A stretch of 64,000 bases of DNA, from contig JAPKDG010000002.1 in assembly GCA_028822645.1 (NCBI GenBank), positions 1 through 64,000 of the forward strand. Direction: 5' to 3'. Below, piece after piece: positions 1 through 64,000 of the stretch. The position numbers and the translations under genes are program-made. Source of the stretch: Longimicrobiales bacterium (lineage in GTDB: Bacteria > Gemmatimonadota > Gemmatimonadetes > Longimicrobiales > Gaopeijiaceae). The notes under the pieces were generated by a model, which saw nothing but the letters and a program-made list of their open reading frames with translations, searched no databases and was not told the DNA's origin. Positions within the stretch are counted from its first letter, which is position 1, and every line of letters starts with the position of its first letter.

Positions 1-384
1 ATCCAAATCTCCATCTGAATCGTAGTCACCCCAAGCGACGGCTCGTGTCTCATCTTCATCAGCCAACCCAACGTCGGGTGCTACATCGGTGAAGAAATTT
101 CCAGTATTTTGATACAATCTGTTAGCTTTTCCACGAAATCCGACATACAAGTCCAAATCCCCATCTGAATCGTAGTCACCCCAAGCGTTGGTCTGCGCGC
201 CATCATCAGAGAAAACTTCGAACTGATGTCGGGAAAAATTTGGAGATTCGTTTTCTGATATATTATCGAAAGGCTGATCTTCGCCAATGTCCATACGATT
301 GCAGGTTGCTAACAGAAGGAAGATTCCCATGAAAACTAAGTTTCGGTACGTAAGTTTTCTGAAGCCAGTCTTATTTTTCGCCAT
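1..384 (-). CDS. FG-GAP/VCBS-repeat lipoprotein, N-terminal part (cut by window edge)
   Basis: The minus-strand frame is open from an ATG at 384 to the window edge, giving the first 128 residues. The N-terminus is basic (several Lys/Arg in residues 3-14), followed by a hydrophobic core and LLATC at residues 25-28, a plausible lipoprotein cleavage site with Cys28. Two copies of AWGDYDSDGDLD start at residues 67 and 117, a 50-residue period, with NRLYQNTGNFFTDVA between them. This is the calcium-binding D-x-D-x-D-G-D loop of FG-GAP/VCBS propeller repeats (CRTAC1/ASPIC-like proteins). An internal ATG at residue 19 would remove the basic region, so the start at 384 is preferred. Such proteins are surface-exposed beta-propellers of unclear ligand. 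Bases 385-592 to the next gene hold nothing recognised. Confidence 0.75.
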   Translation of the reverse strand, partial: MAKNKTGFRKLTYRNLVFMGIFLLLATCNRMDIGEDQPFDNISENESPNFSRHQFEVFSDDGAQTNAWGDYDSDGDLDLYVGFRGKANRLYQNTGNFFTDVAPDVGLADEDETRAVAWGDYDSDGDLD

Positions 385-592
385 TTATAGAATCCGGTTC
401 ACGAGGTACACGATCTTAATCGTTAACATATTTTTGTCAGTTATAAAAGAACTTGATGGACATAAGTTCTGTATCTAACAGTATAAGGAGTGTCAGCTCA
501 TTTAAAAGCAACACTACTAGATTTATATAGCCCTTATATATAGGGTTACTTGAAGTAGCTGCAGCAACTGTAATAAACCAAATGGGAACAAA

Positions 593-1726
593 ATGGAAAA
601 CGAGAGAATTGATATCGATCCAGGAGGCCTTTTAGAGTACTCGGTAGTATTCTCTGATCGCTCACTGAACCACATGTCCCAGTCTTTTCAGGGGGTCATG
701 AGGGATATTTCTGGAACTCTGAAGCAAGTTTATAGGGCCCAATCAGTGGTTCTGGTTCCAGGTGGTGGAACATTTGGTATGGAAGCTGTGGCCAGGCAGT
801 TTGCAACCGACAAAAATTGTCTGGTAATCCGGAATGGATGGTTTAGTTATCGCTGGACTCAAATTTTTGAAATGGGTTCTATTCCATCAGAAAGCACTGT
901 TTTAAAGGCGAGCCGCCTATCTGAAAAGAATAATTCTCCCTTCAGGCCTCCAGTGATCGATGAGGTAATTAACTGTATCAAGCGGGACAAACCTGAGGTC
1001 GTGTTTGCTCCCCATGTGGAGACGGCAGCGGGCATTATTTTGCCAGACGACTATATCCGTGCTGTAGCAGAAGCTGTACACGAAGTTGGGGGCCTTTTCG
1101 TCTTAGATTGTGTGGCTTCGGGAGCCTTATGGATTGATATGGAAGCAACGGGTGTTGATGTCCTGATTTCCGCACCCCAGAAAGGTTGGAGTGGCTCCCC
1201 ATGCAGTGGTTTAATTATGCTGGGTTCCCGAGCTGTCGATAAACTGGGGTCAACTACCAGTACAAGTTTTGCTGGTGATTTAAAAAAATGGAAGGAGATC
1301 ATGGACGCCTATGAAAATGGTGGACATGCATATCATGCTACTATGCCTACGGATTCCTTGCGACAGTTCCACAAAGTAATGAAGGAAACGGAGGCATTCG
1401 GTTTTGCTGAAGCTAAGCAGAAGCAGGGAGAGTTAGGTAAAAGAGTTCGGGATTTACTTGAGGGAGTCAATATCAAGAGTGTAGCTGAAGTGGGTTTTCA
1501 GGCTCCCAGTGTTGTAGTGAGCTACACAGATGATGTTGGTATACAGAATGGTGCAAAGTTCTCCGAACTAGGGATGCAGGTAGCTGCGGGAGTGCCCTTG
1601 ATGTGTGATGAACCCAAAGATTTTCAAACTTTTCGTCTAGGGCTTTTTGGTCTGGACAAATTAGCGAATATAGATCGCACGTTGGAAAGGCTGGAAGGAG
1701 TACTGACTCAGGTTTTAAACGATTAG
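593..1726 (+). CDS. Class V PLP-dependent aminotransferase (alanine/serine-glyoxylate type)
   Basis: A complete 377-residue aminotransferase of fold type I, class V, a normal length for the alanine-glyoxylate/serine-pyruvate group. PGGGTFGMEAVA near residue 56 is the glycine-rich PLP-phosphate segment, Asp172 in VLDCVASG fits the residue that pairs with the PLP ring nitrogen, and Lys197 in SAPQKGWSG is the expected Schiff-base lysine. It would move an amino group from alanine or serine to glyoxylate or a related oxoacid in the cytosol. The exact substrate cannot be read from sequence. It converges on a beta-hydroxyacid dehydrogenase, and a glyoxylate/serine link between the two is only an inference. 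The start ATG follows a weak GGGAAC ribosome-binding site. Confidence 0.85.
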   Translation: MENERIDIDPGGLLEYSVVFSDRSLNHMSQSFQGVMRDISGTLKQVYRAQSVVLVPGGGTFGMEAVARQFATDKNCLVIRNGWFSYRWTQIFEMGSIPSESTVLKASRLSEKNNSPFRPPVIDEVINCIKRDKPEVVFAPHVETAAGIILPDDYIRAVAEAVHEVGGLFVLDCVASGALWIDMEATGVDVLISAPQKGWSGSPCSGLIMLGSRAVDKLGSTTSTSFAGDLKKWKEIMDAYENGGHAYHATMPTDSLRQFHKVMKETEAFGFAEAKQKQGELGKRVRDLLEGVNIKSVAEVGFQAPSVVVSYTDDVGIQNGAKFSELGMQVAAGVPLMCDEPKDFQTFRLGLFGLDKLANIDRTLERLEGVLTQVLND

Positions 1727-1810
1727 GGAATGTGTGAGATCAGGTGGTTATCTTTACCATCAGCGAATTTTCCGAAAAGTACTTTTCTATGACTGCGGAA
1801 TTCAATCGAA

Positions 1811-2719
1811 CTATCTTTTTTCCCAATCTATGGCAGAAAGACGGGACAAGGCTAACTGAAGAGCTTGAGTTCCATTTCGCCCTCCACCTTGGGCTTTCAA
1901 CGCATTGTATAGTTGGTGGGCCATCGCTAAGCCAGGCAACGATAAGTTCATTCGCGCGGCTTCATTGAGAGCAATGGCCATGTCTTTGATGAAGTGTTCT
2001 ACAAAAAAACCAGGTTCGAAATCGTTATTAATTATTCTAGGTCCGTAGTTATCCAGAGACCAACTTCCTGCTGCTCCGGAACTCACGGATTTCATGACCG
2101 TCTCTAGATCTAATCCAGATGTGTGTGCATAAAGCAAAGCTTCGCAGACGCCTATCATACCAGATGCAATCAATATCTGATTTACCATTTTAGTGTGTTG
2201 ACCAGATCCAGGACCTCCTTGGTGGACGATAGTGGTTCCCATAGCCTCAAAGCAGGGCCTTATTATCTTGATAGTAGCTTCTTCGCCTCCTACCATAATC
2301 GACAGGCGTCCTTCTCTGGCCCCTACGTCTCCCCCAGACACTGGAGCATCGACAGTAGCTACTCTTACCTTTGTTGCTTGTCGGTAGATTTCCCTAGCCA
2401 GGGAAGGATCACTCGTAGTCATGTCTACAAGGATATTTCCAGGGGCACACCCCTTAAGTAGGCCATTAGCGCCCAGGAAAACTTCTCGGACATCACTAGG
2501 GAAAGCGACTATACTGAAAATTACGTCACTGTTTTTTGCTACTTCCATTGGGTTATCTCGCCACTCCGCTCCTTTCTCTAGAAGTTCGTTAGCTGTCTCT
2601 TTGGTCCGTGTAAACACAGTTGTGCTGAATCCACGGTCCATGAGGTGTTTACACATGCTGCGTCCCATTACACCCAATCCAATCCATCCAATTCTAGTCT
2701 TGCCTGGTTCAACAGTCAT
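1811..2719 (-). CDS. NAD(P)-dependent beta-hydroxyacid dehydrogenase (HIBADH/tartronate semialdehyde reductase family)
   Basis: A 302-residue protein with the full architecture of the 3-hydroxyisobutyrate dehydrogenase family. The N-terminal Rossmann motif G14-x-G16-x-x-G19 binds NAD(P), the substrate signature [14 protein letters not shown] lies at 124-137, and the catalytic lysine is Lys177 in GQHTKMVNQ, followed by the helical C-terminal domain. It oxidises or reduces short beta-hydroxyacids such as 3-hydroxyisobutyrate, tartronate semialdehyde or succinic semialdehyde; the substrate is not resolved. It ends 84 bases from the convergent aminotransferase and is divergent from the NHL-repeat lipoprotein gene across about 240 bases that hold no other gene. 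Confidence 0.88.
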
Positions 2720-2958
2720 CGCCGTTACTCTTTAGTGAATTGTTTGTAGAATTTCCATAAATCGCCTGCAGAACTATCTTGTTGTTACCACAGTGTATGT
2801 AATAGACACTGTGTCGCAAGGAGTAGGAATAGGAAGAATCTTTGTATTGTGTCGATCTTGGAGAATGTGTGGCAGAGAAGCAGTGGTTTAGACTGAAATG
2901 TGAATCTAAAGGATTCGCAATCTTTACCACAAAATATTTGAAGCAAGCGGGAGACTAA

Positions 2959-4086
2959 ATGATGAAACGAAGACACTTGATTAGCTTGGGCTTTTTGTTG
3001 TTCATTTTACAGACAGGATGTGGATCGGAAGCTGGAGATGAATCTAATAGTAGCCCAGGAAATGGGAGTGTCCCATCCTTTTCTGTGGATCCTACTTGGC
3101 CACTAGAGTTGCCTAACAATTGGATCTTAGGATCAGTAACAGGCGTGTTTGTAGATCAGAAGGAGCATATTTGGATAACCCACCTTCCAGAGACGTTGAC
3201 GGCAGAGGAGACATCAGCCGTCCAGGACCCTCCAATTGGCACATGCTGTGCTCCCGCCCCTGTGGTTATCGAATTTGATCAGGCCGGTCAGGTAATCCAG
3301 GCCTGGGGAGATTCTTCTCAAAATGTCGAAGACTTTCCAAGAAATCCCCATGGGATTTTTGTAGATCACAACGACTTTGTTTGGGTAGGGAGTTATAGGC
3401 ACCATCGGGTAATGAAATTTACTCGTTCAGGGGAGGTGGTTTTGGTTCTAGGCGAGTATGACCAAAATTCTGGCAGCAATGATGTAAGTCTACTAGGGGG
3501 ACCAGCTGGTATCTGGGTCGATCCTGAAACTAATGAAGCTTATATAGCTGATGGGTATAGAAATCGTCGAGTGGTGGTCTACGATGGAGAATCTGGAGAA
3601 TATCTGAGGCATTGGGGAGCATATGGTGAGATACCAGATGATAATTATGACTATGGTGATCGAGATCCAGAGGGTCTTCCAGTTCGTCAATTTTCTACAG
3701 TTCATGGCATCTTAGGCAGCAACGATGGTCTGATCTATGTAGCAGACCGAAGAGGCAATCGAATACAAGTGTTTCAGAAAAATGGAGATTTTGTTTCAGA
3801 GAAGGTGATCGCTCCTAGAACACTAGCTTCTGGTTCAGCTTTTGTATTCGCGCTGTCTCCCGACGAGGAACAAAAATGGCTCTACATGGCTGATGGGACT
3901 AATCACAAGGTATGGATTTTGGAAAGAGAAACCTTGGATGTACTAGGAGAATTCGGCAGAGGAGGAAGACAGGTAGGACAATTTTTACGCCCCCATGGAA
4001 TGAGTGCAGATTCAGAAGGGAATTTGTATATTGGAGAAGCTTCTACTGGACGGAGAGTGCAAAAATTTCTAGTGACAAAAAAATAG
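2959..4086 (+). CDS. NHL-repeat beta-propeller lipoprotein
   Basis: A 375-residue exported protein. The N-terminus is basic, then hydrophobic (residues 7-20), ending in LQTGC, a lipoprotein cleavage site. The mature part carries NHL-type propeller repeats, each an aspartate/glycine strand with a hydrophobic-aromatic core: FVWVGSYRHHRVMKF, AYIADGYRNRRVVVY, IYVADRRGNRIQVF, LYMADGTNHKVWIL and LYIGEASTGRRVQKF, consistent with a six-bladed propeller. It is likely anchored at the inner or outer membrane facing the periplasm. Some relatives resemble peptidyl-alpha-hydroxyglycine amidating lyases, but no catalytic assignment is made. GGGAG sits six bases before ATG 2959, which supports that start over the adjacent ATG at 2962. 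Confidence 0.85.
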   Translation: MMKRRHLISLGFLLFILQTGCGSEAGDESNSSPGNGSVPSFSVDPTWPLELPNNWILGSVTGVFVDQKEHIWITHLPETLTAEETSAVQDPPIGTCCAPAPVVIEFDQAGQVIQAWGDSSQNVEDFPRNPHGIFVDHNDFVWVGSYRHHRVMKFTRSGEVVLVLGEYDQNSGSNDVSLLGGPAGIWVDPETNEAYIADGYRNRRVVVYDGESGEYLRHWGAYGEIPDDNYDYGDRDPEGLPVRQFSTVHGILGSNDGLIYVADRRGNRIQVFQKNGDFVSEKVIAPRTLASGSAFVFALSPDEEQKWLYMADGTNHKVWILERETLDVLGEFGRGGRQVGQFLRPHGMSADSEGNLYIGEASTGRRVQKFLVTKK

Positions 4087-4093
4087 TAGAAAA

Positions 4094-5185
4094 TCAAGAT
4101 GGGAACAGTACAGATATTCCTTCGGGTGACGTGTACATGCCTTTTCCTGAGTGCGCCACACCCGAAACAATCTTTTGAGTGTGGTTATTTGCTGGGAAGA
4201 GTGAATCCATATATCTAATTAGGTTCTGGCCTCTTGAAAACCGATTGTCGCCTTGTAGATTGGCGCCACAAGACACATCTAGTTGATATGAATCCACGTC
4301 TTGATCTCCGATCAAGATGGTAACGTTTCTAGCCACTAGGTTCTCTCTAATTTGATCTAGACTTGTGGACCGCATATATGTATTGAGATTTTTCAGGCCA
4401 TAATGCCAGTAGTCGTACTCAGGGCATTCCGAGCGGATTGGTGAGCTAAAATATCCATCGATAAAACGCTCTGGTCCGAGGTATAGATAGGTGGAGGGAT
4501 TGGCCACAACATAGCGGGTGTTGATATGCTCAGAGGTTTCTTCTGGCTTCCTCCCCGCAGCAAATCTGTGTGCCACTTGTCCCCCGGCTGAGTGCCCAGT
4601 GACAATAATTTCTCTTAATTCAGGGAATCCAGACCTTGTGCTCAAGAGGTCTATTATTTTCTCAATGGCGCTGTATGAACTAACTCTTGGCCTAGGCTTG
4701 CTATCGGTGACAGAAAGGTGCCCCTTTTTCCATCCACTGTTGGTCCAGAATGGCTCGTTGGCAGTGGGGTTATCTTCTACTATTTGAAACTTGGGTGCTA
4801 TGACAATCGTTTTGCTCAGGGATGGATCCCTTTGCTGGGCTGCTAAGATCATTGTTTCAAAATTTGAAGAATGATTTCTTGTTGTTCCATGGATTATGAT
4901 GATGGCGGTCTGAACTCGTGGATCCCCGCTGTCTAAAGAATGAGTTCTCAATATCGGCAAGAATGATTGCTGGCCCAATTGAACCGATTGAGCGCATGCA
5001 CTGGAAGCCTTAACACATGGGTTTAAATCTTTTGAGACGGAGGGCTTAACTGGATCTTGACTATCTCCACATCCTGATAAGGTTATAAACCATAAAATGA
5101 GGGTTTTTCTAGCGATCCACACAATAACTCGAGAACCTGATTCTGTTCCTTGAATTTGTTTTAAAATTCCAGTGGTAGTTCTCAT
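4094..5185 (-). CDS. Exported alpha/beta-hydrolase-fold lipoprotein
   Basis: An alpha/beta hydrolase with an oxyanion segment IIIIHGTT and the nucleophile elbow VTGHSAGG (Ser at residue 199 from this start), then aspartate-rich GDQDVDS and a late His in GVAHSGKG that could complete the triad. The N-terminus holds a hydrophobic stretch ending in LSGC, a lipoprotein site. The frame also opens at ATG 5257, which would overlap the upstream gene by 32 bases and give an overlong leader. A GTG at 5122 would give an even more typical short lipoprotein signal. The start is therefore uncertain. It is the last gene of a three-gene minus-strand operon after an exported amidohydrolase and a VOC protein. 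The substrate is unknown. Confidence 0.75.
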   Translation of the reverse strand: MRTTTGILKQIQGTESGSRVIVWIARKTLILWFITLSGCGDSQDPVKPSVSKDLNPCVKASSACAQSVQLGQQSFLPILRTHSLDSGDPRVQTAIIIIHGTTRNHSSNFETMILAAQQRDPSLSKTIVIAPKFQIVEDNPTANEPFWTNSGWKKGHLSVTDSKPRPRVSSYSAIEKIIDLLSTRSGFPELREIIVTGHSAGGQVAHRFAAGRKPEETSEHINTRYVVANPSTYLYLGPERFIDGYFSSPIRSECPEYDYWHYGLKNLNTYMRSTSLDQIRENLVARNVTILIGDQDVDSYQLDVSCGANLQGDNRFSRGQNLIRYMDSLFPANNHTQKIVSGVAHSGKGMYTSPEGISVLFPS

Positions 5186-5225
5186 TTTGTGGCTTTGCGG
5201 TACAGGGGAAGATTCCCGAAGAAAT

Positions 5226-6119
5226 TTACGAGTTGGGATAGGTCCAACTATGGGCATGTGGCTGGATGAGTTCAGCTGTCATACCCGGAAGTTTATCAGG
5301 ATACAGAAAAGCTTCATATCCGTCATTGGCATCTAGAATTCGATCTTCAAAAATGGGAATGCCATGCTCTCTCAGATGGTCAATGTCGTGATGAATATCT
5401 TTGGTTCGCAGAGCAATATGATCCATGCCTTCTCCTCTCTCTTGCAGAAATCGATTCACTCTGGATTCGGGATTCCAGTTCTCGACCAAGTGCAACCAGC
5501 ATTGGTTTGGGAGGAGTATCCTTGCGTCTAATTGCATGCCTTGACCCTGATCATCCCTGAGATCCTGTGCTTTAAGTCCGAAAAGTTGCTCGAAGCGATC
5601 ACAGGCTTGGCTTAGATCATTGACGCATAATCCGACATGCTGGAGTTTGGTTATCTCTAGGGTTTCACTGAGGGGTGCGCTGACTGACTCTGGCGGATAA
5701 AACCAACTCCGATCGTGGGATTGAATAAGTTCGATGGTCAGTCCGGGCAGTTGATCCGGGAAAATGAAAGCTTCATATCCGTCGTTAGCGTCGAAAATTG
5801 TGTCTTCCCAGATAGGAATACCAATTTGTCTCAGGTGTTCAACATCTCCTTCAATATCGTCGGTTTCCAGAGATATGTGTTCGAGGCCTTCCCCTTTCTC
5901 TTGCAGAAATCGATTCACTCTAGATTCGGGATTCCAGTTTTCGACTAAATGTAACCAGCATTCGTTGCCTAGAAGTACCCTGGCATCCAATTGCATTCCC
6001 TGCCCTTGGTCATCTCGAAAATCGATAGCCTCAAGCCCTAAGGCGTTCTTGAATTGGGCACATGAAGCATGGAGGTCTTTGACTACAACCCCTATATGTT
6101 GCACTCTGAGTATAGCCAT
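5226..6119 (-). CDS. Tandem VOC-superfamily protein (duplicated glyoxalase/dioxygenase-like domains)
   Basis: A 297-residue protein made of two vicinal-oxygen-chelate domains, about residues 3-140 and 156-293, spaced by 153 residues. Each has the expected metal-ligand pattern: an early His (QHIGVVV; QHVGLCV), a middle His (LEHISLET; MDHIALRT) and a late Glu (TIELIQ; TAELIQ). The fold covers methylmalonyl-CoA epimerase, glyoxalase I and extradiol dioxygenases; no signal peptide is present and the reaction cannot be assigned. The two halves are unusually alike, with 45 of 54 residues identical in the central block. It starts three bases after the upstream amidohydrolase stop, so the two are probably co-translated. 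Confidence 0.85.
   Translation of the reverse strand: MAILRVQHIGVVVKDLHASCAQFKNALGLEAIDFRDDQGQGMQLDARVLLGNECWLHLVENWNPESRVNRFLQEKGEGLEHISLETDDIEGDVEHLRQIGIPIWEDTIFDANDGYEAFIFPDQLPGLTIELIQSHDRSWFYPPESVSAPLSETLEITKLQHVGLCVNDLSQACDRFEQLFGLKAQDLRDDQGQGMQLDARILLPNQCWLHLVENWNPESRVNRFLQERGEGMDHIALRTKDIHHDIDHLREHGIPIFEDRILDANDGYEAFLYPDKLPGMTAELIQPHAHSWTYPNS
5310..6040 (-). repeat. In-gene direct duplication, 459-bp period, inside the tandem VOC gene
   Basis: Two direct copies of coding DNA lie 459 bases (153 codons) apart. The blocks beginning at 5441 and 5900 match at 58 of 63 bases, and the blocks beginning at 5311 and 5770 share another identical run. Identity is highest over the segment that encodes the shared NWNPESRVNRFLQE stretch and falls away on both sides. 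This is patchier than a simple ancient domain duplication would give. Confidence 0.85.
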
Positions 6120-6122
6120 AAT

Positions 6123-7457
6123 CTAGTTGTCCTTATGTTTGTGTATCTCTCCAGCTTTCATCACAAAACTCACCTTTTCAAGCAAGGTTATATCATCCAA
6201 AGGATTTCCTGGCACAGCTATCAGGTCAGCCCATTTCCCTGCCTCTAAGGTACCAACCTGATCGAGTATTCCAAGGAGCTCTGCTGCGTCTGAAGTGGCG
6301 TTTTTAATGACTTGCATCGGGGTGGCTCCAAGAGTCTCAATCATAACTTTGAATTCTTGTGCGTTGCGTCCGTGTAAATTGCCCGAAGCGTCAGTTCCGA
6401 ATGCGAAACGGACTCCTTCTTGATAGGCTTTTCTCATAGCTGTTTCCCTCAATCCAGACATTTCTATAGCTTTTTGGATGGAATAGTCGGGGATGCCTCG
6501 TTCTTCTCCAAACTCGATGATTTCATCCAGTATCAGAAGTGTTGGGACTATGAAAGCACCTTTTTCCTTCATCAATTCGATACCTTCATCATCTATTAAG
6601 CTGCCGTGCTCTATAGATGCAACCCCGGCCCGGACAGCTGCTTTCAATCCTTCAGCTCCATGAGCGTGAGCTATGACTTTGCGACCCAATCTGTCTGCTT
6701 CTTCAACAACGGCACGGAGTTCTTCATCGCTGTACTGGGGGTGGTCTACTGCATCTCCCGATGATAGGATCCCACCGGTTGCTACGATTTTTATGTGATC
6801 TGCTCCAAATTTTACCAGTGTTCGAACTGCCATTCGCAGATTGTCAGGTCCATCAACTACCATTCCAGTACCAGGGATGTCGATGAGGGGACTCCATCCG
6901 TTGACGTCAGAATGTCCACCGGTGATTCCTAGGGATGCAGCAGCAACATACATGCGTGGACCTGGAACGATCCCTTGGGCTATCAGGTCACGAAGGGCAA
7001 CGTCGGCGTAGTGAAGTGCTCCAGCATTGCGGATAGTGGTAAACCCAGCTTGTAAGGTTTTTTCTGCATTTACAACACCGTAAATAGCTCCATGTGCCCC
7101 ATGTTCACGGAGGACAGACATATCTCCGCCGTCATGATCCGAAGAGTTGATATGCGTGTGCATGTCCATAAGGCCAGGCAGTACTGTATGGTTTGATAAA
7201 TCTATGACATTTGCACCCGTAGGAATCTCTATAGATGTGGAAGGTCCTATTTTGGAAATCCTATCACCGATGATGACTAGAGATGCGGAATTCATTGTTG
7301 TACCGTCACCGATGATGACCTTGTCTGCCTTAATTACGGTCACTTGGTCTGATTGTGCTGAGGCATCGTTGGTTGTAAAAAAAGACCAAAGGAGCGTCAG
7401 GCAAAGAAATGATCTTAGTGTATGGGCTGGGTAAGCAATTAATCGTCTAGGTTTCAC
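6123..7457 (-). CDS. Exported metal-dependent amidohydrolase (imidazolonepropionase/prolidase-like)
   Basis: An amidohydrolase-superfamily enzyme with the ordered metal motifs: DMHTH (first two His), DHIKIVATGG (lysine that is carbamylated in binuclear members), AHAHG and IEHGS (further His ligands) and FGTDA (catalytic Asp). It hydrolyses amide bonds in cyclic or dipeptide-like substrates; relatives include exported Xaa-Pro/Xaa-Arg dipeptidases. The frame extends up to a TTG at 7508, but a GTG at 7457 preceded by GGAG gives a cleaner leader of basic residues, a hydrophobic core and an ASA-Q signal-peptidase I site. It heads a three-gene operon with the VOC protein and the alpha/beta hydrolase. 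The molecule it acts on is unknown. Confidence 0.88.
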   Translation of the reverse strand: MKPRRLIAYPAHTLRSFLCLTLLWSFFTTNDASAQSDQVTVIKADKVIIGDGTTMNSASLVIIGDRISKIGPSTSIEIPTGANVIDLSNHTVLPGLMDMHTHINSSDHDGGDMSVLREHGAHGAIYGVVNAEKTLQAGFTTIRNAGALHYADVALRDLIAQGIVPGPRMYVAAASLGITGGHSDVNGWSPLIDIPGTGMVVDGPDNLRMAVRTLVKFGADHIKIVATGGILSSGDAVDHPQYSDEELRAVVEEADRLGRKVIAHAHGAEGLKAAVRAGVASIEHGSLIDDEGIELMKEKGAFIVPTLLILDEIIEFGEERGIPDYSIQKAIEMSGLRETAMRKAYQEGVRFAFGTDASGNLHGRNAQEFKVMIETLGATPMQVIKNATSDAAELLGILDQVGTLEAGKWADLIAVPGNPLDDITLLEKVSFVMKAGEIHKHKDN

Positions 7458-7554
7458 TGGTCTTGAATCTCCGTTAAGGTTTCTTGGCCATCTAGGAAAC
7501 AAATACAATCAGTTTAAGTAGCAAGATAAAGGCTCCGTTAGTTTAACTTAGTTT

Positions 7555-8193
7555 CTATTCTATTCCGAGGATCTTATGGGTTTGAATGCTTAGAGTCCAT
7601 TTGGGATTCTTTAGGGAGTATGCGATTGCTTTAGCTGTGTTGGCTGCCAGATCGGGACCATCCATAGGTTGTAATGAAAAATGGTCGAATTGTAAATTTT
7701 CAAACTGACTTGGGTTGGCATCTTTTTGGGGAAATACAAATTTGAGTTCATCTCCAGTGCTGACAACGAGCTTTGCATTTGCTTTAGGGCTGACACAAGA
7801 CCAGTCGATTCCTGTTGGCAAGCGTATGGTTCCATTCGTCTCTACTGCTACTTGAAAGCCCTTTTCGTGCAATGCTTCTATGGCTAGAGAATCTAGTTGC
7901 AGAAGAGGTTCCCCTCCTGTGCACACAACGTATCTATTCTGGTCCATTCCAACGGAGTCTGTCCATGTTTTTTCGACAGCTTCTGATAGCAACGAAGGGT
8001 TTCTGAATTTGCCGCCTCCTGGCCCATCTACTCCTACGAAGTCGGTGTCACAAAACTGACAGGTAGCTTTATTTCTGTCCTTTTCCTGTCCAGTCCAGAG
8101 ATTGCATCCAGAGAATCGAAGAAACACTGCAGGACGTCCGGTATGCCTGCCTTCCCCTTGTAGTGTGTAGTAAATCTCTTTTACAGTATACAT
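7555..8193 (-). CDS. queE: 7-carboxy-7-deazaguanine synthase (radical SAM)
   Basis: A 212-residue radical SAM enzyme with the QueE-type cluster motif C30-x14-C45-x2-C48 (ending TCQFCDTDF) and the FVGVDGPGGGKF segment found in one QueE branch. QueE converts 6-carboxy-tetrahydropterin to 7-carboxy-7-deazaguanine, a step toward preQ0, queuosine and related 7-deazaguanines. Length and motifs are those of the family. The usual partners queC, queD and queF are not within the window, so the pathway is dispersed. It stands alone on the minus strand, with 172 bases of unrecognised sequence before the divergent ggt gene. No preQ1 riboswitch was recognised upstream. Confidence 0.93.
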   Translation of the reverse strand: MYTVKEIYYTLQGEGRHTGRPAVFLRFSGCNLWTGQEKDRNKATCQFCDTDFVGVDGPGGGKFRNPSLLSEAVEKTWTDSVGMDQNRYVVCTGGEPLLQLDSLAIEALHEKGFQVAVETNGTIRLPTGIDWSCVSPKANAKLVVSTGDELKFVFPQKDANPSQFENLQFDHFSLQPMDGPDLAANTAKAIAYSLKNPKWTLSIQTHKILGIE

Positions 8194-8365
8194 AGAAGGC
8201 CTTTAATCCAGCACAGTAAGTTTGACAGTTAGATTGCTATCTAAGAATAGTATATCAAGGTGATTGCTTTGTTTAGATTTCTAGCTTAATTGAAGCGTGA
8301 AGTCCAGAAAGATGTTATTTCTTTTGTGATACGAGTCTACTTAGAAATTTGAAACAGGACGTGAA

Positions 8366-10222
8366 ATGAGTCTGTTTATTCTTAGAATATTTTTTGTAAG
8401 TTCCATTGTCTATATGAATCTGATGTTTTTCGGCGTCAACCCAATCATGGCACAAGAAAATGCGTACCCTTTACAGATGAGCGAAGGAAAAACGAGTCAC
8501 CGTCCAGAAGTTCCAGGAGTTAATGGTTTAGTCACTGCAGGCCATCCTTTGGCGTCGATGGCGGGTTTAAGAATTCTAATGGCAGGTGGCAACGCAATAG
8601 ATGCATCAGTGGCAGTGTTGGCGACTCTAAATGTTGTCCGACCGCAGATGTCGGGGGCAGGAGGAAATGGCTTCCTTACCTATTTCGATAAAAACTCTGG
8701 AGATGTTCATTCCTTGACCGCTGCGGGGGCTGCCCCTAAAGCTCTAGTAGCTAGTGAACTGGAAGCTGAAGAGCTAAACAAGGGAATTCTTGCTGGTGTA
8801 GTGCCTGGATTGCTAGGAGGTTGGGTATCCATGCTCAAGGCTCATGGTAGTATGAGCTTGTCTGAGGTGTTGATGCCAGCTTTGGAGTACGCTGAAAACG
8901 GTCATCCGATAGAAGCTTCAGTGGTCCAAGCCATCGAATCTCAGCAGGATTTATTTAGAAGTTATCCTTCCAGTGCTCGGACATTTCTTCCAGGTAATAA
9001 AATCCCGAAAGTGGGAGAGCTTTTCAGGATGCCAGAGTTGGCTTCCACATTTCGAAAATTAATGGAAGCAGAACAAACGGCATCTGATGAAGGGAAAAGT
9101 CGTGGCGAAGCTCTGGATGCTGCTTTCGATCGGTTTTACAGTGGTGATATTGCAGATGAATTCACGCGATTTTATGCGAAAGAAGGAGGGTTGTTTGCCA
9201 AAGAAGATTTCAAAGAATTTTCTCCGATTTGGAGCAAGCCTCTCCATGTGAAATATAGGGGGTATGACATTTATTCTTCTCCTCCGACGTCACGAGGTGG
9301 CCTGGAAGTATTAATGCAAATGAAACTCATTGAAAGGTTTGACATAGAGGCGCTTGGGGAAGGAAATCCTCTTCTTACTCATTTGATGGTCGAGGCTATT
9401 CAAGTAGCCAAGTCTGACATTTATCAGTATGTCGCTGACCCGAATCTCTTCTCTGTTCCGACAGAAGGGATGTTGAGTGAAAATTATATTTCTCTTCGGA
9501 GCAAGCTAATCTCAGAAGACAATAGTATGACCTATCCGATGGCAGGCAGGCCTGATGGCCATGATAAGGGTTCCAATGAATTCTGGAATGCAGGGAAAAA
9601 TCTACAGCTGGGCTCAGATAGGGAAGTCAGTCACCCCGGGAGTACTACCAGCTTTTCTATTATGGATAAAGAAGGCAATATAGTGGCATGTACACCTACC
9701 CATGGCGGTGCTTTTGGGACGGGGGTCGTTGTTGGAAATACGGGCATCACCTTTAATAATGGAACACGAATTGGATCTACTTCCCCTTACTCTGGTCATG
9801 TCAATTACGCCAGAGGTGGACAGGTCCCTATTTTAAACAACTCGCCAGTGATCGTACTTAAGGATGGTGAATTTGTTTTGGCTCTGGGGACTCCGGGTGG
9901 TGAGACTATCGGGCAGACACAATTCCAAGTACTGGTCAATGTTCTCGATCTAGGAATGTCCGTACAAGAAGCTATAGAAGCTCCACGTTTCAGTCTGTTT
10001 GCAAGGCCTAATTTTTATAGGGCTGGGTCTGAAATTACCATGAGAATTGAAGATAGAATTTCAATAGAACACTTCCAGGGACTGCAGAAATTAGGCCACA
10101 ATGTTGAATTGGCCCCATCCTACTCATTGGGCAGCATTCAAGCAATTTTGAAAAATATCAGTTTGGGAACATTCATGGCTGGAGCGGACCCTCGTCGTGC
10201 TGCATACGCTGTAGGGTGGTGA
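8366..10222 (+). CDS. ggt: Gamma-glutamyltransferase precursor
   Basis: A 618-residue periplasmic gamma-glutamyl transpeptidase. Residues 1-30 form a signal peptide ending near IMA-QEN. The proenzyme cleaves itself before a threonine nucleophile, here Thr427 in HPGSTTSFS, to make large and small subunits. The small subunit contains the family blocks TPTHGGAFGTG, GITFNNG and LGTPGGETIGQTQ. It hydrolyses or transfers the gamma-glutamyl group of glutathione and gamma-glutamyl peptides, supplying glutamate and Cys-Gly. It is a single gene, convergent with the small membrane protein, with a shared terminator-like hairpin at 10271-10313. Confidence 0.94.
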   Translation: MSLFILRIFFVSSIVYMNLMFFGVNPIMAQENAYPLQMSEGKTSHRPEVPGVNGLVTAGHPLASMAGLRILMAGGNAIDASVAVLATLNVVRPQMSGAGGNGFLTYFDKNSGDVHSLTAAGAAPKALVASELEAEELNKGILAGVVPGLLGGWVSMLKAHGSMSLSEVLMPALEYAENGHPIEASVVQAIESQQDLFRSYPSSARTFLPGNKIPKVGELFRMPELASTFRKLMEAEQTASDEGKSRGEALDAAFDRFYSGDIADEFTRFYAKEGGLFAKEDFKEFSPIWSKPLHVKYRGYDIYSSPPTSRGGLEVLMQMKLIERFDIEALGEGNPLLTHLMVEAIQVAKSDIYQYVADPNLFSVPTEGMLSENYISLRSKLISEDNSMTYPMAGRPDGHDKGSNEFWNAGKNLQLGSDREVSHPGSTTSFSIMDKEGNIVACTPTHGGAFGTGVVVGNTGITFNNGTRIGSTSPYSGHVNYARGGQVPILNNSPVIVLKDGEFVLALGTPGGETIGQTQFQVLVNVLDLGMSVQEAIEAPRFSLFARPNFYRAGSEITMRIEDRISIEHFQGLQKLGHNVELAPSYSLGSIQAILKNISLGTFMAGADPRRAAYAVGW

Positions 10223-10270
10223 ACAATCCGGCTTATTAAATGATATGTTCCAGTGATGTATCAGAGAATA

Positions 10271-10313
10271 AAAAATGGGGGATGACCTTTTTCTTGGGGC
10301 ACCCCCCACTTTT
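10271..10313. terminator. Bidirectional terminator-like hairpin between convergent genes
   Basis: A G-run (TGGGGG, about 10276-10281) and a C-run (10302-10307) can pair, flanked by A5 on the left and CTTTT on the right. Read on the minus strand, the CCCCCA arm is followed by TTTTTT, which fits Rho-independent termination of the 10367-10837 gene. On the plus strand the T-tract is shorter. It lies about 50 bases after the ggt stop. Confidence 0.6.
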
Positions 10314-10366
10314 ACATAGGGGAATTATTGGAACGTCTCCCAATTCTTAGTTGCTATCAATCTTTT

Positions 10367-10837
10367 CTAATATGGTAGGGAGGAATCGTTTGATTCCCCT
10401 GTATTCTCTACTGGAGAAGAGTAGAAGTCGGGCTCTTCCATGGCTTCAGCTGAAGAATCTTCGGCTGAAGCACTATCAGAAAAATGAGTATAGGTTTTCG
10501 CCGCTACGAACCAACTCAAAAGTAGTACACCAGCACTCAAAACAGCTGCCATAACTCCTCTTTCTCCATTAATCACATAGTAAACATCAACTATCATGAT
10601 TTGAGAGAGAGCTATGACCATAGCTGTTTTCATCACGTCCCCTACCATACCGATGGCATAGTCGAAGAAAATGACAAAAACTAACGACCCGAGAAGCGAT
10701 GTTACTTCTGGACCAAAGGGTGCATTGCTAGCATAGTCCGGACCCATTTGCGGTGCGAAGAGAAACCGTACTCCTAAGTAAGTGACTAAAAAGACGGCAA
10801 AGGTGGTGGTGAGGATTGGCTTGATTCTATCGCTCAT
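10367..10837 (-). CDS. Small membrane protein of unknown function
   Basis: A 156-residue protein that I do not recognise. Hydrophobic segments near residues 8-27, 44-63, 67-86 and 93-113 suggest three or four membrane helices, and the last 40 residues are acidic and serine-rich (SDSASAEDSSAEAMEEP), probably a soluble tail. There is no cysteine and no obvious catalytic motif. The gene stands alone, convergent with ggt and divergent from the TonB receptor across 357 bases. Confidence 0.65.
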   Translation of the reverse strand: MSDRIKPILTTTFAVFLVTYLGVRFLFAPQMGPDYASNAPFGPEVTSLLGSLVFVIFFDYAIGMVGDVMKTAMVIALSQIMIVDVYYVINGERGVMAAVLSAGVLLLSWFVAAKTYTHFSDSASAEDSSAEAMEEPDFYSSPVENTGESNDSSLPY

Positions 10838-11194
10838 GATTTAAACTCCCTGAAAAAGGACATAAAAACCTACGAAAGCTATCTGGAATGTTAAGTCAGC
10901 TATAAAAATCTAGGGATTACTATTTCTTGCCGCAAATGAACAGGACTGTGATTTGGCTCTTAGGTTTCACACCAGTTCAGCCGTATGTCCAAGGATAGAC
11001 GGAAGCCATCTGGTGTTGTGAGCCAGTTTTAGGCAAATTATAGGCACTGCAATATTTGATCGATTATTGCTTTATTAGGCATGAAAATTGCAACACATTT
11101 GTTTGGCTTTTAACGCTATCCAGTCTGGGTGAGTCATTACCTCGAGGTTCGGTGAGTTATACTGGACGATTGCCTGAAAAAAGACGAAATCGTT
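10838..11194. other. 357-base divergent intergenic region
   Basis: No coding frame is supported here. The stretch separates the minus-strand membrane-protein gene from the plus-strand TonB receptor and should hold promoters for both. It contains a nested inverted-repeat structure (10954-11025, listed separately) and a weaker GCAATA/TATTGC dyad at 11049-11070. No known riboswitch signature, such as a B12 box, was recognised. Confidence 0.5.
10954..11025 (+). promoter_or_regulatory. Candidate structured leader or operator upstream of TonB receptor
   Basis: Three stacked complementary arms are visible: TGGCTC (10954-10959) with GAGCCA (11020-11025), CACCAG (10970-10975) with CTGGTG (11010-11015), and CCGT (10981-10984) with ACGG (10999-11002), leaving a 14-base apical loop. 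The element ends about 170 bases before the receptor start. It could be a leader RNA, an operator or chance; the strand is assumed from the nearest large gene. Confidence 0.35.
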
Positions 11195-13555
11195 GTGATT
11201 GAAAAGAATAAATATGTGAAAAAAATCAAATTTGTAGCTTTGGTGTTTCTCTCTATTTTTGCCCTGTCAGACATAGTAGTTGCTCAGACGGGCCATTTGA
11301 TGGGACGCGTCAGAGACGAACAGGGTGCTGCGGTAGAGGGTGCCCTAGCTCGCGTTGTCAGTCTCAGTACGGATGAGATTGTCGCGTTGGCATCTACAGA
11401 TGATCTCGGGTTTTTTGAATTAATGGAATTGCCTGGAGATCTCATCCGACTGGAAGTACAGAGGTTAGGCTTTATGGCTTATAGCCAAGAATTCCAGTTG
11501 GGCGATTCGGAGACTCGGGTCATAGCTGTTGAACTCCAAGTGCAAGCTTTGGAGATAGAAGGACTTACAGTGGAAGGGACTCGTGAACCAGCCGAGATTG
11601 CTTTTGAAGAAGAAGCAGGTTTGACAGTCAGGTCTGTCGAAGCAGCAGATATCAAGATGATTCCTGGATTTATTGAGCCAGACCCAATTCGTGTCGCAGA
11701 GGTTCTTCCGGGAGTGATAAGTACGTCCGACTTCTCGGCATCATTTAATGTTCGGGGGGGATCGGCTGATCAAAATCTGATTCTTTTAGATGGGTTTCCA
11801 ATTTTCAATCCGGCCCACTTAGGAGGGTTGGTATCAGTTTTTAACTCCGATATGGTTCGAAGAGCTGAACTCAGTGCGGGAGGATTTCCGGCAGAGTATG
11901 GCGGGCGAGTTTCTTCGGTGCTCAGCATAGAAAGTGATCCTGGTAATGGTCAATTGGAAGTGCAGGGAGCTGTTTCGTTACTGATGTCTAGGGGTTCGCT
12001 AGGAGGAAGCTTACCTAAGAAAATTAAGAATATACTAGGTCTCAGGGATGCTCGGTGGAGAGTTTCGGGAAGACGATCCTATTTCGATCTTCTTACAGAT
12101 AAAATTCCGTACAAACTGGAAGATGGACAATTTATTTTTGAAGGGTGGACAGAAGGAGGCGATAGAGTTTCAGTCACCGGCTATAAAGGAGCGGACGTTC
12201 TAGGAATAGATTACACGGAATCTTTTCCTCTGAGTTTAGATTGGGATTTTGGAAATTCGCTTATAGGAAGCCGTTGGACCCATCCAACTTCAAGTGGTGG
12301 ATCCATTGATGTGAAACTGGGATATTCAGGATTTTCTACCAATCTCAAATTTCCTGATTTTGGAGATGTGGAGTTTAGTTCAAAAATCTCCCAAACCACT
12401 ATGAGTTTGGATTGGGAAAATCGCCCGAAACCCGCAGTTACCACGAAGGTTGGTGTTGAGGGTCGTTTCATGGATTACCAGAACTACGTTAAGGGTGGAG
12501 GAACACAATTCTGGAAAGTGGGAGGGCCTGGCACGGGCATATCCAGCTATGCTCAGCTTCAATGGCGACCTTCCAGGGCCTGGGTGGTTGAGCCAGGGGT
12601 TAGGTTTGACTCTTGGCTCAGGAAAGACGCTCAGAGAATGGATGAAATTTCTCCGAGGTTATCCTTTAAGAGATTTTTAGTTGGAAGAAGACTAGCCTTG
12701 AAGGCTTCATTGGGACGATATACACAATTTTTACATTCGGTTAGAGATGAAGATTTACCACTTGGAATTGACATATGGGTTCTGAGCGATCCGGATATTC
12801 CACGAGTTCTATCAGATCAAGGACAGATTGGGTTGGAGTGGCGAGTAGGCAATAGCTGGTTGCTTTCTTTAGAAGGGTATTTGCGGGAGTTTGATGGTGT
12901 TATTACAGAAAATTTTGGGGAAAACCCTAATGACACGACGGATGATTTTCTTGGAGGTCGAGGGCGATCGTATGGCGTAGACTTGTTCGCTCAGCGTTTT
13001 AGGGGAAACACTACAGGATGGATTACCGTGGGCTGGTTGAAGGCATTGCGAACCTTCCCTGACTATAGAGCTGTGGGGCCCGCGGTTGAAATTCAATTCC
13101 CTCCGATCTTCGATAGGAGGATAGACGTTGATGTAGTCTTGAATCATGATTTTTGGAATTCCGCGCAGGTAGGATTGCGATGGAATTTCGGTTCTGGACT
13201 TCCTTTTACAGAGGCAGTGGGAGTATTCTCTTCGTTCGGCCATAGTATTTCAGATGGAAGCTTAAGGCCTGACGATCGTGGCAATTCCATTTTTCTCGGT
13301 CCTAAAAATGGGGAGAGATATCCTGTTCGTCATCGTCTGGATGTTAGTATACGAAAAGAGTTCAAAAACATTTTTGGTGCTGGATCGATAACACCCTATA
13401 TAAACGTCCTCAATGTATATGATCGAAGGAATGTTCTCTTTTACTTCTATACATATGAGGATAGTACATCAGTAGACACCACTAAGTGGACTCGCAGGGG
13501 ATATTCGATGTTTCCGATTTTACCTACTTTTGGTTTTGAGATGAGGTTCAGATGA
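11195..13555 (+). CDS. TonB-dependent outer-membrane receptor with N-terminal carboxypeptidase-regulatory-like domain
   Basis: A 786-residue receptor. The signal peptide (about residues 9-31, ending VVA-QTG) is followed by a beta-sandwich carboxypeptidase-regulatory-like domain (GRVRDEQGAAVEGALARV), then a plug domain (about 150-255; VRGGSADQNLILLDGFPIFNP and AGGFPAEYGGRVSSVL), then a 22-strand-type barrel to the C-terminal FEMRFR. It would import a substrate across the outer membrane using TonB energy; the ligand is unknown. The start is a GTG at 11195; a second in-frame GTG at 11216 would also give a good signal peptide. The stop overlaps the next lipoprotein gene by four bases, so the two are translationally coupled. 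Confidence 0.9.
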   Translation: MIEKNKYVKKIKFVALVFLSIFALSDIVVAQTGHLMGRVRDEQGAAVEGALARVVSLSTDEIVALASTDDLGFFELMELPGDLIRLEVQRLGFMAYSQEFQLGDSETRVIAVELQVQALEIEGLTVEGTREPAEIAFEEEAGLTVRSVEAADIKMIPGFIEPDPIRVAEVLPGVISTSDFSASFNVRGGSADQNLILLDGFPIFNPAHLGGLVSVFNSDMVRRAELSAGGFPAEYGGRVSSVLSIESDPGNGQLEVQGAVSLLMSRGSLGGSLPKKIKNILGLRDARWRVSGRRSYFDLLTDKIPYKLEDGQFIFEGWTEGGDRVSVTGYKGADVLGIDYTESFPLSLDWDFGNSLIGSRWTHPTSSGGSIDVKLGYSGFSTNLKFPDFGDVEFSSKISQTTMSLDWENRPKPAVTTKVGVEGRFMDYQNYVKGGGTQFWKVGGPGTGISSYAQLQWRPSRAWVVEPGVRFDSWLRKDAQRMDEISPRLSFKRFLVGRRLALKASLGRYTQFLHSVRDEDLPLGIDIWVLSDPDIPRVLSDQGQIGLEWRVGNSWLLSLEGYLREFDGVITENFGENPNDTTDDFLGGRGRSYGVDLFAQRFRGNTTGWITVGWLKALRTFPDYRAVGPAVEIQFPPIFDRRIDVDVVLNHDFWNSAQVGLRWNFGSGLPFTEAVGVFSSFGHSISDGSLRPDDRGNSIFLGPKNGERYPVRHRLDVSIRKEFKNIFGAGSITPYINVLNVYDRRNVLFYFYTYEDSTSVDTTKWTRRGYSMFPILPTFGFEMRFR

Positions 13556-14502
13556 AATATTTAGCGAGGTGGTTTAGCCTTGGAATATTCTCTTTGACTG
13601 CCTGTGAGATGGATAGCGTATCCTTGATGACACCGGAGAGTCTCCTGATAGCCCAAGTTTATATTGCAAAAGAAGGTGCCAAACCCTTAGAGGCTACTGC
13701 ATACCTTCATCGTGTTTTAGGAAGCAAGGACTACGGCCCCGTTTTGGGTGCAGATATAACTCTGACATCGGGAGATCGGAGTGTGACTTTGGTTAAGGAT
13801 CCTGATCGCACCTCAACGTGTATCCCAGAATGGGTCCAGAGAGAGACATCAGATATAAGTGGTTCCCTGGGCACTTGTTATCGTTTGCAAGAATTGCTAT
13901 CTGCTGTGCCAGGAGAGGCTATTCAGGTGAGCATCAAAGACGGCGGCGTGAGTGAGCTTTTTGGTCAAACCACGTTACCGGGTGATTTCACAATGAAAAC
14001 TCCCAGGAATGGCCGGAAATTTTGTACTGTACAGAGAGATCAGATACTAGAATTGAGCTGGAGTGAGAGCCAGGATGCCTGGGCTTATGTTGTTGAAGCG
14101 AATGTTTGGGATATAGACGACGTGTATAATTATTTGCCAGAAGAAGATCGTCCCCCCCAGCCACTTAATCTTGTCGGCCTTTCCATTTCTTCGGATGATA
14201 CCAAGATGCGTTTCCCTTCTGAGGTAGGCTTATTTGATCGGTATGGCTTACATAGAGATGTGTTTCTCCAGTTACAAGTGGGTCTCCCGGAAAGCACTAC
14301 TGCAGATATAAGTGTGGCGGCAGTAGATAGAAATTTCGTTAATTGGGCAAGGGCTGGCAAATTTCATCCATCTGGACAGATTAGAACTCCTAGCCTGCTA
14401 GGAAAATCAGGAACAGGGGTAATTGGGTCTTACCTTAGAAAGGACTTCAAGGTACTCGCTGATTCGACCTTGCAAGGATTGATTGGTAGTTGCATTAGCT
14501 AG
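13552..14502 (+). CDS. DUF4249-like lipoprotein coupled to TonB receptor
   Basis: A 316-residue lipoprotein: basic start, hydrophobic core and LTAC at residues 15-18. The mature N-terminal part reads like the DUF4249 family (LIAQVYIAKEGAKPLEATAYLHR, GADITLTSGDRSVTL), a beta-rich lipoprotein seen next to carboxypeptidase-regulatory TonB receptors in Bacteroidota. Two regions are cysteine-bearing (TCIPEW, GTCYRL, KFCTVQ). It overlaps the receptor stop by four bases (ATGA), which implies a stoichiometric partner, possibly a surface substrate-binding protein. The family call is by pattern recognition and is moderately sure. Confidence 0.65.
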   Translation: MKYLARWFSLGIFSLTACEMDSVSLMTPESLLIAQVYIAKEGAKPLEATAYLHRVLGSKDYGPVLGADITLTSGDRSVTLVKDPDRTSTCIPEWVQRETSDISGSLGTCYRLQELLSAVPGEAIQVSIKDGGVSELFGQTTLPGDFTMKTPRNGRKFCTVQRDQILELSWSESQDAWAYVVEANVWDIDDVYNYLPEEDRPPQPLNLVGLSISSDDTKMRFPSEVGLFDRYGLHRDVFLQLQVGLPESTTADISVAAVDRNFVNWARAGKFHPSGQIRTPSLLGKSGTGVIGSYLRKDFKVLADSTLQGLIGSCIS

Positions 14503-14561
14503 TTAATTAGCTGAGATGTCGCACTTAAACTTTTATATCAAGGTGCCAACAAGCACGACTG

Positions 14562-14577
14562 AGGAAGTTTGCTTCCT
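14562..14577. terminator. Short hairpin between convergent genes
   Basis: AGGAAG-TTTG-CTTCCT forms a six-pair stem with a four-base loop in the 117-base gap between the DUF4249-like gene and the sortilin-like gene. Neither strand has a clear T-run after it, so termination is only a guess. Confidence 0.25.
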
Positions 14578-14619
14578 GGCCATAGAATCTCTCCAACGTG
14601 CTAATGTCTTAGTACAGGT

Positions 14620-17600
14620 TCAGATACCAGAAATGTTAGGAGGTATATATAGCTTGGGTGGTTCTAGAGGGCTCATCCCAGCAGTTTCTAGTGCCTGATT
14701 TAAGATGGTAAGTTCAACGTCAATGATTTCTGCTAGCAACTTGTTTTGTACATCCAGCTCGGTGGATAATTCTTGGAACACTGTTAGGAAGCTTTCTGGC
14801 GGAAGGCCGTCTCCTCGTTCCAAGTGTGATCGCAAGCCAGTAAGTCTGTCATTGAGCTTAATAGGAAAAGCAATTTTATCCTTAGGACTCTGATTCAATA
14901 GCTGATAGAGTTGTCCTTCTATTTGACTGATTTTCTCGGTAAAAAGACTAGCGATAACATTTAATTGGCGGTCTCTAGAATTGGCTGTTCTATCTTGTAT
15001 TTGAGATTTCAGATCTCTGATGGCGATCACGTGTTGGTTGGCTGAGCTTTCGTGATTTCGGATGTTCAGGGCCAGATTATGTTGTGCCAATAGGTCGTCT
15101 TTAGAGATGTTTGTCAGACGAGGGTCTTTCTGGACCTGAAATTGTTCGGTGATTTGTTGGTTGCCGATTGTTAATTGTACTTGGAACATCCCAGGAGGTG
15201 CCCAAGGTCCAATGGCAGGATTCCCACCCTCTAAGACGATTCCAGAAAATGTTACAGCACCAGGATATCTTAGATCCCATGTCTCACGGTAGAACCCTGG
15301 AGACTGGCTATTTTTTTCTAATAAAGTTTTTACATGTCTTCCTGCTGAATCTAGAATATCCAATTTAACCTCTCTGTATCCGCTCTCAATGTGATAGTCA
15401 ATCACAGCGGGGACTGCTCTTCTAATGGCATTGGAAGGTTTGAACAGATGGTCCTGGGAGTACTTCAGGGTTGGATCTATTTGGCGTAGTGTTTCAATAT
15501 CGTCAAGGATCCAGAAGGATCTACCATGAGTAGAAATCACCAGATCTCTTTCTTCTACAATTAGTCCGGTAACCGGAACTGTGGGTAGATTCAGAGAAAT
15601 GGAATGCCAGCTCTCTCCCTGATTGAATGAAATATAAACTCCAGTTTCAGTTCCTGAATAGAGCACGTTTGGGTTTTTGGGATCTTGCCTAATCACTCTT
15701 GTGAAGTCACTGGTACTGATGCCGCTGACTATGAAATCCCAAGTTTCTCCGTAATTAGATGTTTTCCACAGATAAGGTGATCGGTCACCCATTTCATATC
15801 GAATTCCTGAGATATAAACAGATCCGGGTTGATGTCTGGATGTTTCGATCGTTGTAATACGTGTGTGTGGCGGCAGATTGGCTGGGGTTACATCGGTCCA
15901 GCTCTGTCCTCCGTCTAGAGTTACATGCACCAGGCCATCATCTGAACCAGTCCAAATGACATCATCGTTGAAATGAGAGGATCCTATACTATAAATAGTC
16001 CCATAGATTTCGGGACCGTCCTGATCCTTTACTATGGGACCTCCAGAATCTCCCAAAGTTTCAGGATCAGCCCTTGTGAGGTCCGGACTAATTTTACTCC
16101 AAGCTTCCCCTTCGTTACTGCTTTTCCATAAGTACTGAGAGCCGACATATAGGACTTCAGGGTTAGTGTTAGAAATCGTTATAGGATAAGTCCAGTTCCA
16201 CCTTTCTCGCATAACTCCAGCTGATTCACCCATTACAATTCTTGGATAGGGTTGTATATCAAATACAAGACCCGTTTTACGATTATATTTTGTCAGAGTG
16301 TTAGTTGCACCAGCAAAAAAAATGTCTGGATTGTTGGGGTGTGGGGTTACATATCCACTTTCGCCTCCACCTACTGCATACATCCAATCTTCACTTTTCC
16401 CTCTGGGGTTTCTTAGGTGGCTACCTTCTGATGAAACACATACCGTAGTATTGTCCTGCTGTGCTCCACAGGCGTGATACGGAAAATCTGCAGTGGTAGC
16501 GAGACGATATATTTGAGCCGTTGGGTACCTCATATGCGTCCAAGTTTGACCACCGTTCACAGTAATGACTCCTCCTCCATCGTTACCGTTGATCATTCGT
16601 GATGGGTTGTTTGGGTCTATCCAAAGGTCGTGATGGTCACTATGAGTTCCGGGAATGGAGGTAAAAGTTTTTCCGGAATCCGTAGATTTAAGTAGCTCGA
16701 AATTTAAGACGTAGATTGTATTATCATCGATCGGATCAGCTTCAATCCTCTGGAAATAGAAGGCCCTCTGCCATAGGTCTCTATCGTTATTGATCAGAGT
16801 CCAGCTAGAGCCGGCATCGTCCGAGAGATATAGTCCGCCCCGCCCCGCTTCTACGTTCGCCCAGATCCGTTGTGAATTGGCACCAGAAATAGTGACTGTT
16901 ATTTTCCCTAGGGGTCCTGTGGGGAATCCAGGGTTTTCTGTGAGATCCTTCCAAGTCGTTCCACCGTCGGTAGATTTGAGGATGCTGGATCTCGACCCAC
17001 CACTCCATAACTTCCATGGCCTCCTATAAACCTGCCAAAAAGTGGCATAGAGGACGTCAGGATCTTTAGGATCCATCGCTAAATCAATAGCACCTGCCTC
17101 TTCACCTTGATAAAGAACTTTTTCCCAGGTTGTTCCACCGTTTGATGTGCGGAAAATTCCCCTATGGGTATTGCTAGAAAAAGGAGAACCCAGTGCTGCT
17201 ACATATAGGATTTCTGGATCTAAGGGGTGTACTCGTATTCGACTTATTGTTTGAGTCTCTGTTAAGCCCATGTGGGTCCATGTATTTCCAGCATCACTGG
17301 ATCTATAAATTCCATCTCCTTGCAGAACGTTTGCTCTGAGCTGTACTTCACCCATGCCGATATAGACGATGTCAGGATTGGAGTGGGAAACTGCTACTGC
17401 TCCGATGGAAGAACTTCCAAGATGGCCGTCAGTGACAGGGTTCCAGGAGGATCCGCCATCTTCTGTCTTCCAGAGTCCTCCTCCTGTTGCACCAAAATAG
17501 TATTCATTTGGACGATTTTCGTGGCCAGCGACAGCGATTGACCGCCCACCTCTGTTAGGTCCGATAGATCGCCATTCAAGGAGTGAAAAAGGGTCTTCTG

Positions 17601-17682
17601 GTGGATTGGCAAAAGCTAAAAACGGAAGGGTAACAAGAAAAAAAACTAAACTGGCTTTGGCAATTTGTCGAACCATTTTCAT
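14620..17682 (-). CDS. Large secreted sortilin/VPS10-like BNR-repeat protein
   Basis: A 1020-residue exported protein with a signal peptide (residues 1-25, ending AFA-NPP). Residues about 30-720 form two seven-bladed-type propellers rich in Asp-box motifs (S/T-x-D/N-x-G-x-T/S-W): KTEDGGSSW, RSSDAGNTW, RTSNGGTTW, KSTDGGTTW, LSDDAGSSW, KSSNEGEAW, VTLDGGQSW, KTSNYGETW and ISFNQGESW. The last 280 residues have a beta-sandwich stretch, then a helical tail. The family resembles sortilin N-domains and xyloglucanase-type propellers; in most bacteria the role is unknown and no catalytic residues are assigned. The upstream AAGGAT supports the start. It is divergent from the Tat amidase across a dyad-rich region. 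Confidence 0.88.
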   Translation of the reverse strand: MKMVRQIAKASLVFFLVTLPFLAFANPPEDPFSLLEWRSIGPNRGGRSIAVAGHENRPNEYYFGATGGGLWKTEDGGSSWNPVTDGHLGSSSIGAVAVSHSNPDIVYIGMGEVQLRANVLQGDGIYRSSDAGNTWTHMGLTETQTISRIRVHPLDPEILYVAALGSPFSSNTHRGIFRTSNGGTTWEKVLYQGEEAGAIDLAMDPKDPDVLYATFWQVYRRPWKLWSGGSRSSILKSTDGGTTWKDLTENPGFPTGPLGKITVTISGANSQRIWANVEAGRGGLYLSDDAGSSWTLINNDRDLWQRAFYFQRIEADPIDDNTIYVLNFELLKSTDSGKTFTSIPGTHSDHHDLWIDPNNPSRMINGNDGGGVITVNGGQTWTHMRYPTAQIYRLATTADFPYHACGAQQDNTTVCVSSEGSHLRNPRGKSEDWMYAVGGGESGYVTPHPNNPDIFFAGATNTLTKYNRKTGLVFDIQPYPRIVMGESAGVMRERWNWTYPITISNTNPEVLYVGSQYLWKSSNEGEAWSKISPDLTRADPETLGDSGGPIVKDQDGPEIYGTIYSIGSSHFNDDVIWTGSDDGLVHVTLDGGQSWTDVTPANLPPHTRITTIETSRHQPGSVYISGIRYEMGDRSPYLWKTSNYGETWDFIVSGISTSDFTRVIRQDPKNPNVLYSGTETGVYISFNQGESWHSISLNLPTVPVTGLIVEERDLVISTHGRSFWILDDIETLRQIDPTLKYSQDHLFKPSNAIRRAVPAVIDYHIESGYREVKLDILDSAGRHVKTLLEKNSQSPGFYRETWDLRYPGAVTFSGIVLEGGNPAIGPWAPPGMFQVQLTIGNQQITEQFQVQKDPRLTNISKDDLLAQHNLALNIRNHESSANQHVIAIRDLKSQIQDRTANSRDRQLNVIASLFTEKISQIEGQLYQLLNQSPKDKIAFPIKLNDRLTGLRSHLERGDGLPPESFLTVFQELSTELDVQNKLLAEIIDVELTILNQALETAGMSPLEPPKLYIPPNISGI

Positions 17683-17697
17683 GAAATTATCCTTACA

Positions 17698-17753
17698 GGT
17701 TTAAATTGATAAACCGACCCCGGGTTTACCCAACTATTGCTCTGCATAGTTGG
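17698..17753. promoter_or_regulatory. Inverted-repeat cluster in a divergent promoter region
   Basis: Within 56 bases lie GGTTTA (17698), TAAACC (17710) and GGTTTA (17723), followed by a perfect dyad CCAACTAT (17730-17737) / ATAGTTGG (17746-17753) with an eight-base spacer. The region separates the sortilin-like gene (minus) from the Tat amidase (plus), about 15-70 bases upstream of the former's start. It could be an operator for a dimeric regulator or a 5'-UTR hairpin. Confidence 0.4.
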
Positions 17754-17924
17754 ACCAAGTCCCTTCCTCATAAAGCATAATGTTCCCTTGATCATATAAA
17801 TGACAAGGCGTTGGAATTATAATCCAGAAAACCAACATTGCTGAAACCTGGCGAGGTTCACTTTTGTTTCCCATCCTTAAATACCATTGAACATATTTTT
17901 AGTCATTTATAGGGAGGTTTGTCT

Positions 17925-19715
17925 ATGGACTTTGGAACTTCTAGCCGAAGAAGATTTCTAGGTTATTTCTCAGGGATCGGGTTAAGTTCTTCGCTCTTAC
18001 CTGGAGTGCTTTGGTCTAAGATGCTAGATGCCCAGGCACAGGAAATAACATTAGCCATGATTCGTGATGCAAGCGCGCTATCAGGATTAGACTTTACGGA
18101 TGATCAAGCTGAAGCTTTGGTAGAAGGAGTAAATAGGAATCTGCAGGGCTATACTGAATTGCGAGAATACAAGTTGGAAAACGGAGTGGCACCTCCCATT
18201 CATTTCAGCACAATTGTTCCAGGGATGAAAATTGACATGGTAGAAAGACCTTTTCGTGTAAGCTCTTTCCCTGACTTAGAGAGACCGAAGAACTTGGAAG
18301 ATCTCGCTTTCTGGCCACTGGCGAAATTGGCGAAATTGGTGCGGACTAGGAAGGTGAGCTCTGTTGAACTCACAGACATGTATCTGGGTCGATTGAAACG
18401 ATATAATCCGAAATTCAACAACACAGTGACCTTCTTGGATGATCTGGCTTTGAGCGAAGCCCAAAGAGCGGATGAAGAGATAGAAAGAGGTTTTTATAGG
18501 GGGCCTCTACACGGATTGCCTTGGGGAGCGAAGGATATTTTGGCAGTCAAGAATTATCCAACAACCTGGGGATCGAATGCATTCAAAGATCAGCAAATGG
18601 ACTACGAGGCTACTGTTGTAACCCTCTTGAGAGATGCAGGTGCAGTTCTGATAGCTAAATTGACGACAGGCGAGCTGGCCAGCGGTGATCGTTGGTTTGG
18701 AGGTCGTACAAGAAATCCATGGAATTCCGAGAATGGGTCAAGCGGATCTTCTGCAGGCCCTGCCTCCGCTACAGTTGCAGGATGTGTTGCGTTTGCTATT
18801 GGCACAGAAACCAGTGGATCTATCTTGAGCCCTTCTGTAGCTTGTGGCGCTTCAGGCTTAAGGCCCACCTATGGTCGAGTTAGTCGTTTTGGAGCGATGA
18901 CCTTGAGGTGGACTGGAGATCGCTTAGGGCCCATTTGTAGAACCGTTGAAGATTGTGCTTTGGTTTTCAAAGCTATAGCGAAGCCTGATGAAAAGGATCA
19001 GAGTGTTTTGGACATCCCCTTTAATTGGGATGAAGGATTAGATGCTACGCAGTTCAAGGTCGCGTATTTTGAAGATGCATTTTCAGATGATCCAGGAAAG
19101 AAAGAAGACTGGATAGCAAATGACAGTAAAAGTCTGGAGACACTAAGATCTATTGGTGTCAATCTAAGTCCGATGGATGTTCCTTTGAAAGATTTTTCGA
19201 CTGAGCCGTTGCGGGCATTGTCCGCCGAATCAGCTGCGGCCTTCGAAAGCTTTTTGTTGGAGAATCGAGACGATGAACTTACCAGGCCGGCTCGAGCTAG
19301 TGGCTGGAGAGTAAATCAGACCGTACCCGCTGTGGCTTATCTTCAAGCTCAACGCGTCAGAGGTATTATGATGCAAGAGTTGTCAGATGCCTTGGGCGAT
19401 TTTGATGTATACGTAACTCCTTATGGTGATTCGAGGGCCAGACTGTCGGGCAACCCTCAATCGTCAGATCCATCTCCAACACCTAGCTCAGTGAGCAGAC
19501 CTCCACGGAGGTCTGCAACCTCACATTTTTTCCAATTGGCAAATCATGCTTGCTATCCAGCAGTGGCCGTATGTAATGGGTTTGGTGACGATGGCCTTCC
19601 AACTGGTATTGTATTTGTTGGTAAACCCTTCGGCGAAACAAAAATACTAGCTGTCGCAAAAGCATTTCAGGATGCAGCTGGTTTTCATCAAAGGGTTCCT
19701 GATTTAGATGGATGA
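17925..19715 (+). CDS. Tat-exported amidase (amidase-signature family)
   Basis: A 596-residue amidase-signature hydrolase. The N-terminus has SRRRFLG within residues 7-13, followed by a hydrophobic stretch, a twin-arginine export signal. The Ser-cisSer-Lys triad is visible: Lys203 in WGAKDILAV, Ser273 in GSSGSSAG and Ser299 in TETSGSILSP. It is related to GatA but exported and longer, and is expected to cleave small amides or peptide amides in the periplasm. A TTG six bases upstream is in frame, but AGGGAGG seven bases before the ATG at 17925 decides the start. It overlaps no neighbour upstream and is followed by a small lipoprotein. The substrate is unknown. Confidence 0.88.
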   Translation: MDFGTSSRRRFLGYFSGIGLSSSLLPGVLWSKMLDAQAQEITLAMIRDASALSGLDFTDDQAEALVEGVNRNLQGYTELREYKLENGVAPPIHFSTIVPGMKIDMVERPFRVSSFPDLERPKNLEDLAFWPLAKLAKLVRTRKVSSVELTDMYLGRLKRYNPKFNNTVTFLDDLALSEAQRADEEIERGFYRGPLHGLPWGAKDILAVKNYPTTWGSNAFKDQQMDYEATVVTLLRDAGAVLIAKLTTGELASGDRWFGGRTRNPWNSENGSSGSSAGPASATVAGCVAFAIGTETSGSILSPSVACGASGLRPTYGRVSRFGAMTLRWTGDRLGPICRTVEDCALVFKAIAKPDEKDQSVLDIPFNWDEGLDATQFKVAYFEDAFSDDPGKKEDWIANDSKSLETLRSIGVNLSPMDVPLKDFSTEPLRALSAESAAAFESFLLENRDDELTRPARASGWRVNQTVPAVAYLQAQRVRGIMMQELSDALGDFDVYVTPYGDSRARLSGNPQSSDPSPTPSSVSRPPRRSATSHFFQLANHACYPAVAVCNGFGDDGLPTGIVFVGKPFGETKILAVAKAFQDAAGFHQRVPDLDG

Positions 19716-19776
19716 AGACAGAGCATCAAGGAGGGTTGGAGGGGTTAGGAATGTTCTCAAAGGTTCTGAAGAGATT

Positions 19777-20172
19777 ATGAGCCTGTGGTTAAGACCAACG
19801 CGAACATGCCTGTTTCTGTTAATTTGCCTGCCAACTTGTTCTCCTACATTCAACCCATCTTCCTCTATCGATCCTAATAATCAGAGTTCAGAAAATATTG
19901 AGATTCACGTGAGAAACCTCAATTTTGCTGATGCACGTTTGTGGACTCTCCAGAAGGGAAGCCGCAAGAAATTGGGAGAGGTAACAGGGAAGACAAGTAA
20001 GGTTTTTTTGGTAGAGTGGCCCATCCCAGATGAACTACAGTTAGAAATTAATCTGGTCGGAGGAGGTAGATGCAGCACAGCTTCATTGATGACAGATCCG
20101 GGTGATATCATCGATTTTCAGATTCCAGGTCAATTCATCTATGAGATGGGAAGGGATTGTCAATTATTTTGA
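19777..20172 (+). CDS. Small lipoprotein of unknown function
   Basis: A 131-residue protein not recognised as any family. The leader MSLWLRPTRTCLFLLICLPTC gives a lipoprotein site at Cys21. The frame is open further upstream to 19708, overlapping the amidase end by eight bases, but that would place 23 charged residues before the leader, and a GAAGAG sits before ATG 19777. The mature part is short and beta-rich (EIHVRNLNFADARLW, LEINLVGGGRCSTAS), with two cysteines. It probably shares a transcript with the Tat amidase. Confidence 0.6.
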   Translation: MSLWLRPTRTCLFLLICLPTCSPTFNPSSSIDPNNQSSENIEIHVRNLNFADARLWTLQKGSRKKLGEVTGKTSKVFLVEWPIPDELQLEINLVGGGRCSTASLMTDPGDIIDFQIPGQFIYEMGRDCQLF

Positions 20173-20218
20173 AATTTTAGTGAATCGAAAAATAGCAATT
20201 ACATCTCTCAAGATAATT

Positions 20219-20557
20219 TCATGGGGACGGGGTCAGTATCGCCAGAACTATCAGACGGTGTTCGCTATTATTAAGAATTCCATGAGGGACATTTTCTGGT
20301 GCAACAAGAATGCACCCAGTTTCCATTGGTATCTCTTTATCTTCTAGTAGAAACAATCCTAGACCGGCTATGACTTGGTAGACTTTGTCCATCCCTTTAT
20401 GGCTATGAAGGTCATGCTGCTGTCCTGGTTCGAAACAGTTTAATCCGACCAATAACCGCTCTGATTTGAACAAAGTTTTTTTTGCCATTTTTTCGGGATC
20501 AAAAATGGCCATATTTTTTGGTTGACCAAAATGGTGATACTGAGTTTTTGTATTCAA
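20219..20557 (-). CDS. Cupin-domain protein
   Basis: A 112-residue single-domain cupin. HDLHSHKGMDKVYQV holds the first conserved motif (two His; the usual Glu is replaced by Lys or shifted) and VPHGILNN the second His of motif two, so a metal site is plausible. The function of such small cupins ranges from isomerase to binding protein and cannot be assigned. The TTG start at 20557 overlaps the amidase stop as TTGA, with AGGGAG ten bases upstream, so it looks translationally coupled to that gene. An ATG at 20512 is the alternative start. Confidence 0.75.
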   Translation of the reverse strand: MNTKTQYHHFGQPKNMAIFDPEKMAKKTLFKSERLLVGLNCFEPGQQHDLHSHKGMDKVYQVIAGLGLFLLEDKEIPMETGCILVAPENVPHGILNNSEHRLIVLAILTPSP

Positions 20558-22161
20558 GGTATCTTTTCTCCCTGTAAGGGGGGCGTGTGTATTGGGTTGC
20601 GGCGCGATTTGGTTATTTGTTCGAACGCATATCCTAATCCCAAAAGGTTAGGCTCACTGAAAGGGAGACCGAAAAAAGAAATTCCTACTGGCAATCCATT
20701 GCTTGTGAATCCAGCTGGAACTATCAGGTCAGGGAAGCCACTTAGGTTAGCGAGGTTGGTTGCAGAAACAGCGGGGTCAAGTGATGAGGGCCCACGGTTT
20801 TCACCTAGAGGTCCAGGTCGACGTGGTGAGGTTGGGTAGACAATTGCGTCCAATTGTTGTTTTGCTATGAGTCCTTGTAGGATTTCTCTTACCAGAGGCA
20901 TTCCATGGTTGATCATAGCTAGATAGTCGGAGTCATGGAGGGATCCACTGTTCAATTCATCTTGAAAGAGGGACCAGCGTGTTGGGTTCGTTCTCTCTCC
21001 TTTCCCACCTTTGGCTAGGATTTGTTGGCTCCTTTTTACCATTTCCTCTAGTGTCTTGGGGTATTTAGAATCTAAGGTGGCCAAGTAGGTCTCAATCTGT
21101 TCTTTAAATTCTCTCCATCGAATGGTGGTATAGAAGTCAGCTTTTGCGTTGAGGAGCCAATCGGGATAGCGAACATCAACTATGGTTGCGCCTGCATTAC
21201 GCATGGATTCTAATGAAGCTTCGATAATCCAGTCTACTTCGGTATCGTACCCTAGGAAATCTCGAGCGACTCCTATTCGAGCTCCTTCCAAGGCATTGGG
21301 GTTAAGGTAATGAGTATAGTCGGTTCCTATGGCTACAGAACTTTTTTCTGTGGCAGGATCATTCGGATCCACTCCCGTCATGACACTTAGCATCGCTGCA
21401 ACGTCAAAGATATGCCTAGCCATGGGTCCAGCCATGTCAAAGGATAGTGCCAGTGGAACTATCCCATCTCGACTTAAAAGTCCATGGGTAGGTTTTAGCC
21501 CAGCGATTCCATTAGAGCTCGAAGGACCTCTCACTGAACCGCCAGTGTCAGTTCCTATGCCCAACTGAGCATAGGAAGCTGCTATAGCCACTCCAGTACC
21601 ACCGGACGACCCAGAAGGAGTGCGGTTTAGGTCGTGAGGATTCAACATAGGACCATCCACAGAGCTGAGAGTAACACCGGAAGCAAATTCGCTCATATTT
21701 GTCTTACCCAGAATGATAGCACCTGCTTGTCGAAGTTTTGTGACTATGAAAGCATCGTTAGGAGGAATAGATCCTTTTAGTAGGATAGATCCTGCGGTGG
21801 TGGCCATGTCTTGAGTGTCGATGTTGTCCTTCAATACAACCGGTATTCCATGGAGCAAGGATCGAGGTCCATCGGTTTTTCTCTCAGCGTCCAGTGCGCG
21901 AGCGGTTTCTAAGGCGTGTTCATTAAGGGTGATAAGAGCGTTTAAATGTGGACCTTTATTCTCATATGCATTTATCCGAGCTAGGTAAAGTTCCACCAAT
22001 CGCTCTGATGTCAGTGTCCCTTTGTCGAAAGCTCCGTTAATATCTGAAATGGTCGCACTAGAGAGATCCAGTACTTGTCCCGATAGCCAGGAACCGATGG
22101 GGGTTAGGACAAGGATTACTGAAATCACACAGATACAAGTTCGAGTTAGAGCTTTAGCCAT
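20554..22161 (-). CDS. Exported amidase (amidase-signature family), Sec signal
   Basis: A 535-residue amidase. Residues 1-29 are a signal peptide (basic MAKALTR, hydrophobic CVISVILVL). The catalytic triad is Lys111 (VVLKDNID), Ser186 (SGSSGG) and Ser209 (GTDTGGSVRGP), followed by the C-terminal PDLIVPAGF and GLPVGISFFG blocks typical of the family. The frame runs up to a TTG at 22182, but AGGAGA eight bases before the ATG at 22161 fixes the start. It is coupled to the downstream cupin gene and divergent from apbE. It is the second of three exported amidases in the window and is nearer to the third than to the Tat one in motif spelling. Confidence 0.88.
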   Translation of the reverse strand: MAKALTRTCICVISVILVLTPIGSWLSGQVLDLSSATISDINGAFDKGTLTSERLVELYLARINAYENKGPHLNALITLNEHALETARALDAERKTDGPRSLLHGIPVVLKDNIDTQDMATTAGSILLKGSIPPNDAFIVTKLRQAGAIILGKTNMSEFASGVTLSSVDGPMLNPHDLNRTPSGSSGGTGVAIAASYAQLGIGTDTGGSVRGPSSSNGIAGLKPTHGLLSRDGIVPLALSFDMAGPMARHIFDVAAMLSVMTGVDPNDPATEKSSVAIGTDYTHYLNPNALEGARIGVARDFLGYDTEVDWIIEASLESMRNAGATIVDVRYPDWLLNAKADFYTTIRWREFKEQIETYLATLDSKYPKTLEEMVKRSQQILAKGGKGERTNPTRWSLFQDELNSGSLHDSDYLAMINHGMPLVREILQGLIAKQQLDAIVYPTSPRRPGPLGENRGPSSLDPAVSATNLANLSGFPDLIVPAGFTSNGLPVGISFFGLPFSEPNLLGLGYAFEQITKSRRNPIHTPPLQGEKIP

Positions 22162-22217
22162 TGGAGTAATCTCCTGCTGCAAGTTTCAGGGGGGGGAGCC
22201 TTGTGATGCTTCCTAGC

Positions 22218-22237
22218 CCACGATAGGGTAGTCGTGG
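22218..22237. promoter_or_regulatory. Dyad in the amidase/apbE divergent region
   Basis: CCACGA (22218-22223) and TCGTGG (22232-22237) form a six-base inverted repeat with an eight-base spacer. A run of eight G lies close by at 22189-22196. It could be an operator; support is weak. Confidence 0.25.
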
Positions 22238-22356
22238 CCTCACCGATAGGAGAGATTGTAATTTTCCTTTAAGGTGTTTGTGAGAGTGATGCTCAAATTT
22301 AACTGATATCAATTTTAGCAAAGATATGTGGTTGGCTAAAGTGAAAAAGGTGACCC

Positions 22357-23394
22357 ATGGAATGGTTTCAAGCTGTTATGAAGAGGCGAAAAGCCTTGAA
22401 AATTGGTGGTATATCTGCAATGACGGCGATAGGAAGCATTGGGGTGATGCGCTCAGTGTTAGCAGAATTGGATTTTGATTTGGTAAAGGAAACTCGAACG
22501 AAAATGGGTACCTTGGTCACGATCTCTGTGGTGCATAGGGATGTCAGTATCGCCAGAACTATAATAGACGAAGCTTTTGTAGAGATCGATCGGCTTGAGG
22601 CTCTGTTTAGTAGGTATCGGGAAGGGACACCTCTATGGGTATTGAATCGAGAAGGGATTTTGGAAAACCCACCATCGGAGATGCTAGAGGTGCTGACACA
22701 TGCTCTGGAGATTGATACTCTGACTGACGGAGCTTTCGATGTTACAGTGGCGCCCTTGGTAGATCTTTACTCGAATAGTTTTGAAGAGATGGGAGAATTG
22801 CCATCAGAGGTTCAGATCGAAAATGCTCTCAGTCTAGTTGGATCTCAAGGTATCAATTTTGACAGAGATAAGATTGTATTTGAACGTGATGGAATGTCAC
22901 TAAGTTTCGATGGAATTGCCAAAGGATATATTGTCGATCAGGCAGTTAAAATTATCAAAAAAGAAGGAGTTAGGGGTGGATTGATCGATGCGGGTGGCGA
23001 CATGAGGGCGACAGGTGAGGACCTATTAGGTGAAAGTTGGCGGTTGGCTATTCAGCATCCACGAAATCCAGGTAGCTATCTCTGTTTGATAGACCTCAGT
23101 GATGGTGCTGTAGCTACATCGGGCGATTATATGCAATATCTGACTGAAGATTTCATCGTACATCATATTGTCGATCCTCGTCTAGGTACGTCTCCCGATC
23201 ACACCAGTTCTGTTTCGGTTATAGCGTCTACCGCCGCGGAGGCAGATGCGCTATCTACTGCTACCTTGGTCCTGGGACCGGAGAAGGGGATCCGCCTACT
23301 AAATGAACTGCCGGGAGTGGAGGGTATTCTGGTGACTAAAGACCAGGAAGTTATAAAAACTGAAGAGTTTTCTCGCTATGAAGTAACTATTTAA
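22357..23394 (+). CDS. apbE: FAD:protein FMN transferase
   Basis: A 345-residue ApbE-family protein. Recognisable blocks are TRTKMGTLVTISV, EIDRLEALFSRYREGTPLWVLNR, GAFDVTVAPLVDLY, SFDGIAKGYIVDQAV and GGLIDAGGDMRATG, in the family order, plus ATSGDYMQY and a C-terminal DALSTATLVLG. It attaches FMN covalently to a threonine of periplasmic target proteins such as Nqr/Rnf subunits, using FAD and magnesium. The leader contains KRRKALKIGG, which is close to a twin-arginine signal. AAGG before ATG 22357 supports this start; the ATG at 22378 is an alternative. No FMN-protein target gene is in the window. Its stop overlaps the convergent hydrolase gene by four bases. Confidence 0.92.
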   Translation: MEWFQAVMKRRKALKIGGISAMTAIGSIGVMRSVLAELDFDLVKETRTKMGTLVTISVVHRDVSIARTIIDEAFVEIDRLEALFSRYREGTPLWVLNREGILENPPSEMLEVLTHALEIDTLTDGAFDVTVAPLVDLYSNSFEEMGELPSEVQIENALSLVGSQGINFDRDKIVFERDGMSLSFDGIAKGYIVDQAVKIIKKEGVRGGLIDAGGDMRATGEDLLGESWRLAIQHPRNPGSYLCLIDLSDGAVATSGDYMQYLTEDFIVHHIVDPRLGTSPDHTSSVSVIASTAAEADALSTATLVLGPEKGIRLLNELPGVEGILVTKDQEVIKTEEFSRYEVTI

Positions 23395-25076
23395 TTGGTT
23401 TGACGTTGAAAACGCATGTCAAAAACTCTTCCCCAAGACCCAGACAATTCTGTAGGTACGTTTCTGCTGTTTCGTCTAAACCGGATAATGCCATTCGACG
23501 GGAAACGTTCTGAAGGCCACTCGTTGTCGAATTTCGGTACCCCGAAATGTCCCAAGAAAGCGTCTTTGTAAATAGGTGTAAGGACTTGTACTCGTCCAGG
23601 TTTCTGCTCCACTACCAAATGATTATTCATAATTTTGACCACATAGGTGGTGTTGGAATCCGTACTACTGTAGATGCCAGACAATTTCTCTAATTCTCTG
23701 AGGTTAGGGTTCCAAGAGTTTGTTCTCTGATAACGCTTGTTCGTATACTGCCAGGAATCCAAGGAAAATGCTTTGACGAGGCCTTCTCGAATTTCAAAAA
23801 TGTAATGAATATCGTTAGCAGGATTCAGGAAAACAGAAGGTGAGGTAGGGATGAGTTTGTCTATACCGTCATACAGATCACCGCCTCTTAGCTCCAATTG
23901 CTTTGTTTGTCCTGTCACATGGTCGTAATAAAGTCCAGGATAGGAAGCAGTCATCCCTGGTGTCAATGTGATAGCTTGTGGAAGTTCAGGGTCAGTCAGG
24001 AATTCTCCGATGAAAATGTCAGCTATTTGATCCCTGATTGAACCAGGGTTGGCATCACTGGTATTACATAGCAGTGCAACTGAAAGTTGATGTTCTGGGT
24101 ATCTTGCAACGAAAGCTCTGTATCCAGCTGTGGAACCGGTATGACTGATACGTTTTTGACCTTTGAAGTAATCAATCTGAAGTCCACCAGCATAAGTGAT
24201 TTCAGAATCATCTGTCAGACGTCCTTGTTCGTGCATCATCTCTACGAATTTCTGTCCGCCGAATTTGCCATCTTCCAGAGCTCGATTCCAAATCAATAAA
24301 TCTTTTACAGTAGTTAGTAGGCCACCGTTTCCGTGTACGTTTTCTATCGGTTGTAGGATTTCGAAATTCCCATCTCCCAAGGCTCTATAGGCAGTGCTTC
24401 TGTCTTTGATTATTCGCCTATGATCATCTCTCCACTGAGTATTTTTTAGGCGAAGTGGTTCAAAGATGTGCTCCATCGAAAATTGTGCAAAAGGAGTCCC
24501 GCTCACTCGCGTCACCACCATGGCCAGCAGGTTATATCCAGTGTTGCTGTACGAATATTCAGTTCCAGGATGAAAATTAAGCGCAGTTTGCCGACTGACG
24601 ATATCTAAAACGTCATCGTGATTATGGCTTCGTTCGTGCCTGGGCCATCCAGATATGGAAGCGATGGATCCCCAATCCCTGAGACCGCTTGTGTGAGTCA
24701 TCAAGTGACGCAGAGTTATCGCCTCACCATAGTCGGGCACTTCAGGAATGTATTTTCGAACGTTATCGTCTAGACTGAGGTCTCCGTCTAGTGCAAGTAG
24801 TATGATGGCTGCCGCCGTAAATTGCTTCGAAACAGAACCATTCTCAAAAATAGTTTCCTTAGTATTGGCTACCCCGTGTTGTAGGTCCGCCATCCCGTAT
24901 GCTTTCTCCAAAATAATTTGATCGTTTTCCATTATGCCGACAGCACATCCGGGAGAGGAAGAGGTATTCCATTTCTCAAAAATATGGTCCACTTGAGAGG
25001 TTCGATTATTGACTTCAGAAGAGACGCAAGAGCTTACGATGGCAATAGTTATTAGAGCCAGATACAAAAGTTTCAA
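23391..25076 (-). CDS. Beta-lactamase-fold serine hydrolase lipoprotein
   Basis: A 561-residue exported protein of the class C beta-lactamase/esterase/D-aminopeptidase group. The leader ends in VSSC (Cys17), a lipoprotein site. The active-site motifs are Ser81-x-x-Lys84 (NGSVSKQFTA) and Tyr-Ser-Asn (YSYSNTGYN), with HTGSTAGY as the third motif. The extra C-terminal 200 residues form a beta-rich domain seen in D-aminopeptidase-like members. The substrate could be a peptide, ester or amide; antibiotic resistance should not be assumed. The start is a TTG at 25076, supported by AGGAGG six bases upstream. Confidence 0.85.
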   Translation of the reverse strand: MKLLYLALITIAIVSSCVSSEVNNRTSQVDHIFEKWNTSSSPGCAVGIMENDQIILEKAYGMADLQHGVANTKETIFENGSVSKQFTAAAIILLALDGDLSLDDNVRKYIPEVPDYGEAITLRHLMTHTSGLRDWGSIASISGWPRHERSHNHDDVLDIVSRQTALNFHPGTEYSYSNTGYNLLAMVVTRVSGTPFAQFSMEHIFEPLRLKNTQWRDDHRRIIKDRSTAYRALGDGNFEILQPIENVHGNGGLLTTVKDLLIWNRALEDGKFGGQKFVEMMHEQGRLTDDSEITYAGGLQIDYFKGQKRISHTGSTAGYRAFVARYPEHQLSVALLCNTSDANPGSIRDQIADIFIGEFLTDPELPQAITLTPGMTASYPGLYYDHVTGQTKQLELRGGDLYDGIDKLIPTSPSVFLNPANDIHYIFEIREGLVKAFSLDSWQYTNKRYQRTNSWNPNLRELEKLSGIYSSTDSNTTYVVKIMNNHLVVEQKPGRVQVLTPIYKDAFLGHFGVPKFDNEWPSERFPSNGIIRFRRNSRNVPTELSGSWGRVFDMRFQRQTN

Positions 25077-25171
25077 GGGATTCCTCCTATACCAGAAACA
25101 ATAGTTCGATTGAAGAAAAACTATCCCTAGTGTATTAGATCACGCAATCGACCAGTCAATTGGGCAAAACT

Positions 25172-25693
25172 TCACGGAGTGGTGCCGTAGTGAATCAGAA
25201 TACTTACTTCGGTCTTCTCTGTAGATCGGACAACCAAGTAGAGCCGGTCATACTCGTGGTCTTGGATTGGAAAGCTGTGCCCACCAAGTAGCCTGACGAG
25301 TTCTGGAGTGGTATTGGAATGACCACTCACCAAATGTACTCCGGGCGTCCTCATTAGACTTTCCGAAAGTGTTTCTAAGTGCTGTGGATCGTATAGTTCG
25401 ATCTCTAGTTCCAACAAGGATGCTAAAGGTTCAACGGTATCGCGGGTACGTTGGAAATCAGTAGAATGTATGTGGGTGATCTCAGCATCTATCAAGATGC
25501 CAGCAAGTAGTTCTGCTCTTTCTCTTCCTTTCGAGGAGAGTGCAGCATCGTTTGAGTCGTCCACTTTTTCGGCATGTCTAACTAAGTAGATGACCGTGTT
25601 TTCTTCCATTTGACCTACAAGGGGATCCACAGGAGAAAAGCTAAAGAATATGAAGAGTAGTTTCAGTAGATGACCGTGTTTGAATCGTTTCAT
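25172..25693 (-). CDS. Exported histidine phosphatase (phosphoglycerate-mutase superfamily)
   Basis: A 173-residue protein with a signal peptide (residues 1-27, hydrophobic LLKLLFIFFSF) and the phosphohistidine motif LVRHAEK, plus STDFQRTRDTVEPL and a second His in LVSGHSNTTPELV. Length and motifs match small SixA/PGAM-like phosphatases. The protein substrate or phosphoester is unknown. The frame is open to 25732, but AGGAGA seven bases before the ATG at 25693 and the basic start MKRFKHG choose this start. Confidence 0.85.
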   Translation of the reverse strand: MKRFKHGHLLKLLFIFFSFSPVDPLVGQMEENTVIYLVRHAEKVDDSNDAALSSKGRERAELLAGILIDAEITHIHSTDFQRTRDTVEPLASLLELEIELYDPQHLETLSESLMRTPGVHLVSGHSNTTPELVRLLGGHSFPIQDHEYDRLYLVVRSTEKTEVSILIHYGTTP

Positions 25694-25842
25694 GTATTTT
25701 TCTCCTAACAGGTGACAGATCTTTAACTCCACAAAAGATTGGACCTATCAAATAACTCTGCAAGCATTTATTGTCTTTTATCATTATCATCCCTCTAAAA
25801 TCTAGGTGTGGCTTACAATTATTTAGCTATGGATGTTTCAAA

Positions 25843-26403
25843 ATGAGTTTCAGTTTTCGATTTGTTTGTGTTGTTTTTACCCTGTTGACGTTGGGACGTC
25901 CGAGTTTGTCACATGCTCAAGGCAGGCCACCTCTAAGCTCTTCTAGGGGCATCAGTTTGTCTGGTGGCATGCTACGCTACGCATTAGAAGCAGATGAGGG
26001 ATCTACTGATCTAATAGCACTATCAACTGACTATACAAACTCAGATCGAACACGTATTGAGTTCGGAGCAACCTACTCTAAACCTAGAGTCACAGCTCCA
26101 GCGAGCGAGTCTAGTACAATATTTTCGCATGTAGCTACTCTGACGGCAGGAGTTCAGGCAAGATTTCCCATAGGGATCTTGGAACCTTACTTAGGGTTCA
26201 GCGGAGGCCTTTTCGTTCGTCGCGATGCAGATCCGGAAGGTGTCCGATTTTGGAACTCCACTATCTCTGTACCCATAGGTATAAGAGTGCGGATCGTTGG
26301 CCCTGTTGGAGTTCGGGGTGAGTATAGGATTCGGCGTGATCAACATGAGCCTTTTCCCTATGACAGTACTGAGATCACGGCTGGTGTTTATTGGATTTTC
26401 TAA
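25843..26403 (+). CDS. Outer-membrane beta-barrel protein, small
   Basis: A 186-residue exported protein: a signal peptide ending SHA-QGR, then eight or so alternating hydrophobic strands (GISLSGGMLRYAL, TRIEFGATYSK, VATLTAGVQARF, GVRGEYRIRRD) ending in YWIF, the aromatic C-terminus recognised by the barrel assembly machinery. It is an OmpX/OMP_b-brl-like barrel by pattern; the function is unknown. The in-frame TTG at 25771 is rejected because it would add 24 residues before the signal peptide. RNase P RNA begins right after the stop. Confidence 0.7.
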   Translation: MSFSFRFVCVVFTLLTLGRPSLSHAQGRPPLSSSRGISLSGGMLRYALEADEGSTDLIALSTDYTNSDRTRIEFGATYSKPRVTAPASESSTIFSHVATLTAGVQARFPIGILEPYLGFSGGLFVRRDADPEGVRFWNSTISVPIGIRVRIVGPVGVRGEYRIRRDQHEPFPYDSTEITAGVYWIF

Positions 26404-26429
26404 ACCTCGGTAGAGCCGTTGTTCTCTGA

Positions 26430-26840
<411 letters not shown>

Positions 26841-26847
26841 CTGACTT

Positions 26848-26922
<75 letters not shown>

Positions 26923-26962
26923 TTGTAGAGAGGGAGGTCATAATTTATTCAGGAGGCAGATA

Positions 26963-28126
26963 ATGAAACTGAATCAAGTTTTCCAGTTGCTACTAGTATT
27001 AATTATTCCGATCGGTTGTGTTGCTCAAAGTGATCCGAACACAGAGGGCGTAGAGGCCTTTAAACTCGGCACATTCGAGGTGGACGGACAGCATCGGCTG
27101 GGTATTGTCCTGAGAGATAATTTAGTAATAGACCTTGTTTCTGCTAATACTGCTCTTCAGAAAAACCCTGGCACTTCAGAGATATCCATGCCATCAGATA
27201 TGTTAGAACTGATTGAACGGTATGAATCTGGTTTGAAACACCGTTTATATGAGATAGTTAATGATTTGAACCACAATAATGGATTGGAAGGACCAGGGAA
27301 ATCAGATTTTGTTTATGAGGCGAGTGACTTAAGAGCTCTTCCTCCAATTATGTATCCCAGCAAAAATATGAATGCCGCGGTCAACTTCTATACACATGCA
27401 TGTGAAGGCTGTACTGAGGAACAGTTGCAAGCGAGGACTCAGGAGCGACAGGAGAATCGAGGGGTACCCTACCTGTTCCTGAAACCGACCCGCGGCGCAA
27501 TCATAGGTAACGGCGACGACATCGTGATTCCTTATGGCCGTGACCGGATCGAATGGGAGGTTGAGTTGGCAATCGTATTCGGTACTGAGGGCAAGTACAT
27601 CTCTGCAACTCGAGCCTACGACCACGTGTTCGGCTATATGGTCGCTATGGATGTGTCTGATCGTGGCGGGCGTCCACCTGGTGGTTACGGATCTGGTCAG
27701 GATTGGTTCGTCGGTAAGGGCCATGACACATTCGCGCCCCAAGGGCCGTGGATTGTTCCAAAGGAGTTCTATGGCGATCCAATGGAACGCTTGCACCAGA
27801 GCCTGGTCATCGATGGCGTGACCGTTCAGGAGGCCAGAGCGGGGGATATGATCCACAACATCCCAGAGTTAATCGAGTACGCATCGTCGCTAATCACTGT
27901 ATTTCCTGGTGACGTCCTGCAAAGCGGAACGTCGGGCGGAACGGGCGCTGGTCGCGTTCAGCGGGCGACAGGATCTGGTTACCTTCAGGCTGGTGAAACG
28001 ATCAGTGCCACCATCGAGGGAATCGGCACGCTAACGCACAGCGTTGTTGCTGAAGAGAGCGTTCCAGACGATCTATCCGGCGCACAACTGCCCCCAGTTC
28101 GTAGCTACAGACCGCCAGGGAATTGA
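26963..28126 (+). CDS. Exported fumarylacetoacetate-hydrolase-family lipoprotein
   Basis: A 387-residue protein with a lipoprotein leader (LLLVLIIPIGC, Cys19) followed by an FAH-type domain. Catalytic-domain landmarks are NFYTHACEGC, YLFLKPTRGAIIGNGDDIVIP, EWEVELAIVFG (metal-binding acidic pair), MDVSDRG, FVGKGHDTFAPQGPWIV and a closing GDVLQSGTSGGTG. Family members are metal-dependent hydrolases or decarboxylases of beta-diketo or pyruvoyl compounds and are usually cytosolic, so an exported version is unusual. AGGAGG before the ATG fixes the start. From about 27400 to the stop, base composition and codon choice differ sharply from the first third. It is followed at once by the cyclodeaminase-family gene. 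Confidence 0.88.
   Translation: MKLNQVFQLLLVLIIPIGCVAQSDPNTEGVEAFKLGTFEVDGQHRLGIVLRDNLVIDLVSANTALQKNPGTSEISMPSDMLELIERYESGLKHRLYEIVNDLNHNNGLEGPGKSDFVYEASDLRALPPIMYPSKNMNAAVNFYTHACEGCTEEQLQARTQERQENRGVPYLFLKPTRGAIIGNGDDIVIPYGRDRIEWEVELAIVFGTEGKYISATRAYDHVFGYMVAMDVSDRGGRPPGGYGSGQDWFVGKGHDTFAPQGPWIVPKEFYGDPMERLHQSLVIDGVTVQEARAGDMIHNIPELIEYASSLITVFPGDVLQSGTSGGTGAGRVQRATGSGYLQAGETISATIEGIGTLTHSVVAEESVPDDLSGAQLPPVRSYRPPGN
27400..28126. other. GC-rich segment of anomalous composition
   Basis: Hand counts of single 60-base lines give 37-43 percent G+C at 27181-27420, then 57, 58, 63, 60 and 55 percent in lines starting 27421, 27481, 27901, 27961 and 28021, and 40 percent again from 28141. The rise begins inside the FAH-family gene and ends at its stop codon. 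Codons shift to GGC, GCG, ATC and GAC. No repeats or mobility genes flank it. Confidence 0.7.
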
Positions 28127-28127
28127 G

Positions 28128-29138
28128 GTGGTATCACGAAGCGTAAAAAACCGCGAAACTCTTCTACTCAGTGGAGAAGAAATCTCTCAGATTCTCCAAT
28201 TGGAAGATTATTTTGATCTGATGGAAGATGCGTTCCGACTCTACGCTGAGGATAAGAGTCTGGATACGGGCCTGCTCCATATTGATACTCAAGATGGCGA
28301 ATTCCATATTAAAGCTGGCGGATTGGTTAAAGGAAAGGCCTACCTTGGGCTGAAGCTGAACGGGGGGTTTTTTCAGAACCAAAAACGATTTGGCTTGCCA
28401 AATATTCAAGGCATCATCGTTCTCTGCGATGGAGAAGATGGGTCACCATTGGCTATTATGGAATCGGTTGGAATTACCATTAATCGAACAGGGGCCACCA
28501 CGGGTGTTGCAGCTAAATATTTAGCGAAACCCAACTCTGAGACAGTTACTATTTGTGGGTGTGGAACACAGGGCAGGGTGCAGCTCAGATCTTTAAAACA
28601 AGTGTTGCCCTTAAAAAAAGCTTTTGCAATTGATATGGACCCTGATATATCAGCTCGTTTTGCAATCGAGATGGCTGATGAATTACAGATGGAAGTAATG
28701 GCGGTCGATGTGGTTGAAGAGGCTTTGGCGGAAAGCGATGTGCTAGTGACCTGCACTCCTTCAAGTTCTCCGCTGATTAAGGCGAGTATGATTCCAGATG
28801 GTATTTTTATAGCGGCAGTAGGTGCAGACAGTCCTGACAAACAGGAATTGGATGTAGAGATTTTTTCTAAGGCCAAGGTAGTGGTTGATCTCTTAGATCA
28901 ATGTATCAATGTGGGAGAGCTACATCACGCAATCGCCGCAGGTGTTATCTCCGCGGAAGAAGTCCATGCCGACTTGGGCCAAGTAATAGTTGGGGATCGA
29001 ACTGGTCGCACTTCTGATGAGGAAATTATAGTTTTTGATGCAACAGGGTCAGCTCTTCAAGATACAGCGGGGGCAATCGCTGTATATCAAAGGGCTATTT
29101 CGGATGAGGGAAGGAATAATTTCAGTTTTTTCTCTTGA
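28128..29138 (+). CDS. Ornithine cyclodeaminase/mu-crystallin family protein
   Basis: An NAD(P)-binding protein of the OCD/mu-crystallin family, 336 residues from this start. LLLSGEEISQIL is the usual N-terminus, GLKLNGGFFQNQKRFGLPNIQG the substrate domain, TICGCGTQGRVQ the dinucleotide motif (GxGxxG), and DVLVTCTPSSSPLI and DGIFIAAVGAD the later Rossmann strands. The group includes ornithine cyclodeaminase, alanine dehydrogenase and ketimine reductase; the substrate cannot be assigned. The frame is open to an ATG at 28044, but that would overlap the FAH gene by 83 bases and add a non-conserved leader. The GTG at 28128, one base after the upstream stop, is preferred. It converges on transketolase, 14 bases away. 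Confidence 0.85.
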   Translation: MVSRSVKNRETLLLSGEEISQILQLEDYFDLMEDAFRLYAEDKSLDTGLLHIDTQDGEFHIKAGGLVKGKAYLGLKLNGGFFQNQKRFGLPNIQGIIVLCDGEDGSPLAIMESVGITINRTGATTGVAAKYLAKPNSETVTICGCGTQGRVQLRSLKQVLPLKKAFAIDMDPDISARFAIEMADELQMEVMAVDVVEEALAESDVLVTCTPSSSPLIKASMIPDGIFIAAVGADSPDKQELDVEIFSKAKVVVDLLDQCINVGELHHAIAAGVISAEEVHADLGQVIVGDRTGRTSDEEIIVFDATGSALQDTAGAIAVYQRAISDEGRNNFSFFS

Positions 29139-29152
29139 ACACCCCCTCTTGG

Positions 29153-31186
29153 TTATGTTTTCCCTTTGAGTGCTTCAGTCGCTTTTTCCACGATATTACC
29201 GACTTTAATACCGAACTGATCAAAGAGGTCTTCAGAGGGAGCAGAAGCTCCAAACCTGTCTAGGCCTATGACTAATCCTCTGTTTCCTATCCACCGATAC
29301 CAGCCGAATGAAGATCCAGCTTCTATCGCTACTTGAACAGGGCAATCGGGTAGTAAAATTGAGTCTTGATATTCTTTGGTTTGGCGCGAGAAGAGGTACC
29401 AACTGGGCATGCTGACTAAACGTGTGGTGATACCTGTGCTCTCTAGGATTTCTTTAGCTTCCAAAGCTATCCCGATTTCTGAGCCACTCGCAATCAAAAC
29501 TACTCTAGGTTCTCTGTCTGAAGCTTCGGATAAGACATAAGCTCCGAATCGTGTTCCTTCTGCCGACGGAAATGTTGTCCTGTCGAATGGAATGACGCCC
29601 TGTCTTGTCAGGGATAAAAATGTGGGACCGTTTGTCCTCTCCATTGCAAGTTTCCATGCCATTGCTGTTTCTGCAGCATCTGCTGGTCTTAGATCTAACA
29701 GGTCGGGGATAGCCCTTAATGTCATTAGTTGCTCGACAGGTTGATGGGTGGGACCATCCTCTCCTAATCCAATTGAGTCGTGGGTAAATACGTACTTGAC
29801 GGGCAGATTCATCAGGGCTGCGAGCCTTATTGAAGGTCTCATATAATCCGAAAAAATCAGAAATGTCCCTCCGAAAGGTTGGATGCCTCCATGTAAAGCA
29901 AGTCCATTCATTATCCCTGCCATGCCATGTTCTCGAATTCCGAATCGGAGTACACGACCCCCAGGGGTTTCATGGGCTAAGTCGGATCCTCCAGTAATAT
30001 CGGTCATATTGGAAGGTCCTAGATCAGCTGATCCTCCGATGAGGTTGGGACAGCTTTCTGCAATAATCTGGAGTACTTCCCCAGACCAGGATCGGGTGGC
30101 TTTCGCCTTCTGGACATTCTGGTAGCTGGGGACATTTGTATCCCAGCCTTCTGGCAGGTCTCCTTTCATCATTTCCAGGTACTCTCTCGCTAGCTCTGGG
30201 TAGATATTTTTGTATGATTCAAAGAGTTCGTTCCACTCACTCTCAAAGGTACTACCTCTGACAGCGGTTTTTCGCCAAGTCCTGAGACTTTCAGGCTCAA
30301 CATAAAAAGGCTTCTGCGAAGGGTAGTCGATATTGTTTTTAGTGGCTTCTATTTCTTCTGGTCCCAGTGGGCTACCGTGGGCTGAAGCCTTATCTGCCTT
30401 GTTGGGACTTCCCTCAGCTATCCGTGTTCTTAGTACGATTAGGGAAGGGCGTTCAGATTCGCATTTTGCTTGCGCGATAGCTTCATCGATTTGGTTGAGA
30501 TTAGACCCGTCCTCTACATAGAGTGTGTGCCATTGGTAGCTTTTGAATCGGTCGACTTGATCGGTAGAGCTGGTTAAGGATGTGTTGCCTTCGATAGTGA
30601 TGCGATTGTCGTCAAAAATCCAGATTAGTTTCCCGAGTTTCTGATGTCCAGCGAATTCCGCAACTTCGTGTGATATGCCTTCCATTAGGTCTCCATCAGA
30701 ACAGAGTGCATATGTATAATGATTGATTACGTCATGTCCATCTCTGTTGAATCTGGCTGCTAACCAGCGCTCTGCCAGAGCCATTCCTACTGAGTTGGCG
30801 ACACCTTGTCCGAGAGGTCCGGTAGTTGTCTCTACTCCTGGTGTATGATCGACTTCAGGGTGTCCAGGAGTTTTAGACTCCCACTGGCGGAATGATTTTA
30901 TGTCTTCTAGAGACAAGTCATAACCGGTCAGATAGAGGAGAGAGTAGAGCAACATAGAAGCGTGGCCGATGGAGAGAACAAAACGGTCACGATCTACCCA
31001 GTCGGGGTTATTCGGGTTGTGCTTCAGATATTTTGTCCAAAGAAGGTATCCGACTGGAGCAAGGGCCATGGGTGTTCCAGGGTGTCCCGAATTGGCATTC
31101 TGAACAGCGTCCATGGATAAAACCTTGACAGCATCAATACAGAGTTGATCTGTCGTTTCAGGCAGCCCCGTGGGTGACTCAGGCAT
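29153..31186 (-). CDS. tkt: Transketolase
   Basis: A 677-residue thiamine-diphosphate enzyme of normal bacterial transketolase length. [18 protein letters not shown] is the N-terminal signature, CSDGDLMEG...DDNRITIEG the ThDP/Mg site, [15 protein letters not shown] the cofactor loop, and [13 protein letters not shown] the pyrimidine-domain motif. It moves two-carbon units between pentose phosphates and glycolytic sugars in the cytosol. The frame runs to a TTG at 31204, but GGAG seven bases before the ATG at 31186 decides the start, which lies within the last codons of leuS (eight-base overlap). The pair is therefore coupled. Confidence 0.95.
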
Positions 31187-33707
31187 TGTTTGACTCCAAG
31201 ACAAAGTTGATTAATCGATTGGGTACGTAAATAACTCGTTTAACTATTCCTGTTTCTAGATACCTAGCAATATTTTTTTCAGACTTCGCAATTATTTCCA
31301 TCTCTTCTTGGCCGATTCCAGCTTTCAAGGTGACCGTAGCTCTCAGTTTACCGTTGATTTGAATCGCCATTTCAACACTGTCATCGCGTGCTTTGTCCGC
31401 ATTGTATTCGGGCCAATTCATACCTGAAAAGATACTTTCGCTATGTCCGAATGATTCCCAGAGTTCTTCTGCAAGATGTGGAGAAAATGGTGCTATCATT
31501 ACTACTAAGGGCTCAATCTCAGATCTTTGCGGAGTGCGGCCCTTAGAGCGAACTACATTCAGATATTCCATCAGCGCAGCAATAGAGGTGTTGTACCTTA
31601 GCTCGGGAATTTGGTTGGTTACCTGCTGGATTGTTTGGTGCAATTTTCTTTCAACATTGGAATCTTTTTCTTTTTCATCATCGTGAAGAGACAACATGGC
31701 CGTTTCCCAAACCCGGTGTAAAAAACCGTGTGGCCCTTGGATCCCATCATCTTGATAGTCCCCACCTTCGTCAAAAGGCCCGAGGAACATCAGGTAGGTC
31801 CTGAAGGTATCTGCGCCATATTTTTCTATTATTTGATCGGGAATTATTACATTGCCCTTGCTCTTGGACATTTTAGCCCCTTCTCGAATGATTAATCCAT
31901 GAGCCCGGAAACGTACGAATGGCTCTTGAAAATCTATATGACCAAGATCATGAAGAGCCATTGTTATGAAGCGGCTATACAGAAGATGTAGCACCGCATG
32001 TTCATTTCCGCCGATATAGCAATCTACAGGCAACCATTTCTTGGTAATGTTGGAGTCAAAGGGAACGTCTCCAGTGTCTGTGGAAGGGTACCTAAGAAAA
32101 TACCAGGAACTATCTAAGAAGGTGTCTGAAACATCAGTTTCTCTTCGTGCAGGAGCTCCACACTCAGGACAGTCCGTGAGGTACCAGTCCTCGAGTCGAG
32201 CCAATGGACTCACGCCAGAATCGTCGGGTTTAAAATCCTCAATCCGAGGAAGAACAATCGGCAAAGTTTCTTCTGGAACAGCAACGGGACCACATTTATC
32301 ACAATGGATGATGGGGATAGGCGGTCCCCAATATCGTTGTCGAGAGATACACCAATCGTGAAGGCGATAGCTAACGTGGACAGATGCCATATCCATAGTT
32401 TTTAACCAGTCACAGATTGTTTTTTTAGCTTCGGCAACAGAGAGTCCGTCAAAATCGTTAGAGTTGATCAATACACCATCTCCTGAGTAAGCCTCCAGGA
32501 GTTCAGTCGCTTTCTCTTCTGAATGTCTTTCTGCAGATATCACTTGCTTGATGGGTAGATCCATAGCTTTAGCGAAGTCAAAATCTCTCTGGTCGTGTCC
32601 AGGGACAGCCATAATAGCACCCGTCCCATAGGCCATCATGACGTAGTCCGCTATCCATATAGGGATCACAGCACTGCTTGCTGGATTGAGAGCATATCCT
32701 CCAGTGAAAATGCCAGTTTTGGCCTTCTCTGTTTTCTGCCTTGCGACTAAGTCTAACTTTGCTGTTTTCTTTTGATAAGCCTGGACTGCTTTTTGTTGTT
32801 GTTCGCTAGTCACCTCTTTCACTAGCGGGTGCTCAGGAGATAACACGATATAAGTAGCTCCGAATACAGTATCGGGACGTGTGGTAAAAACCTCTATTTC
32901 TTGCAGATCTTTTGTTGTGGGAGACAGTCCATCCTTATTGAGATGGCCCGAGGGGGTTGTCTTTCCCTCCGCTGTCGATATAGAAAAATGGAGGATTGCA
33001 CCTTCGCTGCGTCCAATCCAATTCTCTTGGGCTTTCTTCGTGGTTTCTGACCAATCCAGTTGCTTTAGACCATCCAAGAGCCTCTGGGAATATTCAGTTA
33101 TACGGAAAAACCATTGCGCTATATGTCTTTGTTCAACTGGACTGTCACATCGTTCACATCGTCCACCGATCACCTGCTCGTTTGAGAGCACTGTCATGCA
33201 TGAGGGGCACCAATTCACAGGAGCTTTTTTCCGCACGGCTAGCCCAGCTTTGAATAACTGAAGGAAAATCCACTGGGTCCAGCGGTAGTACGAGATGTCG
33301 GTAGTATCGACTGCATGTTGCCAGTCGAACATGCCCCCTATTCTTTTGAGTTGTCTAGTGAAATTAGCAACATTGCTAGGGATTAGGTCCATCGGGTGGA
33401 CCCCTTGTTTGAGAGCAAAATTTTCCGAATGAATGCCGAAGGCGTCAAATCCTATTGGTTCAAAGACAGTGTGACCTGTTAACTGTTGGAAGCGCCCGTG
33501 GACATCAGCCCCAGTAAAGGCATAGATGTTCCCAACGTGGAGTCCTTCAGCGGAAGGATAAGGGAACATCATGAGGTTGTAGTAGGGGTCTCTACCTCTT
33601 TCTAAGACTTCTACGCTAAGGCTATTCGTGGCCTCCTTCTCCCAGCGTGTTTGCCATTTTTTTTCTATTGTAATCGGCTTGTAGTTGTTATTTTTATTGC
33701 TGTTCAT
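31179..33707 (-). CDS. leuS: Leucyl-tRNA synthetase
   Basis: An 842-residue class Ia synthetase. The HIGH-type motif is HVGN within [12 protein letters not shown], the CP1 editing domain includes [15 protein letters not shown] and [17 protein letters not shown], and the KMSKS loop is [10 protein letters not shown]. Cysteine pairs (CPSC, CERC; CDKC, CPEC) fit the zinc-ribbon insertions. It charges tRNA-Leu. The nearest start with full conserved sequence is ATG 33707; a TTG two codons earlier is possible. It is coupled to tkt downstream. A 166-base gap to the upstream gene holds nothing recognised. Confidence 0.97.
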
Positions 33708-33879
33708 ATTCAACTCATTAGATCCTGTCTCTTGTTTATCGCATATCTTTAGATTTGGGGCATCAAACTACGTGTTATAGATCAGTATCACAAACAAAAT
33801 TTCTGATCAAGGGAATAGGTGTCCGAGGGGGACAAGGTCACCATATCTAGTAGAAATAAAAAGATTGACTTAAGTGTGC

Positions 33880-34971
33880 TCACTGGTTGACTGATAACGA
33901 GTGATGGGTAACCAGAACAGAAAAGGGATCTTTCTTGGAAAGAGTGTTGCCCTTTATGTATGAAATGACATCTGTCAAACCGCCTTTTTCTTCCATCAGT
34001 CTTGCAAATTCGTCTAGTCGGGAGTGGTATCGTATCTGTGCCAGTAAGGTAGCATTGTTGATAGGTATGGACACGAAATTCTGATAGCTCATGGCTTCTA
34101 ATGTGGGCTGAACTTCACGGATGAAGTCACCAAGGTGTTTGTTAAAAAGCTCTTCTCTTAATGTTAGTGTTTCTAAATAATTCAGGTCGCTGTTCTGATA
34201 AAGTGCTTGTAGATTTTTAATAAAATCGAAGAAAAACTCTTCAAATGCTATATGATCTCTTAGGCGGGCTTTTGCTCGCAGGCAAAGAATATTTCCGGGG
34301 GAGAAATCTGGATTGGCACAATAGAATTCAACCGCACCATATCTGCCGACAAAAGTGGCGAAGCTTTCATTGAAATCTATGTGTCCTTTGATAAACAAGT
34401 GGTTGTGAGATAATTCATGCAAAACAGTTTCCACTATACCGACTTCGTCCTGCCTCAGAAATGTGGACAAAATAGGGTCAGAAAACCAACCTAAGGTACT
34501 GAAAGCTGAAGTAGGACGTAAATAAGTATCAAAACCTTCATTTTCGAGTGCGTTTTTCTCCACCAATGCTTCATTTTTATCGAAGAAGCCTCTGTAAGGA
34601 AAGCGTCCTATTAATGGAAACCACCAAGTCTTGGGTTCGAGTTGATCTTTGGGAGAAGCTGACAGTATGAGTGCAAGCGTATCGCGATCGAGTTTCGTAA
34701 AAGTGGTGTAGGATGTTCCTATATTCATCTGAAGAGTTTCTGAAGCAAATTCTCTAGCTTTCGAAACTAATACTAGCTTACTGCGAGTATCTTTCGTGGT
34801 AGTAGTATCCTGTATGACTTCAATGATTGGCCTTCTAGAACTAAGGATTTCCAGTTCAGCTAGTCCAGCTTTGATCACGTAGGATGGGGAGCATCCAATA
34901 CTGGTTAGAGATAAGTGGGCGAGGAGGAAAAGATTTCGTATGGTATGCCAAGATGATGTATGCTCTGTCAA
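33880..34971 (-). CDS. Putative aminopeptidase lipoprotein (zinc, HExxH)
   Basis: A 363-residue exported protein. The leader ends in TSIGC, a lipoprotein site. The motif HELSHNHLF with downstream NESFATFVG provides two His, a catalytic Glu and a second Glu, the layout of an HExxH zinc peptidase. The overall text (YVIKAGLAELEIL, WWFPLIGRFPYRGFFDK, GWFSDPILSTFL) matches the Pfam putative-aminopeptidase family (PF10023) as I recall it. Cleavage of peptides at the periplasmic face is inferred. The start is a TTG at 34971, supported by GAGGAG about seven bases upstream. Confidence 0.8.
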   Translation of the reverse strand: MTEHTSSWHTIRNLFLLAHLSLTSIGCSPSYVIKAGLAELEILSSRRPIIEVIQDTTTTKDTRSKLVLVSKAREFASETLQMNIGTSYTTFTKLDRDTLALILSASPKDQLEPKTWWFPLIGRFPYRGFFDKNEALVEKNALENEGFDTYLRPTSAFSTLGWFSDPILSTFLRQDEVGIVETVLHELSHNHLFIKGHIDFNESFATFVGRYGAVEFYCANPDFSPGNILCLRAKARLRDHIAFEEFFFDFIKNLQALYQNSDLNYLETLTLREELFNKHLGDFIREVQPTLEAMSYQNFVSIPINNATLLAQIRYHSRLDEFARLMEEKGGLTDVISYIKGNTLSKKDPFSVLVTHHSLSVNQ

Positions 34972-35189
34972 TATAGGCTCCTCGCAGGTCGAGTAGTGTT
35001 TTGTAAGTTGCTACTACATTTTCTTTGTACCAAAGTCTGTCAAAATAATTCCAGTAGTCAGTGCCTGATTGTTATGGGTTTGGATTGATTTTCTATACAG
35101 TTTTTGTCTTTTTATGTCAGCCCGACTCTAATGAGCATCAGGACCTGACCTCCTAGCCTGGATTCGATATATAAGTTATTCCTATCACA

Positions 35190-36542
35190 ATGACATTGAT
35201 AGCACATTTAGTTTACCAATCATTATTACGAATATTACAGATTGCTTCGAAGTGTGTCGTGAATAAACCAAAGCGATCTTCGAAGGTATTACGGGGACTT
35301 TACGGCCGAAAACAGGCCTGTAGAAAATTGATAGCTTGGGGTGAGGCTAATAGGGGTCCCCTTACTCCAATATTCTGGATCCATGCTTCATCTGTAGGAG
35401 AAGCTCTTCAAGCTAAAAGTATAGCAGAGGGCCTAAGGAAAAGGCTGGGAGACATTCAAATCGTCTTCACTTTTTTTTCGGCATCAGCCGAAGAGACAGC
35501 TGAAGATTTTCCTTCTGATATAAGTGCCTATCTTCCTTGGGATCTTTCTGGAGATATGGGTGATGTGTTGGACGCTCTGTGCCCCTCAATAGTTCTATTC
35601 ACGCAAAGGGAAATTTGGCCCAATCTGAATCGACAGGCAAGAATTAGGGGGATTCCGACAGTCCTGGTGGGAGGGACACTCTCTAGTAATGCTAAGAAAT
35701 TACGTTGGCCTTGGCGTTTATCCACTAGTTTTACGGTTGGTCAAGTTAGTGCTATAGGGGCTATTTCTGTGGACGACAAGGATCGTTTTGAAAGCTTGGG
35801 TGCTGATAAAAATCAAGTTAAAGTCACAGGGGATCCAGCTGTAGACTCCGCGTATGATCGTGTTGGTTCCTTAGATGATCAAGTGTCTGATCTTAATTTC
35901 CTGAGCAAATGGAAAGATTCTTTGATAGTGGCTGGGTCTACCTGGGACTCGGATGAAGGTATGTTACTTTCAGCATTGGTCGAGATTAGAACAACTAACC
36001 CCAAGATAAAAATGGTGTTGGTTCCACATGAAGTGTTTCCTGAAAACATTGACCGGATGACAAGAAAATGTATGGATCAAGGACTAAGGGTTATTCAGTT
36101 TTCAGGCCTATCTAAAAATAAGAATATGAATACCGCGGATGTGTTATTGGTGGATGTAATGGGCATCTTAACTTACTTATATTCTTTTGCTACAATTGCC
36201 TATGTAGGTGGGGGTTTCGGTGCAGAAGGACTGCATTCGGTCCTGGAACCCGCAGCAGCAGGTGTCCCTACACTATTCGGACCAAATTATGAAAATTCGT
36301 TGGCGGCCAGTGGCTTGCTGGACGAAGGAGCCGCTAAGATAGTTTTGGATTCAGATGGAATGGGTCATGTTGTTGAGGAGTATTTTTCTGATCGGGATGA
36401 GTTGTTGAAAGCTGGGAGAAATGCGCTAGGCTATATTGAGAAGAACCGAGGGGGCACAGATCAAACTATTGACTTGATCTGTGATGTCCTGGAAACAGTG
36501 CGACCACTGAGTGTGTTAATTGAGAAAAAAAATCAAAGATAG
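35190..36542 (+). CDS. waaA: 3-deoxy-D-manno-octulosonic acid (Kdo) transferase
   Basis: A 450-residue GT-B glycosyltransferase. IHASSVGEALQAKS carries the catalytic Glu; later blocks are YLPWDLSGDM, LFTQREIWPNL, GAISVDDKDRFESLGA, VTGDPAVDS, VGGGFGAEGLHSVLEPAAAGVPTLFGP. It adds Kdo from CMP-Kdo to the lipid A precursor at the inner membrane, so the cell makes LPS. Residues 1-20 are a membrane anchor. It begins a long plus-strand run and overlaps the next gene by 23 bases. A 218-base gap precedes it in which nothing was recognised. Confidence 0.95.
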   Translation: MTLIAHLVYQSLLRILQIASKCVVNKPKRSSKVLRGLYGRKQACRKLIAWGEANRGPLTPIFWIHASSVGEALQAKSIAEGLRKRLGDIQIVFTFFSASAEETAEDFPSDISAYLPWDLSGDMGDVLDALCPSIVLFTQREIWPNLNRQARIRGIPTVLVGGTLSSNAKKLRWPWRLSTSFTVGQVSAIGAISVDDKDRFESLGADKNQVKVTGDPAVDSAYDRVGSLDDQVSDLNFLSKWKDSLIVAGSTWDSDEGMLLSALVEIRTTNPKIKMVLVPHEVFPENIDRMTRKCMDQGLRVIQFSGLSKNKNMNTADVLLVDVMGILTYLYSFATIAYVGGGFGAEGLHSVLEPAAAGVPTLFGPNYENSLAASGLLDEGAAKIVLDSDGMGHVVEEYFSDRDELLKAGRNALGYIEKNRGGTDQTIDLICDVLETVRPLSVLIEKKNQR

Positions 36543-37947
36543 TGTAACATGTTTGCTGATACTTATTATAGTAGTTAGTGTCTCATGCGACGGAGAAATA
36601 CGCACTAGGATTATTGAAGAAAATCAACGGTCTAACGAGGACCAAATAGAAAATTGTTTGCCTGATCAAGATTCTGTTGGTGCCACAGTTGAAAACTCAG
36701 CAATTCTAGATCTAGAACCTAGAATAGACAGTGCAGACGTGCTCTTGCTGGCCGATCTGGAACCACTTTTAGCTAGGATGGAAAGTGGAGCGATAGTGAA
36801 AAGGCTGGAGATTCCTAGCGAACCACTTCGGTTTGAAAGGCCAGAGGCAGTTAAGGGGATTTATGTGAATGCCTGGGCGGCTGGTTCAAAGACAAGATCA
36901 GAACACCTGATTGACCTAGCCATGAGGACGGAGATCAACTCTTTTGTGATCGACATTAAGGATGCTTCGGGGTATGTAAGTCATCCTACAAGGGTTGAAA
37001 TGGCTCAGCAGGTGGGTGCGGATCAGCAAATAAGGATAAGAGATCTTTTGGGTTTATTGGATCTTCTTCACAAGAATGGTATTTATCCGATTGCTCGTAT
37101 CGTTGTAGTAAAGGATCCGCTACTGACAAAGAGCAACCCAGAACTTGCAATTCAAGACACTGCTGGTGGTGTTTGGATTGACGAAAAGGGAGCCAGCTGG
37201 GCTAATCTTTTTGAAGGGTCGGTTTGGGACTACCATTTGAGTCTAGCAGAAGAAATGATTGCGATTGGGTTTCCAGAAATCCAATGGGATTACATTCGAT
37301 TTCCAGATTCGCCAAAGACACATCTAGAAAGAGCCAGTTTTCCTAACAGCATTGGCAGGACAAAGAGTGAAGCGGTTAGTGGGTTCCTAGATCATGTCGG
37401 GAAACAAATTCGGAGCGAAAAAGTTGCCATGACAGCAGATGTATTCGGAGCGACTACATCACTGAATTACGATTTAGGAATCGGTCAATTATGGGAAGAA
37501 ATAGTTAAGAGGGTGGATGTAGTCCTGCCCATGGTATATCCGTCTCATTACTGGCCTGGGAGCTTCAACATAGAAAAACCAAACCATCATCCATACGAGG
37601 TAGTGAAAGCTGCCCTGGCCGATGGCTTGGAACGTTCGTCAAAAGTCCGAGAGGCGGGGTCTATTCGTCCTTGGCTACAGGATTTTAGCTTAGGAATACC
37701 CCCTTATGGAGGACCCGAAATAAGAGCTCAGATACAAGCGACATACGATGTTGGTATAAAGGAGTGGATTTTATGGAATGCCTCTAGCCGTTACAGTGAA
37801 GAAGGCCTTGCTCCCAATGGAGGTTTTCTTGATACAAGTGAGCCTATGATGCGTTTCAATGGAGGCTTGGTACCGATTTCTTCCCCGATATTGGATAAGG
37901 ATAGTTTGGAAGTGACCTTGCAAATAGACACCTTGGTGAAGTTTTAA
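36520..37947 (+). CDS. DUF4015 putative glycoside hydrolase lipoprotein
   Basis: A 475-residue exported protein. A TTG at 36520 begins MRKKIKDSVTCLLILIIVVS followed by VSC, a complete lipoprotein signal; no ATG would preserve it. The main domain, about residues 105-430, matches the DUF4015 (GHL-type) TIM-barrel: VKGIYVNAWAAGS, INSFVIDIKDASGYV, YPIARIVVVKDPLL, EIQWDYIRFPDS, MTADVFGATTS and VDVVLPMVYPSHYWPG. Acidic residues after IQWDY are the likely catalytic ones. It would act on a polysaccharide, possibly cell wall or surface glycan. It overlaps waaA by 23 bases. Confidence 0.85.
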   Translation: MRKKIKDSVTCLLILIIVVSVSCDGEIRTRIIEENQRSNEDQIENCLPDQDSVGATVENSAILDLEPRIDSADVLLLADLEPLLARMESGAIVKRLEIPSEPLRFERPEAVKGIYVNAWAAGSKTRSEHLIDLAMRTEINSFVIDIKDASGYVSHPTRVEMAQQVGADQQIRIRDLLGLLDLLHKNGIYPIARIVVVKDPLLTKSNPELAIQDTAGGVWIDEKGASWANLFEGSVWDYHLSLAEEMIAIGFPEIQWDYIRFPDSPKTHLERASFPNSIGRTKSEAVSGFLDHVGKQIRSEKVAMTADVFGATTSLNYDLGIGQLWEEIVKRVDVVLPMVYPSHYWPGSFNIEKPNHHPYEVVKAALADGLERSSKVREAGSIRPWLQDFSLGIPPYGGPEIRAQIQATYDVGIKEWILWNASSRYSEEGLAPNGGFLDTSEPMMRFNGGLVPISSPILDKDSLEVTLQIDTLVKF

Positions 37948-37971
37948 TGATTCATGTCGAAGTAGAAATAC

Positions 37972-40785
37972 ATGGATGATTTTATCCGGGTCAGAGGGGC
38001 CAGTCAGCACAATCTAAAAAATCTTGACGTTGACCTTCCTAAGAGATCGTTGACTGTAGTCACAGGTCCATCGGGATCAGGAAAGTCTTCATTGGCCTTA
38101 GATACTGTTTTTGCTGAGGGTCAGCGTAGATATGTGGAGTCCTTGTCCACTTATGCCAAGCAATTTCTAAACAGAGTGGAAAAACCTAAAGTAGAATCTA
38201 TTGAAGGTATATCTCCAGCCGTTGCTCTTGAACAGAAGAATACTATGAGGTCAAGCCGTTCAACGGTGGGTACAGCTACAGAGTTGTACGGCTACATGCG
38301 TTTATTCTGGGCCCGTGTCGGCCTGACATACTGTCCCGAGTGTGGTGAGACAGTTAAGGCGGATTCGGTCAGTAGTGTGGTCGAAGAACTCCTCACTTTG
38401 CCAGAATCTACACGCATTCAAATCACATTTCCTCTACAGATCGAGGATGAATCTAGGCAGGGATTGTCAATTGATAATCTTCGAGCCCTTGGGTTTATGC
38501 GCTTTCTAGTGGATGAGGATTTATTTGACTTAGGTGATCCTGACGCTGAAAAATCCATTAAGGAAATAATTATTTCAAAGACTTCCGAAGTGCTGGTACT
38601 GGTAGATCGTCTTACGATTAGTCGTGCAGAACGCGATCGCCTAGCGGATTCAGTAAGCACTTGCTTTAAAGAGGGATTAGGAGAAGCAGTCGTGCGGGTT
38701 TTTGATGTCGAGCAGATAGAGCGTCTAAATTTCTCTGAGTCTTTTAAGTGCTACTCCCATCCCTTAGTGAATTTCCTCAATCCTACACCCAAGCTGTTCT
38801 CCTTTAACAACTCGTTTGGCTGTTGTCCAAATTGCACAGGGTTTGGAGCAACTTTGGAATATGACCAAGATTTGATTATTCCAAACCCCCTCGAATCAAT
38901 CAACGAAGGTGCTGTGGATCCCTGGACTAAGCCTCGCTACCATAGAGAAAGCAAGAATCTCCAGTCTTTTCTGATTTCTCAGAAAATTTCTCCTGATCTT
39001 CCATGGGCACAGATCCCTCAAGACATAAGGACCGATATTATTGAGGGATCGGACACCTTCAAGGGGGTCATCCCTTTTCTAAAGTCCAGGGAAAGAAAGA
39101 AATATAAACATTACATCCGTATTTTCCTCCGTAGGTATCAGACTACCAGGGTCTGCCAGGTCTGTGAGGGATCACGAATCAGGAAGGAAGCTCGCTATAT
39201 CAAAATAGGAAACTACACGATTTCCCAAGCGGCGGAGCTTTCTATAAAAGATTTTAGGGAATGGTTGACTACCATTGAGTTAAGTGAAATGCAAGCGGCA
39301 ATAGCAGAGACTATTTTGGATGAGCTGTCAGGAAGGCTGACGTTTTTAGCAGAAGTGGGTTTAGGCTATCTTTCCCTGGATCGCCAGGTGCGGACTCTGT
39401 CCGGAGGGGAATCACAAAGAATAGGGCTAGCAAATTCCTTGGGTTCTCAACTGGTGGACACGCTCTACGTGCTGGATGAGCCTACTGTGGGTCTACATCC
39501 TCAAGATGTCAACAGCCTACTAAATCTCTTGGACAAGCTCAGAGATGTCGGCAATACAGTTCTGGTAGTTGAGCACGATTCTGTAGCCATAATGAGGGCA
39601 GATCATGTTTTGGAGTTGGGTCCAGGCTCCGGCAGGGAAGGAGGCAGCTTGGTTTTTCAAGGTACCCCGAAAGATCTTTGTAAGACTGATAGTGCTACTG
39701 GAAAATTTCTGTCCGGGAAAACTGAAATTGTTGTACCGGAATCAAGAAGGCCAGTGAATGGTTCTAACCTGAGTGTTTTTGGTGCCACCCTCCACAATCT
39801 TAATGAAGTGAATGTTGAAATTCCACTCAAAACACTGACTGTCGTGACGGGGGTGTCTGGTTCTGGGAAGTCGACCCTAGTCCACGATATAATTTATGAG
39901 GCGGTCAGACGGACCCTAAGCAAACAAGATGGCGTTTCTCTTGAAAATTTTAACGTGGTTCAAGGCTTACAAGGTGCAGAAGTGATCGAAGAGATCGTCT
40001 TGGTAGATCAATCTGCTATCGGGCGAACTCCGAGATCTAACCCCGCTACATACATTAAAGTGTGGGACGAGATCCGGAAGAGTTTTGCGTTGCAGCCATT
40101 ATCTCAAGAAAGGGAATACTCCGCGGGCCATTTTTCTTTCAATGTTAACGGTGGTCGATGTGACGAATGCAAGGGGGCAGGCCAGGTGAAAGTGGAGATG
40201 ATTTTCATGCCAGATATATATGTGATTTGTGATTCTTGTCGCGGGAATCGTTATCGGTCGGAAGTACTTGATGTCACATTTAAGGGTTTGAATGTAGCTG
40301 AGGTTCTCCAATTGACAGTTGACGAAGCGATCGGATTTTTTGTACAAAACAGGCGTATCGGTAAAATTTTGTGGTTTCTTCAGCAGGTCGGGCTAGGGTA
40401 CTTACAACTAGGACAGTCTGCTAACACTCTGTCGGGAGGAGAATCGCAGAGGCTGAAGATCGCGAGGGAACTCACTTCAAGCGCAACTGGAAAAGCACAC
40501 AAGCTGTATATTCTCGATGAACCAACGACTGGATTGTCTGGAGAAGACATAAAACAGTTATTGGTGGTATTGAGCCGTCTGGTAGACCTAGGAAACTCAG
40601 TCCTTCTGATCGAACACAATCTCGATGTCATTAAAACAGCTGATTGGATCATAGACATGGGTCCTGGTGCTGGCCCTTTGGGTGGCAGGGTGATAGCGGA
40701 AGGTACTCCCGAAGATATCGTGGCCAACCCAGCGAGCGTTACGGGGAAATATTTAACTACCATTCTGACAGCGGAATTAAACTGA
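37972..40785 (+). CDS. uvrA: Excinuclease ABC subunit A
   Basis: A 937-residue protein, close to the usual 940. Two ABC ATPase modules are visible with Walker A motifs GPSGSGKSS (near residue 33) and GVSGSGKST (near 630), signature motifs LSGGESQRIGLANSLGS and LSGGESQRLKIARELTS, and Walker B segments YVLDEPTVGLHP and YILDEPTTGLSG. Zinc cysteines occur in CCPNC and CDECKG...CDSC. UvrA dimers find bulky DNA lesions and load UvrB. It starts 24 bases after the DUF4015 gene, so it may be read from the same transcript. Confidence 0.97.
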   Translation: MDDFIRVRGASQHNLKNLDVDLPKRSLTVVTGPSGSGKSSLALDTVFAEGQRRYVESLSTYAKQFLNRVEKPKVESIEGISPAVALEQKNTMRSSRSTVGTATELYGYMRLFWARVGLTYCPECGETVKADSVSSVVEELLTLPESTRIQITFPLQIEDESRQGLSIDNLRALGFMRFLVDEDLFDLGDPDAEKSIKEIIISKTSEVLVLVDRLTISRAERDRLADSVSTCFKEGLGEAVVRVFDVEQIERLNFSESFKCYSHPLVNFLNPTPKLFSFNNSFGCCPNCTGFGATLEYDQDLIIPNPLESINEGAVDPWTKPRYHRESKNLQSFLISQKISPDLPWAQIPQDIRTDIIEGSDTFKGVIPFLKSRERKKYKHYIRIFLRRYQTTRVCQVCEGSRIRKEARYIKIGNYTISQAAELSIKDFREWLTTIELSEMQAAIAETILDELSGRLTFLAEVGLGYLSLDRQVRTLSGGESQRIGLANSLGSQLVDTLYVLDEPTVGLHPQDVNSLLNLLDKLRDVGNTVLVVEHDSVAIMRADHVLELGPGSGREGGSLVFQGTPKDLCKTDSATGKFLSGKTEIVVPESRRPVNGSNLSVFGATLHNLNEVNVEIPLKTLTVVTGVSGSGKSTLVHDIIYEAVRRTLSKQDGVSLENFNVVQGLQGAEVIEEIVLVDQSAIGRTPRSNPATYIKVWDEIRKSFALQPLSQEREYSAGHFSFNVNGGRCDECKGAGQVKVEMIFMPDIYVICDSCRGNRYRSEVLDVTFKGLNVAEVLQLTVDEAIGFFVQNRRIGKILWFLQQVGLGYLQLGQSANTLSGGESQRLKIARELTSSATGKAHKLYILDEPTTGLSGEDIKQLLVVLSRLVDLGNSVLLIEHNLDVIKTADWIIDMGPGAGPLGGRVIAEGTPEDIVANPASVTGKYLTTILTAELN

Positions 40786-41137
40786 GAAGAGTGGAAAATG
40801 GACGTATCTATCGGGGTAGTTTTTGCGGGCTGGGGCGAATCTCTCCACCAGTCTGATCCGCGATGAATCTGGAACGGATGTCCATAGCAGTTTTTACTTG
40901 TTATTAAGCCATTTCTGCATTATTTTTATGGACTTAAGCAGTGTCTGTAATGGGCCTGTAGGATAGAGGCCCATTAGAGATTTTTGCTTTTCCGGACAAC
41001 TCGTTGTCAAGCTTTCAATAGCTGTTAAGAATCCTGAGTAATTAAGTGGGAAACGGACCGTCTGGTTAGTGGTAATTTAGAATCGTGATTGTTGGTGGCT
41101 AAAAATATGATAGCCTGTCTTTCTTCGGGGATTTTAA
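40786..41137. other. 352-base intergenic region between uvrA and gyrA
   Basis: No supported gene lies here. The stretch contains a strong hairpin at 40949-40975 (listed separately). Downstream of that, TATGAT at 41107-41112 could be a -10 box for gyrA but no good -35 was seen at the right distance. Confidence 0.5.
40949..40975 (+). terminator. Hairpin after uvrA, probable terminator
   Basis: AATGGGCCT (40949-40957) and AGGCCCATT (40967-40975) form a perfect nine-pair stem with a nine-base loop, followed after five bases by TTTTTGCTTTT. It lies 164 bases past the uvrA stop, farther than usual, so processing or an attenuator for gyrA are alternatives. Confidence 0.55.
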
Positions 41138-43630
41138 ATGGCAAATGACGATCTCATAGTAGATGGCGAGAAAATTCTAGAACGTCTAATAGAAGATGAA
41201 ATGCGGGAATCATTCATGGATTATTCGATGAGTGTAATTGTGCAGAGAGCCCTGCCCGATGTAAGGGATGGCTTGAAGCCTGTGCACCGACGGATCATGT
41301 ACGCAATGAGTGGTTTGGGTCTCACGCCTGGGAGAGGTTATAAAAAATGTGCGACTGTCGTTGGTGAAGTTTTAGGTAAATATCATCCTCATGGCGATAG
41401 TGCTGTATATGATGCCCTAGTGAGAATGGTTCAAGATTTTTCCTTGCGTTATCCTTTGGTTGATGGGCAAGGAAATTTTGGATCCATAGATGGAGATCGT
41501 GCGGCAGCATATAGGTACACAGAAGCTCGTATGACTCCTCCGGCGGTTGAAATGTTGGAAGACATTGATAAAGACACCGTTAGATTCACACCGAATTTTG
41601 ATGCTCGGCTGGATGAGCCGACAGTCCTCCCTGCTAAAATACCGAACCTCCTCATCAACGGAAGTTCTGGAATAGCAGTTGGGATGGCGACTAATATTCC
41701 ACCTCATAATCTTCGGGAAATAGTCGCGGCCACTAAGGCCTTGATTGAAGATAGAGAACTTTCAGAACAAGATCTTTTTGAAATAGTGAAAGGACCAGAT
41801 TTTCCTACTGGAGGATTTATCTGTGGAACCGATGGTATAGAATCTGCTTATAGAGAAGGCCGCGGCAGGATAGTGATGAGAGCTCGAACTTTAATCGAAG
41901 AGTCAGCCAGTGGAGTGGAAAGCATCATTGTGACTGAGATTCCATTTATGGTTAATAAATCGAGATTAATAGAACAGACTGCACAACTGGTTCGAGACAA
42001 GAAGATTTTCGAAATCCGGGATATAAGAGATGAATCTGATAGGGACGGCCTTCGTATAGTGATAGACCTTAAACTTGACGCTATACCAGGTGTAGTGCTG
42101 AATAAGTTATTTAAGCATACCCAAATGCAATCCAGTTTTGGTGCAAATATGCTGGCCTTGGTTGATGGGGAACCACGTGTTCTTTCGTTAAGGGAAATGC
42201 TAGGGTATTTCATTGAGCACCGTCACACTGTGGTAGTGCGACGGACGACTTTTGATCTAAAAAAGGCAGAAGAAAGGGAGCATGTTCTTGAGGGGCTCAA
42301 GATCGCTGTCGACAATATTGACAAAGTAATCAAGATAATTCGGGGTTCTGCCGATTCTTTGGAGGCGTCTTTAGCCCTTCAGGAATCCTTCGAACTTTCC
42401 GAGCGTCAAGCCAAAGCAATCCTTGATATGAGGCTTGCTAGACTGACCGGATTGGAGATGGAGAAACTCAATACAGAGTTGAAAGAAGTTCAGGAAAACA
42501 TCAAAGGTTTCCGAAAAATTCTAGATAATAAAAAACTCCGGATGGAAATCATATCTGAAGAGTTGAGCGATGTCTCTGAAAAATATGGAGATGACCGCCG
42601 AAGCGAAATAATTGGAGGTGCAGGATCTTTGGTAGAAGAAGACTTGATCGCCGACGAAGAAATGGTGATCACTTTTTCTCATCAGGGTTATCTCAAGAGG
42701 ACTGAAGTCGATACCTATAGGGCACAACGTCGGGGAGGTAGGGGATTGCAGGGAATGGGAACTAAAGATGAGGATTGGGTCGAGCATGTATTTTTAGCAT
42801 CGGCACATCAATATCTGATGATTTTTACACGTTCCGGGAAGTGTCACTGGTTGAAAGTTTGGCAGATTCCTTCGGCCAAACGTCATTCCAGAGGGAAGTC
42901 GATAGTTAATCTTTTGAATATTGATCCTTCTGACGAAATTGCTTCTGTGGTTCCTGTTCGAAAATTTTCTGAAGATCAATATCTCATGTTTTGTACGAGG
43001 GGTGGTAAAACTAAAAAGACACCGCTTTCGGCTTATGGAAATATCAGATCGGTAGGACTGAACGCTATTACTATAAGTGAAGGGGACGAATTGATGGACG
43101 TAAGGATAACTAGTGGATCCAATGAGGTGATTCTAGCTACTAGGAATGGAAAGGCGATTAGGTTCAACGAAACACAAGTACGCTCAATGGGACGCACTGC
43201 TGCTGGAGTTCGAGGGATCCGCTTAGACGACGGAGACCGAGTTGTCGGCATGGTAGTGGTGGACAGGGAAGATGTGACGCTTTTGGTTGTGTCTGAGAGT
43301 GGTATGGGCAAGCGCTCCGAGATAGACGCCTACAGATTAACCAATAGGGGTGGGAAAGGGGTGATCAATATCAAGACGAATAAGCGGACGGGAAAGGTGG
43401 TCGCCATCAAATCCGTTACACCTCAGGACGAGTTGATGTTTATCACTCGAAATGGTGTAATCAATAGACAGCCAGTAGAGCAGATTGGAGTTATAGGACG
43501 GGCCACCCAAGGTGTTCGTCTTGTGAATCTCGATGATGGGGATAGGGTGATGGACGTGGCTAGAGTCATCCAAGAAGAAGGTGTGATTGAAGAAGGTGTG
43601 ATTGAAGAAGGTGTGATTGAAGATGAGTGA
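41138..43630 (+). CDS. gyrA: DNA gyrase subunit A
   Basis: An 830-residue type IIA topoisomerase subunit. The catalytic tyrosine is Tyr127 in [10 protein letters not shown]. The quinolone region reads [12 protein letters not shown] with Ser88 and Asp92 at the positions of E. coli Ser83 and Asp87, the susceptible forms. The C-terminal domain has the GyrA box QRRGGRG (near residue 528), which separates it from ParC, and the repeated beta-pinwheel blades. GyrA cuts and rejoins DNA to add negative supercoils with GyrB, which is not in the window. The extreme C-terminus is [18 protein letters not shown], encoded by a 15-base tandem repeat. Confidence 0.97.
43574..43618 (+). repeat. Three 15-bp tandem repeats at the gyrA 3' end
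   Basis: GAAGAAGGTGTGATT occurs three times exactly (43574-43588, 43589-43603, 43604-43618), then a partial copy GAAGATGAG. The repeat encodes EEGVI in gyrA, and its last AAGAAGG may serve as ribosome-binding site for the dehydratase ATG at 43623. Confidence 0.9.
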
Positions 43631-44582
43631 TACAGAACTAGTAAGTTTGGAGCTTATAAAAGAAGCTCATCAGCGTATTCGGTCTGTAGTAGTTCGGACT
43701 CCTCTCTATCACGCAGCGGCCCTAAGTGATGAATTGGAGGGAAAAATTCATCTGAAACTCGAGTCACTTCAACGTACTGGATCTTTTAAAATTCGTGGAG
43801 CTTATAACTTTGTAGCTCAAATTCCAGAGAAAATGAGATCATCTGGTGTCATCACTTATTCATCTGGGAATCATGCCCAAGCCGTAGCTCTAGCGGCTCA
43901 ATTGCATGGGATTAGAGCAGTAGTGGTAATGCCTGTGAATGCGCCCCAGATCAAGAGAGACGGTGCGATTCTCTTGGGCGCGGAAGTAATTCTTGAAGGA
44001 ACAACTTCAACAGAAAGGAGGATCCGTGCTGAGTCTATAGCTGCTCAGGAGAATTTAACTATAGTTCCTCCTTATGATGCATTGGAGATAATTGCTGGAC
44101 AAGGTACTACGGGGTTGGAAATTGTTGAGGATTCTGATGATTTTGAGGTGGTACTGATCCCAATTGGAGGAGGAGGTCTTTGTAGCGGATGTGCGGCTGC
44201 CATTAAAAAATCGCGTCCCGATGTTCAAATAGTTGGAGTAGAGCCCGTTGGAGGTGCTTCTATGAAAGCTGCTCTGGATGCAGGAGAGCCCGTGACACTC
44301 CCCCAGGTTGACTCGATAGCGGATGGTCTACTCCCCGTAAGATCAGGAAGCCGAACCTTTGAGCATGTGCGTGAATTTGTTGATCAAGTGATTCTGGTTG
44401 AAGATGATGAGATCAGAGATGCTGCTAAGTTTTTGTTTTTGCACGAACGTTTGGTAGTGGAATTTTCTGGGGCAGCCACTGTGGCTGCTCTTCGAAGCGG
44501 TAGAGTAATGAGCTCTGGACGTAATGTCGCCGCAGTGGTGAGTGGTGGAAATGTGGATCCAGGGGTGATAGCGAATCTCTGA
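43623..44582 (+). CDS. Threonine/serine dehydratase (fold type II PLP enzyme)
   Basis: A 319-residue enzyme of the threonine dehydratase/serine racemase group. [13 protein letters not shown] carries the PLP lysine, [13 protein letters not shown] the phosphate-neighbouring loop, and [16 protein letters not shown] the glycine loop. It deaminates threonine or serine to the 2-oxoacid and ammonia. There is no C-terminal ACT regulatory domain, so it resembles the catabolic or short type rather than the isoleucine-feedback-controlled IlvA. The ATG at 43623 overlaps the gyrA stop by eight bases; a TTG at 43617 is also in frame. HAD phosphatase follows two bases after its stop. Confidence 0.9.
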
Positions 44583-44584
44583 AA

Positions 44585-45268
44585 ATGACAAAGCTTATTT
44601 TGTTCGATATAGATGGGACATTAATCACTGGAGGTCCTGCTAAAGAATCCTTTGAAGTAGCTATGCTCGATACTTATGGCAGGCTTGGGGATGCAAAGAA
44701 TTATGATTTTTCCGGGAAAACAGACCCAAAAATAGCCAGAGATCTGCTTAGAGAGGTGGGGTTTCCTGACTCGGTCATAGAGACTGGGTTTTCCGATCTG
44801 TGGGACCGGTATGTAGAGGGGCTGGAAGCTAGAATTTCTGGAAATCCCACGATACTCCTTCCAGGAATTGAGCAGCTTCTAGCGAATCTGGCAGCAAATC
44901 AAAATGTGGCACTTGGTCTGGTGACTGGAAATATCTTCCGTGGAGCTCAAATCAAGCTGAGGTCAGTGGGTCTGGATGGATATTTTTCAATAGGGGGCTA
45001 TGGATCAGATTCGGAAGATAGAAATCTTTTACCGTCTGTGGCGCTAACCAGAGCATACAAAAAATGGGGCATACATTTCGTCAAAGAATCGGTAGTGATA
45101 GTGGGTGACACTCCTAGAGATATATTTTGCGGAAAAGCGGAGGGAGTTCAAACTGTTGGAGTGACTACGGGTAAATTCGGGAGAAAAGATCTGGAAAAAG
45201 CCGGTGCAGATCTAGTTCTAGATGATTTCTCCCAAGTGGATGAAGTCGCCAATATACTGGCAAGGTGA
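44585..45268 (+). CDS. HAD-superfamily hydrolase (phosphoglycolate-phosphatase-like)
   Basis: A 227-residue haloacid-dehalogenase phosphatase. Motif I is LFDIDGTLITGG (nucleophile and acid Asp), motif II LGLVTGN, the lysine sits in RAYKKWGI, and motif IV is VIVGDTPRDIFCGKAEG. The helical cap at residues 18-90 resembles Gph/beta-phosphoglucomutase types. It likely dephosphorylates a small metabolite such as 2-phosphoglycolate; the substrate is inferred only from the subfamily. It is in the same run as gyrA and the dehydratase and is followed by 104 bases without a gene. Confidence 0.88.
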   Translation: MTKLILFDIDGTLITGGPAKESFEVAMLDTYGRLGDAKNYDFSGKTDPKIARDLLREVGFPDSVIETGFSDLWDRYVEGLEARISGNPTILLPGIEQLLANLAANQNVALGLVTGNIFRGAQIKLRSVGLDGYFSIGGYGSDSEDRNLLPSVALTRAYKKWGIHFVKESVVIVGDTPRDIFCGKAEGVQTVGVTTGKFGRKDLEKAGADLVLDDFSQVDEVANILAR

Positions 45269-45372
45269 TTGCAGTACAGGGTGCAAAGAACCATGTTTGG
45301 GGGAAACCAATCCCTGCGTAATAGGACCAGAGCAGGTAGAGGGCTGTTAAATAAGCTAAGGAGCTTGGACTT

Positions 45373-46122
45373 GTGACTGAAAGAAAAAATGGAAAACAGA
45401 AACGGACATTTGTAACGATAGGGCTAGGGTTACTTGCCATTGTCTTTGCTGTGTGGATGGTGAGAGGCAATGGGTCTGGCTCAGCGTCTTTGCAACCTAC
45501 GGAAAGTATCCTTACCGGGACGATGGAGGATATAGGTGGACAGCGAGCATTGATTGATCTGGGAACGCCTGTTGAAATCGGTGACCCGCAGGCTCCTATC
45601 ACTATTACGGAGTTCGGAGATTATCAATGTCCTGCTTGTCAGGATTTTGCATCGCTTATAAAACCACAAATCGACCTGGAGTATATTCAGTCTGGTATTG
45701 CCCGATTTGTTTTCTATGATTATCCGAGACACAACCACTCCTTCTTGGCACATAGAGCTGCTCGGTGCGCTTTGGACCAAGGAACCGAGAAATACTGGAA
45801 CTACCACAATCGCTTGTTCGCCAGGCAGACAGCGTGGGCAGTAAGTGGATCTCCTCCAATGGGTGCTTTCGAGAGTATCGCAGATGAGATAGGTCTAGAT
45901 GGGGATGACTTTGCTTCATGTCTCTCGAGCGATCGTCACGCTGATGTGGTAACTGCTAATTTACGGGTGGGCCTCGAGCTACAAATAATGGGGACTCCCA
46001 GTATACTCGTGAGTATGGGTACTGGAGCGCCCGTGAGAGTTAGTAGATGGAATGAATTCTCTGCTATAAAGGAAGTGGTAGACAGATTGATGATGGAAGA
46101 AACTGGAGAAGGATCCGAATAA
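45373..46122 (+). CDS. DsbA-family thiol-disulfide protein, membrane-anchored
   Basis: A 249-residue protein with a basic start, one membrane helix (about residues 12-31) and a periplasmic thioredoxin-fold domain with active site C86-P-A-C89 in FGDYQCPACQDF. Helical insertion and MGTPSILVS with a cis-Pro fit the DsbA/Thioredoxin_4 group. It would make or reshuffle disulfides in exported proteins, many of which lie in this window. The start is GTG at 45373 with AAGGAG nine bases upstream. The gene is convergent with the DUF402 gene. Confidence 0.9.
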   Translation: MTERKNGKQKRTFVTIGLGLLAIVFAVWMVRGNGSGSASLQPTESILTGTMEDIGGQRALIDLGTPVEIGDPQAPITITEFGDYQCPACQDFASLIKPQIDLEYIQSGIARFVFYDYPRHNHSFLAHRAARCALDQGTEKYWNYHNRLFARQTAWAVSGSPPMGAFESIADEIGLDGDDFASCLSSDRHADVVTANLRVGLELQIMGTPSILVSMGTGAPVRVSRWNEFSAIKEVVDRLMMEETGEGSE

Positions 46123-46159
46123 AGAGGGAGTTCTGGATTTGTTCGATACAGAATTCAAC

Positions 46160-46696
46160 TTAATTCAAATACTGAAGTGCACGGTCAAGATTCCACCGAG
46201 AAATGAAGGAAGGTGGCCATGTTCCTTCATGATACCCATCAATCAAGAGTTGGGATTCTCGGAGTGCAGTTTCTGCGACCTCTGGTGAAATCCACTCATT
46301 TTGTCTCGCCAGGACAAACTCATCCTCATCCAGAACAGTGGCTCTCCCATTTAAATCAATCCAGATATCTAAGAAGAGATCAGTGGTTTCCCAGACAAGA
46401 GGCGACTGATATTGCACGGGTGTGATGATATTAGCGTAGATCCCTGTAAAATCCCCATCAGCTTGGTGGAACAACCCTATGTCATGCCAGGTGTCTGGGA
46501 AGGTAAACCATATTATTTTCGAACCTGTTTCTAAGATAATTTTACCTTGTATAATCAAGGGTGTATCCATAACCAAATCAGTGGAAAGGGTTATGTCGGC
46601 TTCGGCTTCCTTAGAGATCAGATATTGTTTATAAGTCTGTTTTCGATTCGGTGGCCTGAAGTAGTGCAGAGATATCAAAGGTGATTGATTCGACAC
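46160..46696 (-). CDS. DUF402-domain protein (NtdP/FomD-like fold)
   Basis: A 178-residue protein of the DUF402 family. The recognisable core is YANIITPVQY, WETTDLFLDIWID and VLDEDEFVLARQ, with conserved Tyr, Asp and Glu residues that bind metal and phosphate in nucleoside di/triphosphatases of this fold. A phosphohydrolase role is plausible; the substrate is unknown. The start is a GTG at 46696, directly abutting the stop of the XdhC-type gene, which suggests translational coupling. It is the last gene of a molybdenum-enzyme maturation group. Confidence 0.8.
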   Translation of the reverse strand: MSNQSPLISLHYFRPPNRKQTYKQYLISKEAEADITLSTDLVMDTPLIIQGKIILETGSKIIWFTFPDTWHDIGLFHQADGDFTGIYANIITPVQYQSPLVWETTDLFLDIWIDLNGRATVLDEDEFVLARQNEWISPEVAETALRESQLLIDGYHEGTWPPSFISRWNLDRALQYLN

Positions 46697-47029
46697 CTAG
46701 CTACGGAATACTGCTTCCACAAATACTTCCATCGTGCCACCACAGACTGCTGGACTCAGGGATAAAATGTCCTCTGTTAGATCAACATGGACAACTTGTG
46801 GAGTGCCAGACGCAATAACTTCATGAGCTGCTGCAATGACCTCTCCTTCTCCGCATCCTCCACCGATTGTGCCGACAATGTCGTAACCTGGATCGACGAG
46901 CATTTTAGCGCCTATCTTACGAGGTACAGATCCCTTAGTCGCTACTATTGTGGCTACTGCGACGGTTCTTCCTTGATTTGTTTTCTCTAAAATGGCTTGG
47001 TGAATATTTTGAATTGTCGTTTCTTTCAC
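46697..47029 (-). CDS. XdhC/CoxI-type protein, N-terminal domain only
   Basis: A 110-residue protein matching the XdhC_CoxI domain: VAVATIVATKGSVPRKIGAKMLV, GTIGGGCGEGEVI and the final AVCGGTMEVFVEA. Full XdhC proteins have this domain followed by a Rossmann domain and insert sulfurated molybdenum cofactor into xanthine dehydrogenase-type enzymes. Here only the first domain is present, and a longer XdhC-like protein is encoded just upstream. The start is a GTG at 47029. It is ten bases downstream of the longer gene. Confidence 0.85.
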   Translation of the reverse strand: MKETTIQNIHQAILEKTNQGRTVAVATIVATKGSVPRKIGAKMLVDPGYDIVGTIGGGCGEGEVIAAAHEVIASGTPQVVHVDLTEDILSLSPAVCGGTMEVFVEAVFRS

Positions 47030-47039
47030 GATATAAACC

Positions 47040-47888
47040 CTATCCTTTCTTAAAAAATCGATTGAAAATATTCTCTTTCTGGCTCAAAGGCATTCCATCT
47101 CCTTTTCTAGATAGTAGCACAAGCTCTGCCGCTACTGAAATGGCGATTTCTGTAGGTGTTTCCGATCCGATATCCAGTCCCAAGGGTGCCCTGATGCGAG
47201 CAATTCGCTCTGGGTCGAGTTGATCGTTTACTAGTTGGATGAATGCTGCTCGAATACGACGTCGGCTCCCAATCATACCAATATAGCTAGGTTCTACTTG
47301 GCTCCGCAGTAAAAACCGAAGACATTCGAAATCGTATTTGTGACCCCTAGTTACAAGTACGATACAGCTATTTTGGTCAATGGTGATATCCTTGAATGGT
47401 CTCATGAAATCAACTTTCATGAGACGGTCAGCTTTTGGGAAACGTTTTTTGGTTACAAATTCTTCCCGGTCGTCAATTACCGTGACGTTGAATCCTAACA
47501 TTGCGGTGATAGAGGAGAGTGGCTGAGCTATGTGTCCAGCCCCAACGATGATTAATTCGGAAGGGGGATGATGTGCTTCCACGAACAGTTTGTACTTTTG
47601 CCCGGACTTTACAGTCAGGTCGCGGAATCTGTCTCCTTGAGGACTGGGTGATTCTAGAGCTTCCTTTGCCAACTCCATAGCTTGATTGTTTAAGTCGTTT
47701 TCTTGAAACCTTCCTATTTTTACAAGTCCTCCGTGTTTCAATTTCTTGATTGCAATTCGCTGGCCTAACACAGTAGAGGGTCCGTGAGTGATCAGAACTA
47801 AGGCTATTGCTTCGCCCTCTTTTTTTGCTGCAACAATTTTCTCGGCTGCTGTGGTCGCACTTAATGGTAATTCATTTTGTTCGATCAT
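47040..47888 (-). CDS. XdhC-family protein (molybdenum hydroxylase maturation)
   Basis: A 282-residue protein. Residues 1-100 look like a degenerate XdhC_CoxI domain (ALVLITHGPSTVLGQRIAI), and residues 115-265 are the Rossmann XdhC_C domain (LIIVGAGHIAQPLSSITAMLG, VTVIDDREEF, CIVLVTRGHKYDFECL, YIGMIGSRRR). The last block ends with GLDIGSETPTEIAISVAAEL, the family C-terminus. It would bind the molybdenum cofactor for sulfuration and insertion. It overlaps the MobA-like gene by four bases (ATGA). No xanthine or CO dehydrogenase subunit is nearby. Confidence 0.88.
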   Translation of the reverse strand: MIEQNELPLSATTAAEKIVAAKKEGEAIALVLITHGPSTVLGQRIAIKKLKHGGLVKIGRFQENDLNNQAMELAKEALESPSPQGDRFRDLTVKSGQKYKLFVEAHHPPSELIIVGAGHIAQPLSSITAMLGFNVTVIDDREEFVTKKRFPKADRLMKVDFMRPFKDITIDQNSCIVLVTRGHKYDFECLRFLLRSQVEPSYIGMIGSRRRIRAAFIQLVNDQLDPERIARIRAPLGLDIGSETPTEIAISVAAELVLLSRKGDGMPLSQKENIFNRFFKKG

Positions 47889-48451
47889 CTCGCACTGAAC
47901 CGGGCACGATATTCTTTGGGGAAATGTCGACGGTAAGTTGCAAGGTCATCGATATCGATGGTGACACCATTGTCATCAATATCGATTAAGTTCGCGTTTG
48001 CAAGGTTTTTGATGACCACTGTACGGGCTCCTTCAGGCAGATCATCCTCAAGGAGCTCTTGGAATAGGTCTCTATGGAAGATAACAGGATGTCCCTTTTT
48101 TCCTTTAAAGGTAGGCAGAGTAACGGGAGCTCTTATTGTTTTGAAACTACTAACCAATGTTTGGATTGTCTGAACAGTAACCAAGGGATAATCGACTGGG
48201 CAAAATAATACTCCAGAAATTTTGGGATTGAGGTGGGCTATAGCTACTTGAAGAGACGATATGGGGCCATTTTTAGGGTTTGTGTTGAGGATCACAGTTC
48301 CACCTGCTTGTAATGTCTTTGCAGCGATAGGTCCGTGTTCGTCTGGCAAACAGACTAAAATGTTTTCGCATCCTCCTCTTTTCAGAGTAGATATCATATG
48401 CTCTAAGAAAGTGCGGTTTCCTACCTTAAGCATTGGTTTGGGCGTGCCCAT
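47885..48451 (-). CDS. MobA/MocA-like nucleotidyltransferase
   Basis: A 188-residue NTP-transferase domain, best matched to molybdenum-cofactor cytidylyl/guanylyltransferases. MGTPKPMLKVGNRTFLEH is the end of the nucleotide-binding loop, and GVLFCPVDYPLV holds the metal-binding Asp. Unusually, the start of the loop (AVIPCCGKSARMG, cf. LAAGxSxRMG) is encoded in the same frame upstream of this first ATG, at 48484-48449, with no ATG, GTG, TTG or CTG before the in-frame stop at 48575-48577. The protein therefore begins at an unusual codon, has a frameshift or has lost its loop. It heads a group with two XdhC-type genes. Confidence 0.78.
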   Translation of the reverse strand: MGTPKPMLKVGNRTFLEHMISTLKRGGCENILVCLPDEHGPIAAKTLQAGGTVILNTNPKNGPISSLQVAIAHLNPKISGVLFCPVDYPLVTVQTIQTLVSSFKTIRAPVTLPTFKGKKGHPVIFHRDLFQELLEDDLPEGARTVVIKNLANANLIDIDDNGVTIDIDDLATYRRHFPKEYRARFSAR

Positions 48452-48559
48452 ACGAGCGGACTTTCCACAACAGGGGATTACCGCCCATACCGAATTGGTG
48501 ATTCTCTCAAATTCCGAGCGATAGTCTGCTTTGTGGATTGGGATCCCCCTGCTATAGAA

Positions 48560-48598
48560 AAGGGCTCGAGGAATCTATACTTATCTTCCAGAGCCCTT
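48560..48598 (-). terminator. Rho-independent terminator of the coiled-coil lipoprotein gene
   Basis: AAGGGCTC (48560-48567) pairs with GAGCCCTT (48591-48598), extended inward by GGAA/TTCC. On the minus strand the stem is followed by TTTTCTATAG. It sits 30 bases after the stop of the gene ending at 48628. It lies about 75 bases ahead of the MobA-like coding frame, so that gene needs its own promoter in between. Confidence 0.7.
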
Positions 48599-48627
48599 AT
48601 CTTTTCTAAGAATACTGAAGAAATATC

Positions 48628-49401
48628 CTAAAATTTAGGCCTAGACTTGGCGTTTTCTCTGGTTAGACGTATTGGGCCAAGCTCTTCTGAAATGGAGACA
48701 GGGTAGTTCCAATAGAGTTCCGAGTAAGCTTCTTCTAATGTTGCCACTACCCAATAGTTGCTTCCTTCTTTGACTTCAAAGATAGTGCTTCCTTGGGCAT
48801 TGGTAGTGTCGTAAAGAATCTCCCCTCCCGCCTGTTTTTGATGCATTGCCAGGACTTCGTTGACATTAGCAAAGGCCTCATCTCCCCACTCTTGACGTAG
48901 CAGTCTGCTCTCTTGTTCTGCTGCAATCGATGCTTTTTGTAGGGCGTCGAATCGGTTGAATGCTGCCGTGTTTGATCTGTCCAATCCGTTGTATTCAGCT
49001 TCTAAATCTTGGAAGTCAGAGAAGAGCAGGCGATATTGCGCTTGCCCTCTGTTTAATCCTTCTAACGCGGTTCCTAAAGTCTGGAGAGAGTCACGGAGAA
49101 CACCCCACCTGGCTTCGGCGTTACGCCATTCTTGTTGTGCTTCTGCAACGTCATTTACTGCCTGTAGGACTGAATCTGGGATCGGAGGTTCTGGACGGGC
49201 AGCAGCAGCAGTAAGTGAATCAAAAATAGCGTCTCGGTCGAAAGGGTACATTCGTATTTCAAGGTCGCTAATTGGGGTAACTACAGTTCCTGCTGTTGCA
49301 TCCTCTGAACTTAGTTCAGCAGAAATTACAACTGGGATAGGACCACACCCTGAAACCAGTGCAGCCAAGCAGGTTATAGCTAAAAGGTTACTTACTCTCA
49401 T
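48628..49401 (-). CDS. Coiled-coil lipoprotein of unknown function
   Basis: A 257-residue lipoprotein: leader MRVSNLLAITCLAALVSGC with Cys19. After a short beta segment (LEIRMYPFDRDAIFDSL), residues about 75-175 are charged and helical (AQQEWRNAEARWGVLRDSLQTLG, QASIAAEQESRLLRQEW), likely a coiled coil, then a beta-rich C-terminal domain. I do not recognise the family. GGAG seven bases before the ATG at 49401 chooses this start over an ATG four codons upstream. It has its own terminator. It may be a periplasmic spacer or anchor, which is speculation. Confidence 0.7.
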   Translation of the reverse strand: MRVSNLLAITCLAALVSGCGPIPVVISAELSSEDATAGTVVTPISDLEIRMYPFDRDAIFDSLTAAAARPEPPIPDSVLQAVNDVAEAQQEWRNAEARWGVLRDSLQTLGTALEGLNRGQAQYRLLFSDFQDLEAEYNGLDRSNTAAFNRFDALQKASIAAEQESRLLRQEWGDEAFANVNEVLAMHQKQAGGEILYDTTNAQGSTIFEVKEGSNYWVVATLEEAYSELYWNYPVSISEELGPIRLTRENAKSRPKF

Positions 49402-49537
49402 GTCCAACTCCATTTTTATCTTAAATGCTCGATCGATAACATCGATCTCAGGTCACCGAAAATAACTAATGTCAATTTTAGATTCTCTTAGTAGACAATC
49501 TAGGTTATCCAGGGTATCTCTGGGAAGTGTTAGGAGT

Positions 49538-51049
49538 CTAAAGGTTATCTTTGGGAAATAGTGGCTTTCCGACTTCCACTGATGATCTCGTGGAAAACAC
49601 CAAATCCAAATCCTTAAATGTGGGGAGTTTAGACAATCCAATTCGTTTTGCTAGAGTATTCATTTTTTCGGGCATGACAGGAGAGAATAGAGTTGTTAGA
49701 ACTGTTAATATTTTAATTAAAGTGGCTAGGACGGTATCTAGATAGTCTGCTTGTTCTGGGTCTTTGGCCAGTGTCCATGGCTCTTGTTTAAAAATGTAAA
49801 CATTGGCTTGTCTCGCCAAGTCCATTGCTATTTCTAGCGCGGAATGCACCTGTAATTCGTCCATATATTTCTGAAAATTGTCCAGAGTCTTATCGATTTC
49901 TTCGCCCAATTCAGTTTCGATTTTTCCGGGGAGTTGGCCAGACCTATATTTGGCGATCATGGATGTGGTCCTGCTGACTAAATTGCCCAGCACATTGGCC
50001 AGTTCTTCGTATCGAGTCTCAAATCTTTTGTGAGTAAATGTAGCATCCGAACCTGTTCGCATATCTCTCAGAAGATACCAGCGAACTGCATCTGTTCCGT
50101 ATTTTTTTCGCAGTTGTAGCGGGTCAATAACATTTCCCATGGATTTTGACATCTTGGTGTTGTCACTAAGCCACCAACCGTGAGCTAAAATTTTCTTGGG
50201 TAGAGGAAGGCCACTTGCCATTAATAAAGTTGGCCAATAAACCGCATGGGTTGTTAATATGTCTTTTCCAACTACTTGAAGATCTGCTGGCCAGTTACAA
50301 TGTTTCTGGGGGTTTGACTGGGTATTGGGGAAATTTGCTCCTGTCACATAACTAAATAGAGCGTCTACCCACACGTAACAGACGTGAGATTCGTCGAAAG
50401 GCACAGTGATACCCCAATCTAAACGAGTTTTTGGTCTGGATATGGACAGATCTCCAAGTGGTTGATTTAGAAATCCTAAGACTTCGTTTAGACGAGTTTC
50501 AGGCACAATCCATTTCGGGTTATCGTTTATGTGCTTGAGTAGCTTGTCCTGATAATATCCCATCCGGAAAAAATAATTTTTTTCCTCTATATATTCGACT
50601 GGCCTGCGACAATCTGGACATATATGTTCCTCGCCTACTTCCCTAGAGGTCCAGTATCTTTCTTCGTGGATACAATACCAACCGCTGTAGTTATCTGCAT
50701 ATATTTCTCCTTTTTCCCAAAGCTGGCTCAAAGTATCTTGCACAAGATCAACATGGGCGTCTTCTGTGGTGCGGATAAAGCGATCAAAAGATATGTCCAG
50801 ATCTGCCCAAGCTCCCTTAAAACCCTTCGCCATTGCGTCAGCTAATTCTTGGGGGGGCATATTTTTTTGTGCCGCTGCCTCTTTCATTTTCTGGCCATGC
50901 TCATCAGTGCCAGTCAGAAATTCTACCTGAGAGCCTGTTAGACGGCGATAACGTGCCAAGGTGTCCGTCAGTATGGTTGTGTATGCATGGCCGATATGCG
51001 GTTCCCCCGAAGCATAGTAAATCGGAGTGGTGAGATAGTAGGATTTCAT
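49538..51049 (-). CDS. metG: Methionyl-tRNA synthetase
   Basis: A 503-residue class I synthetase without the C-terminal tRNA-binding dimer domain. Motifs: HIGH within GEPHIGHAYTT, KMSKS within TKMSKSMGNVIDP. The knuckle region reads YCIHEERY...CPDC, so the usual second zinc Cys is replaced by Glu with a His beside it, a pattern between zinc and zinc-free MetRS types. It charges tRNA-Met and initiator tRNA. Its ATG overlaps the stop of the RicT gene by four bases, the common ricT-metG arrangement. Confidence 0.96.
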   Translation of the reverse strand: MKSYYLTTPIYYASGEPHIGHAYTTILTDTLARYRRLTGSQVEFLTGTDEHGQKMKEAAAQKNMPPQELADAMAKGFKGAWADLDISFDRFIRTTEDAHVDLVQDTLSQLWEKGEIYADNYSGWYCIHEERYWTSREVGEEHICPDCRRPVEYIEEKNYFFRMGYYQDKLLKHINDNPKWIVPETRLNEVLGFLNQPLGDLSISRPKTRLDWGITVPFDESHVCYVWVDALFSYVTGANFPNTQSNPQKHCNWPADLQVVGKDILTTHAVYWPTLLMASGLPLPKKILAHGWWLSDNTKMSKSMGNVIDPLQLRKKYGTDAVRWYLLRDMRTGSDATFTHKRFETRYEELANVLGNLVSRTTSMIAKYRSGQLPGKIETELGEEIDKTLDNFQKYMDELQVHSALEIAMDLARQANVYIFKQEPWTLAKDPEQADYLDTVLATLIKILTVLTTLFSPVMPEKMNTLAKRIGLSKLPTFKDLDLVFSTRSSVEVGKPLFPKDNL

Positions 51050-51879
51050 CCAGGATTCCTGTCGTTTTCTATCTCCAAGTCCTTCAGTGGCAACGTTCGT
51101 AGTTTTCCTTCGCTGGAGATAAGAGTGACACTGTCGGCTAATATGTCTACCGATTTTACTGATTCTTCCCCCAGAACCGTTTTAAATATTTTGCCCACCC
51201 TCGGGAACCTTCTTCTAGCATCTACATAAGTTTGATGTTCGTAAATCAGGCAACACATCAGGCGCCCACAGCAGCCAGATATTTGAGACGGGTTAAGACT
51301 TAAGGATTGGTCTTTTGCCAACTTTAAGCTTACTGGTTTTAGCTCGGGCAGCCATGTCGAGCAGCAGAGCTCGCGACCACAACGTCCCACACCTCCGATC
51401 AGTGCTGCTTCATCTCGTACACCGATTTGCTTCAGTTCGATTAAAGTCCTGAATGTCTTTGCTAAAACACGGAGAAGTTTGCGGAAATCCACTCGTTGAT
51501 CTGCGGTGAAGTAGATGGCCAATTTCTTTCTGTCAAATCGCCATTCGGCTTCGGTGATTTTCATCTCTAGTGCGTGTTGCCTTACTAACTTCCTCGCTTC
51601 TTTACGAACTCTATCTTCATCTTTCCTGAGTGTTTTGATCTTAAGAATATCACTGGCACGTGCAATTCTGAGAATGCTATTCTTGGGAGAAGGAGTCGAA
51701 CAATCACTGGATGATCCGCACTTTCGTTCAGCAATAATTCCTAGTGCTGTTACCTCTCCACAATCGAGGCCGCCCTCTATTGTAACAACTACCCTAGAAC
51801 CTGTTTTCAGAGGGAGCTTACTGTAGGTGAAGTATTCTTTTCGCGTCCCCTTAAACTTCACTTCAGCGAAATTGCTCAT
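51046..51879 (-). CDS. ricT: PSP1-domain regulator (RicT/YaaT-like)
   Basis: A 277-residue PSP1/RicT protein. The conserved cysteine-rich blocks are GGVGRCGRELCCSTWLP and SGCCGRLMCCLIYEHQTY, which carry Fe-S ligands in the Bacillus Ric complex; DCGEVTALG and IYFTADQRVDFRKLLR are further family blocks. In B. subtilis it works with RicA and RicF in RNA processing through RNase Y; outside Firmicutes its role is less clear. It is coupled to metG by a four-base overlap. There is an extra CGSSSDC stretch near residue 55. Confidence 0.9.
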   Translation of the reverse strand: MSNFAEVKFKGTRKEYFTYSKLPLKTGSRVVVTIEGGLDCGEVTALGIIAERKCGSSSDCSTPSPKNSILRIARASDILKIKTLRKDEDRVRKEARKLVRQHALEMKITEAEWRFDRKKLAIYFTADQRVDFRKLLRVLAKTFRTLIELKQIGVRDEAALIGGVGRCGRELCCSTWLPELKPVSLKLAKDQSLSLNPSQISGCCGRLMCCLIYEHQTYVDARRRFPRVGKIFKTVLGEESVKSVDILADSVTLISSEGKLRTLPLKDLEIENDRNPG

Positions 51880-51892
51880 GATTCGAAGGTCC

Positions 51893-52885
51893 TCACCGGT
51901 GGAGGTTGTCGTCGTTTTGAGCTGGAACCTCTTTCCATTGACCTATGGCTTCGTATTTTGCCCACCTATTGGCAAGGAGATCATCTATGTCAGTTTCAGC
52001 CAGTTCACTAAGATTTCTCTGAATCGATTCTTTTAGATTTTCTGATGCAGTATCCCAATCTGAATGTGCTCCTCCTATTGGTTCTGGTATAACTTCATCG
52101 GCTATTCCTAGATCCGAAAGGTCTTTCGAAGTCAATTTTAAAGCCTTGGCAGCTTCCGTTTTGTAGTCAGCATCTCTCCATAAAATGGCGGCGCAACCTT
52201 CTGGGCTGATTACTGAATAGACAGAATGCTCTAACATCAAAATCCTATCTGTTACTCCAATCCCGAGTGCGCCGCCAGATCCTCCCTCTCCAATGACAAT
52301 TGACAACATGGGAGTCCTCAGATTTGACATTTCTCGGAGGTTAAATGCGATAGCTTCGGAAATCCCTCTCTCCTCAGAACCAATTCCAGGGTAAGCGCCA
52401 GGTGTGTCTATCAAGGTTACCACAGGTCGATGAAATTTTTCTGCTAGCCTCATTAGGCGAAGGGCTTTTCGGTAACCTTCGGGATGACACATGCCGAAAT
52501 TCCGCCTGAGATTTTCTTTCATATCTCTTCCTTTCTGGTGGCCGATAACCATAACGGAGGACCCAGAAAGTTTTGCCCACCCTCCTACCAAACCTTCGTC
52601 ATCACGGAAATTTCTATCTCCGTGTAATTCTATCCACTCTTCAAAAATCCTATGGATATAGTCCAGAGTGTAGGGCCTTTTGTGATGCCTGGCCATCTGG
52701 ACCTGCTCCATCGGGGTTAAATTTTGGTACGTTGATTGCCTTAGGGAGTGTAGTGTTTTCTGCAGATCTCTGAGTTGTTCAGCAACATCAAAGTCGTTGT
52801 CTTCAGACTGAGCTAGTAGCTTGTCAATCTGTTCTTCAACTTCCGTGATTTTGCGTTCGAATTTCAGTCTTGGTGATGCGCCCAA
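51893..52885 (-). CDS. accA: Acetyl-CoA carboxylase carboxyltransferase subunit alpha
   Basis: A 330-residue protein of normal AccA length. It starts with FERKITEVEEQIDKL, then MARHHKRPYTLDYI, FRDDEGLVGGWAKL, GRDMKENLRRNFGM, LIDTPGAYPGIGSEERG, GEGGSGGALGIGVTDRILMLEHSVYSVISPEGCAAILWRDADYKTEAA. It transfers the carboxyl group from biotin-carrier protein to acetyl-CoA for fatty-acid synthesis, together with AccD, which is not in the window. The start is a TTG at 52885; no ATG is available before the conserved region. It is 13 bases upstream of ricT. Confidence 0.97.
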   Translation of the reverse strand: MGASPRLKFERKITEVEEQIDKLLAQSEDNDFDVAEQLRDLQKTLHSLRQSTYQNLTPMEQVQMARHHKRPYTLDYIHRIFEEWIELHGDRNFRDDEGLVGGWAKLSGSSVMVIGHQKGRDMKENLRRNFGMCHPEGYRKALRLMRLAEKFHRPVVTLIDTPGAYPGIGSEERGISEAIAFNLREMSNLRTPMLSIVIGEGGSGGALGIGVTDRILMLEHSVYSVISPEGCAAILWRDADYKTEAAKALKLTSKDLSDLGIADEVIPEPIGGAHSDWDTASENLKESIQRNLSELAETDIDDLLANRWAKYEAIGQWKEVPAQNDDNLHR

Positions 52886-53008
52886 GAGGTGTCTCCATTT
52901 ATTGGATCAATTTAGAAATTGGTATGGTGAATCGCGGTCTACTTATAATTGTAATGGGTTATAGCCCAGAGTGGCTATACTTGATCATAAGCTACTCTAA
53001 AGTACTAA

Positions 53009-54256
53009 TTAGCTCACATCAGGCTCAGGAACAAACTTAGCCACTACTATAGCTGTCACTAGCATAGCCAGCGCACCTGCCAGTGTGCTGCTTTGGAAGC
53101 CAAAGCCGGTGTAGAGAAGCCCTGCTAGTGTGCCACCTATCGCGAAACCAAATTGTCCCAGGGCTACTGCTAAGCTCATCAGTGCACCACGTCGACTGTC
53201 ACTTACTAGAGCAGTAAGAAGGGCAGAAAATGGACTTATCCTCATGGCTACAAGTACCATTATTATAAAATATAGAGGGTATGCAAGCCATAATTCTCTG
53301 GTAAAAAAGGTGGTCAATACCATTACTACAGCCAATCCTAAATTGGAAATTATTACAATGGTTTTCCTTCCAATGCGATCCGACAATTTTCCTGCCTGTG
53401 GACCGGTGAGCACGTTGGCTATTCCACCAACGATGAACATGGTCGCGATTGTTTCGGGGGTAGCGTTGAGGGAGTCTGTCAACCAAAAAGGCAAGTAAAG
53501 TATAAAAAAAGATAATCCCAAGAACATCATGAAATAAGCGACTGCTGCTGCTGCTATTTCCTTTTGCCTTAGCATAGCGAGGTAGTTGTCTACAGATTTT
53601 CTGATGGTCAATGGTTCTTGAGTCAGTTCAACATCAGGTTGAGGGATTCGAAACCAAATGAGAACTGTAGTCATTCCCATTGCTAGGGCGAACATGTAGA
53701 AAGGGAATTTAAAGCCGTATTGGCTCGACAGGAGTATTCCGAGAGGGATACCGGCTATTTGACCAAATGCCATTCCACTCATAACCCATCCAGTTGCCCA
53801 ACCTCTCCTATTGTAGGGAAAAAAATCTCCAATATAGGCAACAGCACTTCCACTTAGGATTCCCCCTGCTATACCGGCGAGGATGCGGACAGTGAGGAAA
53901 GAATAGTATCCGACTATAAAATGGTGCATCATGAGTGCAAATGTCATCAAGCTGGTTCCCAGGAGTAATATCCGACGTCGCCCAATCTTGTCTGATATGG
54001 GTCCGGAGATGATTGCGAGGCTTCCAACCATCAATGTATAGGCGGACACCAAGCTCCCTAACGCAGATGTGGGAATACTGAGTTGTGTCCCTATCTGTGG
54101 AAGGATAGGTGATAGAATCATGATCTGACTACTGGAAGCAAAGACCAGCATCCAAAGTGCAAAAAGCACTATTGAGTTAGACGGTTTATCCGGATTCAGG
54201 TTGCTTCTCGGAGTGCTAATGGCTAGGGATAGATTGGCATTTCGACTGAGTGCCAA
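53009..54256 (-). CDS. Major facilitator superfamily transporter
   Basis: A 415-residue membrane protein with about twelve hydrophobic helices. Motif A appears twice: SDKIGRRRILLLG between helices 2 and 3, and SDRIGRKTIVI in the second half. Helix content such as LASSSQIMILSPILPQIG and GMAFGQIAGIPLGILLS resembles multidrug or sugar-efflux members. The substrate and direction are unknown. The start is a TTG at 54256, with no clear ribosome-binding site, so it could be a little off. It stands alone between accA and DUF1028 genes. Confidence 0.88.
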   Translation of the reverse strand: MALSRNANLSLAISTPRSNLNPDKPSNSIVLFALWMLVFASSSQIMILSPILPQIGTQLSIPTSALGSLVSAYTLMVGSLAIISGPISDKIGRRRILLLGTSLMTFALMMHHFIVGYYSFLTVRILAGIAGGILSGSAVAYIGDFFPYNRRGWATGWVMSGMAFGQIAGIPLGILLSSQYGFKFPFYMFALAMGMTTVLIWFRIPQPDVELTQEPLTIRKSVDNYLAMLRQKEIAAAAVAYFMMFLGLSFFILYLPFWLTDSLNATPETIATMFIVGGIANVLTGPQAGKLSDRIGRKTIVIISNLGLAVVMVLTTFFTRELWLAYPLYFIIMVLVAMRISPFSALLTALVSDSRRGALMSLAVALGQFGFAIGGTLAGLLYTGFGFQSSTLAGALAMLVTAIVVAKFVPEPDVS

Positions 54257-54405
54257 GGTAGGAGGTCACCGCGATGTTGTTTCATAGCTACCAAGCTCTC
54301 CATTGTTCTGACTACTGGCAATGACTCAAAGAAAATCTTTATTTTTTAGTCACGGACCACAAGAAAATGCCAAATGTGAATCCACATGGATTCCCTGTGT
54401 TAGAT

Positions 54406-55251
54406 TTAGGGTTTTCTACGGTCGGCCTTCCAGGTCCCATAGCGCTGCCTCAGAGTCAAGACGGGATTACTATTTTCATGTGGCAGGATATTTTGATCGG
54501 TGACATCGATGAACATAGCGTACTGCCCATCATTGAAGCTGCCACCCTCAGTATCAGAGGGATCAGCTGCTAGGATATAGGCGACGTGAGCATTTTTTCC
54601 GTGGCATGGAGCTTCTACTATTGGATCGGTTTCACAGGTGCACCTGACGTCTCCACCAGCTTCGTCAGCTCCTTCCATGGCTGCCATCACCCGATCAGTG
54701 AGTGTGCCTTCAGCACTCATGAATCGTGAAACTGCTTCATAGACAACATCATTTGAAGCGAGAATATTTCCTTGGATGGAGAAATATATGTCTTGGTCAG
54801 GTAGCTGTCCTTGGACAGAGAGTGAGGATGCGCTATTGCTAGATCCGGAGAATCCAGCCATTCGGCCAGTGAGATCCACTATGCCAAATTGACGTCTCTG
54901 GAAATCAGGATCACTACTTAACATCTCAATGATAGTTGAGGGGTTAGTTCCCTTTTTCATTTCTGCATATATTAGCTTCTGGTTTTGTCTTGTCCGATCC
55001 ACTCCAGCTTGAGCTGCAGCGACACCGATTCCAGGGATCACGACAGCTTGGATGTTCATGAGCCCCGTAGCGTCTCCTCTAATGAGTCGGCCTTGAGGAA
55101 CACAGGTTGCTGAAGCAATCACAATGCGACCTGTCCTTGCATCTACAGCAATCACTGACCAAGTGGCCGAAGCAGCAAGAGGAGTGATTGCCAGAATTAT
55201 GGCTACTCCGAAAAGATTTATAAATTTTGAGCGAAGGTTGAAATTCAGCAT
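54406..55251 (-). CDS. DUF1028 family exported protein (Ntn-hydrolase-like)
   Basis: A 281-residue protein with a signal peptide ending ASA-TWS, then the DUF1028 domain: TWSVIAVDARTGRIVIASATC, QGRLIRGDATGL, VIPGIGVAAAQA, FGIVDLTGRMAGFSGS, SIQGNILASNDVV and a late GGDVRCTCETDP. The family has an N-terminal-nucleophile hydrolase fold, with members acting in secreted peptidoglycan or peptide metabolism; the reaction is not settled. The first mature residue Thr (after cleavage at ASA-T) would suit a self-exposed nucleophile, which is an inference. Confidence 0.85.
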   Translation of the reverse strand: MLNFNLRSKFINLFGVAIILAITPLAASATWSVIAVDARTGRIVIASATCVPQGRLIRGDATGLMNIQAVVIPGIGVAAAQAGVDRTRQNQKLIYAEMKKGTNPSTIIEMLSSDPDFQRRQFGIVDLTGRMAGFSGSSNSASSLSVQGQLPDQDIYFSIQGNILASNDVVYEAVSRFMSAEGTLTDRVMAAMEGADEAGGDVRCTCETDPIVEAPCHGKNAHVAYILAADPSDTEGGSFNDGQYAMFIDVTDQNILPHENSNPVLTLRQRYGTWKADRRKP

Positions 55252-55380
55252 GTTACGTATTCCTTATTCTGTAAATTCGAACAGCAAACTCTTCGGTTTG
55301 ATGAAGTCTTTAGTGTTTTAAGCATGTTGGCAGGAGATCCCTGTCTGCAAATTGGAGCTCTTGGAGCTTTCAACAATTCA

Positions 55381-56994
55381 TCAGCTAGATGGTTTCGGCA
55401 ACAGAGAAGGAGCTATCCTTCCAAGAGTAGTCTGTTCGAAGTCGTATGCATAGGCTAGGAGTTCCTGTTCCGTCCACATGTCTCCTATGAATACCACTAC
55501 AAAAGGCGTTCCATCCTGATAATAAGTGAAAGGTACTGTTACGACTGGGACCCCTAACTCATTGATGATATTACTTGCTAGTTCCGGGTGATTGTTAGGG
55601 CTATAGTCGGGACGTTCAGGGTCCTCTATTAGATTTCTAATTGGGGCACCAGCCTGCGGAAAAAATAATCCGTCGAGATCGGAGTTGTGTAGAATGCTTC
55701 TATAAAGACTGCGTATTTGCATACGCCAAGCCTGGAAAGCGTCTCCTTCCTCTGTCGCACTGGGCCTGGCAGGGGGAGCTTGTGCTCTTCCTCCTCGGAA
55801 GGTTTGGCCGGTTAGCATCTCCCATTCTTCCACGCTACTGAAGGGAGAGGAGTCACCAAGTCCTTGCATGTAGACCATCATATCGTGAGGTCCGACAGAG
55901 GGGACTCTGGGGCGACTTTCATATAGTTCTACGAATCTACTATTCTTGAAAGGATCTTCTACTACCGATGCACCTCTCCCTTTCAGAATCTGTATGGCCT
56001 CTTGATACAGTCTTTCGGTCTCAGGATCCAAGGGTAGCCATTGTTCCCTCCAGCCAGCGCCGACTAATCCAAACCGCTTGTTTTCCAGATTAGTTTGAGT
56101 AAGTCCGTTGGCGTAACCTTCTGTTGGCATATGACCGACGGATGCGAATGTTGCAAGATCTTCTTGGGAAGGACCCGCGATGACATCTAGTGTTACAGCG
56201 GCATCATAAACCGTCTTAGCAAGTGGACCGACAACATCTATATAAGTTGCATTGATGGGCACAACACCTTCTAGGGGGACCAATCCGAACGTCGGCTTAA
56301 TACCTACTAAAGCCTGGGAACCTGCTGGGTTTTGTATTGATCCTCCTGTTTCCGTTCCTAATCCTAGGACTGCGAAACTAGCATTTACGGCAGTGGCTGT
56401 TCCTCCACTAGATCCTCCAGGGGCTTTAGTAACGTCATAGGCATTAAGGGTGGTCCCACTTACTGAACTTTTCGTCCGAGTTCCGTCTCCAGCAAAGTCT
56501 GGCAGATTGGTTTTCCCCAGAATTATAGCTCCGGCATTATGTAGCCTTTCAACAACAGCGGCATTATCCGCAGGGACCATGTCGAGACCACCCGTGACAC
56601 TGCTGAATCCTGAGAATCCAGCTGTAGTGACTAAGCCCGCGTAGTCGATGTTGTCTTTTATTACGACTGGAACTCCGTGTAACGGTCCACGTAGCTTTCC
56701 AGACTTGCGCTCGTTATCTAAGGTTGATGCGATCTCCATGACATTAGGATTCATAGAAATGAAGGAATTATAGTGGTCTTCATAGAGTTTGATTTGGTCC
56801 AAAAAAGCTTGGGTAAGGTCGACAGAGGTGTATTCTTCGGATTCATAAGCTTGTTGGATTTCCTGAACAGTGAGTTCGACCACATTTATTGTGGGGCCTA
56901 CCGCTGACTCTTCTAAGGGAGTACAGGCTTCTTGGAAGTAAAAAAGGCAAACGATAATTAAGGTGATTCCTATGGGTTTTGAGTGTATTCTCAT
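55381..56994 (-). CDS. Amidase lipoprotein (amidase-signature family)
   Basis: A 537-residue amidase anchored as a lipoprotein: hydrophobic ITLIIVCLFYF and Cys24 in QEAC. The triad is Lys113 (VVIKDNID), Ser196 (GGSSGG) and Ser219 (GTETGGSIQNP). It is the third exported amidase of the window and most like the Sec-exported one. The frame runs to a TTG at 57030 overlapping the upstream stop, but the ATG at 56994 after AGGAG gives the proper leader. It follows the monoheme cytochrome gene in the same operon. The substrate is unknown; a peptide amide or small amide is likely. Confidence 0.88.
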   Translation of the reverse strand: MRIHSKPIGITLIIVCLFYFQEACTPLEESAVGPTINVVELTVQEIQQAYESEEYTSVDLTQAFLDQIKLYEDHYNSFISMNPNVMEIASTLDNERKSGKLRGPLHGVPVVIKDNIDYAGLVTTAGFSGFSSVTGGLDMVPADNAAVVERLHNAGAIILGKTNLPDFAGDGTRTKSSVSGTTLNAYDVTKAPGGSSGGTATAVNASFAVLGLGTETGGSIQNPAGSQALVGIKPTFGLVPLEGVVPINATYIDVVGPLAKTVYDAAVTLDVIAGPSQEDLATFASVGHMPTEGYANGLTQTNLENKRFGLVGAGWREQWLPLDPETERLYQEAIQILKGRGASVVEDPFKNSRFVELYESRPRVPSVGPHDMMVYMQGLGDSSPFSSVEEWEMLTGQTFRGGRAQAPPARPSATEEGDAFQAWRMQIRSLYRSILHNSDLDGLFFPQAGAPIRNLIEDPERPDYSPNNHPELASNIINELGVPVVTVPFTYYQDGTPFVVVFIGDMWTEQELLAYAYDFEQTTLGRIAPSLLPKPSS

Positions 56995-57026
56995 GGGAAC
57001 AATTCTCCTCAGAAGGTGTTGGGGAT

Positions 57027-58334
57027 TCAATGTTTAATCCCTAATTTTTGCCATTCTAGAAATTCTGGTTTAGTGCTTCGCAGGATTTCAAGTATTGTAC
57101 TCCGATCGGCAGAGGATAAATGGTCGAATGATTCCGACCGGTCCGAGCCTGTCAGTACTTCCCAGATTCTGCGAAACAAGTGATGCCTTACAGTCTCAGG
57201 AAGTCCTTCAAAAATTTGAGAATAAACCATATAGCTGAGCGGATACCGAAACAACCTAGTATTTAAATCGAGTTGGCGGAGAGAACGCATTTTACGATCA
57301 TAGGGCCCTCTTGCTTCAAAGTTTTTTTGGAATTCAGAGTTTCCTTTGATAGGCCCCTTTATAGGGGCTTCCCCCACCAGAAGCATTCCTTCGACAAGGT
57401 CTTCCATAATAAGCATGACTTTTTCTTCCAAGTGGTCGACATCGGTACTGTTGGTCACTTCCCAACGTAAACGAACGAGAAGATTTTGAATGTAAATTTG
57501 GTGTTCCAAAACCATGAGAGAGACGATATCGCTGGTTTCCACTATGTGTCGGTTCAAAGTGATGAGTCCATTCAGGGATTCTATTTTATCAATATTCTCT
57601 CCTTCCTGGATTATTGATCCAGACGTTGTTGCGATGGCATTCCCTAAGTGCTCCTGGTTATCGTGGGTCCCAGTCACATACCAACCACCCCATCGTTGTT
57701 CCAAGGGAGTTCGATGGTTGGTAAGTCTCCAACCCTCATGGTTCGCTGGACGTCCGTATTCGTCGGTCATCCCAGATCCCATGAGAAGGCGGGGGACCCC
57801 TCCACCTGTCAAACCATAGGTATCATGACATTCTAAGCAAAGGAACGTTTGTCTCTGGACCTGCGGTTTTTCGGTGTTAGTCTGGTCTAGGGTATAGAAG
57901 ACTATACCGAGGTCAGGATCAGAAGCGGCAATCTCTATGGACCCGCTACCTTGAACCCAACCTACGTAGGTGTCGTCCGAAAAATAGATTGCCCTCGGAG
58001 TTCCAGGTGTGATCAGCCTGGCATGTATACTGGTTTTGGAGAATACCAAAGACTGTGAGTGAACAGGGATCTCAAGCTGGTCTAACAATGACTCGAGGTA
58101 CCCATTCTCCCCATCAAATATTAAAACGGTTGGTTTGCTTTCCAATAGTCGGCTGAGCTCATTGACTCTACCGTTAGGCGTCTTTAAGGAATATTCTATT
58201 TTAGGGTACTCCCTATCATAGCGGTGCTGTTGGCTTTCGACAGCTACTGGATCGAGACAGGCTGTTACTACTGAGAGAAGTGCCAGCTGGACCACGAAGC
58301 CATCTGGAAATTGAGGATAGTATTCTTTTGACAC
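57027..58334 (-). CDS. Monoheme c-type cytochrome lipoprotein
   Basis: A 435-residue exported protein. The leader ends in VVTAC (Cys26), a lipoprotein site. One heme-binding motif C166-x-x-C-H170 (FLCLECHDTYGLTGG) is present. Before it lies a beta-rich region with IYFSDDTYVGWVQGSGSIEIAASDP, and after it RWGGWYVTGTHDNQEHLGN, a pattern I associate with uncharacterised cytochromes of Planctomycetes and related phyla. The Met or His for the sixth iron ligand is not assigned. The start is a GTG at 58334. Its stop region overlaps the amidase frame, so the two are probably co-transcribed. Confidence 0.78.
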   Translation of the reverse strand: MSKEYYPQFPDGFVVQLALLSVVTACLDPVAVESQQHRYDREYPKIEYSLKTPNGRVNELSRLLESKPTVLIFDGENGYLESLLDQLEIPVHSQSLVFSKTSIHARLITPGTPRAIYFSDDTYVGWVQGSGSIEIAASDPDLGIVFYTLDQTNTEKPQVQRQTFLCLECHDTYGLTGGGVPRLLMGSGMTDEYGRPANHEGWRLTNHRTPLEQRWGGWYVTGTHDNQEHLGNAIATTSGSIIQEGENIDKIESLNGLITLNRHIVETSDIVSLMVLEHQIYIQNLLVRLRWEVTNSTDVDHLEEKVMLIMEDLVEGMLLVGEAPIKGPIKGNSEFQKNFEARGPYDRKMRSLRQLDLNTRLFRYPLSYMVYSQIFEGLPETVRHHLFRRIWEVLTGSDRSESFDHLSSADRSTILEILRSTKPEFLEWQKLGIKH

Positions 58335-58508
58335 TTCAGTTGGCCTTCAAAGATTAATGGAATTGGGGAATAATTTCCTGGTCATTACTAAAAATGGTCA
58401 AGAGAGGCATGACAATCAAATCGCTGTTTGAGTTGACCTGCATGTTGGCTATTAAATACCTTAATCTTAAGTTGGTATGCATTCTCCACACTAATTAGGA
58501 GTGGACCG

Positions 58509-58955
58509 GTGATTTCATCTTTGGATACTTATTTGCGACCAGGGGCGATTGGGTTCTTTGCCTTTGCTATAATGTCTTGTGCTGACGCACCTGAATCGGG
58601 ACCGATAGAGGCTGGTGCTTCTGTAAATTTTGTCCACCCTGAGGACGGCTCAACTATTGAGGGCAATGCAGTGACTCTCAGGCTGGAAGCATCTGGTATA
58701 GAGATAGTACCGGCAGGGACCATGGAGCACGGTACGGGCCATCATCATTTTGCAGTGGATGTTGCCTTACCAGAAGCAGGAGCGCCGATTCCTACAATTG
58801 AAGGTACATATATCCACCTTGGTCAAGCACAAACTGAATATGAGTTGAAGGGGCTTTCTCCAGGCGAACACGTAGTGATAGCCGTGGTTGGGGATGGCTC
58901 GCATATTCCAGTCGATCCTTGGGTGGTGGACACCATACGTTTTGTGGTTCCCTAA
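58509..58955 (+). CDS. DUF4399-domain lipoprotein
   Basis: A 148-residue exported protein. GTG at 58509 begins a leader with a hydrophobic core ending in AIMSC. The mature domain holds VNFVHPEDGSTIEGNAVTL, EHGTGHHHFAVD and YIHLGQAQTEYELKGLSPGEHVV, the DUF4399 pattern. The HHH cluster suggests metal binding. Function is unknown. The next gene, an NfuA-like Fe-S protein, begins two bases after the stop, so they share a transcript. Confidence 0.75.
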   Translation: MISSLDTYLRPGAIGFFAFAIMSCADAPESGPIEAGASVNFVHPEDGSTIEGNAVTLRLEASGIEIVPAGTMEHGTGHHHFAVDVALPEAGAPIPTIEGTYIHLGQAQTEYELKGLSPGEHVVIAVVGDGSHIPVDPWVVDTIRFVVP

Positions 58956-58957
58956 GG

Positions 58958-59566
58958 ATGGCCGAGACAACTAAAGGCCCAGTATCATTCAGCGAATTAG
59001 CTAGGGATACAATTCTAAATTTTATTGACATGCAGGGGGATGCTGCTGCGGTTCGTATCAGTGTGGCTAGCGCTAGTCCACTAGATCCTCGGTATGAAGT
59101 CACCCTTGTGGACCCTAAAGATAAAGGTGCGGAAGACTTCGTTTTCGACGGCAAAGGCTTCGAGGTATTTGTTGATTCGAAGAGTCTAGATGTACTTGAT
59201 GGAACGAGGATTGATTGGGTGGAAACAGTCACTGAAAGTGGCTTCAAGTTTGAAAATCCAAACTTGTCTCCAATTGGTTCTAGGCCACTTGAGGGGGACT
59301 TGGCTGAAAAGGTGCAGCAGGTGATTGATGAATATGTTAACCCTGGAGTGGCTCAGCATGGGGGAAATGTGACTTTGGTCGAAGTCAGGGACAATGTGGT
59401 ATACGTTCAGATGGGTGGTGGTTGTCAGGGATGTGGGCTGGCATCAGTGACCCTTCATCAGGGTATCGAAAAAATACTCAAGGAGAAGATACCCGAGATA
59501 GAAGGCATCGAAGACGTTACTAATCATGCGGCTGGATCCAACCCATATACAACTGGTGCCAAGTAG
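58958..59566 (+). CDS. NfuA-like Fe-S cluster carrier
   Basis: A 202-residue protein with two domains: residues 1-105 look like a degenerate A-type (HesB/IscA) domain without its cysteines, and residues 110-195 are a NifU C-terminal domain with C-x-x-C in GGGCQGCGLASVTL. This is the architecture of E. coli NfuA, which delivers 4Fe-4S clusters to client proteins. The frame reaches 58919, overlapping the DUF4399 gene by 37 bases; the ATG at 58958, two bases after that stop, is preferred. Fe-S clients in the window include queE and ricT. Confidence 0.87.
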   Translation: MAETTKGPVSFSELARDTILNFIDMQGDAAAVRISVASASPLDPRYEVTLVDPKDKGAEDFVFDGKGFEVFVDSKSLDVLDGTRIDWVETVTESGFKFENPNLSPIGSRPLEGDLAEKVQQVIDEYVNPGVAQHGGNVTLVEVRDNVVYVQMGGGCQGCGLASVTLHQGIEKILKEKIPEIEGIEDVTNHAAGSNPYTTGAK

Positions 59567-60830
59567 ACTGGTCGCTGCCAAAAGGAAGAAAAAGGAAGAT
59601 TCTCCAAGAGTTTTAATTCTTTTGGCGAAGACGACTTATCGGGCCAACGCTTTTGTTGAAGCAAGCCGAAAACTCGGCCTAGAAATTTCGGTGGGATCAA
59701 ACCATCAGCAATCGTTAAGTGGGCTTGTACCAGGATCCAGTCTTTTGCTGAAACCGAACAATGTCGAAGTTTCAGTTGAAGATATCGTTCGGTTTCATTC
59801 TAGTTTTCCGCTCGATGCTATTGTTGCAGCAGAAGACGCTTTTTGTATTCTAGCTTCAGCCGCCGCCGAAACTATAGGTTTGGTACATCACTCCTTAGAA
59901 GGGGTTTCAGCAGTTCGAAATAAGAGGACGATGCGAGAAAAGCTAGCTGGGGAAGAAGGACGGGCAATCTGGTTTGACGCTTTTGATCTGAGCGAAGATG
60001 TTAAGTCCATAGTAGGGAAGGTTCCTTTTCCATGTGTTGTGAAGCCCGTGTCGTTGTCAGGAAGTCGCGGTGTTATGAGGTGCAACAATCAGGAGGAATT
60101 TGTAGCCGCTTGGGATCGGTTGGGAAAATTGCTAATGGGTGATCCAGGGAACAAGTCAGATGTATTCTCAGGAGAAATTCTTGTTGAGGATTATCTCGAT
60201 GGCAAGGAAATTGCAGTAGAGGGAATTATGGTACAAGGAAGTTTACATTTGATTGGTATAATGGACAAACCAGACTGGATGGATGGACCTTTTTTTGAGG
60301 AGACCATTCTTATCACACCGTCCAGGCTGCCTACCAAAGTGCTGCGAGATCTAGTTAGCAGAACAGAACAAATTGCCACTATCCTTGGTTTGATGGATGG
60401 ACCTATACATGCGGAATTTCGTATTAAAAAAGAGGAGATAAGCCTTCTCGAAATCGCTCCTAGGTCCATTGGAGGCTACTGTTCGAGGATTTTCAAATTC
60501 TATCCAGAATCGACTTTGGAGGAATTGATTCTTAGGCATTCTTTGGGTATGAAGATCAATCATTTTGAAAAAGAAAATAAATCCGAAGGAGTGTTTATGT
60601 TGCCAGTACCCAAGGCAGGTATACTCAAGAATGTGGGCAGAATTGAAGAAGCCTTGAAGATAGATGGAATAGAAGATATAGAGATGACGATCCCTGTCGG
60701 TCGGAAAGTAGTACCCTTGCCGGAAGGAAATCAGTATCTGGGATTCATGTTTGCGAAAGGTAAGGATCCGAGTTCTGTTGAATCCTCTCTCAGAGAAGCT
60801 TTCTCTATCTTAGAGTTGGAGATTCAATAG
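59526..60830 (+). CDS. ATP-grasp domain ligase, unknown substrate
   Basis: A 434-residue ATP-grasp protein. The ATP-binding block is PFPCVVKPVSLSGSRGVMRC (near residue 180), the acidic Mg site is AEFRIKKEEISLLEIAPRSIGG, and EDYLDGKEIAVEGIMV lies between. These match carbamoyl-phosphate-synthetase-like or L-amino-acid ligase groups; it would couple an acid and an amine or phosphate with ATP. There are charged residues (KRKKKED) at the N-terminus after an overlap of 41 bases with the Nfu gene. A GTG at 59556 is a possible start. The DadA-like oxidoreductase follows after about 65 bases. Confidence 0.82.
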   Translation: MRLDPTHIQLVPSRLVAAKRKKKEDSPRVLILLAKTTYRANAFVEASRKLGLEISVGSNHQQSLSGLVPGSSLLLKPNNVEVSVEDIVRFHSSFPLDAIVAAEDAFCILASAAAETIGLVHHSLEGVSAVRNKRTMREKLAGEEGRAIWFDAFDLSEDVKSIVGKVPFPCVVKPVSLSGSRGVMRCNNQEEFVAAWDRLGKLLMGDPGNKSDVFSGEILVEDYLDGKEIAVEGIMVQGSLHLIGIMDKPDWMDGPFFEETILITPSRLPTKVLRDLVSRTEQIATILGLMDGPIHAEFRIKKEEISLLEIAPRSIGGYCSRIFKFYPESTLEELILRHSLGMKINHFEKENKSEGVFMLPVPKAGILKNVGRIEEALKIDGIEDIEMTIPVGRKVVPLPEGNQYLGFMFAKGKDPSSVESSLREAFSILELEIQ

Positions 60831-60895
60831 CGAAATTTTAGAGTGTCAGCTGTATAATTTATTGACGCATAATAAACAGGTGGTTTTTGATCGGC

Positions 60896-62155
60896 ATGGC
60901 CAAGCAGAGGGTTATTATTGTAGGAGGGGGAGTGATCGGGATTTGTTGCGCTTATTTTCTGGCGAAACGAGGGTTTCGAGTTACTCTGGTAGAGAGGAAT
61001 AGAGTTGGTGCTGGAGCATCCTCTGGCAATGCTGGAAGTGTTGCAGTAGGGCATACGCCGATTAATAAACCAGGTCGTATTGGACATGCTTTACGGGAAT
61101 TATTTAACCCTAGAAGTGCAGTCCGCATTCCGATCCGCTGGGACCCCTCACTCGCCAAATGGCTATGGAAGTACCGTAGCTTCTGTAATCCAGAAGATTT
61201 TGAGTCAAGCTCGCGTACACTGAGTTCCCTGGGACATGCTACTCTTGCTTTATTCGATGCTTTAGTTGAAGAAGAAGATTTGCGGTGTGGTTATCGGAGG
61301 GATGGTTTTTTTGAAGTATGCTTGACGAATAATGGTCTCGAGCATGTGAAGTCGGATGTTAGGAGTATGATCCGATACGGATATAGTCCGCACATGGTGT
61401 CTGGTGAAAAACTCAGAGAGATTGAGCCTGTGCTGAAAAGGGAGATTTTGGGAGGAGCTTATTTTCCCGAGGGAGCCACTTGTGACCCGTATCGATTTGT
61501 ACTGGAAATGGCAAAAGCCGCAGAGAGATTAGGAGCTCGGATTTTGGCGGGCCATAAAGTGACAGAAGTGTTAAATAGAGACACCCAAATGACAGGCATT
61601 CGTTTAGATACCGGCCAAAAAATCGAAGGTGACACGGTTGTTTTAACTACGGGATCTTATAGCCAAAGTCTTACAGAAAAATTTGGGTTTCGGCTTCCAG
61701 TCCAGCCCGGTAAGGGCTACCATAGAGATGTCAAATTTTTGGGTCAAGGAGCTGCTTCTCCTAAGCAGACTTTCGTTATGTCAGAAGCCTCTGTTTTCTG
61801 CTCTCCCATGGGCGATTTCACCCGATTTGCTGGCACTATAGAGTTCACAGGAATGAGCCATGAGCTGAACCGAGAACGTTTAGATTACACTACAAGTTCT
61901 GCAGAGAAATATTTGCACGGATTAGAAGACGCTGAAATTCTTTCGGAATGGGCTGGCTTAAGGCCATGCACTCCAGATGGGATCCCATGTGTTGGTCCTG
62001 TCCCTGGATATTCGGGTTTCTTCGTGGCAACTGGACATGCTACGCTGGGTCTTACCTTGGCTCCGATCACGGGGAAGATAATGGAGCAATGGGTTGCGGG
62101 TGACAGCAGCCCATCACCGGAAGCAGAAGCACTGAGAATCGACAGGTTTTGGTGA
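60896..62155 (+). CDS. FAD-dependent oxidoreductase, DadA-like
   Basis: A 419-residue FAD enzyme of the DAO superfamily. The dinucleotide motif is VGGGVIG (G10-x-G12-x-x-G15) with VTLVERNRVGAGASSGNAG, then LREIEPVL, VLTTGSYSQSL and late WAGLRPCTPDGIPCVGPVPG with GHATLGLTLAP. This best fits D-amino-acid dehydrogenase (DadA) or related amine oxidases. It would oxidise a D-amino acid or amine and pass electrons to quinone; the substrate is not resolved. The ATG at 60896 is chosen over a TTG three codons upstream. It follows the ATP-grasp gene, possibly in one transcript. Confidence 0.85.
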   Translation: MAKQRVIIVGGGVIGICCAYFLAKRGFRVTLVERNRVGAGASSGNAGSVAVGHTPINKPGRIGHALRELFNPRSAVRIPIRWDPSLAKWLWKYRSFCNPEDFESSSRTLSSLGHATLALFDALVEEEDLRCGYRRDGFFEVCLTNNGLEHVKSDVRSMIRYGYSPHMVSGEKLREIEPVLKREILGGAYFPEGATCDPYRFVLEMAKAAERLGARILAGHKVTEVLNRDTQMTGIRLDTGQKIEGDTVVLTTGSYSQSLTEKFGFRLPVQPGKGYHRDVKFLGQGAASPKQTFVMSEASVFCSPMGDFTRFAGTIEFTGMSHELNRERLDYTTSSAEKYLHGLEDAEILSEWAGLRPCTPDGIPCVGPVPGYSGFFVATGHATLGLTLAPITGKIMEQWVAGDSSPSPEAEALRIDRFW

Positions 62156-62255
62156 CTGTTCAGCTAGTTATCGCAGGAGGACTATTGACTTTGGTTGGTG
62201 AATAGAATTTTGTAGGGTTTGTATCTGTCATATATAAAGGAGGGAGTTTTTAAAG

Positions 62256-63062
62256 ATGACTTTTTGGGTTTCCCGGATCCTATTTGTAAACGTCATAGTT
62301 TTTGTGTTGATACCGCAGGGAAGCTTGGTGTACGTTCTTTCGACTTTGTTTCCTCCCGCTCTCGTTGGCTTAGATGCTGGGTACTATCCGGACTTACCCT
62401 TTAGACCTTGGACAGCGGGGACTTACATGTTTCTGCATGCAAGTGTCAGCCACCTATTTTTTAACATGCTTGGACTGTTCTTTTTTGGCCGGAGGCTTGA
62501 GGACAGATTAGGTGGAAAGCGGTTCTTGAGGTTTTACTTACTTAGTGGCCTTGGTGGGGCGATCTTCTCCTTCCTTTTTTCTCCAGGGGCTCCTGTTGTA
62601 GGAGCGTCGGCTGCAGTCTACGGAGTTTTGATTGGATTTGCTAAGTATTGGCCTCATGAAAAGATTTATATTTGGGGAATTTTGCCCGTAGAAGCGCGTT
62701 GGCTGGTAGGTGCTTTGGTCGTAATAAGTTTATACAGTGGCTTTTCGCCCGACGCTGCTCTTGGAGGTGGTGTCGCTCACTTCGCACATCTGGGAGGGCT
62801 GGCCATGGGTTATGGCCTGCTGTATTGGCAGGATTGGCATAAATTGAAAGATAAGAGGGAGTTCCAACGCAGGATGTATTCGGATTCTGGGATGAGCTCT
62901 GATGACTCATTGGAAAAACGTTGGTCATCGATAAATTCATCTCTCATGCATGACCTCAATAGAGAGGAAATAGAAAGACTCCTAACGCGTGTTAAAAACG
63001 AAGGCGCTCGCTCTTTGTCGCGAGAGGAAAAAGCTTTTCTCAATCGGTTTTCATCTGATTGA
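62256..63062 (+). CDS. Rhomboid-family intramembrane serine protease
   Basis: A 268-residue membrane protein with six to seven hydrophobic helices. The catalytic dyad is Ser118 in GASAAVYG and His178 in HFAHLGGLAMG; HASVSHLFFNMLGL supplies Asn70 of the oxyanion region. Rhomboids cut transmembrane segments within the bilayer. The last 80 residues form a charged cytosolic tail (EEIERLLTRVKNEGARSLSREEKAFL). An AAGGAGG about 12 bases before the ATG supports the start. It is a single gene convergent with the M20 peptidase; the substrate is unknown. Confidence 0.9.
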   Translation: MTFWVSRILFVNVIVFVLIPQGSLVYVLSTLFPPALVGLDAGYYPDLPFRPWTAGTYMFLHASVSHLFFNMLGLFFFGRRLEDRLGGKRFLRFYLLSGLGGAIFSFLFSPGAPVVGASAAVYGVLIGFAKYWPHEKIYIWGILPVEARWLVGALVVISLYSGFSPDAALGGGVAHFAHLGGLAMGYGLLYWQDWHKLKDKREFQRRMYSDSGMSSDDSLEKRWSSINSSLMHDLNREEIERLLTRVKNEGARSLSREEKAFLNRFSSD

Positions 63063-63123
63063 GATTCCTTCAGTTGGTTTATTGTTGGCCTTCAAACAGA
63101 CCTAAGGAACCTCATTCTGTTTA

Positions 63124-64000
63124 TCAGCTAATGCTTGCTGCAGTAGAGAGAGATTTCACTAGCTGAAACAAGAATTCTTGCCCTTCAAAAAAAGATTTGA
63201 TGAGTATCCGTTCGTCTTGACCATGGGCTCGATTATCGTCTACGTCTGTGAAGATTCCAGAGACCCCATAGGTGGGTATGCCTGCTCTCCGTAGGTAAAG
63301 TCCATCGGTAGCTCCTGTGCCCATTACAGGCACTATAGGGACTCCTGGCCACATTTCTTCTGTAATCTCTTGAATCGGTTCAAGGACGCTTGCTCTAAGA
63401 GGTGAAGGTGGACTGGGGTTAGCTTGTCCCATTGCGGTCACCTCGATTTGTGATCCAGCGACTCTTCGCAGGATGGATAAAACTTCTTGAGGATCATGGG
63501 TAGGAAGCATCCTGCAGTTGACGGTGGCTTCTGCAGTTTGGGGAAGGGCATTGTCGGCATGCCCTCCATTTAGTCTTGTTGCGACGCAGGTGGTCCTCAG
63601 CCGTGCGTTCCATCCAGGTTCAGATTGAATGCGAGTTACTGCGAGCTCATTAGAAGGGTCAGCGAGCATAGTCGCTATGTCTATTGCTATTGGACCTCCT
63701 TCTACTTCCGCTGTGCCTTTGAAATATGCCTCGGTCACTTCGTTTAACATGATAGGAAATCGGTATTCACTTATCTGGACTAGTGAATTCGCTAGATCGT
63801 AAATGGCGTTGTCATCTCTGGGTAGCGAACTGTGCCCTCCAGGGTTTATGGCTTTCAAATTAAAAGTCTGATACACTTTTTCGCTGGCTTGTACTGCATT
63901 AAGGCGGTGCTTGCCATCTTTGATTTCACCGCCACCGCCTTCGTTCAAGGCGTACTCAGCATCGATTAGTTCACGATGGTTTTCCAGCAACCACTGAACT
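63124..64000 (-). CDS. M20-family metallopeptidase, C-terminal part (cut by window edge)
   Basis: The minus frame is open to the window edge, giving about 292 residues of an M20 (ArgE/DapE/carboxypeptidase-G2) peptidase. It lacks the N-terminal HxD metal motif, which lies beyond the window. Visible landmarks are YALNEGGGG (metal-binding Glu-Glu region), NPGGHSSLPRDDN and ADNALPQTAEATVNCRMLP (dimerisation domain), GTGATDGLYLRRAGIPTYGVSG and a late His in NRAHGQDER. It hydrolyses terminal peptide or N-acyl amino-acid bonds. It is convergent with the rhomboid gene. Confidence 0.88.
   Translation of the reverse strand, partial: VQWLLENHRELIDAEYALNEGGGGEIKDGKHRLNAVQASEKVYQTFNLKAINPGGHSSLPRDDNAIYDLANSLVQISEYRFPIMLNEVTEAYFKGTAEVEGGPIAIDIATMLADPSNELAVTRIQSEPGWNARLRTTCVATRLNGGHADNALPQTAEATVNCRMLPTHDPQEVLSILRRVAGSQIEVTAMGQANPSPPSPLRASVLEPIQEITEEMWPGVPIVPVMGTGATDGLYLRRAGIPTYGVSGIFTDVDDNRAHGQDERILIKSFFEGQEFLFQLVKSLSTAASIS

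Follow-up and report, generated by a model that had tools for sequence, protein, structure and literature searches.

The 64,000-nucleotide stretch of DNA analysed here (the window) carries on its minus strand a gene for a MocA-like NTP transferase, and this gene raises a simple question: where does its translation start? Past an in-frame stop codon (TAG, 48577-48575), the frame runs through 41 sense codons (48574-48452) before it reaches an ATG at 48451. The initial annotation, whose count of 42 codons included the stop, had claimed that this stretch is free of ATG, GTG, TTG and CTG, and that the nucleotide-binding loop of the family, VWAVIPCCGKSARMG, lies ahead of ATG 48451 in the same frame as the downstream protein; both observations were borne out. 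The codons ahead of this ATG encode VWAVIPCCGKSAR, which in an AlphaFold model forms the first strand and the loop after it, so that the nucleotide site would be missing if they were left untranslated. The same annotation had offered an unusual start (ATT or ATC), a frameshift involving the out-of-frame ATG at 48488, or a lost loop as possible explanations, and had suggested a comparison of homologues as a check.

The start region in congeners and more distant relatives

The window genome (G000; 2.04 Mb in 99 contigs) was compared with related genomes, 45 of 59 of which, including G000-G002, gave a match to the protein at E <= 1e-15; 27 of the 42 others became loci L006-L032. Within the genus the comparison comprises three genomes of different species, with an 82%-identical protein in the metagenome-assembled genome Gemmatimonadetes bacterium UWMA-0339 (a contig of G001) and a 69%-identical one in G002. 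All three congeners retain the loop and are without a usable canonical start. At locus L003 (on the same contig as L004) there is no canonical start in frame, and at locus L005 the one canonical codon in frame is a TTG that precedes the matched part by 25 codons, lies upstream of the Shine-Dalgarno (SD)-like run described below and has no SD-like run of its own (-1.9). By contrast with the genus, each of the 27 fetched relatives (L006-L032) has at least one in-frame ATG, GTG or TTG upstream of the loop. The replacement of the common AAGx by CCGK in the loop, also pointed out initially, holds in all three congeners, while the 27 relatives outside the genus have CSGS (L006), ACGL (L008) or, in the rest, CAGx or AAGx. 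In one of these relatives (L022, from G004, at about 1110-1182) the MocA-like gene has an out-of-frame ATG near the expected start, and the sole in-frame canonical codon in the stretch read is a GTG 21 codons upstream; this start region may reflect either an error or another unusual start.

Nucleotide changes between the window and L003 (NG86) indicate how the different parts of the frame have been constrained. Over the 14 codons of the loop stretch, dN was 0.03 and dS 0.80 (1 non-silent and 5 silent changes), as compared with 0.12 and 0.80 over the remaining 186 codons and 0.23 and 0.61 over a 16-codon extension at the N-terminus, which appears to be only weakly constrained. For the loop in L005 the picture is less clear, with few changes to count (dN 0.14 and dS 0.39 against the window; 0.10 and 1.21 against L003). 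The 17-18 codons that precede a Trp codon ahead of the loop are poorly conserved in L005, and amino-acid conservation is therefore no marker of the start.

To gauge how rare such a frame is, orthologs were paired by blastp (E <= 1e-15, identity >= 50%) between 767 kb of G002 and, on the G000 side, the window and a further 293 kb; of the resulting 169 pairs, 51 lie in the window. A script flagged 31 rows in which the two members have no canonical codon in common close to where the alignment begins, and 7 of these run off the end of a contig or stretch. The flagged rows were judged by eye from the alignments, a weakness of this count, with DNA alignments covering 8 window sites (5 among the 31); among those that could be assessed, infC and the MocA-like gene alone were without a canonical start in G000. 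In the remaining rows, either the gene has its own canonical start further upstream, or the two members have one in common some codons further in, or the row represents an RNA gene (RNase P, tRNA). The RNase P RNA is of class A (26460-26922, plus strand), and 2 nt separate it from the tRNA gene immediately downstream.

A candidate AUC start behind a Shine-Dalgarno-like run

Aligned DNA from the three species places an ATC codon (48536..48538, minus strand), in frame in all three, at a constant distance from a purine-rich run, AGGGGG (48545..48550, minus strand), that ends six nucleotides ahead of it: the region reads AGGGGG-ATCCCA-ATC CAC in the window, ACGGAG-ATCTAA-ATC CAC in L003 and AGGGAG-ATCCCA-ATC ACC in L005. 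Since the 3' end of the 16S rRNA was not found (a 16S match was obtained in one of four genomes, covering positions 9-873 only), a standard anti-SD sequence was assumed in computing duplex energies. The best octamer at normal spacing (offset -13) scored -9.4 kcal/mol in the window, -6.6 in L003, where the run is of moderate strength, and -7.9 in L005, values equalled at 0.9%, 4.1% and 1.8%, respectively, of 6000 random window positions. For orientation, 18 hand-picked gene starts in the window gave SD-like energies from 0 to -10.3. Of the in-frame ATC, ATT and ATA codons common to the three species, ATC 48538-48536 alone has an SD-like energy of -6.6 or stronger in each. L003 and L005 do have stronger SD-like octamers, located among the codons of the loop, 50-55 nt further downstream. 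In L003 an in-frame TAA stands immediately 5' of the ATC, and the frame therefore starts at this codon or later in that species. An earlier ATC (48544-48542), which abuts the purine run, was considered as well and rejected because the codon that follows it in L003 is this TAA.

All three congeners thus combine the two features by which a start discriminated by initiation factor IF3 can be recognised, no usable canonical start and a common AUN codon that follows an SD sequence at normal spacing. On this comparative evidence we consider AUC 48538-48536 to be a real, conserved, non-canonical start of a working gene, with a probability of roughly 0.8. A scan of the site for promoter consensus sequences found nothing, and a search against Rfam gave no match up to E 0.1. 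We do not claim that the start is sequestered by an RNA fold: single-sequence folds vary between the species, and the covariation term of a consensus fold was unfavourable (+1.13), compensatory changes being seen in 3 of its 53 pairs.

Translation might instead begin closer to the loop, at a near-cognate codon such as ATC 48502-48500, the GTA, GTC or ATC before the Trp codon, or the Ile codon before a Pro. Many relatives could begin 3-10 codons ahead of the loop, and the poor conservation of the extension in L005 would suit such a start; however, the codons at the first two of these sites differ between the window, L003 and L005 (ATC, ATC, GTC and GTA, GTC, ATC), with SD-like energies of -3.5 kcal/mol or weaker. 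The Ile codon is ATC, ATA and ATC in the same order, with SD-like energies of -3.1, -5.6 and -7.8, but it has no good SD in the window, and initiation there would cut into strand 1 (residues 17-22 of the model). We regard a start nearer the loop as distinctly improbable. A loss of the loop, with translation from ATG 48451, has in its favour that this is the first canonical start and that the ATG is found in all three congeners, yet its Met belongs to an RMG motif and is nearly invariant in an alignment of 20 sequences, the product would be left without strand 1 and loop, and the codons ahead of it change mostly silently, albeit with few changes in all; the chance of this is very slim.

An upstream start combined with a frameshift or with readthrough of a stop could draw on the out-of-frame ATG (48488-48486) or on the in-frame TTG of L005. 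That ATG, whose own frame runs into a TAA 20 codons on, is nevertheless missing from L003 and L005, which have GTCTGG or ATCTGG instead, and L003 has the TAA right before the ATC. Moreover, the ATC and the Trp codon are separated by 17, 17 and 18 codons in the three species, and the sole length change between ATC and loop is one codon (3 nt), all of which speaks for a highly improbable event. As for an assembly or read error that removed a normal start, one or more of the genomes were assembled from metagenomes and the window genome is in 99 contigs, but the genomes of three different species agree, and an error is therefore very unlikely indeed. Among the explanations put forward initially, the frameshift and the lost loop are hence disfavoured, and the unusual start is supported and can be refined to ATC 48538-48536.

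The enzyme, its operon and a missing neighbour

Read from the proposed AUC, the gene (47885..48538, minus strand) encodes a protein of 217 residues, in which ATG 48451 corresponds to Met30. The product matches PF12804 (NTP_transf_3) with 113 bits, above the gathering cut-off of 27 bits. It is named MocA-like only, because its score against TIGR03310 (MocA; 128.7 bits) is under the curated cut-off of 186.45 bits. It also falls below the cut-off of NF045665 (DVU_1551 family NTP transferase; 140.9 bits against 315, over profile positions 2-189 of 359), and the MobA models of NCBIfam give 38.7 bits at most. The AlphaFold model, built on the 20-sequence alignment, has a mean pLDDT of 92; strand 1 occupies its residues 17-22 and is followed by the loop (48446..48490, minus strand, for strand and loop together). 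Relatives in the PDB, by sequence and by fold, include Rv0371c (among the top hits) and a Sulfolobus homologue.

Three genes follow on the same strand. The ATG of a gene for an XdhC C-terminal domain (47040..47888; PF13478, 145.8 bits) overlaps the stop codon of the MocA-like gene, an overlap not kept in L003; the XdhC_CoxI N-terminal domain is encoded separately (46697..47029; PF02625, 87.8 bits), and a DUF402 gene (46160-46696) ends the operon. XdhC is thus split into two genes, with that for the C-terminal domain ahead of that for the N-terminal domain, and the same order is seen in the relative G005. The DUF402 product has weak scores, below cut-off, against models for FomD and NtdP. FomD is a cytidylyl-2-hydroxypropylphosphonate hydrolase, and the DUF402 product could perhaps be a nucleotide-ester hydrolase beside a nucleotidyltransferase. 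The window genome has two matches to MoCoBD_1. Upstream of the MocA-like gene lies a lipoprotein-like gene (48628..49413, minus strand) with no Pfam match. Between the two, a stem-loop with a short T run (48560..48598, minus strand) is common to the three congeners, with 12 consensus pairs that are mostly invariant; some 10 nt separate its end from the purine run. It probably serves the lipoprotein-like gene as a weak terminator, although a scan for consensus terminators did not flag it.

The gene order in G005 (lipoprotein-like, fadJ-like, MocA-like, XdhC C-terminal, XdhC N-terminal, DUF402) suggests how a canonical start might have disappeared. There, the fadJ-like product has 746 residues with ECH_1, 3HCDH_N and 3HCDH domains, and the ATG of the MocA-like gene (11583-11581) sits within the end of the fadJ-like gene. 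A FadJ-type C-terminal motif ends at or near the MocA-like start in 13 of the 27 relatives (L006-L032), as confirmed with Pfam in G005 only. In the genus of the window the fadJ-like gene is absent at this place, and G000-G002 have only separate pieces, open frames of 262-319 residues that match halves of it. Since the gene is missing here in the three genomes of the genus, the old start was probably lost together with it. A possible remnant of fadJ in the N-terminal extension was inspected by eye, and is too short to claim. The history we propose is that in this genus, with its genomes of about 2.0 Mb, the old start would have gone with the fadJ-like gene, after which the AUC behind the purine run may have taken over as the start.

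Parallels with infC and with other non-canonical starts

The gene infC encodes IF3 itself and is autoregulated. In all three congeners it reads AAGGAG-ATCAAG-ATC AGC, and the open frame ahead of the conserved motif contains no ATG, GTG or TTG, from which we infer an AUC start of infC in these species. Its layout, GGAG-ATCNNN-ATC, is that of the MocA-like gene, an SD sequence, six bases and ATC, with the best SD octamer at the identical offset of -13. Across the family, infC is present in 32 of 33 genomes, and 31 of the 32 loci were readable, 28 of them outside the genus. Because 17 of these 28 have no ATG, GTG or TTG within 22 codons (or back to a stop) upstream of the motif, initiation of infC at AUC or AUA is probably common in the family; most of the 17 have an ATC, ATA or ATT a few codons ahead of it. 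In the remaining 11, a canonical codon occurs at some point within the same stretch. At one locus (L055, in G016) the infC match carries one in-frame TAG, and a second infC match lies elsewhere in the same genome.

We propose that AUC 48538-48536, six bases past the purine run, would initiate a 217-residue enzyme with strand 1 and NTP loop intact, as a weak start at the head of a MocA/XdhC maturation operon. Since IF3 disfavours AUC, we expect a low output that responds to IF3 activity, as may hold for infC with the same layout. A broader reading, which we advance tentatively and think rather unlikely, is that in this lineage AUC would provide a low-output start gated by IF3 in no fewer than two genes, infC and the one that opens a molybdenum-hydroxylase maturation operon, the second case having arisen by loss of a coupled upstream gene along with the old start. 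If this were true, maturation of a cofactor enzyme would track IF3 activity or growth state. The value of the case lies in its being common to three species, in its plausible origin and in the internal comparison that infC offers in these genomes; the literature searched yielded few native genes other than infC with a non-canonical AUN start. A gene caller restricted to ATG, GTG and TTG would truncate the protein ahead of its active-site loop, and enzymes in little-studied lineages could therefore be mis-annotated as broken.

Among the known non-infC cases is pcnB, which encodes polyA polymerase in E. coli, a member of another phylum; Binns and Masters (2002), to judge by the title, appears to deal with this case. 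AUU, AUC and AUA serve as initiation triplets that IF3 discriminates, unlike AUG, GUG and UUG (PMC4611024), E. coli infC and pcnB have AUU starts (PMC4245954), and S. aureus infC has an AUA start (PMC13009471). Other S. aureus genes described in the latter paper are cvfC1 (AUU), ccpN (AUA) and citZ (AUA); these starts gave about 10% of an AUG reporter in poor medium, with ccpN reaching up to 30% in rich medium, and are accompanied by an extended SD and by conservation, for cvfC1 among Staphylococci and for ccpN with B. subtilis (PMC13009471). An engineered AUC is the subject of PMC10303841. We found no report of an AUC start on a MocA gene in the non-subscription literature covered; related cases are possible in PMC13068326 (start-codon change in Listeria), PMC10158994 (codon preference of IF3) and PMC9845219 (chloroplast non-AUG starts). 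The kind of start is already known; within the reach of these searches, the gene, its codon and what appears to be an origin through gene loss are new.

In its domain and surroundings the present gene is like that of MocA, the molybdenum cofactor cytidylyltransferase (an NTP_transf_3 domain, adjoining XdhC genes, MoCoBD_1 genes in the genome), but its product scores under the TIGR03310 cut-off and has CCGK rather than AAGx. It would share with E. coli pcnB a start disfavoured by IF3 on a native gene other than infC, and differs in codon (AUU in pcnB), in function and in phylum. The S. aureus genes cvfC1, ccpN and citZ likewise have non-canonical starts, which are documented by ribosome profiling or reporters, whereas the AUC start proposed here is drawn from sequence and belongs to a gene of other function. 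With infC the MocA-like gene has in common, by sequence, an AUC after an SD sequence, at equal spacing and in the same genomes, the difference being that its product is a cofactor-type enzyme.
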